From a virus: DNA of 32,320 bases. The translations under genes and the position numbers were made by a program. Positions within the stretch are counted from its first letter, which is position 1; the number at the start of each line of letters is the position of its first letter. The stretch is from IMG/VR virus record IMGVR_UViG_3300008219_000054, positions 1 through 32,320 of that record. The stretch is one strand, 5' to 3'. Below, piece after piece: positions 1 to 32,320 of this stretch. The notes beneath the pieces were generated by a model that was not told the origin of the DNA, made no database searches, and was given only the letters and a program-made list of their open reading frames with translations.

Positions 1-2430
1 ATCCAGGCCAATAGTGCCAGCGTCCAAGGCTTTAGCTAACCCATCCTGACCGGTGGCCTCGGCCCATTCTGCGGTGGCATCGGTAATATCAGCTAAGGCA
101 CTCACATATTGAGCCTTATTTTCTATGACGTTTTGCATCTCCGAGGCAACTAAGCCACCTACAAAGCCAGTCCCACCAGTAACCGCGCCGGCCGTGGTGG
201 CATCAACCAAGCTCGACATGGTATCGCCGCTAACGGGAGAAACAAGTGTTTCTTGCCGAGCCATTCTCTTGACAACTGCTTGACGATCCTTTTCGTATTG
301 CACCTCACGGTCAATTAGCCATTGGAACCAACTGTTCCAAAACATTTTATCCTCAGCTTCTTGGTTGGCCAATCTTTCCGCTCGGCGATCATCATTTATT
401 TCCCTAGCCGCCAACGACATTTGATGCTGTTGCTCGATACTGGCTTGGATGATTTTAATTTCGGTTTCGTGCTGTTCCTTTTTAATGCGCTTGATTTCAG
501 CTGCCGTCTTTTCAGCTTCAGCTACCCTTTCTTCTTCCACCTCTTTTGCTAATTTGACATCCAACTTCCGCAACATTTCTTGTTGCGCTCTGAGGTCAGC
601 TTCACCTTGCATCTGACGAGCTTTAGCTTCTTCCCTAGCTTTGGTGGCATCCTCAATAGCCTTCTTTGCCTTCAAGGCTTGCTCGGCTTCACTTAGGCCA
701 CCTTTGGTCGGTGCAGGTGGTGGTGTGACTGCTGGCAACTGGCTGGCATCTTTAGCCAACCGAATAAAATCGGTCAAGACATCTTTGCTCAAATTGAGAT
801 TCTTGGCTAGGATTCCAAGTTGCAGATTCCAGGCTTCGGCTTGCCTTTCGTTTTGTAAATCCCCGAAAGTGGAAATCAGTTGCTCAAAACTAGCCGCATC
901 AGCATCACCACTGACCCGGATCAAATTCTCCAACTGCATACTCAGGCCAGCCAAGCTATCTTTGGCCGCTTTGATGTCAGCTTCTTCACTACCGATCATC
1001 CCACTCAAGAAATCGCCTACTGTTTTCCCTTTATTCTCATCTTTTCTTAATTCTCTCAGGGCTAAGGTGCTTCGTTGCGCTGAAGTTTGCCCGGCATCCA
1101 TCTGCGCCTTAAACAGTGCCATAGCATCAACGCTCTTTTCTAATTGTGCAAAGGTGAGGCCGCCTAATAAAGCTACCCCTCCTTCACCGGGTTTGGCCGC
1201 CTTAAAAGCCTTGATCGTTTTTTGGTAAGCGTCGATCTTTTCTTCAGATCGTGTGATCTCTAAGGCTTGCATCCTTAATGCGCGGGTGGATTTCTTCAAT
1301 TCCTTAGAAAACTCGTTCCTGACCAACCGTTTTTGTAGTTCTAACCGACGAGCTAAGGCGGCATTAGCTCCCTCAATGGAACCGCCCTCATCACCCCACA
1401 ACCCTATCAGGCCGGGCAGTTGTTCCTTCAAGGATTTGACCACTTTCAGCAACTCATCGTGTAACCGTTCGGCTTCTTCGGTATCAAGGTTGGCATCAGC
1501 TAAAGCAGTTTGGATCTCACCATACCGAGTGATCAAGGTTTCCGTTTCGGTGTTCTGAGCCTTGAAGCTGGTGGTCATGGCTTCGATACGATTACCCACC
1601 GCCTCCAGCCGTTCATTGGCTGGCATCAGCATCTCGTTCAATTGGGATATTTTGTCAGTCCAATCGGTGGTCAACCTCGTCACTTCCGGCAAAGCCATAT
1701 TGCCGATAGTGGTCTTCAATTGGTTGAGGGTATCACCGAAATTCTCAAAAGCGTTGCTGGCGGTTTGGGCTACTGGTGGAATCGTCAATAGTGATTTATT
1801 AACACCAGACACAAAATCATCTACCGTTATGCCCATTGCTTCGATGTCTTTGGGAATAGCGGTGCCGAAGGCATCCTTCATTACCTGACGGATTTGTGGT
1901 ACCCGTTCGGCGATCTGATTAATCTCCTCGGCTGATAGCTTCCCTTTAGCCGCCATCTGGCTGAGAGCCAGAATCACTCCGTCTAATTCGGCTTTCCCTT
2001 TACCCACCGAGGCTAAAGCGTTACCGAAGGCCCGTAACGATTCTTCAGCTTGGCCAGCCGAGAAGCCAGCTGCTTGCAGGTTGGTTGAACCCTCCACCGC
2101 TTCCGGGAAACCAAGACCCGGCAGTTTAGCCACTTCCCGTAACCGTTTAAGTTGCCGATCAGCTTCCGCCGCACTACCGGTGACCGAAGTTAGGCCCACC
2201 CGGAACCGTTCGATTTGGGCGGCTGAGTCGATGAACTGTCTGCCGAAATTGAACAAGGCTTTACCGGTGCGAGTAATCATCTCACCGGCTTGGTTGATAT
2301 TACCTAGTTGCTGGAAAGTTCGGTCCAACCGGCTCATTACTGATTCGGCTTTCTTGGCACCTCGTTGCAGACCTTTAGTATCTAGGTTAAGATCAAATTC
2401 GATGTTGCCAAGATTGGTGGTGTCGGCCAT
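1..2430 (-). CDS. Tail tape measure protein, N-terminal 810 residues (partial)
   Basis: This frame is open from the ATG at 2430 to the left edge, so the C-terminal part lies outside the window. The protein sets tail length and scaffolds the tail tube. Residues about 65-250 match the phage tape measure domain: conserved blocks include EGSTNLQAAG, LALSQMAAKGKLS and NQIAERVPQIR. From about residue 480 it turns strongly charged and coiled-coil-like (runs of Glu, Lys, Ala and Gln), followed near the edge by Gly/Ala-rich, possibly membrane-active sequence. Its ATG overlaps the stop of the upstream chaperone frame (TAATG), so translation is probably coupled. Position after the two-frame chaperone and the tail tube gene is the standard siphovirus order. 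Confidence 0.93.
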   Translation of the reverse strand, partial: MADTTNLGNIEFDLNLDTKGLQRGAKKAESVMSRLDRTFQQLGNINQAGEMITRTGKALFNFGRQFIDSAAQIERFRVGLTSVTGSAAEADRQLKRLREVAKLPGLGFPEAVEGSTNLQAAGFSAGQAEESLRAFGNALASVGKGKAELDGVILALSQMAAKGKLSAEEINQIAERVPQIRQVMKDAFGTAIPKDIEAMGITVDDFVSGVNKSLLTIPPVAQTASNAFENFGDTLNQLKTTIGNMALPEVTRLTTDWTDKISQLNEMLMPANERLEAVGNRIEAMTTSFKAQNTETETLITRYGEIQTALADANLDTEEAERLHDELLKVVKSLKEQLPGLIGLWGDEGGSIEGANAALARRLELQKRLVRNEFSKELKKSTRALRMQALEITRSEEKIDAYQKTIKAFKAAKPGEGGVALLGGLTFAQLEKSVDAMALFKAQMDAGQTSAQRSTLALRELRKDENKGKTVGDFLSGMIGSEEADIKAAKDSLAGLSMQLENLIRVSGDADAASFEQLISTFGDLQNERQAEAWNLQLGILAKNLNLSKDVLTDFIRLAKDASQLPAVTPPPAPTKGGLSEAEQALKAKKAIEDATKAREEAKARQMQGEADLRAQQEMLRKLDVKLAKEVEEERVAEAEKTAAEIKRIKKEQHETEIKIIQASIEQQHQMSLAAREINDDRRAERLANQEAEDKMFWNSWFQWLIDREVQYEKDRQAVVKRMARQETLVSPVSGDTMSSLVDATTAGAVTGGTGFVGGLVASEMQNVIENKAQYVSALADITDATAEWAEATGQDGLAKALDAGTIGLD

Positions 2431-2639
2431 TATATTTTCCCTCGACGGAAGTTTTCCGGTGCTTTGCGGGACATCTCTTGATGCTTAGTTCTAACTTCGT
2501 CGATTTTTCGTTCTTGTTCTTCCAAATCCAAAATATGCAAATAGAGGAGCAGTTTCAAATACGGCATTTTGCGGTAAATTGTGCCGGGTGGTATATGCAA
2601 CCCTCTGGCCATATTCAGTTCCAAGCTAGCATATCCCAT
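2430..2639 (-). CDS. Tail assembly chaperone, downstream -1 frame (GT-type extension)
   Basis: A 69-codon frame lies just before the tape measure gene, where lambda-like phages carry the T part of the G-GT chaperone. It has an ATG at 2639, but the same frame is open further upstream through 2702 and beyond, across the end of the preceding gene. It is therefore probably made mainly as a -1 frameshift fusion of about 248 residues rather than alone. The visible part (MGYASLELNMARGLHIPPG, then a Leu-rich and Lys/Glu-rich tail ending KAPENFRRGKI) is small and charged. In the known systems the fusion coats the tape measure during tail assembly. Independent translation from 2639 is not excluded. Confidence 0.75.
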   Translation of the reverse strand: MGYASLELNMARGLHIPPGTIYRKMPYLKLLLYLHILDLEEQERKIDEVRTKHQEMSRKAPENFRRGKI

Positions 2640-2650
2640 CCAGGGCGGGA

Positions 2651-3175
2651 TCAGGCTGGTTTGCTTAGGTTGAGGATCTGAAAGATTTGTATGAAAAAAG
2701 GGGTTGAACCCTTTACCAGGGTGTCGATGACTTCGGCTGGATTAAGCAGTTTAATCACCTCCATCTCCACCTCTAACTTGGACGGGTCAGGATCGGGAAA
2801 CGGATCCAAAGCTATTTGTAAAACCTTGTAAATCCGGTCCCGCAGATCTTGTTTACCCAATAGGCGCAAGATGAAACGAGGAATAGCCGTTTCAGCCATC
2901 AAATCCTCGTCACCTTGCACCGATTCTAATAGAGCTTGTACCTCGGTCGAGATTAGCTCCAGTTTATAAAATGAGGGATAATGCAAACTGAGTTCGATCT
3001 TCTCCACCTCTCCGTTTCCGTCACGGCGATGGACGGTGAAAACCTCGGGAATATCAGCCATAACCTTACGCAGTTCTTCGGCTTGATCGCCGACACCGTC
3101 TTCTTTAAGGTTCTTGACCTGATTCTCAAGTTCTTCCACCTTGACTGTTAGGAAATCGAGTCGATCTTCACTCAT
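2651..3175 (-). CDS. Tail assembly chaperone, upstream frame (G-type)
   Basis: 174 residues, acidic, mostly helical, lying between the tail tube gene and the tape measure. Length, position and the overlapping -1 frame fit the G protein of the G/GT tail assembly chaperone pair. The N-terminus (residues 1-40) looks like a short coiled coil (VKVEELENQVKNLKED). The middle (about 55-130) resembles the compact helical chaperone core. The slip site C CCT TTT falls at codons 159-160, shortly before the stop at 2651-2653. Family assignment rests on context and architecture, because the primary sequence of these proteins is poorly conserved. Confidence 0.8.
   Translation of the reverse strand: MSEDRLDFLTVKVEELENQVKNLKEDGVGDQAEELRKVMADIPEVFTVHRRDGNGEVEKIELSLHYPSFYKLELISTEVQALLESVQGDEDLMAETAIPRFILRLLGKQDLRDRIYKVLQIALDPFPDPDPSKLEVEMEVIKLLNPAEVIDTLVKGSTPFFIQIFQILNLSKPA
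2696..2702 (-). other. -1 ribosomal frameshift slippery heptamer (C CCT TTT)
   Basis: On the minus strand the zero-frame codons read ACC CCT TTT TTC, giving the X XXY YYZ heptamer C CCT TTT. A -1 slip re-pairs both tRNAs on CCC and TTT and continues TTT CAT ACA AAT, which is exactly the frame of the downstream chaperone ORF. The zero frame would end at 2651. The fusion would hold 160 residues of the first frame plus 88 of the second. Confidence 0.8.
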
Positions 3176-3178
3176 AGA

Positions 3179-3709
3179 TTAAACACCGTCGTAAGCGTGA
3201 CCAAAGCCCCATTCACCGCCAGAATAAACGGCGAGACACATGAAAGTGACTGGAATCAATAACTCAGAATCCTTGCTATAAGTTAATTCCGCATCCAGTA
3301 CTGGTACTGCTGACGAAAACGTCCAGGTGCCTAAATTGGTGGCACTGGTTTGCCCGATGAACTTGATCGCCGTGGTGTTGTCATCCGCTGGTTCGGCTGT
3401 TAGTGAAATGCTGCTAGTGGCTGTTGGGACGCCAACACCATCATTCCCTCGCAACATCAAGTTCAGGTTAGACAAGGTTGATTCCAACAAACTGGTGGTC
3501 ACCGTCAATTCCGTTCTAGTACGGACGGACTTGATAAATCCCAAAGAATCTTGTGATTCTATGTTCAACCTATCCTCACTAAAATTGATGGACAGGCCAT
3601 CACGAAACCCTCCCAAAGACGTAAAGGCGGCGGCTCCTCCCCCAACGGGTTTCATAAATGCTTGCAAATCACCCGCCCCAATTAGAACATCACCAATGGT
3701 TGTAGCCAT
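3179..3709 (-). CDS. Major tail tube protein
   Basis: 176 residues, rich in Ser, Thr, Gly and Val with alternating beta-type sequence and no cysteine cluster. It sits just upstream of the chaperone pair, the usual place of the tail tube protein in long-tailed phages. The opening (MATTIGDVLIGAGDLQAFMK) and the block around residues 35-60 (LSINFSEDRLNIESQDSLG), which resembles the 'previously-seen' tube N-terminal strand and loop, fit tail tube subunits that stack as hexamers around the tape measure. The ATG at 3709 has a GGAG seven bases upstream. The gene directly upstream (3722-4321) could be a second tube or a tube-associated protein. Confidence 0.75.
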   Translation of the reverse strand: MATTIGDVLIGAGDLQAFMKPVGGGAAAFTSLGGFRDGLSINFSEDRLNIESQDSLGFIKSVRTRTELTVTTSLLESTLSNLNLMLRGNDGVGVPTATSSISLTAEPADDNTTAIKFIGQTSATNLGTWTFSSAVPVLDAELTYSKDSELLIPVTFMCLAVYSGGEWGFGHAYDGV

Positions 3710-3721
3710 AATTATTCTCCT

Positions 3722-4321
3722 TTATTCTGAAGCTGGTGGAGACCATGAAGATTCTGCCACCGCTTGATCGTCGATTTTGTTATAAGCCGTCACCTTGACA
3801 GCTACGGTTATGGTTGGTTCAGCTATTTCTACTGCATAATCCGGCAAGCCGGTGGTGATTGTTTCTTGGAAATCAACCCGGACAGTATTATCAACTTCGT
3901 TGCCATCCTCATCGGTGGTGGTACTAGGATCTCCACTACCGGTAATAGAAACCACTAATCGAGTTGTAGCCGAATCAGCTACCCCCGAAACTTTCAGTTT
4001 GCCATCACTGGCTTGAACCGTTAAAGTCGGTGCGCCTGGTGCCGTCGGTTGATTAACCTTGCCACCTTCCAGATCCTTGACCGATTCTTGGATTGCCTTA
4101 TTGTGATCGTCAATCTCTTTTTGGCGGTCGTAATCGACAAAAGCCGACTTCCCCCGCACAAACATCTGAACCTCTAAATCCTCTTGCCGCTCGGCATCTG
4201 TAGCCCCACTGACGGAATAATGCCCCGACACATCAACGACGGCCTTATCAGACGACCTGATAACACCTCCATTGACCTGGGGATATTGAATTGCGCCTAT
4301 GTCCAATTCTAGGTGTGACAT
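3722..4321 (-). CDS. Tail-associated structural protein with beta-sandwich-like C-terminus
   Basis: 199 residues. The N-terminal half (1-100) is mixed and ends in a charged helix (DRQKEIDDHNKAIQESVKDL). A Pro-rich hinge (VNQPTAPGAPT) leads to a Thr/Val/Ser-rich beta domain (about 105-199) that reads like an Ig-like or fibronectin-type sandwich, a common add-on displayed on tail tube or head surfaces. The gene starts the leftward tail cluster behind a 139-bp regulatory gap that carries TGTTAKGTT repeats, and GGAGG stands four bases before the ATG. Exact role not recognised: candidates are a tube-associated decoration protein or a second tube subunit. Confidence 0.6.
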   Translation of the reverse strand: MSHLELDIGAIQYPQVNGGVIRSSDKAVVDVSGHYSVSGATDAERQEDLEVQMFVRGKSAFVDYDRQKEIDDHNKAIQESVKDLEGGKVNQPTAPGAPTLTVQASDGKLKVSGVADSATTRLVVSITGSGDPSTTTDEDGNEVDNTVRVDFQETITTGLPDYAVEIAEPTITVAVKVTAYNKIDDQAVAESSWSPPASE

Positions 4322-4460
4322 TTAACCTCCCATGTTATGTTTGTTAGGTTATTTCTCTATTCTCAAAAGTTTTTGGCTAGAAAAATATTTCCTATAATAA
4401 AAATATATTATTCATTAGAAAGTTTGCAAAATTGATAAACAAACCTAACAAACACAACTT
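4322..4460 (-). promoter_or_regulatory. AT-rich intergenic region with TGTTAKGTT repeats; likely tail-operon promoter
   Basis: This 139-bp gap separates two leftward tail genes and is far more AT-rich than its surroundings. Three exact copies of the 9-mer TGTTAKGTT flank it: a tandem pair at 4333-4341 and 4342-4350 (plus orientation) and one inverted copy at 4442-4450. The same 9-mer occurs many times at 25846-26158. The right side holds weak leftward promoter-like boxes (TTGCAA near 4425, AT-rich -10 candidates near 4400), but none is a clear sigma-70 match. I infer a regulated promoter for the tail genes whose activator or repressor recognises the repeats. Confidence 0.55.
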
Positions 4461-4883
4461 TCACAGACTAATATAAGACCGAAATCTAACTGTTAAGTAA
4501 TGAACATCGGCTTCCAAGGCATCCCATAATGGGCCTATAGTGCCGAGAAAAAATTGCGATTTGCAAACGGTGGTGCCTTGCGTCCACCTCTCCACATTAG
4601 CCGCGGTCAGGATCTGGCTTTCTATTGAAGACAGGGTTGCCACATCAGCCGAACCGTTGTCCTCCGAAGCCACGAACACATTAAACCAGCCGTCATAATT
4701 CTGGATAGTGGAATCCATGCCCACATCGTTCAAACTAGCCACCACATTGACGGAGGGGTAGCTGATGCCGTCCGGTCGTTTCGGCCCTTTAGTGATCCCA
4801 CCGTTGAGCAATGAAGTCACGCCAGAGACGTTGACCAAAGTTGCTAACCCGATCAAATAAGCGTCAGTTGTTACAGCACCCAT
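4461..4883 (-). CDS. Tail terminator / tail completion protein
   Basis: 140 residues in the neck-to-tail gene order (connector, gp10-like, terminator, tube). The pattern of a helical N-terminus (LIGLATLVNVSGVTSLL), a GP/YPSV turn, central beta strands (VNVVASL, YDGWFNVFVASE), a long helix (LSSIESQILTAANV) and a final YLTVRFRSYISL strand matches the tail terminator fold (lambda gpU or DUF3168-like). These proteins cap the growing tail tube and dock it to the head. The assignment is from order, size and secondary-structure pattern, with no catalytic motif to confirm it. Confidence 0.55.
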   Translation of the reverse strand: MGAVTTDAYLIGLATLVNVSGVTSLLNGGITKGPKRPDGISYPSVNVVASLNDVGMDSTIQNYDGWFNVFVASEDNGSADVATLSSIESQILTAANVERWTQGTTVCKSQFFLGTIGPLWDALEADVHYLTVRFRSYISL

Positions 4884-4892
4884 TACACCTCC

Positions 4893-5234
4893 TTACAACT
4901 TGAATTCCCGCATAGCTTTTTTGGCTTCGGCTTTAGTGGGTTTGACCAAGACTCGATAACCGTCACGGAAATGGACGTGAACGGCATAATCCATAACGGC
5001 AAATATCTTGGCATACGGTCCGGCCGAACCCTCAAATAACCTATGCTCGATACTGGCCCTCAAATTACCGCTTCGATCTATCCAAGCACCGGGCCGATTA
5101 CCATCGCGACTATTATTGACACTTTGCCGACCCAAATAATCCAAGAAAGCCTCGCCTTTAGTCTCGATCTTGTCGATTACCCGATCCAACTGACGGGCTA
5201 CGAACTTCTCCACATTCTGCTTGGCTTGCAACAT
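4893..5234 (-). CDS. HK97 gp10-like neck / minor tail protein
   Basis: 113 residues: a long N-terminal helix (residues 3-40), then a short block with SVNNSRDGNRPGAWIDRSGNL, a beta segment (RASIEHRLF, AKIFAVMDYAVHVHF) and a Lys/Glu-rich C-terminal helix. HK97 gp10-type proteins show the same order: helix, S-G-L-R-x-S-I strand, Y-A-x-x-V-H-F strand, ending in a basic helix. They sit between the head-tail connectors and the tail terminator, as here. They help connect or complete the tail. Confidence 0.6.
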   Translation of the reverse strand: MLQAKQNVEKFVARQLDRVIDKIETKGEAFLDYLGRQSVNNSRDGNRPGAWIDRSGNLRASIEHRLFEGSAGPYAKIFAVMDYAVHVHFRDGYRVLVKPTKAEAKKAMREFKL

Positions 5235-5271
5235 TACAAGAACCTAACTATCGCCCCATGTTTTCCTGCCA

Positions 5272-6009
5272 TCACCAACTACAAAAGCATCCTTCGTCGT
5301 CAATCCCATCAAATACCAACTGCTGACCATCACCCTCTAACGACCTTAAACTTCGGCCACGATTGAGTATGGTATGATTGCCCACAACCTTCTGCATCCC
5401 CTCCTCCCACTCCACCATCCACTGAAACCGATCAGGATCTGTTTGCTGTAACTTTCTCCAAGCGTACGCACCCTGACGGAAACAACTGCCACCACAATTG
5501 TTGTGCGAAAACCCACGCCGATACATCAACGGAATCTCAATCCCCCAGCCATCGACCAATTTCATATAATCACGCTTCATCAACCGAGGCTCCCACAATA
5601 ACGGAAAGTCCACCTCGGCTCCCATCTTGATATACCGCTGACGTGGCCCATCCAAACGATGCGACTCCGTCCAGTCCAAGCCCAAATAAACCACACACGG
5701 CAGACGATCTTTGATATGCTTAACAAAAGGCTGGATCTTCAACTTGCGAGTACAGGAAAGGAACCGATTTGAACCAATTATCCCCTCCTCCTCAAATACC
5801 TCTGGTGGCGTTCGCCCGTCCTTATGCCTTGTTATCTCCCGATCCCACCTCGCCTCCAAATCATCTAGGAACCGATACAGATCATCGTCCTCCCAAGAGG
5901 TATCCGCAAACCATAACTCCACATCATCACCATAACGGCCTATCACCCTGTCTGCCGCTACCGCACTGGCTATGCCACCACTCAAACTGACAATATGACT
6001 CGCCGACAT
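5272..6009 (-). CDS. PP-loop ATPase of the PAPS reductase-like family
   Basis: 245 residues from the ATG at 6009; a GGAG lies eight bases upstream, and the frame also holds a TTG one codon earlier. Residues 8-18 (SLSGGIASAVA) form the PP-loop that binds the pyrophosphate of ATP. A set of cysteines follows: SCTRK near residue 85, NNCGGSC near 170 and GCFCSW at the C-terminus. This N-terminal SGG loop with a Cys-rich second half is typical of PAPS reductase-like phage proteins, relatives of sulfotransfer, DndC and tRNA-thiolation enzymes. It activates a substrate by adenylation; the substrate is unknown. It interrupts the neck and tail genes, so it is probably an acquired accessory gene. Confidence 0.75.
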   Translation of the reverse strand: MSASHIVSLSGGIASAVAADRVIGRYGDDVELWFADTSWEDDDLYRFLDDLEARWDREITRHKDGRTPPEVFEEEGIIGSNRFLSCTRKLKIQPFVKHIKDRLPCVVYLGLDWTESHRLDGPRQRYIKMGAEVDFPLLWEPRLMKRDYMKLVDGWGIEIPLMYRRGFSHNNCGGSCFRQGAYAWRKLQQTDPDRFQWMVEWEEGMQKVVGNHTILNRGRSLRSLEGDGQQLVFDGIDDEGCFCSW

Positions 6010-6022
6010 CAAAACAACTCCA

Positions 6023-6133
6023 TTAACCTTGGCGGGAGAATGAACGATATTTGCCTTGTTTACGTTGTTTACGACGCGGTTTCGGTTTCCGGCCTGGACG
6101 TTTTTTGATTTTATAATTGCATTTGAGAGGCAT
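6023..6133 (-). CDS. Very small, highly basic protein (36 aa)
   Basis: The ATG at 6133 overlaps the stop of the preceding gene (TAATG) and has AGGAG eight bases upstream. The product is about 45 percent Lys and Arg (for example KKRPGRKPKPRRKQRKQGK) with one Cys near the N-terminus. Such peptides can bind nucleic acid, but no family is recognised. Its own RBS and the coupled start argue that it is translated. It sits between a connector gene and the PP-loop ATPase gene. Confidence 0.5.
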   Translation of the reverse strand: MPLKCNYKIKKRPGRKPKPRRKQRKQGKYRSFSRQG

Positions 6134-6471
6134 TATATTCGCTCCTGTAAAGAGGTTTCCATGTGGCTAGTCCAGTCCTCAATTCCCAGCACATCAAAGG
6201 TAGTTGAACCCAAGACCACCACCACGCCACCTGACGGATAGGCCGACAAAACATTAGCGTACCTTTGGCTGTACATAGTGTGAGTCGATCTGTAGGCAGA
6301 ACCTGTCGCGTTGTCCGACACAGAAGCCACCGTCGGTTGCAAATCCACCTGAGCATCGGCCTGTAAAGCTGTCGGACTGCCCGTCACATAATTGAAGCTG
6401 GCATCCTGAGTAGCCGTTTCCTGTTGAATGGTGACGGTCGAAATATCAGTGGTATTAATGAACATATTCAT
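6133..6471 (-). CDS. Head-tail connector / head closure protein
   Basis: 112 residues, Thr/Val/Ala-rich, beta-type: MNMFINTTDISTVTIQQETA, a DAQVDLQP block, then YSQRYANVL and VVVVLGSTTFDVLGIEDW near the C-terminus. The size and the strand pattern resemble head closure (stopper) proteins that seal the portal and connectors before tail joining. The order portal side, adaptor (6797-7390), this gene, gp10-like and terminator supports that. The ATG at 6471 follows a TAA in another frame; AAGG stands roughly 15 bases upstream. No hallmark residue confirms the family. Confidence 0.5.
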   Translation of the reverse strand: MNMFINTTDISTVTIQQETATQDASFNYVTGSPTALQADAQVDLQPTVASVSDNATGSAYRSTHTMYSQRYANVLSAYPSGGVVVVLGSTTFDVLGIEDWTSHMETSLQERI

Positions 6472-6492
6472 TTAGGGCTTGTCACCTTGCCT

Positions 6493-6612
6493 TCAGGCTG
6501 GCCAATAACCGCCATAACAGCCGTTGTATCGGTTTCGTATCGGCCGATCTATAGTCTTACACTCTTTTTGAGGAACGGGCGGCTTAGATCGAGTTTTTGC
6601 CGATTCCTTCAT
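6493..6612 (-). CDS. Small ORF between connector genes (39 aa)
   Basis: The frame starts at the ATG at 6612, which overlaps the stop of the 63-residue gene (ATGA), and ends at a TGA at 6495-6493, shortly before the connector gene at 6471. The product is basic and Pro/Tyr/Gly-rich with two Cys and ends NRYNGCYGGYWPA. There is no strong Shine-Dalgarno, so expression would depend on coupling. It fills an otherwise empty 130-bp gap in a tightly packed operon, which is the main argument for it. No family recognised. Confidence 0.35.
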   Translation of the reverse strand: MKESAKTRSKPPVPQKECKTIDRPIRNRYNGCYGGYWPA

Positions 6613-6800
6613 TTGGCCGACACCTGACAAACCGCCCTCATCTGATCGCCCATCCGCATCATGTCACCAACTTCTTCCCGTTCCAACAACGACCAGCGAC
6701 GTTGAAGTTCGGCGTTTTGGCTCAACATCTCTCGCCATTTCTGGTCCGAGATTTGGCCGGACAGGTAACAAACGATGCGCATACTATTAAAATCTTTCAT
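6609..6800 (-). CDS. Small unknown protein in the connector cluster (63 aa)
   Basis: 63 residues, Met- and Arg-rich and mostly helical (SGQISDQKWREMLSQNAELQ, then RRWSLLEREEVGDMMRMG). The ATG at 6800 overlaps the stop of the adaptor gene at 6797 (ATGA), which indicates coupled translation. It has two Cys and no membrane segment. Position between the two connector genes suggests a small neck or assembly factor, but I do not recognise it. Confidence 0.55.
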   Translation of the reverse strand: MKDFNSMRIVCYLSGQISDQKWREMLSQNAELQRRWSLLEREEVGDMMRMGDQMRAVCQVSAK

Positions 6801-7390
6801 GCTCGATAAAGTTTGGGCACCCGTTTATTCAGGCCCATCCCCCGCCGATAATATTGTTCCATTTTGTCTTTCCAAGCATAACTCTCGCTGACGCTCCCTC
6901 GGCTGTTGCTATCCAAGGGCAAACGGCCAAAGTCGGGTGTCCAGCTCAGGAGATCGCCAGCGGCCCTCCAAACGTTGTAGCCTTTGCCGAAAAAATAGAG
7001 GTCAGTGTCGGGTGTGGTGCTGAAAGTATAAGTGCCATCGAACAGGTTGGCATCATCAGCCGTATGACTGGTATTATCCTCGGTTCTACCATCTCGTAAC
7101 GTGTAATCGGTTTCAAAGAAGCCGACCTTGGTGTAAAGGCTAAAATCCGGCACTTGGATCGGATAATTACTGCGCGGAATCCGATTCAGTGACACGTCAT
7201 CTCCCCGCCATCCTCGGCTGTAAAAATATCGGTAATCGCTGTCCCGATCCAGCAAGATATAGTCAAAATGGGTCCGATGCTGATCCAATACGTCTTGCAC
7301 TTTCTGGTCAGTGAAAGTGGCCGAACTTTCATCAGCCACCAAATATCTGGTATAGGTGATCAGGTCAGCCATCGTTGCTCTGACGGCCAT
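6797..7390 (-). CDS. Head-tail adaptor (connector) protein
   Basis: 197 residues. The N-terminus (MADLITYTRYLVADESSATFTDQKVQDVLDQHR is split here as MADLITYTRYLV and DQKVQDVLDQHR) is the helical bundle seen in phage adaptor proteins, whose short helices dock under the portal. The middle is rich in aromatic and Asp residues. The C-terminus (DKMEQYYRRGMGLNKRVPKL) is a basic helix. It is the first structural gene after the glycosyltransferase and is followed by closure, gp10-like and terminator genes, which fits an adaptor of the gp6/gp15 type. The ATG at 7390 lies just past the upstream stop at 7394; a second Met six codons in (MADLIT) is also possible. Confidence 0.6.
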   Translation of the reverse strand: MAVRATMADLITYTRYLVADESSATFTDQKVQDVLDQHRTHFDYILLDRDSDYRYFYSRGWRGDDVSLNRIPRSNYPIQVPDFSLYTKVGFFETDYTLRDGRTEDNTSHTADDANLFDGTYTFSTTPDTDLYFFGKGYNVWRAAGDLLSWTPDFGRLPLDSNSRGSVSESYAWKDKMEQYYRRGMGLNKRVPKLYRA

Positions 7391-7393
7391 AAA

Positions 7394-10375
7394 TTAGCCC
7401 TCCACTTGAGTCAAAAAGGTTTTATCTCTGGTCAAAGTAAACACCTGTTTCTCTAAATCCTTGATTTGGAACTGTAAATGCTTCTCCAAATCGTCCTGAT
7501 CCAAGAAGCGCATATCTTGACCGTTATCCGTTATCTGAACATCTATTTTGGCTCCGAACCCTACTTGTAACAGTTTCAAAGCCACCTGATAAATAGGAAA
7601 TATCAGTTTGTAATAACGGCCCTCTGGATCAGCCAAATTAAGCTCCTCGTCATGGAAAATGCGTAACACTTCCCGCAACCGCCGTTCTGAAGTCTGGCTC
7701 AAAGGTTGGTCCGGGGTTTCTTGCCGTTCCCAGCCCACCATATTGATATATTCTCGCGCTAACAAAACCCAACCCAACAACCGATCAGGATGCACAGCTC
7801 GATCCAGTTTTAACAGTCCAATATTCCGTTCTTTACACTTAATCTGGCGCACATCTTCCGTCACATAACCATAATGAATGATGTCGGTTGAGGGCAACTC
7901 AAATGACGGTTCTATCGGTTCGTTTAGACTCCGATGGGCATGTTCATGGATACAGCCATAAAACTTGAACCCAGCCCCATTACGGTACAACCTGACGGGT
8001 GTGTCGTGCCGCTGGTCAGCGTCAACCATCAAATGAACCTGACGCAAGACATATCCGTCATAAAGTCGGGTCTGTAGATACTTGCCCAACAGATCACCGT
8101 TGCGTAATTCTTCGTCAGTGTCAATCCACAGAATCCAATCGCCGTTGGCCGGATCAACCGACTCGTTCCGCATCCACGAAAAGTTGCCCGGATTCGGCGC
8201 CCAATCCGGAGCGGCTGGCCATTTTTCTGGTAACTCTATGATCTTAGCCCCATACTGTTTAGCGATCTCCACCGTCTTATCGGTCGATTGATTGTGGGCC
8301 AAAATAATCTCGTCAGCTACATCTTTGACTGAACCCAAACAACGCCCTATATCCTGTTCGTTGTTCTGGGCGATCATACAAACACTGATCTTCTGGTATG
8401 GTCGAGTCAACTTGGCTTTCTTATCGAAATCTATCTCACCGTATTGACCGCCTTTTTGGTGCCGGAAAACGTAATGGCCCTTATTCAAACCTCGGCAACC
8501 GGTAGAGTTATTGGTGCAGATATATCGGGCTTCAAAACCGTCTTTTTGGCTAAAGACTTCTTCCACCGTGTTGTATTCCCAATGAATCCGATGCGTCCGT
8601 TGATTCAGTTCTCTGTCATTGGTAGCCATCTCCACGAATGGGCCGTTAGGTACTGTCCAGACCAGCCAGCCATCATCGGATAACAGGTCTTCCAAAGCCA
8701 AAACCAGTTCCATCGGTTCAACATAGTGTTCCAATAATTCGCCACAAAAGATCAGGTCATATTTCTGGCCTTGAAGCGAGAACAGGACATCGCCCTCCAC
8801 CTTAATCTCCTGCAAGGTGGATGCTTCCATCAAATCAGCTTGGTACAAATGCGGTTCACGTTGTCCCCATTGCTGATCAGATATAAACTGGTTCCCCTTC
8901 TCCACCACACCTGGGCTGAAATCTATACCCAAAACTTGGGCCGAGGGGAACATCCGTTGCAAGGCACTGGCAAAGATGCCACCTCCACAACCATAATCCA
9001 GAATGTTAGCTGGCTCCATCTGGCTGTTCTTGGGGTCGATCAATTGCAAGACAGTTTCCAGTCGACCATGAAACCCAGCCTCAACTACCTTGCCTTCCAA
9101 GGAAGGTTCCATCATGCCGGCTTCATACTGTTCTTCCGAATGCGTTTGTTCCAGACAGGAATCCAAGCGGTCTTGCTGTTCCTGGCTGACGCCTTCTTCC
9201 TCCCGAATATGGTAAGCGGTCACGAAATCGTCGTGATGAAGAAGGTTATCAAATATTTGCGGTAGATGATCTTGGAACCGGTCCTCAAAAAACTGGTCGA
9301 AATTCTGTTCCCATTCCTCAGCGATAGTGCTGTACTGATAATTGTCTTCCACCCATTGACGGCCGCTATCCTGAGCCTCTTTATATCGACCTGGATCGTC
9401 CAGCAAATCGAAGGTTTGGGCTATAAATTCGCGGCGGTATCCATCACTATAAGCATCACCCTCAATCAAAGCACCAGCAAACGGCCACAAAGTTTCTATC
9501 AACCCTCCTCGACTACTGGCTATCATTGGGGTTCGACAGGCTTGGGCTTCCAAAGCAGCGATACAAGAGGTCTCATCGAAAGTCGGCACACCCGGATACA
9601 ACATCAAAGCTGATCTGGAGATATGTTCATATAATTGGGTTTTGTTCAAATTACCCAAATATTCAACCCCTTCGGTATGAGCTACCATGCGATCAGCTTG
9701 CTCACAAATCCGCTTCACGTCCGGGTTATTTTCATACATTGAATAGTAGCGACAAACCTTCAATTCCAGGTCAGGCCGTAACTCCCGCATCTGAGGAAAG
9801 ATCTGCAATAATGGGAACAACCCTCGTTCTGGCCGGCTAATATAGATCATCTGGTTGGGATCTTTTTCAGCCACCAAACTGTCATCGACCGTATCCAAAT
9901 CAATGCCGTTCTTAGTCACAAACGCTAGCTTCTCGATACCACTAGGTAAGATAGATTCGTAATTTTTCCGTTGCCAATCACTTACATAAAGGATCTGATC
10001 TGTTTGCCATAAACTGCCGGCATATTCAGCCTTGATACTAGCTTCCAACACGTCCTCAACCCACAAACCACGATACTTGGCCCGGACATTATTGGCCATC
10101 ACTGGATAGTAGCGTTGGGAGATGAATATATCCCATTCGATACTGTGACACATATCAGGGAAATACTGGCTATCAGCCCATTTGACCCCGTTATATCGTC
10201 CTTGATGATCTTCGTTTTGAAATTGAGTGAAGACCGTGACCTGATGTCCTCGTCGGGCTAAAGCATTGGCCATATAAACCAAAGCTGTTTCACTGCCGCC
10301 TAAAGACTTCTCCAATTTAATAGTCTCAGCCGAAAAGGGGACTGATTGGCAATAGAAGGCGATATTGTATTTCAT
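7394..10375 (-). CDS. Three-domain fusion: GT4 glycosyltransferase, SAM methyltransferase, GT2 glycosyltransferase
   Basis: 993 residues. Domain 1 (about 1-385) is a GT-B glycosyltransferase: the Gly-rich LGGSETALVYMANALARRG at the N-terminus and the acceptor/nucleotide motif E268-x7-E276 (DETSCIAALEAQA) are characteristic of GT4. Domain 2 (about 410-640) is a class I methyltransferase with motif I DYGCGGG at 460-466 and a downstream GELLEHY. Domain 3 (about 660-900) is a GT-A enzyme: ISVCMIAQNNE at 663-673, NQSTDKTVEIA at 695-705 and the metal-binding DTD at 752-754. The last 40 residues form a coiled coil. It sits between the capsid and connector genes, so glycosylation of a virion protein is the most likely job. 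DNA glycosylation is an alternative. All three active-site motifs look intact. Confidence 0.88.
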   Translation of the reverse strand: MKYNIAFYCQSVPFSAETIKLEKSLGGSETALVYMANALARRGHQVTVFTQFQNEDHQGRYNGVKWADSQYFPDMCHSIEWDIFISQRYYPVMANNVRAKYRGLWVEDVLEASIKAEYAGSLWQTDQILYVSDWQRKNYESILPSGIEKLAFVTKNGIDLDTVDDSLVAEKDPNQMIYISRPERGLFPLLQIFPQMRELRPDLELKVCRYYSMYENNPDVKRICEQADRMVAHTEGVEYLGNLNKTQLYEHISRSALMLYPGVPTFDETSCIAALEAQACRTPMIASSRGGLIETLWPFAGALIEGDAYSDGYRREFIAQTFDLLDDPGRYKEAQDSGRQWVEDNYQYSTIAEEWEQNFDQFFEDRFQDHLPQIFDNLLHHDDFVTAYHIREEEGVSQEQQDRLDSCLEQTHSEEQYEAGMMEPSLEGKVVEAGFHGRLETVLQLIDPKNSQMEPANILDYGCGGGIFASALQRMFPSAQVLGIDFSPGVVEKGNQFISDQQWGQREPHLYQADLMEASTLQEIKVEGDVLFSLQGQKYDLIFCGELLEHYVEPMELVLALEDLLSDDGWLVWTVPNGPFVEMATNDRELNQRTHRIHWEYNTVEEVFSQKDGFEARYICTNNSTGCRGLNKGHYVFRHQKGGQYGEIDFDKKAKLTRPYQKISVCMIAQNNEQDIGRCLGSVKDVADEIILAHNQSTDKTVEIAKQYGAKIIELPEKWPAAPDWAPNPGNFSWMRNESVDPANGDWILWIDTDEELRNGDLLGKYLQTRLYDGYVLRQVHLMVDADQRHDTPVRLYRNGAGFKFYGCIHEHAHRSLNEPIEPSFELPSTDIIHYGYVTEDVRQIKCKERNIGLLKLDRAVHPDRLLGWVLLAREYINMVGWERQETPDQPLSQTSERRLREVLRIFHDEELNLADPEGRYYKLIFPIYQVALKLLQVGFGAKIDVQITDNGQDMRFLDQDDLEKHLQFQIKDLEKQVFTLTRDKTFLTQVEG

Positions 10376-10617
10376 TCTGTATCCGCCCTCCGCTTTTGCT
10401 CCTTAAGTTTACGGTCCAAGACCAGTATTGCCTCATCAAGTTTGTGATTCGTTTTTAGCAAGGCGTCATTTTGTTGGCAAAGTTTCTCGTAATCTTTCAA
10501 TAAAACCGGTAATACCCGACGGAATCGGGTTAGGTATTGCGGATTAAATGGTTTCTCGATATTGTGGGTCATAAAAACTTTCAGCACCTCAATATCAGCT
10601 AAGTCAAGCATAGGCAT
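10372..10617 (-). CDS. Small coiled-coil protein next to the capsid gene
   Basis: 81 residues; the C-terminal half is a Leu/Lys/Glu coiled coil (KDYEKLCQQNDALLKTNHKL and on). The ATG at 10617 has GGGAG seven bases upstream, and its stop overlaps the start of the glycosyltransferase gene (ATGA), so the two are translationally coupled. The N-terminus (DIEVLKVFMTHNIEKPFNPQY) is folded-looking but not recognised. Coupling to the glycosyltransferase, which itself ends in a coiled coil, suggests a possible partner; this is speculative. Confidence 0.6.
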   Translation of the reverse strand: MPMLDLADIEVLKVFMTHNIEKPFNPQYLTRFRRVLPVLLKDYEKLCQQNDALLKTNHKLDEAILVLDRKLKEQKRRADTE

Positions 10618-10652
10618 AAGACAACTCCCATGGGCGCGAATTGTGTTAAGGG

Positions 10653-11798
10653 TTAAGCGTCAGTGTCGATGCCTCTGGCATGACCTGATTCGTTCATCAC
10701 CGCTACGGTGTATTCACCGACCACCACGCCTTTGGTAGCATGACCGGTCTTGGCTAGTTGTTCGTGTTGGAAAGAACGGCCCTGCAAAGGAACCACTTCA
10801 ATCCGATCAGAAGCTAGAGCCATAGCCGATTTGTAAGGCATATGTCGTGATGGGGGCAAGATGGCTTGACGGCCAAAACTTGATTCGTAATAGACCACCT
10901 CAGTACGGAAAGTGTCTTCGTCATTGGTGACACGGATACGGGTATCAATTAAACCGTCGATAGCCCGTTTCCATTGAGCATCTGCCACAATTACGTCCAC
11001 ATCATCCCCACCGTTATCCCAGGCCGATTTGACCAAGGTATCGCCCAAGAAGCTGTCATCCAAGGCGGCAGTGGTGGTGTTCTGGTTAGTCGTGATGAAT
11101 CTCCAGATACCTTTCATTGACCGATAGGCTGAAGCTGAACCAAAACTGTTACCCGAAGCCGCGCCCAAGATGACCGCTTTCTCCAGGTCACGCAAGATCT
11201 CTTTGGTTCGAGCTTCTAATTGATAGGCATATTCGTCATCAATCCCGCCTAAGTTATTGACCGCTCGTTGGGTGTCACTAACCTCGATCGGCTTTTGGAA
11301 TTGCTGGACGAAATTGAAGTCCCGGCTTCGATTCTTAGATATATCGCCCGAAACGTCAGCCCCTTCCAAACTGGCATTACTGACCAGTTCCAAAGAACCG
11401 CCAACAGCTAAGGAGGATGGGCCTACACTACCGAATCCTCGGCTAACGGTAATGGAATTGGCACCTGTCACTACTGTGACTTGCATCAATTCTTCGTTGG
11501 CAATCAAGTTGCCGCCAACCATCCGCAGAATATCGCCTACCTGTAGATCGTTACCAGTTCCATTAACCCTGAAAGGGGTATCAGCCGTGGCACTGGCAAT
11601 GGCACTGGAATTGATTAGCGAACCGGGTGAAAGTGAATCTTCGACCCATTCGTGCAAGACATTACTGGCCGGACTAGCCGCATCGCCAATATAATTCAAT
11701 AATGGGGTTTCAAAAGGTGAAATCGTCGACACCAAATTACTGACATCTTCAGCAATTAGCGTATCATTGTCATAAGTTGCTCGACCTGAAAAAGCCAT
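10653..11798 (-). CDS. Major capsid protein, SU10-like (DUF5309) HK97 fold
   Basis: 381 residues. The N-terminus (YDNDTLIAEDVSNLVSTISP, then ETPLLNYIGD and HEWVEDSL) is the signature of the SU10/DUF5309 major capsid family. The middle holds a Ser/Gly/Val-rich insertion (about 65-140), possibly a small beta domain on the capsid surface. The long spine-helix region (DDEYAYQLEARTKEILRDLEKAVI, given here as YQLEARTKEILRDLEKAVI, about 190-210) and the P-domain strands follow. The C-terminus (VVVGEYTVAVMNESGHARG) is typical. Position after the scaffold and before the connectors agrees. Confidence 0.9.
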   Translation of the reverse strand: MAFSGRATYDNDTLIAEDVSNLVSTISPFETPLLNYIGDAASPASNVLHEWVEDSLSPGSLINSSAIASATADTPFRVNGTGNDLQVGDILRMVGGNLIANEELMQVTVVTGANSITVSRGFGSVGPSSLAVGGSLELVSNASLEGADVSGDISKNRSRDFNFVQQFQKPIEVSDTQRAVNNLGGIDDEYAYQLEARTKEILRDLEKAVILGAASGNSFGSASAYRSMKGIWRFITTNQNTTTAALDDSFLGDTLVKSAWDNGGDDVDVIVADAQWKRAIDGLIDTRIRVTNDEDTFRTEVVYYESSFGRQAILPPSRHMPYKSAMALASDRIEVVPLQGRSFQHEQLAKTGHATKGVVVGEYTVAVMNESGHARGIDTDA

Positions 11799-11821
11799 TT
11801 CCTACTCCTTGACGGTCTCCT

Positions 11822-12676
11822 CTATGCTTGAGATTGAGCCGTCTTTAGTTCTCGTTGTTTTTTCAACATAGCTTGTCGATCACCGGACCGCCCCGATTTC
11901 CTGGCTTGGGCCGTTAGATCTTCAAGCTCCTTTTCTAAGGATTGAACCGTATTCAGATTGGAGCCACCGCTGGCGCCTGAGCCACCACCCCGAAAATTGG
12001 CTGGCTGGAAACTTGGATGCCGGCTAACAAAGCCAACAACTGCGTCGTCCAGGCTCATATAATCGCCACTAGAATTGAAGGGTCGATTGCCGTCACTGTC
12101 AACCACCTGAATCTCAAAGCTACCATTGCCATCGTTGCTGTTAGCTTGAATAGCATAATAACTATCGGAATCGGGTAGGACCGGCACACCAGATTTCATC
12201 ATCTGTTTGGCAATATGCACCATTTCAGGGATCACACCACCTTCAACTCTGGATAAAGCCGAACTCAATTGAGACTCGATAAAATTGGATTCCCGTTCAT
12301 TTTGCAACTGGTTGACCGCTTGATCCTTATCAGCCAGAGCTTTTTGAATTTGGGTGTCCTTTTCTTCGATTACCCTTTTATATTCGCCCTGTTCTTCCAA
12401 CTTGCGTTGATCTTCCAAGGCTTGTTGTTCGACCGTTTCTCGTTGCCTCAATCTGAATTGTTCCAACTCACTCCGTTCGTCTTTACCCAACTTAGATTCA
12501 GTTTGCCGTTTGGCTTGGCTCAAGATCTTAGGAATAATTTGGTTATCAATCCAATGTTGTTGCTGATCATTAAATACCGGCTTAGTATCCGGCGCCGTGT
12601 TTTGCGACCCGTCGGTCGGGCTTGAGACTTCCGCTGAAGTGGTTTCTTCGGTGGTTGTTTCTATATTTTCAGCCAT
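11822..12676 (-). CDS. Capsid scaffolding protein
   Basis: 284 residues, highly charged and Gln-rich. A disordered Thr/Ser/Glu-rich N-terminus (1-35) is followed by a long coiled coil (about 60-135; EQFRLRQRETVEQQALEDQR). A small folded part (about 140-215) and a Gly-rich linker (FRGGGSGASGGSN) precede a basic C-terminal helix (QARKSGRSGDRQAMLKKQRE). Scaffolds use such a C-terminal basic helix to hold the capsid protein. It lies directly upstream of the capsid gene, and the order portal, head protein, scaffold and capsid is standard. No protease domain is visible. Confidence 0.82.
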   Translation of the reverse strand: MAENIETTTEETTSAEVSSPTDGSQNTAPDTKPVFNDQQQHWIDNQIIPKILSQAKRQTESKLGKDERSELEQFRLRQRETVEQQALEDQRKLEEQGEYKRVIEEKDTQIQKALADKDQAVNQLQNERESNFIESQLSSALSRVEGGVIPEMVHIAKQMMKSGVPVLPDSDSYYAIQANSNDGNGSFEIQVVDSDGNRPFNSSGDYMSLDDAVVGFVSRHPSFQPANFRGGGSGASGGSNLNTVQSLEKELEDLTAQARKSGRSGDRQAMLKKQRELKTAQSQA

Positions 12677-12745
12677 TTGATCCTCCGTTTTTGATCCGTC
12701 GATCTCCGTTTATTAAGGCCCGTCGGCCATGTTCGATAACACTTG

Positions 12746-13741
12746 TCATGCTACAACCTGCTCAATCAATCCTGTAAAAAGAGCATATTGGTTACTGATA
12801 AATCTTTCGCTACCTTTGGCATTGTTGACTGTAAAGGTGAAAGGCGATTTTTTGATAGTGATTTGCGGTTTCGGCGTTTGCCATTGGTCCGGTGATCTCA
12901 GCTTGTCCATGGTGTAACAAATACAATTCGGATGGGGTTTGGGCGGTAACTGGCCAGGCGGGTAAACGCCTTTCCCCATTTGATACAAATCCTGATCGGC
13001 TAATAGGTCGCAAACATCCCATTTAGGGTGTCGGTTACTCAGCCTCCATTGCATACCTTGTACCACAGGGCTTGTAATGGCCGTTAGACGCCGACTTTCG
13101 TGGTAAGCAGTGTTTATCTCCGTCCGAGCCAAACGCATCGTCTTGTAACGAATACTGTGGCCCATACCTATCGAGCCGCCAAGGACAAACTTTTCCAGGT
13201 TTCTAGCCAGACTGATAGCACTTTGACCTCTGACGATAGCTGCCATAACTTGGTTCTCAATCAAGGCTGTTTGGTTGTTAGCCCATATATTGGGGCTGAT
13301 TTTCAATCCTTCGACATCCACCCGGTTAGCATAATCGGCCATTACCGTTTGTGGAATACCTGCAAAGTTGCTCAGGTCGATCTCTTGATCTTCTTCACTG
13401 AGCAATTCTTCCGTAAGCCCTTCCATCAAAGCCGTTGTTTCTTCGGTTACCGACTCAACCGATTCAGAAATTCCCCCGCTGATTCCGGTCCCCAATTGGA
13501 TCATCAAATCTTGGATGGCTTCACGCTTGGCTATAAACAACCGCCGTACCACTTTTTGACCTTCTGTCAAATCTTCCTCATCTATCAACTGCCCGTCACT
13601 TGTCATCTGAGCTATCAGGGCCGTCAACTGCGAGGAGGCCATTTCTAAGGCCATTAACTGCCGTTCTTCAGCCGCTTGGCTGGCTTTGAAGGGTATAGCC
13701 CTCGATTTAAAAATAGACTGCTGATAAGCCGATATGCTCAT
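12746..13741 (-). CDS. Mu gpF / SPP1 gp7-like head morphogenesis protein
   Basis: 331 residues. The C-terminal part carries the family hallmark: RTEINTAYHESRR (about 206-218), QWRLSNRHPKWDVCD (231-245) and PPKPHPNCICY (266-276). The Cys-Asp and HPNC-x-C pair resembles a metal-binding or disulfide-capable site. The N-terminal half is a helical, acidic stalk. These minor head proteins bind the portal and enter the procapsid with it; some affect DNA ejection. Its start overlaps the portal stop (ATGA). It ends in a short tail after a basic block (ITIKKSPFTFTVNNAKG). Confidence 0.9.
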   Translation of the reverse strand: MSISAYQQSIFKSRAIPFKASQAAEERQLMALEMASSQLTALIAQMTSDGQLIDEEDLTEGQKVVRRLFIAKREAIQDLMIQLGTGISGGISESVESVTEETTALMEGLTEELLSEEDQEIDLSNFAGIPQTVMADYANRVDVEGLKISPNIWANNQTALIENQVMAAIVRGQSAISLARNLEKFVLGGSIGMGHSIRYKTMRLARTEINTAYHESRRLTAITSPVVQGMQWRLSNRHPKWDVCDLLADQDLYQMGKGVYPPGQLPPKPHPNCICYTMDKLRSPDQWQTPKPQITIKKSPFTFTVNNAKGSERFISNQYALFTGLIEQVVA

Positions 13742-15174
13742 TCTGTTTCTGGTTGCCCGTTACCGCCAAACTCGGCCGATTCGGCCATGAAAGCTAAGGC
13801 CTGTGCATCGTTCGTGGCACTCCCTTCCAGTTCTTCAGCGATAGTTTCGGCTAGATCTTGTTCCAATTTGGGTTCTAGCCTTCGAGCTATCCGATGCAGA
13901 TGCTCGCTAGTAAAGGTGGGCGATTTGTCACCAAAGACTTCACGCACCAATTTGCTATTGGCTAGAGCTTGACTGATTGACTCGATCTCGAAGGTGTCTG
14001 GATAGTCGATATGCCCTAACTCTAAATCCTGCCCGGTCCAACTGTGGTATACGCCCATAATCTGAGATTCAGCCATCTCCAGGTTGCGACTGAACCGACT
14101 CAAAACATGATTCAGTTGATGAAAATCGTATTGTTTAGCTACCCCTGATTGTTCGGCTAAAGCCCGATGATCCAGATGAGCTGCACGCAAGATTTGTTGG
14201 ATCAGGAACTCACTGGAAAAGTTCTGCATGAACTCAGCTGGGTCGGTGGGTGGGCTAACGTAAGCGGGAGGTTGACCGCCTTCGGGATATTGGAAGACGT
14301 TGCTGGCTGAAATGATGGTTTCTTCTTCCTGATCATTAGCCGCCATCGGGTTATCACTAGCGGCCAAGAATGGAAAGGCCTGTTTAGCCACGAATTCGTC
14401 AATGTAACTGCTAATATTAGTCAAAAGGCGGTTAATGGGGGCAATATCGACCAATTGGCTTAACCCGATCATCGGATATTGAGGATGCCGTTGGAAATAG
14501 GCCAAGACAAAAGGCACTCGTTGTAATCCGTGCGTATCCTTGACGATTAGTTCACCTTGATCGTCATGTAAAAACCATTCGTCACGGGTGAAGGTGCGGA
14601 ATACAATTTCTTCTTCTGTCTCGGCGAACGGGTCATTATTGGCCGTCACCTTTTCCCGTAACCGCACCCATAACAATTGACCAAACTTGTCCAGTGACCA
14701 ATTGACTATATCTACCGGCTGATAAATGCAAAGATAGGGCCGAATGCCGGCTTCTTGTTGGTCACGTAAGGTCAGGATCGAATCGTCACGGGGCGGGGAG
14801 TCGATTAAAATGCCACAAAAGCCATAAACTTGCGTGTAGGTGGCGACTTGTTGCATAAAATCGTCAATGGTATTGCCGCGTAAATCCACGTCACGACTGA
14901 AATCGAGGTAGTATTGATCCTCCTCGAAATCCCGCATGACATGGGTTTCCACGCCGAAAATGAAAGAGGTGTAGAGATCGATGACTGAACGGCAGTAATT
15001 GGTATAGACGGCCCGTTTCAAGCGTAGGCTGAAATCCTGTTCGCTTTCCCGCAGATGCTGAAATATGTTGCTATCAGTGACATAAGACCGACCGCCAACA
15101 TAAGATTGGATGTAAAACTGCCAATCGGCTTGGAAATTGGTGTAGTCTGAATGAAAGTCAGTAATAAACTCCAT
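13738..15174 (-). CDS. Portal protein
   Basis: 478 residues, the usual portal length. The N-terminus (SYVGGRSYV, then LRLKRAVYTNYCRSVIDLYTS, given here as RLKRAVYTNYCRSVIDLYTS) and the block RPYLCIYQPVDIVNW near residue 148 resemble the DUF4055-like portal group. The stem and crown region includes LLTNISSYIDEFVAKQAFPF (about 258-277), which can form the long tunnel helix. The Glu-rich end is disordered. The portal is the dodecameric ring through which DNA enters and leaves. It lies downstream of the large terminase and is coupled to the Mu F-like gene. Confidence 0.88.
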   Translation of the reverse strand: MEFITDFHSDYTNFQADWQFYIQSYVGGRSYVTDSNIFQHLRESEQDFSLRLKRAVYTNYCRSVIDLYTSFIFGVETHVMRDFEEDQYYLDFSRDVDLRGNTIDDFMQQVATYTQVYGFCGILIDSPPRDDSILTLRDQQEAGIRPYLCIYQPVDIVNWSLDKFGQLLWVRLREKVTANNDPFAETEEEIVFRTFTRDEWFLHDDQGELIVKDTHGLQRVPFVLAYFQRHPQYPMIGLSQLVDIAPINRLLTNISSYIDEFVAKQAFPFLAASDNPMAANDQEEETIISASNVFQYPEGGQPPAYVSPPTDPAEFMQNFSSEFLIQQILRAAHLDHRALAEQSGVAKQYDFHQLNHVLSRFSRNLEMAESQIMGVYHSWTGQDLELGHIDYPDTFEIESISQALANSKLVREVFGDKSPTFTSEHLHRIARRLEPKLEQDLAETIAEELEGSATNDAQALAFMAESAEFGGNGQPETE

Positions 15175-15176
15175 TT

Positions 15177-15476
15177 TTACCCCACTGAAAAGATCTTGTG
15201 TTCGGCCCGTTCACCGTATTTTCGTTGCCGAAGTTCTTCCATTTTTCTGCGTTCAATCAAAATGTAGAGACAATAATCAGGAGCCACCAGCTTGCGACGA
15301 CCCACTTCATATAACTCTTTGTCATAATCTGGCACCCCTTGGATCAGGTCGCGCCATTCCAGATCGGTGTCGCATTGCATTTTGTGGACTGTGCCGTATC
15401 GAGGTGACCAATAACTGAGCAAAACCACCGGTTCCTTCAATTGGTCATAGTGCATCGACCGAGGTATTCTAGCCAT
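15177..15476 (-). CDS. Unknown protein between terminase and portal (99 aa)
   Basis: 99 residues, mixed charge, with a compact central region (VVLLSYWSPRYGTVHKMQCD, YDKELYEVGRRKLVAPDYCLY) and a basic C-terminal helix (ERRKMEELRQRKYGERAEHK). The ATG at 15476 abuts the terminase stop at 15477 and the stop lies two bases before the portal start, so it is firmly part of the packaging operon. No family is recognised. Position suggests an accessory packaging or portal factor. Confidence 0.65.
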   Translation of the reverse strand: MARIPRSMHYDQLKEPVVLLSYWSPRYGTVHKMQCDTDLEWRDLIQGVPDYDKELYEVGRRKLVAPDYCLYILIERRKMEELRQRKYGERAEHKIFSVG

Positions 15477-16826
15477 TTATATTCCCCTGATATGCCGCCA
15501 ATTAGCCTGCGGTTGGTACAGACTCATTACTGCGTATCGCATAGCGTCCATGCCGTGATCGTCTTTTTTGGTCGGTTGGTCTTTAGGAATACCTGCGGTG
15601 ACCGCCCATTCGTATCCACTGATTTCTTCCAAGGTTGATTGAGGTCGAACCCGATTGACAGCGCCAGTGTCATCTTTCAGTTGCCAATCTTGTTCCACCA
15701 AGGCATCTCGATAAAACAATAATTCCCCATTGGCCAGCTTTTCGTACGTCCGTTCGATACCTTGCCGCACCTCCTTTAAGGCCGGCCGGGTTTGGATGCC
15801 GTTCTCGGCCAAGGTCAAACGGTCACTGACATCATGGTCGCTGATTGTGACCCTGATTTCCTCTTGGACTGGTTGGTGTTGGTGAATCATATCAGCGAAA
15901 GCCCGAACCGAAATATTGCTGTGATAAAGTTCCCGATACAAAATCATGCGCCCATCTTGATACACTCGCCACCACTGGCAGACATGAGGGTTGAGACCGC
16001 CGAAATCAATCGAGCGCAGGTTGAAGCTGTTACCCGGTTCGGCTTGGTCAATAATATGTTTATCAGGATCAAAGCAGTCGTAGACCAAACCTGAGAAGGC
16101 TACCCACTCGCCCAAAGCCATGCGGCGATAAAAGTTGCCCGTCATCCGTTTCAATCGGGCAATATATTCTTCACCCAGATACGGATTCTCAAAGCTGTTG
16201 GTGGTGACACAAAAAGCGTTCTCGTTAGAGTTACGAAAAAACTTTTCATACAACCAGTGCATGGGGCTGGCTGGGTTGCAAGCGGCCCACATCCGTTGTT
16301 TGTCAACTACTGGTTGACTCAATCGGGTCTGGATCATGTTCCAATCATCAATCTCCAGTTCGTGAGCCTCATCAACGAAAGCTCCCCCCAGCTCCAAAGA
16401 ACCGATCTTACTGTTCTTATCCATACCCAAGAAAATGATCTCTGAGCCATTATAAAGCGTGGCTTTCAATTCAGATTTACGCCACCGTTTGACGATGCCG
16501 GATTGAGGATCATCTATCGAGGGCCAGCCCAGGACATCGCAAGCGAAGGTGCGAATAGTGGTTTCGTATAAGGTGGCTCGTACCTTGCGAAAGACACCCA
16601 AACGGATGCCAGGGTTGTCGATGGCTTCCTGGTAACATTTCTCCATTAAAGCCCGACTCTTGCCAGCCCGTACCGCGCCAGAATATAGGTTCTCGGCCGC
16701 TTCCGATTGCATGAACTTCTGCTGTTTGGGCAAAGCCATAAAATAGGGTTTATGGACGGTCGGAGCCACCTTTAAGCCCGGAAAACGGATCTGCTTTAAA
16801 TTGACGGCACTGCTGCGAGATCTCAT
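15477..16826 (-). CDS. terL: Terminase large subunit
   Basis: 449 residues with both halves of the DNA packaging motor. ATPase: Walker A GAVRAGKS at 50-57, Walker B GAFVDEAHE with D152 and E153, and coupling motif AACNPASP around 181-188. Nuclease: D274 in SIDFGG, D330/D332 in SDHD and D427 in HGMDAMRYA, the RNase H-like triad. The first 30 residues look like an extension, and Met30 is an alternative start. The ATG at 16826 overlaps the stop of the CmoA-like gene (ATGA), so packaging and DNA modification genes share one transcript. Confidence 0.95.
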   Translation of the reverse strand: MRSRSSAVNLKQIRFPGLKVAPTVHKPYFMALPKQQKFMQSEAAENLYSGAVRAGKSRALMEKCYQEAIDNPGIRLGVFRKVRATLYETTIRTFACDVLGWPSIDDPQSGIVKRWRKSELKATLYNGSEIIFLGMDKNSKIGSLELGGAFVDEAHELEIDDWNMIQTRLSQPVVDKQRMWAACNPASPMHWLYEKFFRNSNENAFCVTTNSFENPYLGEEYIARLKRMTGNFYRRMALGEWVAFSGLVYDCFDPDKHIIDQAEPGNSFNLRSIDFGGLNPHVCQWWRVYQDGRMILYRELYHSNISVRAFADMIHQHQPVQEEIRVTISDHDVSDRLTLAENGIQTRPALKEVRQGIERTYEKLANGELLFYRDALVEQDWQLKDDTGAVNRVRPQSTLEEISGYEWAVTAGIPKDQPTKKDDHGMDAMRYAVMSLYQPQANWRHIRGI

Positions 16827-17545
16827 TTCACCGCTATCCAGCCAGCAAAGTTAAGGCATCGCCAGAAGCAATCTATTTGCTTGAACCCTGCCATCGCCAT
16901 TAGCTCCTCATTCCATTTAGCTGTTACAGGTACCAAGACCCCTTCCAGGCTTAACCGCTTCCGTTCTATTGCCTCCTCATCGTACCCGTTATCAGATTTC
17001 ATCTGATAATAAGAATCAACCAAGACACGATCTATCTCGGAGGTCTGTCCCAAGACCTTTTCTACCAATATGAAAGCTCTATCCGTATGATCAAAAATTT
17101 TTTGCAGAAGTCTTTGCCGATACTCAATCGGAATGAACTGCAAGGTCAAGACTGACAGAGTAATGCCAGCCCTCTCTGGAGGGTAATAGGACCTCAGGTC
17201 AACCTGTCGAATATCAACCTGGCAATATTGGTCTACAGCCTCGCTAAACCGGGCCTGGGCAGCCGTTACCATTGACGGGCTTACCTCACAACCGATAAAG
17301 GCATTGGAAGAAAAACGGCTGTCTTCCACCATTTGGGCGATAGCCGATCCCCTGCTACTGCCGAGGTCCACAACATTGGCATTAGCAGTAATATAATGGG
17401 CCGCTAAACGAAGACACAAATCCCTCATTAGTCGATATTGAGGGATTGACCGTTCCAGCATATCCTCAAACGAGTCAGATACAGCCTGATCAAACTCCCA
17501 GCGACCGCTAGGCTTAACATTATCAACAACTGAGATTTCAGCCAC
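16823..17545 (-). CDS. CmoA-like carboxy-S-adenosyl-L-methionine synthase
   Basis: 240 residues from a GTG at 17545 with AGAGG six bases upstream. It matches E. coli CmoA, which converts SAM and prephenate to carboxy-SAM, along its whole length as I recall that sequence: RWEFDQAVSDSFEDMLERS (15-33), motif I VVDLGSSRGSA (58-68), LSVLTLQFIP (130-139), ILVEKV (159-164), NGYDEEAIERKR (186-197) and the CLNFAGWIAVK end. Arg197 aligns with CmoA Arg199, reported to bind the carboxylate of carboxy-SAM. Ordinary methyltransferases lack these blocks. It overlaps the stop of the DNA methyltransferase gene by eight bases and the start of terL by four. I infer that it supplies carboxy-SAM to that enzyme. 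A role in host tRNA cmo5U synthesis is the main alternative. Confidence 0.85.
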   Translation of the reverse strand: MAEISVVDNVKPSGRWEFDQAVSDSFEDMLERSIPQYRLMRDLCLRLAAHYITANANVVDLGSSRGSAIAQMVEDSRFSSNAFIGCEVSPSMVTAAQARFSEAVDQYCQVDIRQVDLRSYYPPERAGITLSVLTLQFIPIEYRQRLLQKIFDHTDRAFILVEKVLGQTSEIDRVLVDSYYQMKSDNGYDEEAIERKRLSLEGVLVPVTAKWNEELMAMAGFKQIDCFWRCLNFAGWIAVK

Positions 17546-18716
17546 TTTTCGCCTCTTGAAGTATTCCGCTCGTTATAGACTCAGCGATAGCCTTCATCAT
17601 TAATGGAGGTACGGCCCGCCCCAATCTTTCCCACTGCTGAGGGTAAGTTCCAATCAGCTTGAAATCAGGGGGGAAGCTACAAATGCACCTCAATTCAGCT
17701 ATGCTAAACTTGCGCCGTTCTGTGGGGTGAGCCACACCAGCCGTGTTGGCCCTTCCACGAGCAGTTATTGTTGGGCATGGGCGATCGAGATGGGGTTTCG
17801 ATAGATTGAAATATTTGTCGGACCTTTGACCCATTCTCAGCTTATCCCATTCCCTTCCCACAGCATATGGGCTCATGTCAGTCTCAGCCTCTATATAGCC
17901 CCCGCTACTAAACTGTGCCCGACCGGTCGTGTTTCCCGTAGCGTCTGAGGCCAGAACTGTCGGTGACGGGCGGTTGGACGGGACATAATTGCTTGCCTTT
18001 AGATTAATTTTCCTTACCCATGGGAGAGCTTCACGGACACTATACCGATAAGGCAAAGGTTGCGGGAAGACGGGGGACAAGTCCAAATCTTGTCGTACCC
18101 CACAAAAAATCACTCGTTGCCGAGATTGCGGGACGCCAAGCCACTGCGCATCCAGCAGTTTAGCTTCAACCTTATAGCCACATGACTTCAACTCTTGCAA
18201 AATTAATTTGAAATAGCCTTTGGCCTTTCCCTTGATCAATCCGCTCGTATTTTCAGCGATAAATACCTTCGGCTGTAACCCTTTAACCAATCGAGCAAAC
18301 TCAAAAAAGAGGTCATCAACTCGCTGTTTGGTCTCACTATACGTCTTAACCTCGCCCCAATGCTTCGATCCTTGCCCGGCAGTAGAAAAGCTGGCACAGG
18401 GGGGTGAACCGTCCATCAAATCAAGCTCCCCAACTGACATACCGATTTCCTGCAAAATGTCGCTAGGCTTTAACTGACGAATGTCTGCTTGATTGACAAT
18501 TGCCTGAGGGCTATTAAGACGATATGTCCGTGCCGCAATATCTATGAATTCATTAGCCCAAACAACCTGATACCCGGCCATTCGATAACCCAGGGAGGAG
18601 CCGCCGCAACCGCTAAAGGTGCTGATGGCTTTATACCCGTTGGGTGAGACCGATTCGACCTCCGTCATTGTCGGGATAGAATATTCGGGCTTAACTACTT
18701 TGGCCTGACCACTCAT
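17538..18716 (-). CDS. C5-cytosine DNA methyltransferase with Arg in motif X; candidate DNA carboxymethyltransferase
   Basis: 392 residues with the C5-cytosine motifs in order: I FSGCGGSSLGY (34-44), IV GSPPCASFS with catalytic Cys107, VI ENT (155-157), VIII QSRQR (197-201), a target-recognition region (about 230-310) with RPSPT at 249-253 and RPCPT at 312-316, and X LGRAVPP (365-371). In canonical enzymes motif X reads GN(A/S)V; here the Asn is Arg367 (codon CGG). That Asn contacts the cofactor, and changing it to Lys or Arg lets engineered enzymes use carboxy-SAM. The Gln that often follows the catalytic Cys is Ala108. The gene overlaps the ParB-like gene by 26 bases and the CmoA-like gene by eight. 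No Shine-Dalgarno is clear, so coupling is likely; Met17 at 18668 is an alternative start. No restriction gene is adjacent. Confidence 0.9.
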   Translation of the reverse strand: MSGQAKVVKPEYSIPTMTEVESVSPNGYKAISTFSGCGGSSLGYRMAGYQVVWANEFIDIAARTYRLNSPQAIVNQADIRQLKPSDILQEIGMSVGELDLMDGSPPCASFSTAGQGSKHWGEVKTYSETKQRVDDLFFEFARLVKGLQPKVFIAENTSGLIKGKAKGYFKLILQELKSCGYKVEAKLLDAQWLGVPQSRQRVIFCGVRQDLDLSPVFPQPLPYRYSVREALPWVRKINLKASNYVPSNRPSPTVLASDATGNTTGRAQFSSGGYIEAETDMSPYAVGREWDKLRMGQRSDKYFNLSKPHLDRPCPTITARGRANTAGVAHPTERRKFSIAELRCICSFPPDFKLIGTYPQQWERLGRAVPPLMMKAIAESITSGILQEAKSG

Positions 18717-19224
18717 AACCGCATTTTGGACACATATGTTCCGTCCCTATCTCCTCGTCAAAAGATGGAAAATCCTCCGGGGGAGCAACCTCATCGGCCG
18801 CCGACACCTCAGACAGAAGTTCATCCAATTCCTCTACCCGAAAACCTGTATCATCCAGGTGGATTTCTTCGTCTTCCTCTAATTTTTTGATCAGATCATC
18901 TAAAGCCAAGACATCCCATTCGCTGGTTTCTCCGGTCCGGTTATCCGTGATCGAGTAGAGTTTGGCGTCATTCTCAGAGAAGTCCAAGTAGATAACTGGT
19001 ACCGCCTCCACTCCCAACTCTTGGGCCGACCGCAAGCGGCCATGGCCCGCGATGATCATGTTGTCTTCTTTACGGACCAGGATCGGATTGGTAAAGCCAA
19101 ACTTTTTGATTGACCTTTGGATGTCTTGGATGTTGCGCTCACTGTGGTGGCGAGGGTTATCCGTGAATGGTTTCAGTTCTTGCGGGTCAATATATTGGAC
19201 TTGTAAATTGGTTCCATTAGACAT
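18691..19224 (-). CDS. ParB-like nuclease-domain protein with C-terminal zinc ribbon
   Basis: 177 residues from the ATG at 19224, chosen because GGAG lies six bases before it; an ATG two codons earlier lacks this spacing. Residues about 7-100 are a ParB/Srx-type domain: the LKPFTDNPRHH opening, KFGFTNPILVRKEDN, AGHGRLRSAQELG and VPVIYLD. An acidic linker follows, and the C-terminus holds a CPKCGYEW half zinc ribbon. Phages often carry this domain beside or fused to DNA methyltransferases and small terminases, as here. It may act in DNA binding or NTP-dependent loading. It overlaps the next two genes, so the four are one translation unit. Confidence 0.8.
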   Translation of the reverse strand: MSNGTNLQVQYIDPQELKPFTDNPRHHSERNIQDIQRSIKKFGFTNPILVRKEDNMIIAGHGRLRSAQELGVEAVPVIYLDFSENDAKLYSITDNRTGETSEWDVLALDDLIKKLEEDEEIHLDDTGFRVEELDELLSEVSAADEVAPPEDFPSFDEEIGTEHMCPKCGYEWSGQSS

Positions 19225-19690
19225 CGTCATCTCCTACCCCAAGGATTTCTTTCACCCATGAACCGCTAATATCAAATACCAAGGCCAATTGCCGTATTTC
19301 ATGGACTTCCCGAGTGCCGGGTGTCTCTAGCTCCAAGCGGATCTCCCGCCGAACATAGCTTTGGAAAGCCTTACTGATGGTGAACTGTTCGTCCAACCAT
19401 TTCTTGATTTCCTCTTGCCGTTCTTCCTGCGCTCGTTTCCTAGCTTCACGTTGGTTATCTGCATCATAAGCCGCCGCCCGAGCCACCCAACTATTGAGGC
19501 TTGACCAACGGGTCCAATGACCATATGCCTGCTTGCCTTTAACCGTCTTGCCTTGATCGCGATAGAAATCACGAAAAGCCTGATCAATACTGCGTTTGTC
19601 AGGATCGAGGTTGCGGTAATACTCGAAAGCGGTAAAAGCGGCGTGAGTTTCTTCCGCCAACCGATCATAGATTTTGTGTTCGTCTGTCAT
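19217..19690 (-). CDS. Small terminase-like DNA-binding protein
   Basis: 157 residues. The block GHWTRWSSLNSWVARAAAYD (about 57-76) is a recurrent signature in phage proteins annotated as small terminase or terminase-associated HTH. The N-terminal 55 residues are helical, a charged helix (REARKRAQEERQEEIKKW) follows, and the C-terminus (IRQLALVFDISGSWVKEIL) reads as a second HTH-like unit. The small subunit binds the packaging site and regulates TerL; here the two are separated by the ParB-like, methyltransferase and CmoA-like genes. No Shine-Dalgarno precedes the ATG at 19690, and a hairpin ends 14 bases before it. Confidence 0.6.
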   Translation of the reverse strand: MTDEHKIYDRLAEETHAAFTAFEYYRNLDPDKRSIDQAFRDFYRDQGKTVKGKQAYGHWTRWSSLNSWVARAAAYDADNQREARKRAQEERQEEIKKWLDEQFTISKAFQSYVRREIRLELETPGTREVHEIRQLALVFDISGSWVKEILGVGDDDV

Positions 19691-19703
19691 TGTTTAAAAA
19701 GCA

Positions 19704-19741
19704 AAAGACCTGAATTATCTTGACGGATGTCTCAGGCCTTT
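19704..19741 (-). terminator. Terminator-like hairpin just before the small terminase gene
   Basis: On the minus strand a 10-bp stem (19732-19741 with 19704-19713, one G-U pair) encloses an 18-base loop and is followed by a U-rich run, TTGCTTTTTAAA. The long loop makes it an uncertain terminator. It stops 14 bases short of the ATG at 19690 and may separate the replication/lysis genes from the packaging operon or act as an attenuator. The remaining gap 19742-19881 holds one more hairpin (CCCG..CGGG around 19781-19805) and no ORF. Confidence 0.4.
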
Positions 19742-19881
19742 CACCAATCACTTTCAATTTCATCAAGGAGATAAACATCCCGCCACCTGATGGTAACGGG
19801 ACATCCAATTCGCGCCCATGCAAATTGCATCGGCCGCCGACGGTTCAGATTGTAAAGAGAGGGCTATAACGGGATCAACCG

Positions 19882-20199
19882 TTAGTGCCGAATATGGTCA
19901 TATATGGCACTAGCATGACGGCTGAGTGTTTTCTTGGCCGTATCAATGGAGATGGAAGTGTCGAGGGTGGTGCTGGCTTTCTCGGCTAGGGTTTGATAAT
20001 AGTTGGGGCAATCGGAAGAAATGGTATCAGCCAGGGTCAGGATGGTGGCCTGTTTTAACCAGCGAGAATATTTGGGTAGTTTAGCCGCTACTAACAGGCG
20101 AGCCAATTGATAGACGTCCAACTGTTGGAAAGCTGAGAATAGAAGTTGTTGGTTATCCCGTTCTTGCTCAAAGTCACGGTTTTGAATCAAATTTGACAT
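19882..20199 (-). CDS. Unknown helical protein (105 aa)
   Basis: 105 residues from the ATG at 20199, chosen because GGAGG stands nine bases upstream inside the end of the RusA-like gene; a longer frame begins at 20235 without such a site. The sequence is helical and Leu/Ala/Gln-rich (QQLLFSAFQQLDVYQLARLL, KYSRWLKQATILTLADTI) and ends in a basic segment (TAKKTLSRHASAIYDHIRH). No motif is recognised. It is the last gene before a terminator-like hairpin. Confidence 0.6.
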   Translation of the reverse strand: MSNLIQNRDFEQERDNQQLLFSAFQQLDVYQLARLLVAAKLPKYSRWLKQATILTLADTISSDCPNYYQTLAEKASTTLDTSISIDTAKKTLSRHASAIYDHIRH

Positions 20200-20659
20200 G
20201 GTAATCGTCCTCCGCTGGATAGATGTCGACCTCAATCCGTGGGTTGTCTCGATCCACCGAGAAGAAGTCTTGGAACGGCATTACCTCCCCCTCCTTCTCG
20301 ATGAATTGGTTCCAACCGTCATTGGGCAAGATTCCCGCCTGTTGTAATCCGTCCAATATCAGTTTACGGCCAGCCGCGCTAATATTGTCAGGATCTATTT
20401 TGCGGTTCATGGCGTACCAATGAAAATGGATCTGGATAGGGAAGAACTCAACCGGGCGAAGATACCGCCGAGAGACGGCCACAATCACCCGATAGGCCTC
20501 CTTTTTCAGCTTGGTATAAGTTCGATAGTGCATGGTGATGATCTCGTTCAAACTCGGCAATCTGCCTTTTGGTAAGCGTCCAAAATAGCGTTGATGTAAA
20601 ACCAACTTTTGCCTGTCCGGTGATTCCAAATCAAACAGGTCCATCAGGGTCTTAGCCAT
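20174..20659 (-). CDS. RusA-like Holliday junction resolvase
   Basis: 161 residues. The core IDPDNISAAGRKLILDGLQQ (88-107) followed by GILPND (109-114) matches the RusA pattern D-x-D-N ... D-x-L ... G-x-x-x-D-D. Metal-binding Asp candidates are D89, D91 and D103; the second acidic pair reads N113-D114. An N-terminal extension of about 45 residues precedes the beta-strand region FPIQIHFHWYAM. RusA-type enzymes cut Holliday junctions and help clear branched DNA before packaging. The gene starts seven bases after the endolysin gene stop and overlaps the next gene. Confidence 0.75.
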   Translation of the reverse strand: MAKTLMDLFDLESPDRQKLVLHQRYFGRLPKGRLPSLNEIITMHYRTYTKLKKEAYRVIVAVSRRYLRPVEFFPIQIHFHWYAMNRKIDPDNISAAGRKLILDGLQQAGILPNDGWNQFIEKEGEVMPFQDFFSVDRDNPRIEVDIYPAEDDYHVKFDSKP

Positions 20660-20666
20660 ACCTCAA

Positions 20667-21281
20667 CTATTCCCCATATCTCGCTTCTTCTTCGGCCTTG
20701 GCTTTGGCTTCAGCTTCGATCTCAGCTAAAACTTTGGCCCGTTCGTCCCGCCTGATAAACTCGAAAGCGCGAGTCATCCAGCCCACTAGGAAGCGGACTT
20801 GATTGTTCCGTTTCAAGTAGCTGGAACCGTCAAATATCAAGTTGGCATAGAACATCACCCGTTCAATCAAAACATGGGTTAGAGTCAAAGGCTGAATAGC
20901 GGCCAAAGTACCACTGCCTACAATGCCATCCACCTCCTCCGGTTTTAATCGGCGACGGTTGACGGCTGACTGTTGTACGATTCGACCGGCGTTTCTTGGC
21001 CCATGTTGAACGATGGCATCAAATTGGTGGTGTTGTAACGGTTCTGGCAAACGCTCCACCTTGTTCTTCTTCCAGAAGTTCTCGAAATAGATCTCGACGG
21101 CTGCATCCAGCGCCATATTCTCTATTTCATCGGTGGTAGCTGATCGGCCAATAAAATCAGAGAATGTCTTCTGAGTAATACCGAAATTGGTTGCTCCCCC
21201 GGAGTCCAGGGGGTCGTTCACAAACCCACCTTCGGTTTGCACTGTTTCTTCGATAATCGCCATCACCTTTTCTGGTATCAT
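20667..21281 (-). CDS. Endolysin: GH108 N-acetylmuramidase with peptidoglycan-binding C-terminus
   Basis: 204 residues. Residues 14-34 hold the GH108 signature EGGFVNDPLDSGGATNFGIT with catalytic Glu17. Residues about 90-185 match the peptidoglycan-binding partner domain: QFDAIVQHGPRNAGRIVQQS, then VDGIVGSGTLAAI. The enzyme cleaves the glycan backbone of the cell wall to release phage. There is no signal peptide, so a holin would be needed, and no obvious holin is in the window. The tail is an Ala/Glu/Lys-rich helix (AEIEAEAKAKAEEEARYGE). The ATG overlaps the upstream stop (ATGA). Confidence 0.92.
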   Translation of the reverse strand: MIPEKVMAIIEETVQTEGGFVNDPLDSGGATNFGITQKTFSDFIGRSATTDEIENMALDAAVEIYFENFWKKNKVERLPEPLQHHQFDAIVQHGPRNAGRIVQQSAVNRRRLKPEEVDGIVGSGTLAAIQPLTLTHVLIERVMFYANLIFDGSSYLKRNNQVRFLVGWMTRAFEFIRRDERAKVLAEIEAEAKAKAEEEARYGE

Positions 21282-22573
21282 GCTAATTCCTCCTGAGTTT
21301 TCTGTACTGAATAATCTTTGATCACTTGCCCTTCCCTACTCTTGCCTCTTGCCATCGGTTGCCACCAATAAGTGCCAACATGCCGACCCATCAACGGGCT
21401 GTCTTCTGTATAGGTCTTGAAATGGCCTCGACATAAATGCAAGCGGTTAGTGCCTGTTCCCTGGCCATTACCTCCCGATTTGTTGGTAGACGCATTCTTA
21501 ATCACTAGCGTCTTATAACTAACCAAAGGGGGTTTCTTCTTCTTTCTCCTTGACCTTTGCGACCTGCTTGACGGGTGAACCGTTTCGACCCCCACGTTTT
21601 TACAATTAATCACCGCACAAACCTTTAATGCCCGACATAAAATGCCGATAAAAACCTGTTTAATCACATGATCTACACCGATGACCCCCGTATCCCCGTT
21701 GACTTCATCGCCCGGTATTTTCAAATACACCTCCTCAAAATAAAGGTTGTGCGTCTCCGCCTCCAGGTAAAAATCGCACACGATTTGACTGCAAAGTCGT
21801 AAAAGGAAAATTGGTGTATCTTCTAAGGCTGGAGTTAAAGACCTAGCATTACCCACCGTGCCGAAAAGGTTGACCGGGGCGGTTATTCGGTCCAGTAATT
21901 GGCCTTGCCCCGTTCCGAGAATATAGAGGCTATATGACAACCATCCTTCCTCCTTAACTTGGGGCCGCTTAAGTAACCAAACAGCAATGTCTTTCCCTCC
22001 AGCCAAAGATTCTCCACTGGTATCAACCTTGGTCCCTGCCCCAATGTCAAAGCCATGAATTAAGTCCTCGGTTAAAGCTCCCGACGCTTTCATCATCAGA
22101 ACCATGTTGTCGTAAGGCAAACGGCAATTGGGGAAATTCATATGGTGAAGGTTGGTTGTTTGTGGTACGGCGACGGTTGATTTTTCCGCGTGATGGGTGG
22201 TTAAATCGACCGGGTGAATAAACACATGAGATTCTCGGTCGACGGACGGTTTTTCCAAGTCCACATCCAGCACCTTTAACTCAAAATTCCCGGTTTCCGC
22301 CTCATCATGCCCGTCTTTGACCTTTTCCTCCCAATGATCAAGCCAGCCTGTTAATTCCTTTTGTGCCTCCTTGGTATCGGTTGGAGTCCAACTGTCCTCC
22401 TCCACCTGAAAAACCACCGCATTCTTCAAATGGCGGGCAAAGTCTTCCTGTTGAATAGGAAACCCCTTGGGGTTCAACATTGGCGGGTCCTCAACACCAG
22501 ACGGAATGTGACCCAAGACTAAAGGGAATTCAGGCCTTTTGGATTCCAATACATGGTCGAGGGCAGTTTTCAT
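21278..22573 (-). CDS. Unknown conserved-looking phage protein with C-terminal RGHF / GTYWW motifs
   Basis: 431 residues from the ATG at 22573, chosen because GGGAGGAG lies five to six bases upstream; the frame extends 22 codons further up but without a start signal. The N-terminal two thirds are mixed and rich in hydrophobic strands. A basic patch (SRSQRSRRKKKKPP) follows, then a C-terminal block (about 376-430) with HLCRGHFKTYT, PLMGRHVGTYWWQPMARG and VIKDYSV. I have a sense of this block in unnamed proteins of bacteria and phages but cannot attach a function. It is coupled to the endolysin gene by an ATGA overlap. Confidence 0.7.
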   Translation of the reverse strand: MKTALDHVLESKRPEFPLVLGHIPSGVEDPPMLNPKGFPIQQEDFARHLKNAVVFQVEEDSWTPTDTKEAQKELTGWLDHWEEKVKDGHDEAETGNFELKVLDVDLEKPSVDRESHVFIHPVDLTTHHAEKSTVAVPQTTNLHHMNFPNCRLPYDNMVLMMKASGALTEDLIHGFDIGAGTKVDTSGESLAGGKDIAVWLLKRPQVKEEGWLSYSLYILGTGQGQLLDRITAPVNLFGTVGNARSLTPALEDTPIFLLRLCSQIVCDFYLEAETHNLYFEEVYLKIPGDEVNGDTGVIGVDHVIKQVFIGILCRALKVCAVINCKNVGVETVHPSSRSQRSRRKKKKPPLVSYKTLVIKNASTNKSGGNGQGTGTNRLHLCRGHFKTYTEDSPLMGRHVGTYWWQPMARGKSREGQVIKDYSVQKTQEELA

Positions 22574-22614
22574 TATTTCTCCTCCCAACAGGAAATAACC
22601 TGTACAATTCACTC

Positions 22615-23352
22615 TTAGTTTAGTAAAGCATTTCTCCATTTAAAGAAAATAGATTTCACCTCAGAAACACACTTACTAGGATCAGAGAACACCTGCCGGG
22701 CGGTGAAGGGTATCATTAGCTCACCTTCCCTAGTTAAATCCCGCATCCGAGCGAAATCGTGGGGCAATTTGTTTTTATGCCATTTCTCGCCCAAGATACT
22801 GATATTGCAATGGGTCGGCTTACCGTCTTCCACCACCGAGAAATCGATGCGGTAACGACCTACCTCCTTGTTATGCGTCAGTTCCAAACCCTCAGTCTTG
22901 GCTTTCTGCAAAAAATGACGCTCGGCTTCAGAGTCATAATCCCTCTCAGCCTCAAACTCCGTCATGCCTGGCAGATCCAACTGCTGGCCCAAGTTGGTCA
23001 AGTTTTCGATCTGCACTCCCATGTTGAGCCGCTTTTGGTTTAACTGCTTCTGCTTCTTCAACAGATCCTCACTGTCAACCTTATCAACTGGCTTGTACTC
23101 GTTGCTGCTAGTCTTAATATAAGCCGGGATCAACTCACCGTCAGGTGTCACCCTCATCATTTTGGAAACCAATTGCCCCACTAACTGCCTAGCCCGTTCT
23201 ACAGCTAAGTCTTCTGTTGATCTGTTTTGCAGTATCAGTGGCATCATGGCTTGAGTTAATTCCTCAATATCGATGCCGTCAGCTTTCTCTACCAGACGAC
23301 ATAGTGCCGACTGTATAGGATCATCAGTTACTACCAGTTGATTCTTCGCCAT
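22615..23352 (-). CDS. Protein with a degenerate endonuclease-like (DUF559/PD-(D/E)XK type) C-terminus
   Basis: 245 residues; GGGAG stands seven bases before the ATG at 23352. The N-terminus (about 1-110) is helical. The C-terminus (about 140-240) follows the restriction-endonuclease-like order: AERHFLQKAK helix, RYRIDFSV strand, CNISILGEKWHK strand, FARMRDLTREGELMIPFTARQVFSD. In active DUF559-type nucleases the middle strand carries an acidic E-x-D/K and a Gly-His; here it reads SILGEKWH, so the expected acidic residue is missing and activity is doubtful. It overlaps the ParB-like gene upstream. Function unknown. Confidence 0.55.
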   Translation of the reverse strand: MAKNQLVVTDDPIQSALCRLVEKADGIDIEELTQAMMPLILQNRSTEDLAVERARQLVGQLVSKMMRVTPDGELIPAYIKTSSNEYKPVDKVDSEDLLKKQKQLNQKRLNMGVQIENLTNLGQQLDLPGMTEFEAERDYDSEAERHFLQKAKTEGLELTHNKEVGRYRIDFSVVEDGKPTHCNISILGEKWHKNKLPHDFARMRDLTREGELMIPFTARQVFSDPSKCVSEVKSIFFKWRNALLN

Positions 23353-24220
23353 TGCTTAACTCCCTATAAAACTGAGCCGACTCCCCTAGTGAAGTGGCCT
23401 GATAGTTTAATGTACTAGTAATCTCGTCACGACCGTACAATATAGATCTGATCTTAGTCGGCGGATGGGCCGATAACTCCGTGACTAGTTTCCGCACCTT
23501 AATCACCGCTAGATCAAGTTCAAAAAACTGATTCAGCAACTTCTGGTCTTCCGTTCTGACCTTCATCAAATCGCCCAGCGTATTAATTTGCTTACCCGCA
23601 AACTCGACCACAATGTCAGACTTCGGCTCGACTACTTCTGGCAGGGTTTCGATCTGGTTGACTTGTGCATTTTCAACTGGCAAAGGTTCAGCTAGGTCAT
23701 TTGCCCTAGCTCTGCCTCCGATGTTGCCCGTTTTCATGGTGGTGACTGTGCCGTGTTTGGTGGTATAGGTGCGTTCTTGGTTCTCACTGGAATTGATTCC
23801 AGTGAGACTTTTCCTCACTTTTTCCACAAAAGTATGACCGACTTTCAGATCCCTGGCAATCTTCCGTCCTGATTTGTCTGGCCTGAGCCTTAAAGCCCTT
23901 TCAACTGCCGCCCACTTTTCCTCTCTGGTTCTTGGCACACCATGAATCGCATTTTCCGTACAAGCCAAATACTCAGCATCAAGTCGAGTCCCTTCTCTGA
24001 CTTCGGCTTCAAAATGTTCCAGCCCAGCCTCTTGTGCCGCTTGGATGCGGTGGAATCCAGCGTACAACCACTTCGCTTCACCATCATCCACCACCCCGAT
24101 AGCAGGGAACTTATCACCCCGTTCCATCGCTTCGGAATATTGCGATACCGTTACCATGTCAACCTCTCGCAAGTTGATCGACTGGTCAACGGCAATGTCT
24201 TCAATCCTTACTAAACCCAT
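23324..24220 (-). CDS. ParB-like DNA-binding protein
   Basis: 298 residues from the ATG at 24220, which overlaps the upstream stop (TGATG); a GTG one codon earlier is also possible. The N-terminal domain has the ParB-like pattern: IEDIAVDQSINLREVD, a strand with FPAIGVVDDGEAKWLYAG and FHRIQAAQEAG (about 50-65), then AENAIHG-type sequence (LACTENAIHGVPRTREEKWA). The region KIARDLKVGHTFVEKVRKSL (about 118-137) is a helix-turn-helix. The C-terminal third is helical. ParB-type proteins bind DNA sites and can spread using CTP. It may serve in plasmid-like maintenance, gene control or replication. Confidence 0.8.
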   Translation of the reverse strand: MGLVRIEDIAVDQSINLREVDMVTVSQYSEAMERGDKFPAIGVVDDGEAKWLYAGFHRIQAAQEAGLEHFEAEVREGTRLDAEYLACTENAIHGVPRTREEKWAAVERALRLRPDKSGRKIARDLKVGHTFVEKVRKSLTGINSSENQERTYTTKHGTVTTMKTGNIGGRARANDLAEPLPVENAQVNQIETLPEVVEPKSDIVVEFAGKQINTLGDLMKVRTEDQKLLNQFFELDLAVIKVRKLVTELSAHPPTKIRSILYGRDEITSTLNYQATSLGESAQFYRELSNGEESTGSN

Positions 24221-24498
24221 CACTCCTCCAATAATCGTTCGGTTAGTAGTCGAATCAGTTGGGTGGACGCCTGTTTGATCAGATCCTCTTTAAACTGATC
24301 CAAATATTGGTTGAGGGCTTCTTGGGCAAAAGCCTTAACTTTCGGTTCCAATTCATCCACCACCATGTCTTTAATCTCCAGGGCGAAATTACTGCCCGAC
24401 ACCTCGGTCATCACTTGGGCCACAATTTGGCCGGTCTGTTCCTTCAAAAGACGGTTTACGGTTTCTTCAACATCAAACCCTGGCAACCTTAATCGCAT
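24220..24498 (-). CDS. Small helical acidic protein (92 aa)
   Basis: 92 residues, almost wholly helical: ETVNRLLKEQTGQIVAQVM, LEIKDMVVDELEPKVKAFAQ and LNQYLDQFKEDLIKQAS, ending in LLTERLLEE. It contains no cysteine and no membrane segment. It abuts the upstream gene and overlaps the start of the ParB-like gene, so the two are translated together. The short regular helices suggest a dimerising or bundle-forming partner. Not recognised. Confidence 0.6.
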   Translation of the reverse strand: MRLRLPGFDVEETVNRLLKEQTGQIVAQVMTEVSGSNFALEIKDMVVDELEPKVKAFAQEALNQYLDQFKEDLIKQASTQLIRLLTERLLEE

Positions 24499-24499
24499 A

Positions 24500-24730
24500 T
24501 CAGAACCCCTCCAGCCCTAATTGGCCGTTGAGGTAATCTTTAGCCCGTTGAACGGCTTCGGCCTTAGTGTCACCGAGAACAACTGTGGTCCGATAATCCG
24601 GCCGTTGACGCGGCAGTATGGACAAATATTGGAATTCTTCCATGTCCCGAAACACTTCCACTTTATAGCGTTGGCTAGTCGGGTCAAGTGGTGAAATTAC
24701 AAATAAATTATTCTCGTATTCCTGTATCAT
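24500..24730 (-). CDS. Unknown small protein (76 aa)
   Basis: 76 residues from the ATG at 24730, chosen because it overlaps the stop of the HTH gene (ATGA); a longer frame to 24787 would run far into that gene. The N-terminus (NNLFVISPLDPTSQRYKVEV) has beta character and the C-terminus is a helix (DTKAEAVQRAKDYLNGQLG). The fold could be a small double-stranded-RNA-binding-like or HicB-like beta-alpha unit, but that is a guess. No function assigned. Confidence 0.55.
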   Translation of the reverse strand: MIQEYENNLFVISPLDPTSQRYKVEVFRDMEEFQYLSILPRQRPDYRTTVVLGDTKAEAVQRAKDYLNGQLGLEGF

Positions 24731-25212
24731 TCCTCCTCCTCTCTTTTCTCTGCTCTTTTCTCCGCTAGAGCTTGCTGGTAATGCCATTCGACCTCCTCAT
24801 GTAATTCGGAGCTGAAAACGGCTAACACCTTAAACAAGGACTTCCCTTCCACTACCCAGCGGCGAACCCATTTTCGGCGGTCAGCGTGGACACGTTTCAT
24901 GGTATCGCCACCACTGAAACAACTTCTGGCCCCGTTAAAAGGAATATTTTTTGGCAATGGCTTATTATCCGTCACCTCATTATCGGGCTGGGGAGCTCTT
25001 GGCCGAGCTGCCCGAGGAGACCCCTCCTCCACCTCAAGTAAAGACCCAACCAAAATCAACCACCCTTTGCCGCCCTCTTTATCGGAGCGACGCATTACCA
25101 ACGGCGGTTTGGCTTCGCCTTTTCTAGTCCTGACGATCCAGTTGTAAACCGTATGAGGACTGCGGCCAACTATCTCTGAAGCCTCTTTGACCGTTACCCA
25201 TTTCTCCGCCAT
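24727..25212 (-). CDS. Winged-helix (MerR/excisionase-type HTH) DNA-binding protein
   Basis: 161 residues. Residues 4-60 (WVTVKEASEIVGRSPHTVYN, then WIV, then GKGWLILVGSLLEVEE) are the HTH_17/excisionase-type winged helix. A Pro/Arg-rich linker leads to a basic C-terminal half (MKRVHADRRKWVRRWVVEGK) and a charged coiled helix. The ATG at 25212 follows GGAGGAG closely. It is a candidate to bind the nearby 9-bp repeats or to act as a transcription regulator of this operon, but the sequence does not show the target. Confidence 0.75.
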   Translation of the reverse strand: MAEKWVTVKEASEIVGRSPHTVYNWIVRTRKGEAKPPLVMRRSDKEGGKGWLILVGSLLEVEEGSPRAARPRAPQPDNEVTDNKPLPKNIPFNGARSCFSGGDTMKRVHADRRKWVRRWVVEGKSLFKVLAVFSSELHEEVEWHYQQALAEKRAEKREEEE

Positions 25213-25363
25213 ACTCCTCCATTATTTGTTGTCGGTAATAGTTGATCATGTCACGCACAAAATTCGGATACCAGGGATATTTCTCGTATCGCAACCGCCA
25301 ATACTGATCCAACAATGACTCCTCAGCTTTCAAAATAAGCTGACCAGCTTGAGAAGACCCCAT
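25124..25363 (-). CDS. Small aromatic-rich protein overlapping the HTH gene (79 aa)
   Basis: 79 residues; the first 50 are outside the overlap and look genuine (LILKAEESLLDQYWRLRYEK, YPWYPNFVRDMINYYRQQIM). The last 29 codons overlap the start of the HTH gene in another frame, and the HTH ribosome-binding site lies within it. The C-terminal part (GNGQRGFRDSWPQSS) is low in structure and may be accidental. It also overlaps the end of the 38-residue membrane protein gene by 34 bases. Not recognised. Confidence 0.5.
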   Translation of the reverse strand: MGSSQAGQLILKAEESLLDQYWRLRYEKYPWYPNFVRDMINYYRQQIMEEYGGEMGNGQRGFRDSWPQSSYGLQLDRQD

Positions 25364-25446
25364 ACCATTAGCCCACTAAATAATAAGCACCCCAACACTA
25401 TTCCGCTCCATATCCAAACAAATGATCCATCAAACGGTTTTTTCAT
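25330..25446 (-). CDS. Single-pass membrane micro-protein (38 aa)
   Basis: The ATG at 25446 overlaps the stop of the preceding gene (ATGA) and the frame ends with TGA at 25332-25330. The 38 residues open with a short polar head (MKKPFDGS), followed by about 24 hydrophobic residues (VWIWSGIVLGCLLFSGLMVW and on) and a short tail. This is one transmembrane helix with the basic end probably inside. It could be a lysis helper, a membrane toxin or a superinfection-exclusion peptide; the sequence does not decide. Too short for standard gene calling. Confidence 0.5.
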   Translation of the reverse strand: MKKPFDGSFVWIWSGIVLGCLLFSGLMVWGLLKLVSLF

Positions 25447-25730
25447 TGAACATCATCCCCTCGGTTAAACACTACCGATTCCTCATCAGCATATTCGAAT
25501 ACGACCTGACAAACCTTCTGCACCAATGGGTCAGCTTGTGACCAATCGGATGAGGGATAATACATATTGCTATATTTAGAGCTGGCGATCTCGGTCCCAT
25601 CCTCCAAGACAGCCAATCGCATCTTAGCTATCACAGCCCGCCCAAGTCCCATCACTTTGACCTGATAACAGGTCACTTTTTTCTCCAAATTGGCGTTCAA
25701 TGTCGAATTTTTCTCCAAATTGCCGTTCAA
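25443..25730 (-). CDS. Unknown protein with duplicated N-terminal leader (95 aa)
   Basis: 95 residues. The start is a TTG at 25730 with the strong site GGGGGGAGG nine bases upstream, so a non-AUG start is likely. The first 20 residues come from a 30-bp tandem duplication (NGNLEK then NANLEK). The rest has beta character (CYQVKVMGLGRAVIAKMRLA, VCQVVFEYADEESVVF). A second TTG in the inner repeat copy (25700) is an alternative start. First gene of the leftward operon that begins at the 9-mer repeat region. Not recognised. Confidence 0.55.
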   Translation of the reverse strand: MNGNLEKNSTLNANLEKKVTCYQVKVMGLGRAVIAKMRLAVLEDGTEIASSKYSNMYYPSSDWSQADPLVQKVCQVVFEYADEESVVFNRGDDVQ

Positions 25731-25740
25731 TATCGAGTTC
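25681..25740 (-). repeat. 30-bp tandem duplication (2 copies)
   Basis: Two adjacent 30-bp units, 25681-25710 and 25711-25740, agree at 26 of 30 positions. They cover the start codon region of the 95-residue gene and give it two equivalent TTG codons (25730 and 25700). The outer copy is the one next to the strong Shine-Dalgarno. It looks like a recent local duplication that extended the protein by ten residues. Confidence 0.8.
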
Positions 25741-26179
25741 CTCCCCCCTTTGACTAGTCAGAAATATAATTGTTGCGTCTGTTTTGCTGGCTAAAACTGA
25801 GAACTTGATACAATTAGCTTAACACGTGTTACAAAATGGAAACTTAATATAACTTAACATAACAAATGTTATGTTATAAAACCGCCTTAATATAACATTT
25901 TCAAAAAGGCCAAATTCAATGATGGCAAGGGTTAGAGCTTGTTTCATTGTGCAAATGTTATATTTGTTATATTATTTCCCAACAAGCGTCATGCTGAAAA
26001 AATTTAATTTTTAAATAAAAGTCGGTTTCTATACAGAAACTTACCCACAAAGAAACATAACAAACCTAACACGTCCGCCTCAAACCCAATAATAGCCAGG
26101 GTTTTTGATGTTATGTTTGTCCTTTTTAGACGTGATTTCATGTTATGTTTGTTATGTTATCAACTAGGACACTCAGACT
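25731..26179. promoter_or_regulatory. 449-bp gene-free AT-rich region with TGTTAKRTT repeats: candidate origin or multi-operator
   Basis: No ORF is supported here. It holds eleven copies of a 9-mer TGTTAKRTT (one with a mismatch). Plus orientation: 25867, 25956, 25965, 26109, 26141, 26150. Minus orientation: 25846, 25856, 25889, 26054, 26063. Three tandem pairs have 9-bp spacing, and 25855-25876 is a perfect inverted pair (9-bp arms, AAAT centre). There is also a palindrome AACACGTGTT at 25821-25830 and several A/T runs (for example 26000-26018). It lies just past the primase-helicase stop and upstream of a leftward operon. Repeats of this kind serve as iterons in origins or as operators. No clear sigma-70 promoter was found, so an activator-dependent promoter is possible. 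Confidence 0.7.
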
Positions 26180-29104
26180 TTACAGTTGTGAATCAGTACT
26201 AATTTGGGCTTCCTTTGGTCGAAAGGTATATGTTAATTTGTTGAGGGGTTTGGAGATACCGATCTGATAATATTCTTCCAAGTTACTTCGCAATTGAACC
26301 ATCTGCCGTCCCAAGGATCGTGCGGATTGGTAGGGCAAGCCAATGGAATAGGTTTCAGATATATTGGACAACTCTTGGAAAAGTTGCGAAGTCTGCATCG
26401 GTTTCCCGTGGTTATCTTCATTTTCCATCCACAGGTCAAGACACATGAAAATCGGATGATCAATCAGGAGTTCCTCGGTTTGAGCTTGACCCAATTTAGC
26501 TATTATCTCTGCCCATTCGTCACCAGCTTCAGCCCGTCGGTCGGGTGATTTGGCGCGGGCCAATTTCCAACCAAAGTTGGCGAAATCAGCCATACGGAAA
26601 TTGGATTTGAAGGCTTGATCGTCGTGGTGGAGAAGATAATCAACAACCGGGGTCAACTGGTCGATCATATCGCTCCAGATAAGGTCCCGCGCTTCCAGTA
26701 GTTGAGGGGTCAGTTCTTCCTCGCCCACAAAGTTCTCAAACCGTTTAACCTTAAAAGGCAACAACCGGTCCATCACATCGTCCCGCTTAAAGTGAGGTGT
26801 TCTAGCGTTGATACTGACAAAACATTTGGGTCGATAGACCACTTCTTCGTTCTCGGTATAGTATTTTCGCAAAGTGATCTGGCTACCGGTAGCCACTTCA
26901 GCTAACCGATTAGCCAGCCAAGGAATCGGCTCATCGGCATTATCAAAGGCACAGTAGGCATTATGGGTAATGGTGGCCACGAAGGAGTCCTCGCGGCTTT
27001 TCTCCAAAGTATCTACACCGAAATGTTCACCGAACAGGAACATGCCGATTCGTTTCTGGCAGTAGCTTTTGCCTGACCCCTTCTCCCCGATAAAACACTG
27101 GATCGGTTTGGTCTTTTGCAAGTTACCAAAAAATAGGGATTTCAACCAGACCTCAAAGACCAGTTCTTGTTCCGGCACGTCCAGGTTGGAGCCAAGTTCA
27201 TCAAAGTTGATGCTCTCAATCAGCATTGAGCGCATATAACCGCTAGTGGTATTGGCTTGATAAGTGAAGGGCTGATAACTCTGTTTGCCCAAGAATAAGA
27301 CCCCGTCGGTACCATTTGGGACTAGCTCAACCGTGCTGCCATCCAGTTTATAAATCTGGTTATCCTGGTTGTAAATGTAGAGGCCTTGATCTGGTAGGAA
27401 ATGGCTCAGACGGTGAACCTCGGTGGGCAGGCCGTTGGTCAGAGTTTCGGCTTCCAGGTCTTGGAAGACAAACTCAAAATCCCGTTCACTGGAGTTGATG
27501 TCATACCGTTTATTGAGGAGGGTGCGAAAATCGTCTGTATCGCGCTGGATTTCGTATAGTCGATTATCCTCCTTATTGAACCAGTATTTGCCACCATCAT
27601 CGGTGACGTGTAATTGTCCAGCCTGTTTGATGTCGGTGGACACAAGGTCGGCCACTTCGCGTTTGACCATGAAATCTTTCAGCTTTTCTTCGTTACGACG
27701 GGCTTCGTTAATCTGGAATCGGAGGAAGCCTATATGGTCACTGTTACGCCGCGCTTCCTGTTCCCGTTCCTCAGCCTGTTCCCGTCTGATGTCAATCGCT
27801 ACCTGTTTGACCAGGGCTTGGAAAGGCCGTTTGGCCATTAGCTCGGCATCAACTACTTGGCTGACATAAGGATCTCGCTCAAAAGAGGGTAATCGCACAA
27901 TTAATCGCGCTACCTCTTTCAGTTCTCGTTGTTGTTCGGCTCCTTCAAACTGTTGTAACTGTTGAATACGGAATTCGAGATAGGTGGGAGCTGTGGTCAG
28001 TACCGGTCCCAAATCTTGACCGGATTGCAGGTAATCGGCTAGGTCGACCTTGTCTTTATGACCGCGAGGTAACGTTACCAAGCGCACATCTTTACCCCGT
28101 TGATGCAGGGCTTCAGCTGTAGCCAAGGCGCCTTTTAAACCCGATTCCGATTCCTCACTATCGTTGACCATATATATAGAGGAAGCGTTTTCGGCCAGCT
28201 TGACCAATTGCTGGATCTGGTTTTGACTGAAGCGAGTGGTAACTGGCGATAACACCGAATAGCCAGCTTGGATACCCAAGATGGCATCAACGATGCCTTC
28301 GGTGATAATTAGCTCGTTGGCATCCTTAATCGAGTCGACGCCATAGATGATATTTTCGACCGCATTGGCACCGACAAACGGGTACCGTTCACCATTGGTC
28401 AGGTGCTTAATATATTTCTTGGCCGGATCAACATCTTGAGTGCTACGGCCGATAGAAAACAGGATCTTTCCCGCTTGCCAATAAGGGAAGATATAGCGGT
28501 CCCGATAGCGGTCAGTCGGCTTGCCGTCATTACTGTAGAACAGGCCAGTCTTGAGAAGCAGGTCATCGGGGTAAGAGTATTTCTGGCGCAGATGCTTGTA
28601 GAGACCGTCTTTCTTGTCCGGTGCATAACCGATCAACAACTGATCAACGGTTTCCTGTTCTATCCCGCGTTGACCAAAATAGAGCAAGTGTGGTAACGGC
28701 TTCAGTTGGGAGTGATACCACTGCATAGCCTGTTTGATGATGGGCCGAATCAGGTCGGCTTCTTGCCGCGCCATCTTCTGCTGTTCCCACTGATCGGGGT
28801 TGAGGGTAGGGTGCGGTAAATTGTAGGTTTGACAAATCCAATCCACCGCTTCCGGAAATCCACAGCCGTCACGATCCATTACCCAAGAGAAGATGTCGCC
28901 ACCTTCTCCGCAGGAAAAACATCGCCAAAGCTGTTTCTCTGGCGTAACATGCAAACACTTGCCATTCTTGGAGGCGTGCTTGCTGGAATGTGAACCGAAA
29001 TTGTTGTTTAGGGATTCGTCGCGGGACACCAACTCTGCCAAGTCCACCGTCTCCTTGATGGCCTGGATTGCTTGCCCCGAATCGGGAAATGTGGTATAAT
29101 CCAC
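26180..29104 (-). CDS. Primase-helicase fusion protein
   Basis: 974 residues from a GTG at 29104, chosen because GAGGAGACACAA stands before it, the same leader box that precedes the plus-strand early genes; an in-frame ATG at 29134 lies inside a terminator-like hairpin. N-terminal zinc domain (about 25-90): WRCFSCGEGGD with Cys62 and Cys65; the first ligand pair seems to be H39-x3-H43 rather than the usual Cys-x2-His. Toprim primase core (about 140-370): IITEG with Glu269, MVNDSEES near 312 and DKVDLADYL. C-terminal helicase: Walker A GEKGSGKS at 673-680, Walker B YCAFDNAD with D721, sensor VSINART and Arg780. It both primes and unwinds at the phage fork. The stop lies 19 bp from the nearest 9-mer repeat. 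Confidence 0.9.
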   Translation of the reverse strand: MDYTTFPDSGQAIQAIKETVDLAELVSRDESLNNNFGSHSSKHASKNGKCLHVTPEKQLWRCFSCGEGGDIFSWVMDRDGCGFPEAVDWICQTYNLPHPTLNPDQWEQQKMARQEADLIRPIIKQAMQWYHSQLKPLPHLLYFGQRGIEQETVDQLLIGYAPDKKDGLYKHLRQKYSYPDDLLLKTGLFYSNDGKPTDRYRDRYIFPYWQAGKILFSIGRSTQDVDPAKKYIKHLTNGERYPFVGANAVENIIYGVDSIKDANELIITEGIVDAILGIQAGYSVLSPVTTRFSQNQIQQLVKLAENASSIYMVNDSEESESGLKGALATAEALHQRGKDVRLVTLPRGHKDKVDLADYLQSGQDLGPVLTTAPTYLEFRIQQLQQFEGAEQQRELKEVARLIVRLPSFERDPYVSQVVDAELMAKRPFQALVKQVAIDIRREQAEEREQEARRNSDHIGFLRFQINEARRNEEKLKDFMVKREVADLVSTDIKQAGQLHVTDDGGKYWFNKEDNRLYEIQRDTDDFRTLLNKRYDINSSERDFEFVFQDLEAETLTNGLPTEVHRLSHFLPDQGLYIYNQDNQIYKLDGSTVELVPNGTDGVLFLGKQSYQPFTYQANTTSGYMRSMLIESINFDELGSNLDVPEQELVFEVWLKSLFFGNLQKTKPIQCFIGEKGSGKSYCQKRIGMFLFGEHFGVDTLEKSREDSFVATITHNAYCAFDNADEPIPWLANRLAEVATGSQITLRKYYTENEEVVYRPKCFVSINARTPHFKRDDVMDRLLPFKVKRFENFVGEEELTPQLLEARDLIWSDMIDQLTPVVDYLLHHDDQAFKSNFRMADFANFGWKLARAKSPDRRAEAGDEWAEIIAKLGQAQTEELLIDHPIFMCLDLWMENEDNHGKPMQTSQLFQELSNISETYSIGLPYQSARSLGRQMVQLRSNLEEYYQIGISKPLNKLTYTFRPKEAQISTDSQL

Positions 29105-29434
29105 TTGTGTCTCCTCTGCCCGAATCTTCATCATTCGGGCTTTTTTTATGCCTAAATTAAGATTGAGTCAGGCATAAAAGGTTCAATCAAAACAGACCTA
29201 AAGGCAGAAATATCTACGCATTCGGCTTGAGTTGATACGAAAGAGGGAAAAATATTGCGCCGAAAGGCGGTCGGCAGGTAGAATAAACGCAAGGCACAAA
29301 AAATGGCCCTGAAATAAACCTCTCGGTCGATTTTGTGTTTCAATGCAAAGTTCCCTCAATTTGGTAGTTGATAAGGCTTTGTGTTTACCTTATGGTTTCG
29401 AGGTCGATGGTATATGGCTATGCCGTCGGCCTCT
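29105..29434 (-). ncRNA. Long structured 5' leader of the primase-helicase mRNA
   Basis: The leftward promoter at 29441-29469 would start transcription near 29434, leaving about 330 bases before the GTG at 29104. The leader holds a hairpin at its very 5' end (29400-29433), a pseudoknot-like pair (29145-29153 with 29170-29178; 29161-29166 with 29183-29188), a small hairpin near 29257-29267 and a perfect 8-bp hairpin (29118-29140) just before the ribosome-binding site. A TTG-started 63-codon frame (29152-29343, GAGGG upstream) could be a leader peptide but looks non-coding. Such a leader suggests control of primase expression; no known riboswitch class is recognised. Confidence 0.45.
29118..29147 (+). 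terminator. Rho-independent terminator, plus orientation
   Basis: A perfect 8-bp stem (GCCCGAAT, 29118-29125, with ATTCGGGC, 29133-29140), a 7-base loop and seven T follow one another on the plus strand. The stem lies against the leftward gene direction. No plus-strand gene ends here, so it may stop antisense transcription through the primase gene. On the minus strand the same hairpin stands directly before the primase ribosome-binding site. Confidence 0.7.
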
Positions 29435-29440
29435 TTTTTT
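29400..29440 (+). terminator. Second plus-oriented terminator hairpin
   Basis: An 11-bp stem with two G-U pairs (29400-29410 with 29423-29433), a 12-base loop and seven T (29434-29440) on the plus strand. It sits 250 bp from the first plus-oriented terminator. Together they would bound a short plus-strand RNA. On the minus strand it forms the 5' terminal hairpin of the primase leader. Confidence 0.65.
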
Positions 29441-29469
29441 ATTATATAGTCTTATTTGCCATTTTTCAA
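29441..29469 (-). promoter_or_regulatory. Sigma-70 type promoter for the primase operon
   Basis: On the minus strand the -35 box is TTGAAA (29469-29464, five of six consensus), the spacer is 17 bp and the -10 box is TATAAT (29446-29441, perfect). Start of transcription is expected near 29434. Repeated operator-like sites lie immediately upstream. Confidence 0.75.
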
Positions 29470-29482
29470 GACCCTAGACACC

Positions 29483-29614
29483 ATGTCCTATAATAATCGT
29501 TATCGGACATTCTCGCCCTCTTATTGAGACTGAGCCGAAACCCGTTTCTGGCTATCACTGACTTCTTCCTCTCTTGTTGAGTCTCAACAAGCAAAATCCA
29601 TGTCCGATAATAAT
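29483..29614. promoter_or_regulatory. Operator-like repeats upstream of the primase promoter
   Basis: Two site types occur. First, ATGTCCKATAAYRAT: at 29483-29497 (plus), 29496-29510 (minus; the two form a 28-bp inverted pair) and 29600-29614 (plus). Second, a perfect 17-bp palindrome with arms TTGTTGAG and CTCAACAA at 29574-29590, and a related half-site TTATTGAG at 29521-29528. The inverted pair ends 14 bp from the -35 box. They are probably bound by one or both of the regulators encoded just to the right. No other copies were noticed in the window. Confidence 0.6.
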
Positions 29615-29962
29615 TTAACCATCACTGAGCTTAATCTCTACCACTTGCCCTTTGGCATCTTCAGCCAATAATGCCTTCAGCTGAATAGCGGAACTGACCG
29701 TTTTCTCCTTCTCAGTTTCCGCTAGAGTATCACCCAACTGATCGGACAGAATCCGTTTCATCTGAGGTTTCAGTTTAGGATAAGAGGCGATGACCTTAAT
29801 GGCATGGATCGGCATCTTTCGGCAAAATCCGTCCAGCCACGAATATAAGGTCCGGCGGTGAACCCCGATACTTTCTGCCAATTCACCCGCCAACCGATAC
29901 TTTATTATAGATTCCTTCATCTCTCTGCTTTGTTGTATTAGCGTATCCATTTGATTAGGCAT
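29615..29962 (-). CDS. HTH regulator (115 aa)
   Basis: 115 residues. GELAESIGVHRRTLYSWLDG (about 26-45) is a helix-turn-helix with an invertase/Xre-like turn. The rest is helical and basic (IHAIKVIASYPKLKPQMKRIL) with an acidic end. The start is the ATG at 29962; Met5 is an alternative. Upstream lies a run of nine G (29978-29970), eight bases from the ATG, that serves as the Shine-Dalgarno. The gene is next to operators that control the primase promoter, so it is a candidate repressor or activator of that operon. Confidence 0.65.
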   Translation of the reverse strand: MPNQMDTLIQQSREMKESIIKYRLAGELAESIGVHRRTLYSWLDGFCRKMPIHAIKVIASYPKLKPQMKRILSDQLGDTLAETEKEKTVSSAIQLKALLAEDAKGQVVEIKLSDG

Positions 29963-29987
29963 TCAAATACCCCCCCCCACCTATATC

Positions 29988-30287
29988 TTATTTGGTTCCT
30001 TTCCGCGGCCGTTCCTGCGGAATTTCTAAAGTGCGAACATCGACATTCTCGAAACTGACGAAATCGTCAACCCCGATCCTTTCCCATCCTCGCCCATACT
30101 TCTCTTTTCCTAGGACATTAATAGCCCAAGCTACATGATTTAGCTCCTCGACTTTAAAAGCGATGGTGCCATCCATCCGCTTGCCCCACTGATTGGGGTG
30201 CATCTTCATCCTATCGCCCAAAGGCTTTCGCCAGCCCCACTCGATCAGGCCTCTCAGCCGAAGTAAATCAACTTTTAATATCGTCAT
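29988..30287 (-). CDS. Small HTH (Cro/C1-like) regulator of the early switch (99 aa)
   Basis: 99 residues. The stretch LGDRMKMHPNQWGKRMDGTI (about 23-42) plus FKVEELNHVAWAINVLG (44-60) follows the Cro/C1-type HTH pattern (turn with N-x-W-x-x-R-x-x-G, then E-E-L). The C-terminal 35 residues are charged. GGAGG lies four bases before the ATG at 30287. It is the first gene leftward from the divergent promoter pair and would repress or activate it through the palindromic sites at 30330-30345 and 30397-30418. Function by context. Confidence 0.6.
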   Translation of the reverse strand: MTILKVDLLRLRGLIEWGWRKPLGDRMKMHPNQWGKRMDGTIAFKVEELNHVAWAINVLGKEKYGRGWERIGVDDFVSFENVDVRTLEIPQERPRKGTK

Positions 30288-30314
30288 CCAACCTCCAATT
30301 CAGGCTTCGACGAC

Positions 30315-30430
30315 ATTATAACAGGTTGAGCTTGACATTACAAGCATAAACGTGGGATGTGAGGTTTTTCTAAAAAAACTTCAACTTATTACAGTTTGAG
30401 CTTGACATTACAAGCTCAGGGCGTTATAAT
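30315..30430. promoter_or_regulatory. Divergent early promoters with a shared palindromic operator
   Basis: Rightward: -35 TTGACA (30402-30407), 17-bp spacer, -10 TATAAT (30425-30430), a perfect consensus promoter for the plus-strand early genes. Leftward: -35 TTGTAA (30343-30338), 17-bp spacer, -10 TATAAT (30320-30315). Both -35 boxes lie inside copies of GCTTGACATTACAAGC (30330-30345 and 30400-30415). The right copy extends to a 22-bp palindrome with 8-bp arms (30397-30418). The copies stand 70 bp apart and share 20 bp (30326-30345, 30396-30415). A repressor bound to both would silence both promoters. Confidence 0.8.
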
Positions 30431-30465
30431 ACAGCCATACAACAAAGAACAGAGGAGACAGAGAG

Positions 30466-30681
30466 ATGAACAACTTAACCACAACCACGAAACCCAGGTC
30501 AACCGAGGCTAGGATCGAGGCGGCGATAGGTGAGATAGTAGAAATCAGGCTGACTAATTTGTTAGGGATCAACCGAGACGAGCTGTTTGAACGCAATGAT
30601 CGGGGTGAGCTCGTATATGGTGACGAATTTAATGACACTTTCCACGACGTGAAAGCATGTCTTGACGATCTATTTAGTTAA
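30466..30681 (+). CDS. Early small protein 1 (71 aa)
   Basis: 71 residues with an acidic, helical C-terminal half (VYGDEFNDTFHDVKACLDDL) and a Thr-rich N-terminus. It starts at the ATG 30466 after GAGGAGACAGAGAG, a ribosome-binding box repeated before the next genes. It is the first gene downstream of the strong rightward promoter. The middle (EAAIGEIVEIRLTNLLGIN) may be a helix-turn-helix, but this is not convincing. No family recognised; early phage genes of this kind often bind host proteins. Confidence 0.7.
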   Translation: MNNLTTTTKPRSTEARIEAAIGEIVEIRLTNLLGINRDELFERNDRGELVYGDEFNDTFHDVKACLDDLFS

Positions 30682-30694
30682 AGAGGAGACAGAG

Positions 30695-30904
30695 ATGAAT
30701 CATTCCACAAGTACAACAATTAGAGGTACGAAGGAAAAGCAAGAGGTTAATACCATGCGGGATCATCTCGCATTGGCACGATATGGGAAATTGTCACAAC
30801 AGGAATTAGTTCAGTTGATATATGAGGAAATATATTGCAAGATTCCCGATGATGAAATCCGATCCATTTACCCGATAGAAATTAAACCGAACAGCATCCT
30901 TTAA
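30695..30904 (+). CDS. Early small protein 2 (69 aa)
   Basis: 69 residues from the ATG at 30695, chosen because AAAGAGGAGACAGAG precedes it; a frame starting at 30662 would lack a site. The N-terminus is polar; the middle (LALARYGKLSQQELVQLIYE) is helical and the end is acidic to neutral. No Cys pair or membrane segment is present. Same leader box as its neighbours, so it is co-regulated. Not recognised. Confidence 0.65.
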   Translation: MNHSTSTTIRGTKEKQEVNTMRDHLALARYGKLSQQELVQLIYEEIYCKIPDDEIRSIYPIEIKPNSIL

Positions 30905-30916
30905 GGAGACAGAGAA

Positions 30917-31096
30917 ATGAAGTATTTGTGCATTCAGAAATATTACGATAACGGGAAGGTGTCAGCATGGGTTGAGTCGTGCGCCGACGAGACGGAACCT
31001 TATTTCAATGAGAACAAAAAATCCGACGAATATGGTGACATCTTCGATACGAAACAAGAAGCTGAAGAATATGCAGAGCAAAGCCGTTTGGCCTAG
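30917..31096 (+). CDS. Early small protein 3 (59 aa)
   Basis: 59 residues from the ATG at 30917, preceded by AAGGAGACAGAGAA. The sequence is acidic and aromatic (YLCIQKYYDNGKVSAWVESC, then KKSDEYGDIFDTKQEAEEYA). It resembles small acidic phage proteins that mimic DNA or bind host factors, but nothing specific is recognised. It ends 11 bases before the next gene. Confidence 0.65.
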   Translation: MKYLCIQKYYDNGKVSAWVESCADETEPYFNENKKSDEYGDIFDTKQEAEEYAEQSRLA

Positions 31097-31107
31097 AGGA
31101 CAGAATA

Positions 31108-31395
31108 ATGGAACTACGAAAGAAGAAGAAGACCAAAGTCTACAACACGGCTAACGGTGTAGCCGTCAGGTTTTACGACACCGAGATTTTCAACTACAAT
31201 CTGGACAAGCCTACCATCACCCTACGAACAGACGGCTATTTCACGGTCACCACCAAACGGAGAATCAACCAAGCCTTTCAAGAATTGAATTTGCCTTTTA
31301 CCCTCTGGCAAAAAGATTATGATTGGTTCGTAGGAAAAACCGGAACTGATTTGATCTGGGAATTTGAAGGTAACGAGTTGAATATCCCCGCCTGA
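31108..31395 (+). CDS. Early small protein 4 (95 aa)
   Basis: 95 residues. A basic start (MELRKKKKTK) leads to a beta-rich body (VAVRFYDTEIFNYNL, TITLRTDGYFTVTTKRRINQ) and an aromatic C-terminal half (PFTLWQKDYDWFVG, LIWEFEGNEL). AGAGGA precedes the ATG by seven bases. Its stop codon (31393-31395) lies inside the CUGAUGA core of the hammerhead ribozyme, so translation termination and ribozyme folding touch the same bases. No family recognised, although T-R-R-x-N-x-A sequences also occur in phage proteins of unknown function. Confidence 0.65.
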   Translation: MELRKKKKTKVYNTANGVAVRFYDTEIFNYNLDKPTITLRTDGYFTVTTKRRINQAFQELNLPFTLWQKDYDWFVGKTGTDLIWEFEGNELNIPA

Positions 31396-31441
31396 TGAGA
31401 GCCAGTTGGTAACTGGCCGAAACCCCGAAAGGGGTCGTGGG
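31387..31441 (+). ncRNA. Type I hammerhead ribozyme
   Basis: All core bases are present in order: CUGAUGA (31392-31398), stem II G31399-C31418 with a bulged A and 7 bp (31401-31407 with 31411-31417), GAAA (31419-31422), stem III CCCC-GAAA-GGGG (31423-31434), then U31435 and C31436. The cleavage triplet is GUC (31434-31436), so the cut falls between 31436 and 31437. Stem I is open-ended: 31387-31391 with 31437-31441, five pairs with one U-G. The downstream product would start with GUGG-GAAA-CCAC (31437-31448), a GNRA hairpin that competes with stem I. It would separate the small-gene mRNA from the DUF932-like mRNA. Confidence 0.9.
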
Positions 31442-31475
31442 AAACCACAATAAGATTATGAACCAAGGAGGAGGA

Positions 31476-32320
31476 ATGATGAAAGAAATTAATGTCTATT
31501 CAGGTAGCCACTACCAAGTTGAATTGGAAGGATTATTGGCTGCACCGTTACCCAAATTCGATCCCGAAGGACGGTTCCGACCATTACCGCATTCGGTGAT
31601 GGATCAGCAGACCCGCTCAGTGGTAGAGGATTTGGGCCACACGATAACAGAAGAACAGTTCCACATGACAGATGATGGCATGAGGGCGGTCGGTATTTAC
31701 CAATTCATCAGCGATTTGGATCCCGACCATTCCAACACGGTGTCGTTCTATAATGCTAATGACAAGTCATCGTCAACCAAGATGGCTGCGGGTAAGATTC
31801 AACACATCTGCCTGAACGCAGTCATCACGGGGGAGGTAGTTTATAAAACCTGCCACACCAAATTTATTGAGGACCGACTTCCAGTTCTCTTGAGTGAGGC
31901 CGTCACCAAAATCGGCGGCTACATCAAACACCAAGAGATTCAGCATATCGCCTATAAACGCATCACCTTAGATCAGGAGGAAACCAAGAAAACCCACCAA
32001 ATGAAGGTGGACCATCTTATCATGGAGGCTACCCGGAATAAGGTTATTGCCGGTTCTGCCATTGGCGCAGTTGAACACCAATATTGGATGCCTCGACATG
32101 AGGAATTCACTGAAAACGGTTATTCACTACACCGCTTCCTGCAAGCCTTTACCCAAGTTTTCCAAGATCGGCGATACAGCTACCGCCGGCTAACCAAAGC
32201 CAGCTTGGAGTTGCAACGGATTTTCAACCGGCAATTTAAAACTGAGCTTGAGCAAGTTGGTTCGGACATCGAAGGGACGCTTCAAGAAATGGAGGGTTGG
32301 AGGTTAAATGAAGGGCAATG
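31476..32320 (+). CDS. DUF932-like protein (partial, N-terminal 281 codons)
   Basis: The frame is open from the ATG at 31476 (a second ATG follows directly) to the window edge. AAGGAGGAGGA stands just before it. The block SFYNANDKSSSTKMAAGKIQ with HICLNAVITGEVVYKTCHTK (about 90-128) matches the core of DUF932 (phage/plasmid-type) proteins: N-x-x-D-K-S, G-x-x-x-x-C-x-N and H-T. The remainder is helical and charged. DUF932 proteins occur in phages and plasmids without a settled biochemical role. It is the first gene whose mRNA would be freed by the ribozyme, with a 39-base leader. Confidence 0.75.
   Translation, partial: MMKEINVYSGSHYQVELEGLLAAPLPKFDPEGRFRPLPHSVMDQQTRSVVEDLGHTITEEQFHMTDDGMRAVGIYQFISDLDPDHSNTVSFYNANDKSSSTKMAAGKIQHICLNAVITGEVVYKTCHTKFIEDRLPVLLSEAVTKIGGYIKHQEIQHIAYKRITLDQEETKKTHQMKVDHLIMEATRNKVIAGSAIGAVEHQYWMPRHEEFTENGYSLHRFLQAFTQVFQDRRYSYRRLTKASLELQRIFNRQFKTELEQVGSDIEGTLQEMEGWRLNEGQ

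Follow-up and report, generated by a model that had tools for sequence, protein, structure and literature searches.

The window analyzed here (the whole stretch of 32,320 bases) is the linear IMG/VR record IMGVR_UViG_3300008219_000054, which lacks end repeats and may therefore be incomplete. On its minus strand, the genes run in the order terS, ParB, CmoX, CmoA, terL, portal, and head genes. At the upstream end of this block lies a probable terminase small subunit (19217..19690; phrog_6299, 3e-13), followed by a ParB-N domain protein (18691..19230; PF02195, 4e-12) with a C-terminal CPKCGYEWSG tail, a predicted CmoX-type DNA cytosine C5-carboxymethyltransferase of 392 aa (17538..18716), a predicted CmoA-type carboxy-SAM synthase of 240 aa with a GTG start (16823..17545), and, directly downstream, the terminase large subunit (15477..16826; PF04466, 2e-17; TIGR01547, 1e-37). 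ParB and CmoX share 26 bases, CmoX and CmoA share 8 (17538–17545), and CmoA and terL share 4 (16823–16826); the open reading frames and the latter two overlaps are as the original prediction had placed them.

Identity of the CmoX and CmoA proteins

The CmoX protein matches PF00145 over residues 28–382 (3e-55), and its C5-methyltransferase fold and motifs are complete. Its closest PDB sequence match is 8YF3 (3e-67), which is also the top PDB fold match (Foldseek 9e-30, prob 1.00, TM 0.71/0.83) of an AlphaFold model with a pLDDT of 83, built from an input alignment of window and gathered-locus rows. Aligned with SpCmoX of Synechococcus phage S-B43, the window protein has F34, E56, F57, D78, SPPC104-107 (S104-P105-P106-C107), and R367 at the positions of F25, E47, F48, D69, SPPC95-98, and R350, so that all cofactor-site residues named for the SpCmoX/Cx-SAM structure (PMC12783734) are kept. 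Two positions depart from what is canonical in SAM-type enzymes. Motif X carries Arg367 rather than Asn (codon CGG, 17616..17618, minus strand), and the residue after the catalytic Cys107 (SpCmoX Cys98) is Ala108 rather than Gln (HhaI Gln82 position; both codons at 18393..18398, minus strand). The proposal that this Arg is the equivalent of HhaI N304 is borne out by its alignment with SpCmoX Arg350, which is equated to Asn304 in PMC12783734.

The neighboring protein was proposed to match CmoA over its length, and it does so, its residues 13–240 of 240 matching TIGR00740 (1.4e-40) at 139.5 bits, which is below the equivalog cut-off of 193.3 bits that no record of the viral and phage set searched reaches, S-CRM01 included. 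The solved CmoA/YecO structures 1IM8, 4GEK, and 4IWN match it at 1e-29 to 1e-24, and phrog_4752 matches at 4e-68. Escherichia coli CmoA, of the tRNA cmo5U pathway, is a full-length homologue but only 29% identical, and the partner in the window is a DNA enzyme, not CmoB. The Arg said to bind the carboxylate is kept: Arg197 (codon 16955..16957, minus strand) aligns with E. coli CmoA Arg199. However, the S-B43 CmoA, whose activity is proven biochemically, has Glu there, and many phage CmoAs vary at this site, which makes it no required marker and unfit as a criterion. Gene identity, active-site residues, and fold are shown here, as is the linkage of motif X Arg to CmoA described below.

Could the pair be decaying or silent cargo, inactive in the phage? 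Frame-disrupted relatives do exist (L243, L247, and L254). In the window, however, both frames are intact with a translationally coupled overlap, every catalytic residue is kept, and a 99% identical pair is present on another contig, L014, whose CmoA was the sole match in a single-protein scan over viral contigs. We therefore regard inactivity as extremely improbable.

Comparison with the S-B43 system and engineered enzymes

A carboxymethylation system of this kind has already been published. Yang et al. (Nat Commun, 7 Dec 2025; PMC12783734) reported that CmoA and CmoX of Synechococcus phage S-B43 make 5-carboxymethylcytosine, which they demonstrated by assaying the enzymes, by solving a carboxy-SAM-bound crystal structure, and by analyzing DNA from virions by mass spectrometry. 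In that system, CmoA produces carboxy-SAM, CmoX places 5-carboxymethylcytosine at GC sites and accepts carboxy-SAM as its only cofactor, SpCmoX Arg350 touches the cofactor carboxylate in crystal structure 8YF3, and CmoY adds glycine, the virion DNA containing the glycine amide and no bare 5-carboxymethylcytosine (PMC12783734). The same study listed 5,615 candidate CmoX sequences (SPPC plus Arg), with 4,257 CmoA, 2,251 ligase, and 1,660 ParB-domain neighbors (PMC12783734); since the list was drawn partly from IMG/VR, the window CmoX may be among them. The window is thus a further example and not a new class, and its pair lends independent support to a recently discovered DNA base. What is added here, besides a further member, is the co-switch from Gln/Asn to Ala/Arg, apparent reversions of it, ligase-less genomes deposited as complete, and a recurrent placement before terL.

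Both S-B43 and the window combine a CmoA with a C5-methyltransferase homologue and share the SPPC motif, the motif X Arg, and the named cofactor residues, although identity is only 39% for CmoX and 26% for CmoA. The gene order also differs, being CmoA-CmoY-CmoX in S-B43 and ParB-CmoX-CmoA-terL in the window, whose contig carries no CmoY. The recognition domains of the two CmoX proteins differ; therefore, GC specificity cannot be assumed for the window, and depletion of GC/CG dinucleotides gave nothing informative as a specificity clue. Over the compared length, the S-B05 record has identical copies of the S-B43 genes.

Two other phages have similar loci. Moraxella phage Mcat8 (KR093632) has the order ParB-CmoX(Arg)-CmoA-(one gene)-terL-portal, but its CmoX is 46% identical, its CmoA is very divergent, and its genes are annotated as hypothetical and uncharacterized. 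In Streptomyces phage TurkishDelight (gp121-125), ParB and CmoA accompany a CmoX that is 50% identical (the closest in the phage collection), but a ligase of the glutamine-amidotransferase type lies between CmoX and CmoA.

Exchange of the motif X residue for Lys or Arg in Dcm reportedly allows the use of carboxy-SAM and the formation of 5-carboxymethylcytosine. Changes for a larger cofactor at the same two positions as in the window are found in M.MpeI N374K, cited by Yang et al. (PMC12783734), and in M.HhaI Q82A/N304A, a published substitution pair admitting bulky cofactors (PMC10666283). Those are laboratory mutants, whereas in the window Arg plus Ala occurs naturally and is accompanied by a dedicated cofactor synthase.

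Association of motif X Arg with CmoA among relatives

Relatives were collected from viral contigs, phage records, and bacterial genomes. The original prediction had suggested looking for other CmoA homologues beside C5 methyltransferases and reading their motif X residue, a common occurrence of Arg without CmoA being what would speak against it. The outcome did not speak against it, and the link proved near-perfect. At viral and phage loci, a nearby CmoA accompanied motif X Arg in 44 of 45 cases and Met, Asn, or Cys in none of 104 (three further loci with an unreadable motif X residue and without CmoA are outside these counts). Bacterial loci gave 36 of 39 for Arg and 0 of 39 for Asn. Pooled, only 4 of 84 Arg loci lacked CmoA, and in two or more of these the contig end truncates the locus; none of the 143 Asn, Met, or Cys loci had CmoA. 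The viral exception (L016) is on a contig that stops 172 bases past CmoX; among the bacterial ones, L199 lies at the end of its contig, L226 comes from a contig of 6 kb, and L245 lacks an explanation. Among viral CmoX records, 30 of 31 have a CmoA homologue, the exception having Cys at motif X. Fisher values (8e-19 and 3e-37) overstate the evidence because the loci are related by descent. In a quick tree from which the two diagnostic columns (motif X and the post-Cys residue) had been removed, motif X changes four times; in random pairings on the tree, CmoA changed in the direction of motif X and never opposite, with pairs too few for significance. A cofactor synthase was also sought for the sister family that has Met at motif X, and no neighboring gene family recurred across most of its loci.

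The position next to the catalytic Cys shows the same division. Gln is present in all 41 Asn types and in none of the 68 Arg types, which have Ala (48), Ser (15), Lys (3), or Val (2); the pairing of Arg with one of these four and of Asn with Gln is without exception in 109 sequences. The frame-disrupted L243, in which a Gln piece is joined to an Arg piece, was left out of this count. Met types have Ser after the Cys, and the single Cys type has Thr. The earlier suggestion that Ala108 could widen the pocket is borne out by this co-variation of Gln loss with Arg and from the Q82A/N304A precedent (PMC10666283). In the same tree, five Acidobacteriota sequences (L208, L210, L211, L213, and L219) with Asn plus Gln fall inside the Arg clade, and CmoA is absent from the available sequence around them. 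In this clade, both residues appear to have reverted naturally and CmoA to have been lost, and such nested reversions point to a two-residue cofactor switch. The main text of PMC12783734 mentions neither Gln nor Acidobacteria. CmoX writers would thus be recognizable by a motif X Arg, no Gln after the catalytic Cys, and a CmoA nearby.

These data also bear on whether the window protein could be a conventional methyltransferase that makes 5-methylcytosine from SAM despite its odd motif X, its CmoA serving, for example, tRNA modification. The complete C5-methyltransferase fold and motifs would fit such an enzyme, and tRNA is what E. coli CmoA serves. We nevertheless consider it very unlikely, given that SpCmoX, which also has Arg, takes carboxy-SAM only (PMC12783734), that Arg is so closely tied to CmoA while SAM-type relatives have Asn plus Gln and no CmoA, and that the window has no CmoB-like tRNA transferase. 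Its only CmoB matches, at E 1e-4, fall on the methyltransferase domain of a 993-aa protein, for which UbiG is a far better match.

Proposed mechanism and DNA end product

On the reading we favor, a tailed phage would encode its own carboxy-SAM supply together with a matching DNA enzyme. CmoA would convert host SAM and prephenate to carboxy-SAM; CmoX would flip the cytosine out, Cys107 would attack C6, and the carboxymethyl group would go to C5, with Arg367 holding the carboxylate of the cofactor and Ala108 leaving space where ordinary enzymes carry Gln. We consider it highly probable that the window CmoA and CmoX produce 5-carboxymethylcytosine in phage DNA, most likely as protection against restriction and probably with the carboxylate left free. 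The predicted chemistry, which had been put forward from the window, is supported by the biochemical proof for the homologous S-B43 pair (PMC12783734); by homology with these enzymes, we infer the activity, cofactor, product, site specificity, and protective role.

Whether the carboxylate stays free depends on a ligase. The window has no match to PF00733 (asparagine-synthetase-like, AMP-forming ligase), and BLAST with four CmoY proteins found nothing in it. A PAPS-reductase-like open reading frame at 5272-6012, which encodes the window's sole PP-loop protein, was considered as a CmoY substitute and rejected: hhalign aligned it with the CmoY alignment over the 12-residue PP-loop only, PF01507 is present on only three other CmoX records, and it has relatives in 89 phage records, most of them from Mycobacterium phages. 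Since the contig lacks a CmoY ligase, the carboxylate is probably left free, and the window pair likely yields bare 5-carboxymethylcytosine, barring a ligase encoded outside the contig.

Alternatively, 5-carboxymethylcytosine could be a handle only, to which a ligase that is off the contig or not of the asparagine-synthetase type adds an amine, as CmoY does with glycine in S-B43. The S-B43 virion DNA holds only the glycine amide (PMC12783734), 13 of the 31 viral CmoX records carry PF00733 homologues (in L027, about 3 kb from the pair), and the window contig is possibly partial. On the other hand, CmoY usually adjoins CmoX or CmoA in relatives, whereas the two genes overlap in the window, where neither a ligase match nor a convincing PP-loop substitute was found. 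Moreover, S-CRM01 (178 kb) and Mcat8 (41 kb), both deposited as complete genomes, have CmoX and CmoA with no PF00733 match anywhere in the record, although this search did find the ligases of S-B43, PaBG, TurkishDelight, and Erwinia Y3. Later amidation is possible but, in our judgment, rather doubtful.

Since these two genomes are ligase-less while ligases are found elsewhere by PF00733, bare 5-carboxymethylcytosine is the simplest prediction for the ligase-less members, the window included. More specifically, and with a confidence that falls just short of even, we suggest that virion DNA of the window phage and its Mcat8 and S-CRM01 relatives carries bare, negatively charged 5-carboxymethylcytosine, an end product not yet reported, with the CmoX-CmoA pair as its writer. 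Such members would offer the simplest form of the modification for examining how it fares against restriction, CRISPR, and type IV enzymes.

Placement beside terminases

The CmoX-CmoA pair lies in the packaging block in the window phage and in many small relatives. Where the sequence downstream is long enough, terL follows the pair within 3.2 kb in about 20 viral loci from small genomes and is often the next gene; no such placement was seen in the large phages examined. The terminases after the pair span the Pfam families Terminase_3 (window), GpA, Terminase_6, and TerL_ATPase, and the ParB-CmoX-CmoA-terL block thus recurs beside unrelated terminases. This repeated placement before terL hints that the modification may be made late, near packaging. 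The ParB gene adjoins CmoX in most relatives as a conserved upstream partner, and the CPxC tail is present in 97 of 113 ParB homologues.

Ligase-bearing relatives and candidate amine donors

Several genes intervene between CmoX, the C5-methyltransferase homologue with Arg at motif X, and the carboxy-SAM synthase CmoA in the relative locus L037 (11064-13934), and the arrangement is similar in two further loci, L038 and L268. Besides a divergent homologue of the PF00733 amide ligase CmoY, the intervening genes encode an inositol-phosphate synthase (TIGR03450, 8e-94) together with an aminotransferase of the DegT/StrS family (PF01041, 2e-34). This combination between CmoX and CmoA suggests that the amine ligated to 5-carboxymethylcytosine in these three loci is an amino-inositol, which would be an undescribed hypermodification. 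On a 262-kb phage contig (L036), a DgcN/DUF1611 protein (12391-13464; NF041892, 3e-88) is encoded between CmoA and CmoY; its role may be to provide, or modify, a different amine donor.

CmoA and CmoX outside the usual pair

CmoA homologues are carried by Alcaligenes phage Afa-NA1 (L082:23471-24223) and by phage record MT835562 (L008:15843-16550), and neither record has a match to the PF00145 methyltransferase family. In these phages, carboxy-SAM may be the cofactor of some other enzyme that acts on DNA or RNA. An Arg-type CmoX in a Chloroflexi genome (L245:9899-11185) is accompanied by a CmoY homologue with no CmoA within 10 kb, and this CmoX may depend on a CmoA encoded elsewhere.

Among the methyltransferases with other motif X residues, ParB-linked enzymes from five Acidobacteriota loci (L208, L210, L211, L213, and L219) carry Asn as the motif X residue, and their catalytic Cys is followed by Gln. 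They are nested inside the Arg/CmoA clade, with no CmoA in the locus sequence covered, an apparent natural reversion to SAM use. Another member of the CmoX clade combines Cys at motif X with Thr after the catalytic Cys (L030:266-1198), and CmoA is absent from its 29-kb record. In a sister family of phage C5-methyltransferases (L084, L086, and L087-L187), the motif X residue is Met and the catalytic Cys is followed by Ser; CmoA was found beside none of 101, and no neighboring gene family recurs in most of the loci.

At the cofactor-binding Arg199 position of Escherichia coli CmoA, the proven S-B43 enzyme (SpCmoA, L003:4443-5138) has Glu, and this position also differs in many other phage CmoAs.

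The ParB protein and other genes of the window

The CmoX-linked ParB protein (window 18691-19230) ends in a C-terminal two-cysteine tail, CPKCGYxWSG, which is present in 97 of 113 ParB homologues; tailed homologues adjoin methyltransferases of both the Asn and the Arg type. At window 22615-24223, a second ParB-like protein adjoins a protein with a weak match, below the Pfam cut-off, to the REase_MTES_1575 nuclease domain. Directly following the major head protein gene is that of a 993-aa fusion of GT4-type glycosyltransferase, methyltransferase, and GT2-type glycosyltransferase (window 7394-10375). Finally, a PP-loop protein of a PAPS-reductase-like phage family (window 5272-6012; phrog_424) shows sequence similarity to a solved protein named PptA (21fy, 1e-11).

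Follow-up and report, generated by a model that had tools for sequence, protein, structure and literature searches.

Does the junction between two early genes of an uncultivated phage carry a self-cleaving RNA, and if so, what is a ribozyme doing there? The DNA in question, which we call the window, is the whole 32,320-nucleotide stretch analyzed here (IMG/VR record IMGVR_UViG_3300008219_000054, positions 1 to 32,320), in which a preliminary description had reported a complete type I hammerhead with a full core, a GUC triplet and three stems. Judging from sequence, we think with good confidence that the site is a genuine and probably active hammerhead of a widespread phage subfamily, and that it splits the mRNA of an early operon at a gene junction.

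A base-by-base check agrees with the reported architecture and places a complete type I hammerhead on the plus strand at 31387–31441, with a consensus core. Stem I is open, as the type I order requires, and joins CCCGC (31387–31391) to GUGGG (31437–31441) in five base pairs, one of them G-U. It leads into the C3–A9 core, CUGAUGA (31392–31398), which matches the consensus, as does the G12–A14 core, GAA (31419–31421). Between the two lies stem II (31399–31418), which has 1+5 base pairs: G31399–C31418, a bulged A31400, then GCCAG (31401–31405) with CUGGC (31413–31417), capped by a 7-nt loop, UUGGUAA (31406–31412). Stem III, ACCCC-GAAA-GGGGU (31422–31435), has five pairs, and A31422–U31435 corresponds to A15.1–U16.1 of the hammerhead consensus. 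The cleavage triplet, GUC (31434–31436), is of the NUH type and ends in C17 (31436); the consensus puts the predicted scissile phosphate at 31436/31437, the position proposed before. Of the two GNRA loops once claimed for the ribozyme, such loops do occur in stem III and in a hairpin at the 3′ side, and loop II is not GNRA. With these features the RNA is a known kind of type I hammerhead and is very probably able to cut.

A descriptor scan of the window returned this site as its single type I hammerhead. When 300 Markov-shuffled windows were scanned on the plus strand only, a loose descriptor gave 10 type I matches, and in no match did stems I and III both reach 5 bp. Rfam reported no hammerhead at the window site at its curated (gathering) thresholds, and at relaxed thresholds the best model there was RAGATH-1-hammerhead, with 14.5 bits. 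This miss is probably a limit of the models, because 13 other loci of the same subfamily were missed too: at these, Rfam reported a pistol ribozyme and a type II hammerhead but no type I site. Pattern scans of viral contigs for type I hammerheads and for their long-loop form yielded at least 120 stretches and 115 stretches, respectively. The subfamily is characterized by a 5-bp stem I, a stem II of 5–6 bp, and a loop II of 7 nt that pairs with the 3′ tail. A covariance-model search, proposed in the preliminary description, was run with a model (R1) built from 64 long-loop-form environmental phage sites, the window excluded, and gave the window site 75.8 bits (E about 6e-21), one of the higher scores in the family.

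Pairing statistics were computed on an alignment of 44 sequences, the window included. Standard pairs fill 97.3% of the pair cells, compared with 79.7% after shuffling and at most 42% when the partners are slid. Changes on both sides occur in 15 of 20 pairs, with compensatory changes in all three stems. The search pattern left stems I and II and the tail free, and it fixed the core and the GGY of loop II, which are therefore no evidence. Helix I is 98.6% paired, with compensatory changes seen, and the stem III helix is 100% paired, figures that partly reflect selection, since the sequences had been pre-filtered for stems I and III of at least 4 bp.

The alignment also bears on the tail that follows stem I. 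Loop II, UUGGUAA, is predicted to pair with the tail sequence AAACCAC through the strands UGGU (31407–31410) and ACCA (31444–31447), forming U31407–A31447, G31408–C31446, G31409–C31445 and U31410–A31444. The last of these pairs is Watson-Crick in 72 of 75 distinct relatives (54 U-A and 18 C-G), a count reached by 0 of 20,000 permutations, which ignore the relatedness of the sequences. Among the 44 aligned sequences the pseudoknot columns alone are 91.5% paired, and their covariation is only modestly above that of shuffles, since the G-C pairs are nearly constant: 5 to 7 of 500 shuffles equal the observed percentage and score. Pseudomonas phage PaP3 differs in the whole pairing, which its sequence gives as UGAUU with AAUCA. 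Published work describes loop-tail pseudoknots of hammerheads as a requirement for rapid cutting (Perreault et al., 2011, PMC3088659). The most plausible role of the downstream AAACCAC is that of one strand of this predicted pseudoknot, a role that the preliminary description missed and that is better supported than the hairpin it assigned to the same bases.

A plus-strand operon of small genes carries the ribozyme on its coding strand and is preceded at 30402–30430 by a promoter-like site (TTGACA-17-TATAAT) of the sigma70 type, recognized by consensus match only (12/12). A divergent promoter-like site (10/12) stands opposite it at 30343–30315 on the minus strand, and the two lie where the small genes, which run rightward, meet the structural and primase genes, which run leftward. 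The gene immediately upstream, gene A (31108–31395, plus strand), encodes 95 amino acids and is assigned to Pfam PF23790 (Kyano_Gp96) and phrog_554. Its reading frame ends with the UGA at 31393–31395, and the earlier statement that this stop lies inside CUGAUGA is thus correct. Downstream, a Shine-Dalgarno-like purine run (the AAGGAGGAGGA region, 31466–31475) precedes a DUF932-like gene (31479–32318, plus strand) that reaches the window end; its ATG at 31479, placed by homology with the related contigs L001 and L003, lies 42 nt beyond the predicted cut. The DUF932 assignment, also made earlier, holds, though weakly for the window protein itself (E 0.013; the best of three homologues reaches 8.6e-07). 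Elsewhere in the window (7394–10375, minus strand), a gene downstream of the major head protein gene encodes 993 amino acids that include glycosyltransferase and methyltransferase domains. A DNA search of phage records with a 5.3-kb query found no match. We name no host, as the terminase comparison gave distant relatives only (at most 37%); nor do prophages provide host evidence, since a narrow hammerhead pattern had 0 matches in the bacterial genomes searched.

The early operon transcript is most likely split by the hammerhead; from the sequence we infer cleavage, the role in mRNA processing, the function of the hairpin and any link to translation. Transcription would start from the promoter near 30402–30430, and once the transcript passes about 31450, stems I–III and the loop II–tail pseudoknot could fold and the RNA would cut itself at 31436/31437. 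The upstream product would be a small-ORF mRNA ending in the stable stems II and III with a 2′,3′-cyclic phosphate. The downstream product would be the DUF932-like mRNA, starting with a 5′-OH 42 nt ahead of its ATG. The freed tail may then form the hairpin GUGG-GAAA-CCAC, which would help product release and structure the new 5′ end.

The closest relatives test how far this reading carries. In L003 the gene A homologue is 79% identical with the same stop position, and no further gene A homologue was found in the viral contigs. A hammerhead occupies the same junction there (6294–6362), with the core CUGAACGA, in which one base is inserted after A6; a natural insertion at this point has been reported as a low-activity variant. 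The same insertion recurs in otherwise complete hammerheads of two other contigs (L238, 6241–6173, and L239, 13457–13382, both minus strand). A small gene, gene B, separates the ribozyme of L003 from the DUF932-like gene. In L001 the downstream protein is 92% identical to that of the window, a relative of gene B again precedes its gene, and no ribozyme is found at that junction; gene A is absent from the record. The L001 hammerhead lies before another gene (9017–9083) and has a GUU triplet and the same tail as the window. Two points speak against activity or processing: the A6 insertion at the sole orthologous site, in L003, and the absence of a ribozyme before the same gene in L001. The preliminary description held that a core lost from relatives that keep the genes would speak against it, and the outcome is mixed: L003 keeps the orthologous site with an insertion in its core, and L001 retains the downstream gene with its ribozyme elsewhere.

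Since the window and L003 share a site and L001 uses a different one, the hammerhead cassette changes junction among related phages. The cassette could be mainly a selfish or drifting intergenic module, tolerated at junctions because cutting there is harmless. The same subtype with a similar tail does sit at different junctions in window/L003 and L001, the neighboring genes vary, and the L003 core insertion and L001 GUU triplet fit such drift. Against it, many contigs show strong conservation of the core and stems, and copies at successive junctions suggest use; we regard a drifting cassette as unlikely. R1 matches number one each in the window, L003 and L001, and several viral contigs hold four or more (4–6 in some). 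In contig L069, six fall between 1946 and 4985 at successive gene junctions, and the same contig carries a pistol ribozyme at 1279–1355. Another contig, L140, combines type II and type I hammerheads (1084–1147 and 3095–3161). In L001, a 10-codon ORF (MEYKIWGHYK, 8986–9018) ends at the hammerhead and may be what is left of a gene truncated by the arrival of the cassette.

The position of the hammerhead had been called unusual, a reading that the viral contigs rule out. An upstream stop, defined as the end of an ORF of at least 45 codons that falls within the ribozyme or in the 150 nt before the core, adjoins 174 of 184 phage hammerheads. In 141 of the 184 a start preceded by a Shine-Dalgarno-like sequence comes next, no farther than 110 nt away and at a median of 27 nt past the cut. 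A role in processing phage polycistronic transcripts was proposed in 2011 (PMC3088659). The hammerhead is therefore real but not unusual, as this device, similarly placed, occurs in many phage sequences from the environment.

The stop codon in the core nonetheless raises the question of translational coupling, in which a ribosome at the UGA (31393–31395) would cover stem I, the core and stem II and block cleavage, so that cutting would report the translation state of the upstream gene. A stop in the core is found in the window, in the L003 homologue and in 37 of the 174 relatives with an upstream stop, including the annotated stop of XPP57769.1. Relative to C3, stops peak at −9 (27 cases), −8 (25), −3 (15), +1 (37) and +11 (12), and the window stop, the UGA of the core itself, is position +1. 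The UGA of CUGANGA is invariant, however, so any ORF entering in the +1 frame must end in the core. Most relatives stop elsewhere, chiefly 3–9 nt before the core, and the stop position is thus not conserved as coupling predicts. Coupling is plausible, but on balance we consider it improbable. In the mostly open-access literature searched on phage hammerheads we found no treatment of the stop-codon-in-core arrangement, which does not prove it new.

A related idea concerns the alternative hairpin GUGG-GAAA-CCAC (31437–31448, −4.5 kcal/mol), whose formation excludes both stem I and the pseudoknot. The preliminary description saw it as a protective hairpin using the bases of stem I. It can indeed form and shares those bases, but it is secondary to the pseudoknot, and its full length is present in about one third of the relatives: a tail hairpin of at least 4 bp occurs in 29 of 80, against 19.9 expected from shuffles, and 71% of the hairpin cells pair. 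The window, L001 and L126 share the tail GUGGGAAACCACAA; that of L003 is GUGGGCAACCACAA. Moreover, the hairpin is unable to explain the covariation of 31410 with 31444, because base 31444 sits in its loop; we have accordingly demoted it as the main role of the tail, the best-covarying base being unpaired in it and the hairpin incomplete in most relatives. In the folding model, which lacks pseudoknots, stem I and the hairpin are nearly isoenergetic (−24.6 vs −24.1 kcal/mol) and longer sequence contexts favor the hairpin, which makes the efficiency of ribozyme folding uncertain. Once the RNA is cut the hairpin is able to form; before that, it might interfere with folding. Positions 31437–31448 could even be a built-in switch, with stem I and the pseudoknot before cleavage and the hairpin after it or while a terminating ribosome sits on the core. 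If this were true, the cut would depend on translation of the upstream gene and would in turn decide what becomes of the downstream mRNA; we find the switch quite doubtful.

The competing hairpin, together with the core insertion of the L003 homologue, could also point to a decayed or inactive hammerhead-like sequence. This is very unlikely for the window copy, which has the full consensus core, a predicted pseudoknot and the R1 score given above. That the GC-rich hairpins of stem III and the tail, stable and at a gene boundary, are an intrinsic terminator or a plain mRNA stabilizer rather than a ribozyme is scarcely credible: they have no U tract and would leave the complete core unexplained, and a terminator is ruled out, as a search of 30250–31600 revealed no site resembling one.

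The single site, with cleavage at the gene junction as its most probable role, is one more phage hammerhead, and the wider pattern is more useful: a subfamily with a covarying pseudoknot that falls below Rfam thresholds and usually occupies the gap from a stop codon to the following ribosome-binding site, in some cases at several junctions in a row. Arrays of phage hammerheads make the mRNA-processing idea directly testable. In L126, which also has a hammerhead, two similar structured intergenic motifs (1654–1572 and 1330–1252, minus strand; CCUGGYAG ... UCGUARCCAGCACCAG) run from the upstream stop to the next ribosome-binding site. They have no Rfam match up to E 1 and fold z-scores of −3.2 and −5.1, and are possibly another small ribozyme.

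Several known systems resemble the window. The Rfam families RAGATH-1-hammerhead (RF03152) and Hammerhead_HH9 (RF02275) have the same core and topology, and the window site scores 14.5 and 12.8 bits against their curated cut-offs of 56.3 and 52. The HHphage of haloviruses HF1/HF2 likewise precedes, by a short distance, an early gene on a polycistronic transcript, and an mRNA 5′ end there has been mapped to within 3 nt of the hammerhead cut (PMC3088659); it differs in having insertions near C3 of the core and in belonging to an archaeal virus. The Christensenellales phage IMGVR 15666929 (PV036454) is 79% identical to the window over 62 nt (E 7e-6) and has the annotated stop of XPP57769.1 in the core, a hairpin-capable tail and a GGC/GCC pseudoknot, but its genome holds three hammerhead copies. 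The 72-nt search that found this phage also found PaP3, weakly by BLAST (E 7). Its hammerhead (NC_004466, 44024–44112, minus strand) matches R1 at 44.3 bits, adjoins the stop of orf67 and also has a loop II–tail pseudoknot, differing in a longer stem III and in the pseudoknot sequence; a PaP3 hammerhead is listed among the active ones, which may not be this copy (PMC3088659). Streptomyces phage Janus was rejected as a carrier, its R1 matches being too weak to count. A further parallel is the set of phage and prophage type I hammerheads of Perreault et al. (2011, PMC3088659), which share with the window the core, three stems and open stem I, an intergenic place among phage genes, a loop-tail pseudoknot and proposed transcript splitting. 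That study assayed 18 consensus hammerheads in vitro, of which 14 cut and four showed no cleavage, and a tandem set cuts in E. coli (PMC3088659). The window site differs from this set in being an uncultivated phage copy, single in its record rather than part of an array, and in a tail that, once cut free, can pair into a full 4-bp hairpin as well.
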